From Candidatus Atribacteria bacterium (GTDB taxonomy: Bacteria; Atribacterota; JALVIU01), in contig JALVIU010000045.1 of assembly GCA_027028665.1 (NCBI GenBank), forward strand, positions 1 to 6,121: DNA of 6,121 nucleotides. Reading direction: 5' to 3'. The notes below the pieces were generated by a model that saw only the letters and a list, made by a program, of their open reading frames with translations, ran no database searches and was not told the DNA's origin. The position numbers and the translations under genes were made by a program. Below, piece by piece: positions 1 to 6,121 of the stretch; the first letter of the stretch is position 1; each line of letters starts with the position of its first letter.

Positions 1-488
1 GCAAAGATCCTGTTATTATTTTTGAACACAAGAGACTATATTCTATGAAGGGGCCTGTTCCTTATGAAGAGTACAGTATTCCTTTTGGAGAGGCAGATAT
101 AAAGAAAGAGGGAAAAGATCTTACAATTGTTGCCACATCAAGAATGGTACATGAAGCATTAAAAGTAGCAGAGGAGTTATCAAAAAGTGATGGAATAGAA
201 ATAGAGGTAATAGATTTAAGGACCCTTGTACCCTGGGATAAAGAAAAGGTAATAGCCTCTGTAAAGAAAACCAATAGATTGTTAGTAGCCCACGAAACCT
301 GGAGACGTGCAGGATGGGGGGCAGAAATAACAGCCATAGTCCAGGAAGAGGCCTTCGATTATCTTGATGCACCTATAGGAAGGGTAGGTGCAAAAAATGT
401 ACCAGATCCCTTCTCCCCTCCCCTTGAAGAGTTTGTAATTCCAGATAGGGAGGATATAAAAAATGAAGTCTATAAAGTACTAAAGTAG
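1..488 (+). CDS. 2-oxo acid (pyruvate/acetoin-type) dehydrogenase E1 component, beta subunit, C-terminal part
   Basis: The gene is cut by the left edge; the reading frame is open from base 3 and gives 161 residues, about half of the usual ~325. The first residues read DPVIIFEHKRLY followed by KGPVP, the conserved end of the pyrimidine-binding domain of E1 beta proteins. The rest is a transketolase C-terminal domain: LTIVATSRMVHEALKVAEEL, then IEVIDLRTLVPWD, then LLVAHE. The tail VPDPFSPPLE is also typical of the family. With E1 alpha, this subunit decarboxylates a 2-oxo acid (or cleaves acetoin) on thiamine diphosphate and passes the acyl group to lipoyl-E2 in the cytoplasm. E1 alpha is expected just upstream, outside the window. 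The 'EHK.LY' wording favours pyruvate/acetoin-type over branched-chain enzymes, which usually have a different residue before the Lys; this is a weak substrate call. The matching E2 gene lies at 3453, beyond three transporter genes. The Met at 45 is internal, not the start. Confidence 0.93.
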   Translation, partial: KDPVIIFEHKRLYSMKGPVPYEEYSIPFGEADIKKEGKDLTIVATSRMVHEALKVAEELSKSDGIEIEVIDLRTLVPWDKEKVIASVKKTNRLLVAHETWRRAGWGAEITAIVQEEAFDYLDAPIGRVGAKNVPDPFSPPLEEFVIPDREDIKNEVYKVLK

Positions 489-499
489 AAAGGAGGTGA
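489..499 (+). promoter_or_regulatory. Orphan perfect Shine-Dalgarno sequence
   Basis: AAAGGAGGTGA begins immediately after the E1 beta TAG stop and matches the complement of the conserved 16S rRNA 3' end over its full length. No ATG, GTG or TTG lies at a usable distance downstream. The next gene, dctP at 549, has its own site (AGAAGGAGG at 535-543, 5-base spacer). The sequence is certain; its role as a relic or a ribosome standby site is speculation. Confidence 0.5.
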
Positions 500-548
500 A
501 ATATCTTTTAGTTTTATTATTTAAAAAATTAAAAAGAAGGAGGAAAAA

Positions 549-1610
549 ATGTTAAAAAAAATTTTAGTTTTAGGCATAGTTTTAAGCCTTATTTTAACAA
601 CTCTTGCATTTGCTGGCTATAAAAGTGAGTACAAACTCTCATTAGTTGTGGGTCCAAGCTCTCCATGGGGTATAGCAGGGCAAAAATTTGCAGAGCTAAT
701 AAAGGAGCGCACCGAAGGAAGGATCAATATAAAGGTATATTTTGGTGGACAGCTATTTGCAGGAAAGCAGACAAACGAATTTCTTTTGCTTCGTAAAGGG
801 GTAGCAGATTTTGCTATAGGTTCCACTATTAATTGGTCTTCTCAAATTAAAGAACTCAACCTATTCTCTATGCCATTTATGTTTAAAAATTTCAAAGAAT
901 TAGATGCTGTGACAGGTGGATTCCCAGGGGAAATGATAAAGAAAAAACTTAAAAAGCTGGGTGTCGTATCTATCGGGACCTGGGGGGAAAACGGTTTCCG
1001 TCAACTCACGAACAGCAAAAGACCTGTAAAGATCCCAAAAGATCTAAAAGATCTAAAGATAAGAGTAGTAGGAAGTCCTATATTCCTGGATACCTTTAAG
1101 GCACTTGGTGCAAATCCTCTCAATATGAATTGGGGAGATGCACAAACCGCATTTAGACAAGGGGTAGTAGATGGACAAGAAAACCCTATAAACATAGTAA
1201 TAATTCCCTACAAGATCTTCGAATTCCACAAATACATAACTATATGGAACTATGCCATAGATCCATTAATATTAGGAGTAAACAAGAGAATATGGAATGG
1301 ATTTTCTGAAAAGGACAAAAAAATCTTAGAGGAAACGGCAAAAGAAGTTATGGACTGGGAAAGAGCCATGGCACGAGTAGGGCTTGATAATGGAGAGGCC
1401 CTTGAATATCTAAATAAAATAGGACAAAAAGTAGAAATTAAAGAGCCATATAAATACTTAGAGGAACACGGCATGCAGGTTACATTCCTTACAGATGAAG
1501 AAAGAGCGCAATTTAAAAAAGCAACAAGAAAGGTATATGAAAAATGGAGAAAGAAGATTGGTGCAGATTTAGTATTTGCTGCAGAACAGGAGATAAGAAA
1601 GGCAAAATAA
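549..1610 (+). CDS. dctP: TRAP transporter solute-binding protein, DctP family
   Basis: This is the secreted or lipid-free periplasmic/extracytoplasmic receptor of a tripartite ATP-independent transporter. It captures a small organic acid and delivers it to DctQ-DctM. The 353-residue length is normal for the family. Residues 1-22 form a signal peptide (two Lys, a hydrophobic core, then AFA) with likely cleavage before Gly23. The family pattern follows: FAELIKERTEGRI (48-60) with YFGGQL soon after, FSMPFMF (106-112), GFRQLTN (149-155), and PKDLKDLKIRV (163-173). Arg172 is at the position that usually salt-bridges the ligand carboxylate. ALGANPLNMNW (185-195) and GVVDGQENP (205-213) complete the signature. 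The start is set by AGAAGGAGG with a 5-base spacer. It is the first transporter gene, 60 bases after E1 beta, and a hairpin follows its stop. The ligand cannot be read from sequence; the dehydrogenase neighbours suggest a 2-oxo acid or related carboxylate. DctP is used here as a family name, not as evidence of C4-dicarboxylate specificity. Confidence 0.95.
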   Translation: MLKKILVLGIVLSLILTTLAFAGYKSEYKLSLVVGPSSPWGIAGQKFAELIKERTEGRINIKVYFGGQLFAGKQTNEFLLLRKGVADFAIGSTINWSSQIKELNLFSMPFMFKNFKELDAVTGGFPGEMIKKKLKKLGVVSIGTWGENGFRQLTNSKRPVKIPKDLKDLKIRVVGSPIFLDTFKALGANPLNMNWGDAQTAFRQGVVDGQENPINIVIIPYKIFEFHKYITIWNYAIDPLILGVNKRIWNGFSEKDKKILEETAKEVMDWERAMARVGLDNGEALEYLNKIGQKVEIKEPYKYLEEHGMQVTFLTDEERAQFKKATRKVYEKWRKKIGADLVFAAEQEIRKAK

Positions 1611-1629
1611 TAAAATTTAACTTTTACTA

Positions 1630-1658
1630 AAAAGCCAGTGGGAGCCCCACTGGCTTTT
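1630..1658 (+). terminator. Rho-independent-type hairpin between dctP and dctQ, probably leaky
   Basis: A perfect 9-bp GC-rich stem (GCCAGTGGG at 1634-1642, CCCACTGGC at 1646-1654) closes a 3-base AGC loop. AAAA before the stem can pair with TTTT after it. The T tract is short and interrupted (TTTTATCTTTA). The dctQ SD starts only 6 bases after the T run, so dctQM either depends on readthrough or the hairpin acts mainly as a 3' stabiliser of dctP mRNA. Either way it would raise binding protein over membrane subunits. The flanking A run makes it roughly symmetrical, but no gene approaches from the other side. Confidence 0.85.
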
Positions 1659-1675
1659 ATCTTTAGGAGGTTGAA

Positions 1676-2143
1676 ATGAAACAAAAATTTTTAGACCATT
1701 TTGAGGAGGGTCTTGCAGGCATTATACTTCTGGTAATGGTCTCCATTGCATTTATAAATGTTATCACCCGTTATCTTGTCAAGTATTCCCTCTCATTTAC
1801 AGAAGAGATAGAGGTAAATCTATTTGTATGGATGGTACTTCTTGGTGCTGCTGCTGGATTTAAAAAAGGGGCACATCTGGGTGTAAACTTTGTAGTTAAT
1901 TTCTTCCCAGAAAGGGCAAGAAAAATCATTATAATTTTGGGGTACATACTATCTGCTTCTATCTTTATTATCCTTATATATTTGGGGATCAAAGAGGTAA
2001 TGGATGAGATATTGCTTGAGGCAACATCTGAATCCTTGGGAATTCCTGTATGGTGGTACACAATAGGAGTGCCCATAGGGAGCGGAATAGTGATATGGAG
2101 AATTATAAATAGGATTATGATAGAGCTAAAGGAGGAAAAATAA
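1676..2143 (+). CDS. dctQ: TRAP transporter small permease subunit, DctQ family
   Basis: This is the small integral-membrane subunit that pairs with DctM to form the membrane part of the TRAP transporter. Its 155 residues carry four hydrophobic segments, at about 12-33, 47-64, 83-106 and 126-148, the usual DctQ topology. Family marks are the acidic stretch TEEIEVN before segment 2, then FVWMVLLGAAAGFKKGAHLGV (segment 2 and the following loop), and LGIPVWW (121-127) before the last segment. The start follows AGGAGG (1665-1670) with a 5-base spacer, immediately downstream of the hairpin. Its last codons contain the SD for dctM, and only one base separates the two genes, so translation is probably coupled. 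Sequence conservation in this subunit is low in general, but fold, size and gene order (P-Q-M) make the call firm. Confidence 0.93.
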   Translation: MKQKFLDHFEEGLAGIILLVMVSIAFINVITRYLVKYSLSFTEEIEVNLFVWMVLLGAAAGFKKGAHLGVNFVVNFFPERARKIIIILGYILSASIFIILIYLGIKEVMDEILLEATSESLGIPVWWYTIGVPIGSGIVIWRIINRIMIELKEEK

Positions 2144-2144
2144 T

Positions 2145-3434
2145 ATGCTGCATAACCCTATCTTCTGGTTATTGGTATTCTTTTTTATCCCACTCCTGCT
2201 TCGTGTGCCCATTGCTGTATCATTAGGATTTGCCGCTATGATGGTTGTATGGATATGGAACCTTGGAATAGATGTAGTTTCTTACAATTTCTTTGCAGGT
2301 ATTGCCAAATTTCCTCTTACTGCTATACCCTTTTTTATCCTTGCAGGAGTCATTATGGAAAAGGCTAAGATAGCAGAGAAAATCATACGATTCATAGAAC
2401 TCGTAATAGGTCCGATAACAGGGGGGCTTGCTGTTGTTACAGTAGCAGTGGCTTTATTCTGGGGTGCAGTTTCTGGCTCTGGTCCAGCTACAGTAGCAGC
2501 ACTTGGTGTATTGCTTATTCCTGCTATGGTAAAAAATAGATATTCCCTACCCTTTGCAACAGGTGTGGTATCTGTAAGTAGTGGACTTGCTATTATTATA
2601 CCCCCAAGCATCGCATTTATTGTATATGGAGTAATAACAAATGCCTCTGTGGGAGCGTTATTTGCAGCAGGCATTATCCCTGGAATAATTGTAGGGGTTG
2701 CCCTTATGATAACAGTATATATAATATCACGAAAAAGAGGTTATAAGGGTGGTAAAAGAGGTACATTGAAGGAAATATGGAAGGCATTCCTTGATTCTTT
2801 TTGGGGCCTTCTTACCCCCCTTATCATTCTCGGAGGCATATATGGAGGGGTATTTACGCCTACCGAAGCAGCTGCGGTAGCAGTTTTCTATGGACTTTTT
2901 GTGGGAGTATTTATATATCGAACAATAAGCTGGGGTACACTGTATAAATTACTTGTAGAGTCAGCTATATCCACATCTGTAGTAATGATTGTTGTCACCT
3001 TTGCAGGGTTATTTTCATGGGCAGGTGCAACGATTGGACTCATCGATAAGGCATCTGAACTCATTGTATCTGTATCTAATAATCCATATGTAATTCTGAT
3101 AATGGTAAACATAATTCTTTTAATTGCTGGAATGCTTCTTGATGCTATATCTATTTTCTATGTATTTTTGCCTATATTTATGCCCATAATGGCAAAATAT
3201 CATTTTGATCCCGTATGGTTTGGAGTGCTCATGACTGTAAACCTTGCTATCGGACAGGTAACACCACCTATAGCCGTTAACCTTTATGTAGGTTCCAATA
3301 TATCAGGAGTCAGCCTTGAAGAGCTATCAAAGGAGGTAATTCCTCTTGTTATAGCAGCTATCGGTGCACTCCTTATAATAACATATTTCCCCATACTTAG
3401 TCTCTACCTACCAAAGATCTTCGGGATCTACTAA
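2145..3434 (+). CDS. dctM: TRAP transporter large permease subunit, DctM family
   Basis: This is the large membrane subunit that carries the solute across the membrane, in this family normally driven by a sodium gradient. The 429-residue length is standard, and the protein is hydrophobic almost throughout, consistent with about 12 membrane or hairpin segments. Conserved family blocks are all present: RVPIAVSLGFA (20-30), IPFFILAGVIME (61-72), GAVSGSGPATVAALG (107-121), IIPPSIAFIVYG (151-162), GGVFTPTEAAAVAVFYG (234-250), and QVTPPIAVNLYV (371-382) near the C-terminus. A basic cytoplasmic-type loop (RKRGYKGGKRG) lies near 196-206. The ATG follows the dctQ stop by one base, with AGGAGG at 2130-2135 inside dctQ giving a 9-base spacer. 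It is followed 18 bases later by the E2 gene, with no terminator between them, so transporter and E2 are very likely co-transcribed. It is complete, with no sign of frameshift. Confidence 0.97.
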   Translation: MLHNPIFWLLVFFFIPLLLRVPIAVSLGFAAMMVVWIWNLGIDVVSYNFFAGIAKFPLTAIPFFILAGVIMEKAKIAEKIIRFIELVIGPITGGLAVVTVAVALFWGAVSGSGPATVAALGVLLIPAMVKNRYSLPFATGVVSVSSGLAIIIPPSIAFIVYGVITNASVGALFAAGIIPGIIVGVALMITVYIISRKRGYKGGKRGTLKEIWKAFLDSFWGLLTPLIILGGIYGGVFTPTEAAAVAVFYGLFVGVFIYRTISWGTLYKLLVESAISTSVVMIVVTFAGLFSWAGATIGLIDKASELIVSVSNNPYVILIMVNIILLIAGMLLDAISIFYVFLPIFMPIMAKYHFDPVWFGVLMTVNLAIGQVTPPIAVNLYVGSNISGVSLEELSKEVIPLVIAAIGALLIITYFPILSLYLPKIFGIY

Positions 3435-3452
3435 CACTTTAGGAGGATTGAT

Positions 3453-4643
3453 ATGCTAAAAGAAATACTGATGCCCAAATTAGGGCTTACTATGACTGAA
3501 GGAACAATAACTACCTGGATAAAAAGGGAAGGCGATGAGGTAAAAAAGGGAGAACCTCTATTTGAGGTGATGACAGAAAAAATAAATATAGAAATTGAAT
3601 CACCTTATTCAGGTATACTAAAAGAGATCGTAATACCAGAAGGTGGTACCGCAAGGGTATCAGAACCTGTAGGGTATATGGAAGTAGAAGGTGTAACGAA
3701 AAAAGAAGAGATAGAATCAGAAAAAGAAAAGTCAAAGGAAGAAAATCCAGAGAAAAAAAATGAAAGAAAGGTGTCCGAAAAAATCGTTAAAAAGCCTGAG
3801 GATAGGATCAAAATATCTCCCCTGGCAAAGAGGCTTGCAGAGGAAAACAATATAGATATTACAAAAATAAAGGGAACAGGGCCAGATGGAAGGATTGTAA
3901 GAAATGATATCTTAAAGATTGTTGAAGAAATGAAGAGAAGAAAAAAATTAGAAACAAGACCCAAAGAAGAAAACATAGTGCCTATTACAGGTATTAGAAA
4001 AATTATTGCGGAAAAGATGAAGGAAAGCACTCAGCAAAAGCCATACTATTCAGAAAGCATGAAGGTAAGAGGAGAATCTTTAATTAAACTAAGAGAAGCT
4101 GTCCTCAAAAGAAGTAAGATAAAGGTATCTTATAATAATATAATTATATATATTGTTTCAAGGGTAATAAAAAAATTTCCTACGTTTAATGCTTTTGTAG
4201 ATGATGAAAATATATATCTAAAAGATGATGTGAATGTAGGATTTGCCCTTGCTACAGAAAAGGGACTTATGGTACCTGTAATCAAAAACGCAGACCAGAA
4301 AACCCTTGTAGAGATAGATAAAGAGGTAAATTCCCTTATTAAAAAAGCAAGAGAAGGAACTATAACTTTAAGAGAGTTAGAAGATGGGACATTTACTATA
4401 TCAAATTTAGGTATGTATGGCATAGACTACTTTGAAGCAATAATAAATCCTCCTCAGGTTGCTATCCTTGCTGTATCTGCTATCAAAAAAGTACCATTGG
4501 TAGAAGATGATAAAATAAAAATTGGTTCCATTTTCAATATAGCACTTACATCGGATCACCGTGCAGTAGATGGGGCAGAATCTGCCAGATTTCTCATTGC
4601 ACTTAAAGAAGCCCTGGAAAATCCATATGAAGTACTATTATAA
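3453..4643 (+). CDS. Dihydrolipoamide acyltransferase (E2) of a 2-oxo acid/acetoin dehydrogenase complex
   Basis: E2 is the core of the complex: its lipoyl arm takes the acyl group from E1 and the catalytic domain transfers it to CoA. Domains in order: one lipoyl domain (about 1-79, lipoylated Lys43 in VMTEKINIEIESP), a Lys/Glu-rich linker (80-118), an E3-binding peripheral-subunit domain (about 120-159, ISPLAKRLAEENNID then GTGPDGRIVRNDI), a short basic linker, and the acyltransferase domain (about 174-396). The catalytic motif SDHRAVDG has His369 and Asp373, and TISNLGMYG (315-323) is also present. Length (396) fits a single-lipoyl E2. The start is fixed by AGGAGG at 3441-3446 with a 6-base spacer. 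The 'EKI' wording around the lipoyl Lys, rather than the common 'TDKA', is as I recall seen in acetoin dehydrogenase E2 (AcoC), and PITGIRKIIAEKM also fits that group, so acetoin cleavage is a candidate alongside pyruvate. The E3-binding domain implies a partner E3, which is not in the window. Its E1 beta is at the left edge, separated by the transporter. Confidence 0.95.
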   Translation: MLKEILMPKLGLTMTEGTITTWIKREGDEVKKGEPLFEVMTEKINIEIESPYSGILKEIVIPEGGTARVSEPVGYMEVEGVTKKEEIESEKEKSKEENPEKKNERKVSEKIVKKPEDRIKISPLAKRLAEENNIDITKIKGTGPDGRIVRNDILKIVEEMKRRKKLETRPKEENIVPITGIRKIIAEKMKESTQQKPYYSESMKVRGESLIKLREAVLKRSKIKVSYNNIIIYIVSRVIKKFPTFNAFVDDENIYLKDDVNVGFALATEKGLMVPVIKNADQKTLVEIDKEVNSLIKKAREGTITLRELEDGTFTISNLGMYGIDYFEAIINPPQVAILAVSAIKKVPLVEDDKIKIGSIFNIALTSDHRAVDGAESARFLIALKEALENPYEVLL

Positions 4644-4656
4644 AATTTGACTAATA

Positions 4657-4665
4657 TGATATAAT
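4657..4665 (+). promoter_or_regulatory. Extended -10 promoter motif before the GH8-like gene
   Basis: TGATATAAT matches the extended -10 consensus TGnTATAAT exactly. It lies 13 bases after the E2 stop and 29 bases before the next start codon, which would give a leader of about 20-25 bases carrying the AGGGGG site at 4682-4687. No good -35 is found at 16-18 bases upstream, which extended -10 promoters tolerate. The region is AT-rich, so chance occurrence is possible. Confidence 0.5.
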
Positions 4666-4694
4666 TTGGATAACTAAACTTAGGGGGAAAGAAA

Positions 4695-5792
4695 ATGTAT
4701 TTTAAGAAAGTCGCATATATCTTTATCATTGTATGTCTCCTGATTCCTCTCGTGGCCTTTGCAGAAGAAAATGAAAAGACATATGATCTAAAAAATGTAG
4801 AAAGGGAACTTTATAAATTTATAAGAATAAAGCTTACAAACAGTGAAGGAGGGGTCTATTCCAACTACTACACAGGGTATAAAATACATCCTGCAGATGG
4901 ACAAAATCATGAAATATTATCAGAATCTATAGGGCTTTATCTTAGATATCTCTATTTTGCCAAAGAAAAAAAAGAGTTTGAAAGAGAGGTAATATTTATA
5001 AAACGGCATCTCCTGACACCCTTTGGGTTATTGTCCTGGAAAATAAGAGAAGATGGAAAACGGGAAAATTCAAGTGCATCTATTGATGACCTAAGAATAA
5101 TAAGATATCTCCTCCTTGCAGGAGATGAATGGCATAAAAGAGAATACATTAAACTTGCACTCAAAATAGCAGAAGGGATAAGAAAGTACTGTATAGAAGA
5201 TAACGTATTGGTAGATGGTGCATCATGGGATAAGTCATTAAATGAAGAAAGCATCTCTAAGAATCTAAATATCGGGATAGTACTTTCTTATGCAGATCTA
5301 TATACAATAAAACTGTTAGAAAAATTTGATAAAAAAAATGCAAAGACCTGGAGAAATTTACTTGATAATATGCTTATAGTGCTATTCCATGGATATAAAG
5401 ATTACTACTTTTTAAAAAGGTACAATATACGAAAAAAATTCTACATCAAAAAAAAGGCAAATCCGATAATTAATATATACACAATATTACATCTTACTGA
5501 AGTAGGGTTTTCCCCTATAAAGGCACTTACTCCTCAAGGCATAGAAAAAAACAAAGATGATAGTGTGGCATATTATGCACTTCTTACACTTGTATATATA
5601 AATATGGAAAATAGCGTCTCTGCTGAAGAATCTGTGAAAAAATTATTCGATTATTATATAACAAAAGGTCCTTTAAAAGGTTGTTTTGGGTATTATTTAA
5701 ATAGGAAAAAAAGATATAGAATATATGCATATGATAATTTGTTGGCACTTTCAGCACTACGAGAATATCAAATCTTTGTAAAGGAAAGGTGA
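4695..5792 (+). CDS. Secreted glycoside hydrolase family 8-like (endoglucanase/BcsZ-type) protein
   Basis: This is probably an exported polysaccharide-cleaving enzyme with the helical (alpha/alpha)6 fold. Residues 1-23 form a signal peptide (Lys4-Lys5, hydrophobic core, VAFA then Glu24). The GH8-like order can be traced by eye. HEILSESIGLYLRYL (72-86) matches the family's SEG-Y block, putting Glu77 at the general-acid position, though the usual Gly after it is Ser. FGLLSWKI (110-117) follows. SSASIDDLRIIRYLLLAGDEW (126-146) matches the 'ATDADLDIAYALLLA..W' block, with Asp131/Asp132 as candidate active-site acids. RIYAYDNLLALSAL (342-355) resembles the C-terminal block. At 365 residues it is of GH8 size. 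The start follows AGGGGG with a 7-base spacer. Similarity is clearly divergent, so it could be a non-cellulosic or inactive relative. It has a candidate promoter of its own and no strong terminator before it. The next gene follows directly, suggesting a separate surface-polysaccharide unit. Confidence 0.65.
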   Translation: MYFKKVAYIFIIVCLLIPLVAFAEENEKTYDLKNVERELYKFIRIKLTNSEGGVYSNYYTGYKIHPADGQNHEILSESIGLYLRYLYFAKEKKEFEREVIFIKRHLLTPFGLLSWKIREDGKRENSSASIDDLRIIRYLLLAGDEWHKREYIKLALKIAEGIRKYCIEDNVLVDGASWDKSLNEESISKNLNIGIVLSYADLYTIKLLEKFDKKNAKTWRNLLDNMLIVLFHGYKDYYFLKRYNIRKKFYIKKKANPIINIYTILHLTEVGFSPIKALTPQGIEKNKDDSVAYYALLTLVYINMENSVSAEESVKKLFDYYITKGPLKGCFGYYLNRKKRYRIYAYDNLLALSALREYQIFVKER

Positions 5793-5797
5793 AGAAA

Positions 5798-6121
5798 GTG
5801 AAAGGACAATCCAAATTAAAGTATTCTAATTTTAATGTATATTTTTTATGGCTATTTATAATACTTTTAATCATAAATAGTTGGTTCTTTTATTTTAACT
5901 ATATAGAGAATATGGAGGCATATATTATATCATCTATATTTCTATTTATCATGTTATACTCGTTAGTCCGAGGTGTTGTCCCAGGACTTGTAGCATCTTT
6001 AATAATAATCTTTATCTACAGCTCTTACCTTATGTTGAGGCAGTTTGCACTTCCCTGGAGAAGAGAAATTACTATCGAAGAATTGTTCTGGATTCCTATC
6101 ATACCTGTGGGTGCATTCATA
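5798..6121 (+). CDS. Multi-span membrane protein of unknown function, N-terminal part
   Basis: The gene runs off the right edge, leaving 108 residues. I chose GTG at 5798 because AAAGGTGA (5785-5792) lies 5 bases upstream; GTG at 5789 in the same frame would overlap the previous stop by four bases but has a poorer site. The first in-frame ATG (near 5912) would delete the first membrane segment. A short basic N-terminus (KGQSKLK) precedes hydrophobic segments at about 14-33, 41-57 and 60-80, and a fourth begins near 95. The arrangement of closely packed N-terminal helices, with R-G-VVPGLVAS between two of them, recalls the membrane anchors of sensor or exopolysaccharide accessory proteins, but no domain can be named from what is visible. 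The SD overlaps the end of the GH8-like gene, so the two are probably translated together. Confidence 0.75.
   Translation, partial: MKGQSKLKYSNFNVYFLWLFIILLIINSWFFYFNYIENMEAYIISSIFLFIMLYSLVRGVVPGLVASLIIIFIYSSYLMLRQFALPWRREITIEELFWIPIIPVGAFI

Follow-up and report, generated by a model that had tools for sequence, protein, structure and literature searches.

A TRAP receptor family kept beside one branch of ThDP-dependent E1 enzymes probably serves the import of an organic acid and its conversion to acetyl-CoA

The described systems closest to the locus studied here are the DctP-type TRAP transporters, the Aco system for acetoin, the pyruvate dehydrogenase (PDH) complex, and the alpha-acetolactate decarboxylase (AlsD) together with PCC/DUF296 proteins. 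Like the DctP-type transporter of H16_A1328, a receptor of Ralstonia eutropha/Cupriavidus necator solved as structure 4P8B, our locus has full P, Q, and M subunits, but here the transporter genes lie inside the operon of a dehydrogenase of the 2-oxo acid or acetoin type. This dehydrogenase resembles the Aco system in its separate E1 alpha and E1 beta subunits of ~325 residues, its lipoyl E2, and, in several related loci, an E3 and a sigma-54 activator. Acetoin itself is uncharged, and the locus departs from Aco in that a TRAP transporter is built into the operon and that neither an acetoin reductase nor a butanediol dehydrogenase was seen.

The window analyzed here is an entire contig of 6,121 nucleotides (C45, JALVIU010000045.1) from a Candidatus Atribacteria genome (Table 1). 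Its open reading frames and Pfam matches bear out the originally predicted order E1 beta-dctP-dctQ-dctM-E2 on a single strand, and the predicted spacing of 60, 65, 1, and 18 bases is exact according to the ORF coordinates. The gene for the E3 dihydrolipoyl dehydrogenase is absent from the 6,121-nt window; in Synergistota loci, it adjoins the E2 gene. A second contig of the genome (C287) ends with an E1 alpha gene followed by the beginning of an E1 beta gene, and we infer that the two contigs adjoin across a gap of ~120 E1 beta residues. With this inferred join, the locus has both E1 alpha and E1 beta, as in 2-oxo acid dehydrogenases generally. Besides this E1, the only further full-length E1 alpha/beta pair of the genome lies on contig C233.

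Table 1. Features of the window, with coordinates counted from its first nucleotide
Feature	Position	Strand	Evidence or remark
E1 beta, C-terminal fragment (161 residues)	3..488	+	5' end open, cut by contig end
dctP, TRAP periplasmic receptor with signal peptide	549..1610	+	Pfam DctP 1.3e-68
Stem-loop and dctQ Shine-Dalgarno, intergenic between dctP and dctQ	1611..1675	+	RNA fold
dctQ, TRAP small permease subunit	1676..2143	+	Pfam DctQ 6.2e-30
dctM, TRAP large permease subunit	2145..3434	+	Pfam DctM 4.1e-107; TIGR00786 404.6 bits, above cut-off
E2 dihydrolipoyl acyltransferase, lipoyl, E3-binding, and catalytic domains	3453..4643	+	Pfam

The adjacent P, Q, and M genes are recognized by Pfam, and the NCBIfam matches of DctP and DctM also exceed their cut-offs. 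The closest solved structure to DctP is 4P8B, which it matches over the whole length (E 8e-101), and a structure comparison between the two gave a Z of 48.1 with 53% over 313 residues. TRAP receptors mostly bind carboxylates through an arginine equivalent to Arg172; DctP keeps R172 together with its partners R151 and N212, and all three residues are invariant across 38 relatives. This arginine and its partners have a carboxylate-binding role in published receptors (PMC11668362), and DctP is likewise predicted to bind a carboxylate via R172, R151, and N212. Between dctP and dctQ, the RNA is predicted to fold into a stem-loop with a GC-rich stem of ~12 pairs (-26.4 kcal/mol, z -4.9). Strong stem-loops of unrelated sequence occur at the equivalent position in loci L106, L126, and L050, and none was found at this position in locus L181 (z -0.9). 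The stem-loop may lower the expression of the permease relative to the receptor.

The same gene order was found in 14 other loci (15 with the window), which rules out an arrangement unique to the source genome. Other linked orders are E1-E2-PQM, PQM-E1-E2, and E1-PQM, and the linkage spans ~10 phyla of bacteria and archaea, including Thermococcus and Thermus plasmids. Of 86 distinct loci that are informative for this DctP family, 42 have E1 genes nearby, compared to 0 of 22 for other TRAP receptors (Fisher p ~4e-6, with sampling that is not independent of phylogeny). On the DctP tree, the linkage was gained or lost at least 14 times and is therefore not one frozen inheritance. In Atribacterota, genes for a sigma-54 activator and a lipoate ligase precede E1. 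Where the family is not linked to E1 (Desulfacinum, Syntrophorhabdus, Desulfonema, and others), the neighboring genes revealed no shared enzyme. At the level of gene neighborhoods, these comparisons show that one TRAP receptor family with its permeases is kept beside E1 genes from a single ThDP-dependent branch, usually accompanied by a lipoyl E2 gene. The original prediction that uptake and oxidation of a substrate are coupled in one operon is well supported by this conservation, as the linkage outlasts gene-order rearrangement across ~10 phyla.

As for the dehydrogenase itself, the E1 beta fragment matches Pfam Transketolase_C (1.7e-41) and an NCBIfam E1 beta subfamily (2.9e-50) and is 72% identical to a Synergistetes E1 beta from the same type of operon. 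The E2 matches 2-oxoacid_dh (5.2e-79), Biotin_lipoyl (1.1e-17), and E3_binding (8.8e-16) and has the active-site motif HxxxDG as HRAVDG at residue 369. The E1 alpha of a relative is 40-54% identical to acetoin/PDH-type subunits but only 27-31% identical to annotated branched-chain (3-methyl-2-oxobutanoate dehydrogenase) subunits, which, together with a distant position on the tree, argues against a branched-chain complex with a BkdA-type E1 alpha. Among the 2-oxo acids first proposed as ligands, the branched-chain ones are thus disfavored and pyruvate is a possible one. The E1 alphas linked to TRAP share a single branch (support 98/92), apart from the branched-chain and Enterococcus-type pyruvate enzymes, with locus L189 as the one odd row. 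A one-clade test with L189 labeled as outside was rejected (p 1.8e-5), but since L189 has the same TRAP ~5 kb downstream, the rejection is probably due to this label and not to the tree. The neighbors of the branch are a small set that includes an annotated Acinetobacter acetoin operon, a grouping with weak support (set 89/61, join 87/29). The E2 of the window scores only 91 bits against a cut-off of 307 for the NCBIfam acetoin E2 model.

Acetolactate decarboxylases and proteins of related fold occur beside this family. In two Orenia-group genomes, the gene directly upstream of the receptor gene encodes AlsD (293 bits), while in Synergistota, Caldisericum, and a Desulfobacteraceae the operon includes a gene for a PCC (PCC/DUF296) protein. 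Because AlsD adjoins the Orenia receptor and three further phyla have PCC as part of the operon, we favor a 2-acetolactate-type acyloin acid as the imported substrate. The link in Orenia is indirect, since its AlsD has a signal peptide, as expected of a secreted protein, and the receptor there adjoins a chemoreceptor instead of permeases; the 618-residue protein encoded after the receptor gene was considered as a fused DctQM, but Pfam shows it to be this chemoreceptor. AlsD was absent from 29 of the 30 genomes searched through these loci, none was found in the source genome (~90% complete), and the window has neither an AlsD nor a PCC gene. PCC proteins are also found in the source genome beside a different TRAP receptor. 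In a structure search, the PCC model matched nine acetolactate decarboxylase entries (Z 7.3-9.1), ranked after PCC proteins, with a drop to 4.5 and then to below 4 after this group. The motif HxH-x(10-11)-GH is common to AlsD and the operon PCC proteins, and the latter are predicted from the model to have the acetolactate decarboxylase fold with its zinc-binding histidines. An hhalign comparison of the PCC and AlsD profiles was not significant (E 0.2) and aligned only the stretch from HxH...GH onward. The decarboxylase activity of PCC proteins is putative, and the solved ones are titled putative DNA-binding.

Together, these findings suggest that the module probably imports an organic acid and converts it to acetyl-CoA. 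Tentatively, and at somewhat below an even chance, we take it to be a 2-acetolactate-type acyloin acid (a 2-hydroxy-2-alkyl-3-oxo acid) that is oxidized via an acyloin to acetyl-CoA. DctQM would import the carboxylate using an ion gradient, and decarboxylation to acetoin or a similar acyloin would follow, catalyzed by a PCC-type enzyme or AlsD in the loci that have one and otherwise occurring spontaneously or in E1. The acyloin would be cleaved by E1 on ThDP, its acetyl group would be passed by E2 to CoA, and the lipoamide would be reoxidized by E3, so that the products would be acetyl-CoA, an aldehyde, and NADH. It had been remarked in the original prediction that an acetoin-type complex would make the pairing with carboxylate receptors more puzzling. 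The acetoin type has become the better lead, and the puzzle would resolve with 2-acetolactate or a similar compound as the imported acid, since acetolactate is itself a carboxylate and yields acetoin on decarboxylation.

Alternatively, pyruvate, another short straight-chain 2-oxo acid, or lactate oxidized to it could be imported, with the complex acting as a pyruvate dehydrogenase. The transporter would then supply the complex with its own substrate, as originally proposed, a reading that is possible but that we consider rather doubtful. The architecture of E1 alpha/beta, E2, and E3 is that of PDH, and the best library models are PDH models. E1 alpha scores 368.5 bits, which is near the PDH equivalog cut-off (TIGR03182) of 393.85 but below it, while the genome's other E1 alpha passes at 412.5; this cut-off is no clean divider for PDH, as a sorbitol-locus E1 alpha also passes. 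The E1 beta relatives exceed the cut-off of the PDH E1 beta subfamily. Neighboring genes also speak for pyruvate, namely the GntR/FCD regulator of the Synergistota loci, whose type is also found controlling genes for pyruvate and lactate, the Pta and acetate kinase genes near a Desulfovibrio receptor, and a GlcD-type FAD oxidase gene with an Etf-like open-ended reading frame, both read from the ORFs of C287. On the other hand, POR_N pyruvate:ferredoxin-type genes were found in 12 of the 12 genomes checked, which lessens the need for another route for plain pyruvate, and PCC and AlsD would be left without an obvious role. The locus also differs from the PDH complex in its adjacent transporter and in an E1 alpha that lies far from the Enterococcus PDH on the tree.

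It is quite improbable that a sugar acid or other hydroxy-keto acid is imported and that E1/E2 cleaves a sugar-derived acyloin. This would fit the non-TRAP relatives of this E1, which adjoin sugar transporters, sugar kinases, and sugar-type regulators, as well as a regulator with a sugar-binding domain in a Thermus TRAP-E1 operon and the KDG kinase and KDPG aldolase genes on C287, which are divergent from the E1 alpha gene of the operon. However, this TRAP is missing from the sugar contexts of the non-TRAP relatives, which fall outside the E1 branch linked to TRAP, and no KDG kinase or KDPG aldolase gene was seen beside E1 in the other loci compared. A chance insertion of the transporter genes between E1 beta and E2 with no functional tie is hardly credible, for although about half of the informative loci (42 of 86, with 2 more that have AlsD) have no same-strand E1 nearby, the linkage recurs across phyla while other TRAP receptors lack it, its E1 partners form one branch, and the shuffled orders contradict the transfer of a single fixed cassette.

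Since our literature search found no paper naming both "TRAP transporter" and "acetoin dehydrogenase," the module appears to be undescribed in the literature searched. A broader reading for the 2-acetolactate-type acid, which we regard as unlikely though not negligible, is that TRAP uptake and oxidation of 2-acetolactate, or of a like 2-hydroxy-3-oxo acid, form a widespread undescribed pathway. In this pathway, PCC/DUF296 proteins would be a second family of acetolactate decarboxylases, or E1 would cleave the acid directly to acetyl-CoA and pyruvate, which is the reverse chemistry of acetolactate synthase. Our findings tie together a receptor family and an E1 branch of unproven substrate, so that one binding assay would annotate both, and this annotation would reach ~10 phyla, many of them uncultured (Atribacterota, WOR-3, and Caldisericota). 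Acetolactate is known as an intermediate and overflow product; if it is the imported acid, it would have to be recognized as a nutrient too, and PCC/DUF296 proteins could be tested for a role as enzymes.

In the window, genes for E1 beta and E2 of a 2-oxo acid/acetoin-type dehydrogenase complex flank dctP, dctQ and dctM of a DctP-type TRAP transporter, all on one strand, with gaps of 60, 65, 1 and 18 bases that match our ORF table. The window is an entire contig of an incomplete genome. On a second contig, C287 (locus L135), the start of an E1 beta gene runs open up to the contig end, and we infer a join in which this end probably holds the rest of the window's E1 beta together with the whole of E1 alpha. 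Elsewhere in the genome, a full-length pair of E1 alpha and E1 beta genes was found just once, on contig C233, which carries no E2. Upstream of E1 alpha, C287 carries at 440-7785 what we take, by ORF reading, to be ilvB, ilvH, ilvC and a GlcD-type oxidase gene, followed by divergently oriented genes for IclR, KDPG aldolase and KDG kinase.

Genes of the TRAP-dehydrogenase module in the window and on contig C287
Feature	Position	Strand	Evidence or remark
E1 beta, C-terminal 161 residues	3-488	+	ORF table, Pfam and NCBIfam
dctP	549-1610	+	ORF table, Pfam and NCBIfam
dctQ	1676-2143	+	ORF table, Pfam and NCBIfam
dctM	2145-3434	+	ORF table, Pfam and NCBIfam
E2	3453-4643	+	ORF table, Pfam and NCBIfam
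E1 alpha	C287 8179-9159		full gene at contig end, probably of this module

Starting 51 bases past E2, a gene at 4695-5792 encodes a secreted protein that has no Pfam match and whose sequence resembles structures of glycosyl hydrolase family 8 (3ren, E = 2.4e-17; 6r2m); a membrane protein gene follows (5789 to the contig end). The function of the secreted protein is probably separate from the module. Between dctP and dctQ lies a GC-rich stem-loop (1611-1675, z = -4.9), and other strong hairpins, differing in sequence, occupy the same site in three further loci of the module (two from Atribacterota, one from WOR-3), while locus L181 has none so strong. This stem-loop may yield more receptor than permease.

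Scanning the receptor alignment against approximately 85,000 species genomes returned 301 relatives, of which 80 were kept. TRAP genes were adjoined by E1 and/or E2 in WOR-3, Caldisericum, Spirochaetes, one Desulfobacteraceae, Thermococcus and one Synergistetes genome. Relatives of the receptor found in genomes of the window's own phylum are 45-48% identical to its DctP, and their genes follow the order E1 alpha-E1 beta-E2-dctP-dctQ-dctM; the Synergistetes genome and an Azospirillum plasmid have E1 alpha-E1 beta-dctP-dctQ-dctM, and Thermus thermophilus plasmids insert a lipoyl protein gene before dctP. The exact order of the window was found in 14 loci from relatives of the Synergistetes genome and of Orenia, whose phylum labels (Synergistota and Halanaerobia-like) were taken from their search centres; several place a PCC/DUF296 (PCC) gene between E1 beta and dctP and E3 after E2. 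Overall, E1 was linked to 42 of 86 distinct informative loci of this DctP family and to 0 of 22 other TRAP receptors from Atribacterota. The arrangement is real and conserved, and in all likelihood functional. These findings give good support to the original prediction that uptake and oxidation are joined in one operon, and we consider such coupling highly probable.

Regulators vary by lineage: Atribacterota, Caldisericum and the loci of genomes G113 and G105 have sigma-54 activators, Synergistota have a GntR/FCD regulator, and one Thermus plasmid has a sugar-binding-domain regulator. The module itself also varies. A 78-84 residue lipoyl protein adjoins TRAP and E1 in Thermococcus and Thermus (L055 430-5583, L063 8141-9567, L206 and L213), where the stretch seen holds no E2 catalytic domain. 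In a Desulfurococcales archaeon (L052 4785-6791, minus strand), a single 668-residue ORF encodes a fusion of E1 alpha with E1 beta; this ORF and E2 run in the opposite direction to dctPQM. WOR-3 loci L050, L051, L057 and L087 carry a glyoxalase-superfamily gene between E2 and dctP, and in Spirochaetes (L095 8587-11741, L108 11376-14431) a second, convergent E1 alpha-E1 beta-E2 set adjoins the TRAP-linked one. Plasmids of the Roseobacter group and of Skermanella (L214, L215, L216) hold a remoter branch of the receptor family, 36-38% identical, beside acyl-CoA synthetase and thiolase genes, and the Roseobacter-group loci also have an IclR regulator and an SDR oxidoreductase gene adjoining dctM; this setting hints at 3-hydroxy or 3-oxo acids.

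The E1 label changes at least 14 times across the receptor tree (counting starred branches only), so E1-linked and unlinked receptors are interleaved. The window's DctP groups loosely with WOR-3, archaeal and Thermus receptors and not with those of its own phylum, which suggests gene transfer. In the tree of E1 alpha, TRAP-linked sequences share one branch (98/92) that also includes L189, which has the same TRAP approximately 5 kb downstream. The E1 alpha on C287 clusters with Thermococcus and with G113/G105, whose gene order is that of the window. Enterococcus pyruvate dehydrogenase (PDH) and the branched-chain E1 alpha of rhizobia lie at a distance from this branch, and an Acinetobacter acetoin operon is placed close to it with weak support.

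The predicted DctP structure (pLDDT 95) best matches 4P8B, the solved H16_A1328 receptor (Z = 48.1; next 38.9). R172, R151, N212, W40, N95, E147, W233, Y235 and D238 do not vary among 38 relatives. In published receptors, these two arginines and the asparagine hold the ligand's acid group (PMC11668362, PMC4646407). The DctP ligand is therefore likely a carboxylate.

Which acid is imported is a matter of graded likelihood. Pyruvate, as originally suggested, is possible but somewhat doubtful, as pyruvate:ferredoxin-type genes occur in all 12 genomes checked. A sugar acid or other compound is unlikely; the divergent genes on C287 that we read as encoding KDG kinase, KDPG aldolase and IclR lend sugar acids some support, as do non-TRAP relatives of the module's E1 in sugar contexts. 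The E1 type disfavours the branched-chain 2-oxo acid also proposed.

We tentatively favour an acetolactate-type acid. Two neighbour genes, for acetolactate decarboxylase (AlsD) and PCC, point to acyloin chemistry. Within the Orenia group, the receptor gene of two genomes is immediately preceded by a gene for AlsD, whose signal peptide was recognised by eye, and this AlsD-linked pair falls within a part of the receptor tree rich in E1-linked receptors. PCC genes occur within the operon at three different positions (Synergistota, Caldisericum and one Desulfobacteraceae). In structure comparison, the best matches of the PCC model are PCC structures; acetolactate decarboxylases form the second family, with nine entries (Z = 7.3-9.1) well above unrelated rows. 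HxH-x(10-11)-GH is common to PCC and AlsD, although their sequence profiles gave no significant match. Against an acetolactate-type ligand, the window holds neither gene, and AlsD is restricted to Orenia among the 30 genomes reached via module loci. Orenia loci L086 (9047-12948) and L174 encode the secreted AlsD and then a receptor without permeases. The gene after the L086 receptor, third in the set, encodes a dCache chemoreceptor, so this receptor probably serves taxis, and the set looks like a chemotaxis unit with a TRAP-type receptor. It also speaks against an acetolactate-type ligand that the only PCC gene in the window's genome (L230 5763-6209, contig C186) adjoins a different TRAP receptor gene; PCC-TRAP linkage may therefore be wider than this module. 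In the acetolactate proposal, 2-acetolactate would be imported by TRAP and decarboxylated to acetoin, which the acetoin-type E1/E2 complex would cleave; this would explain a carboxylate transporter beside an acetoin-type complex.
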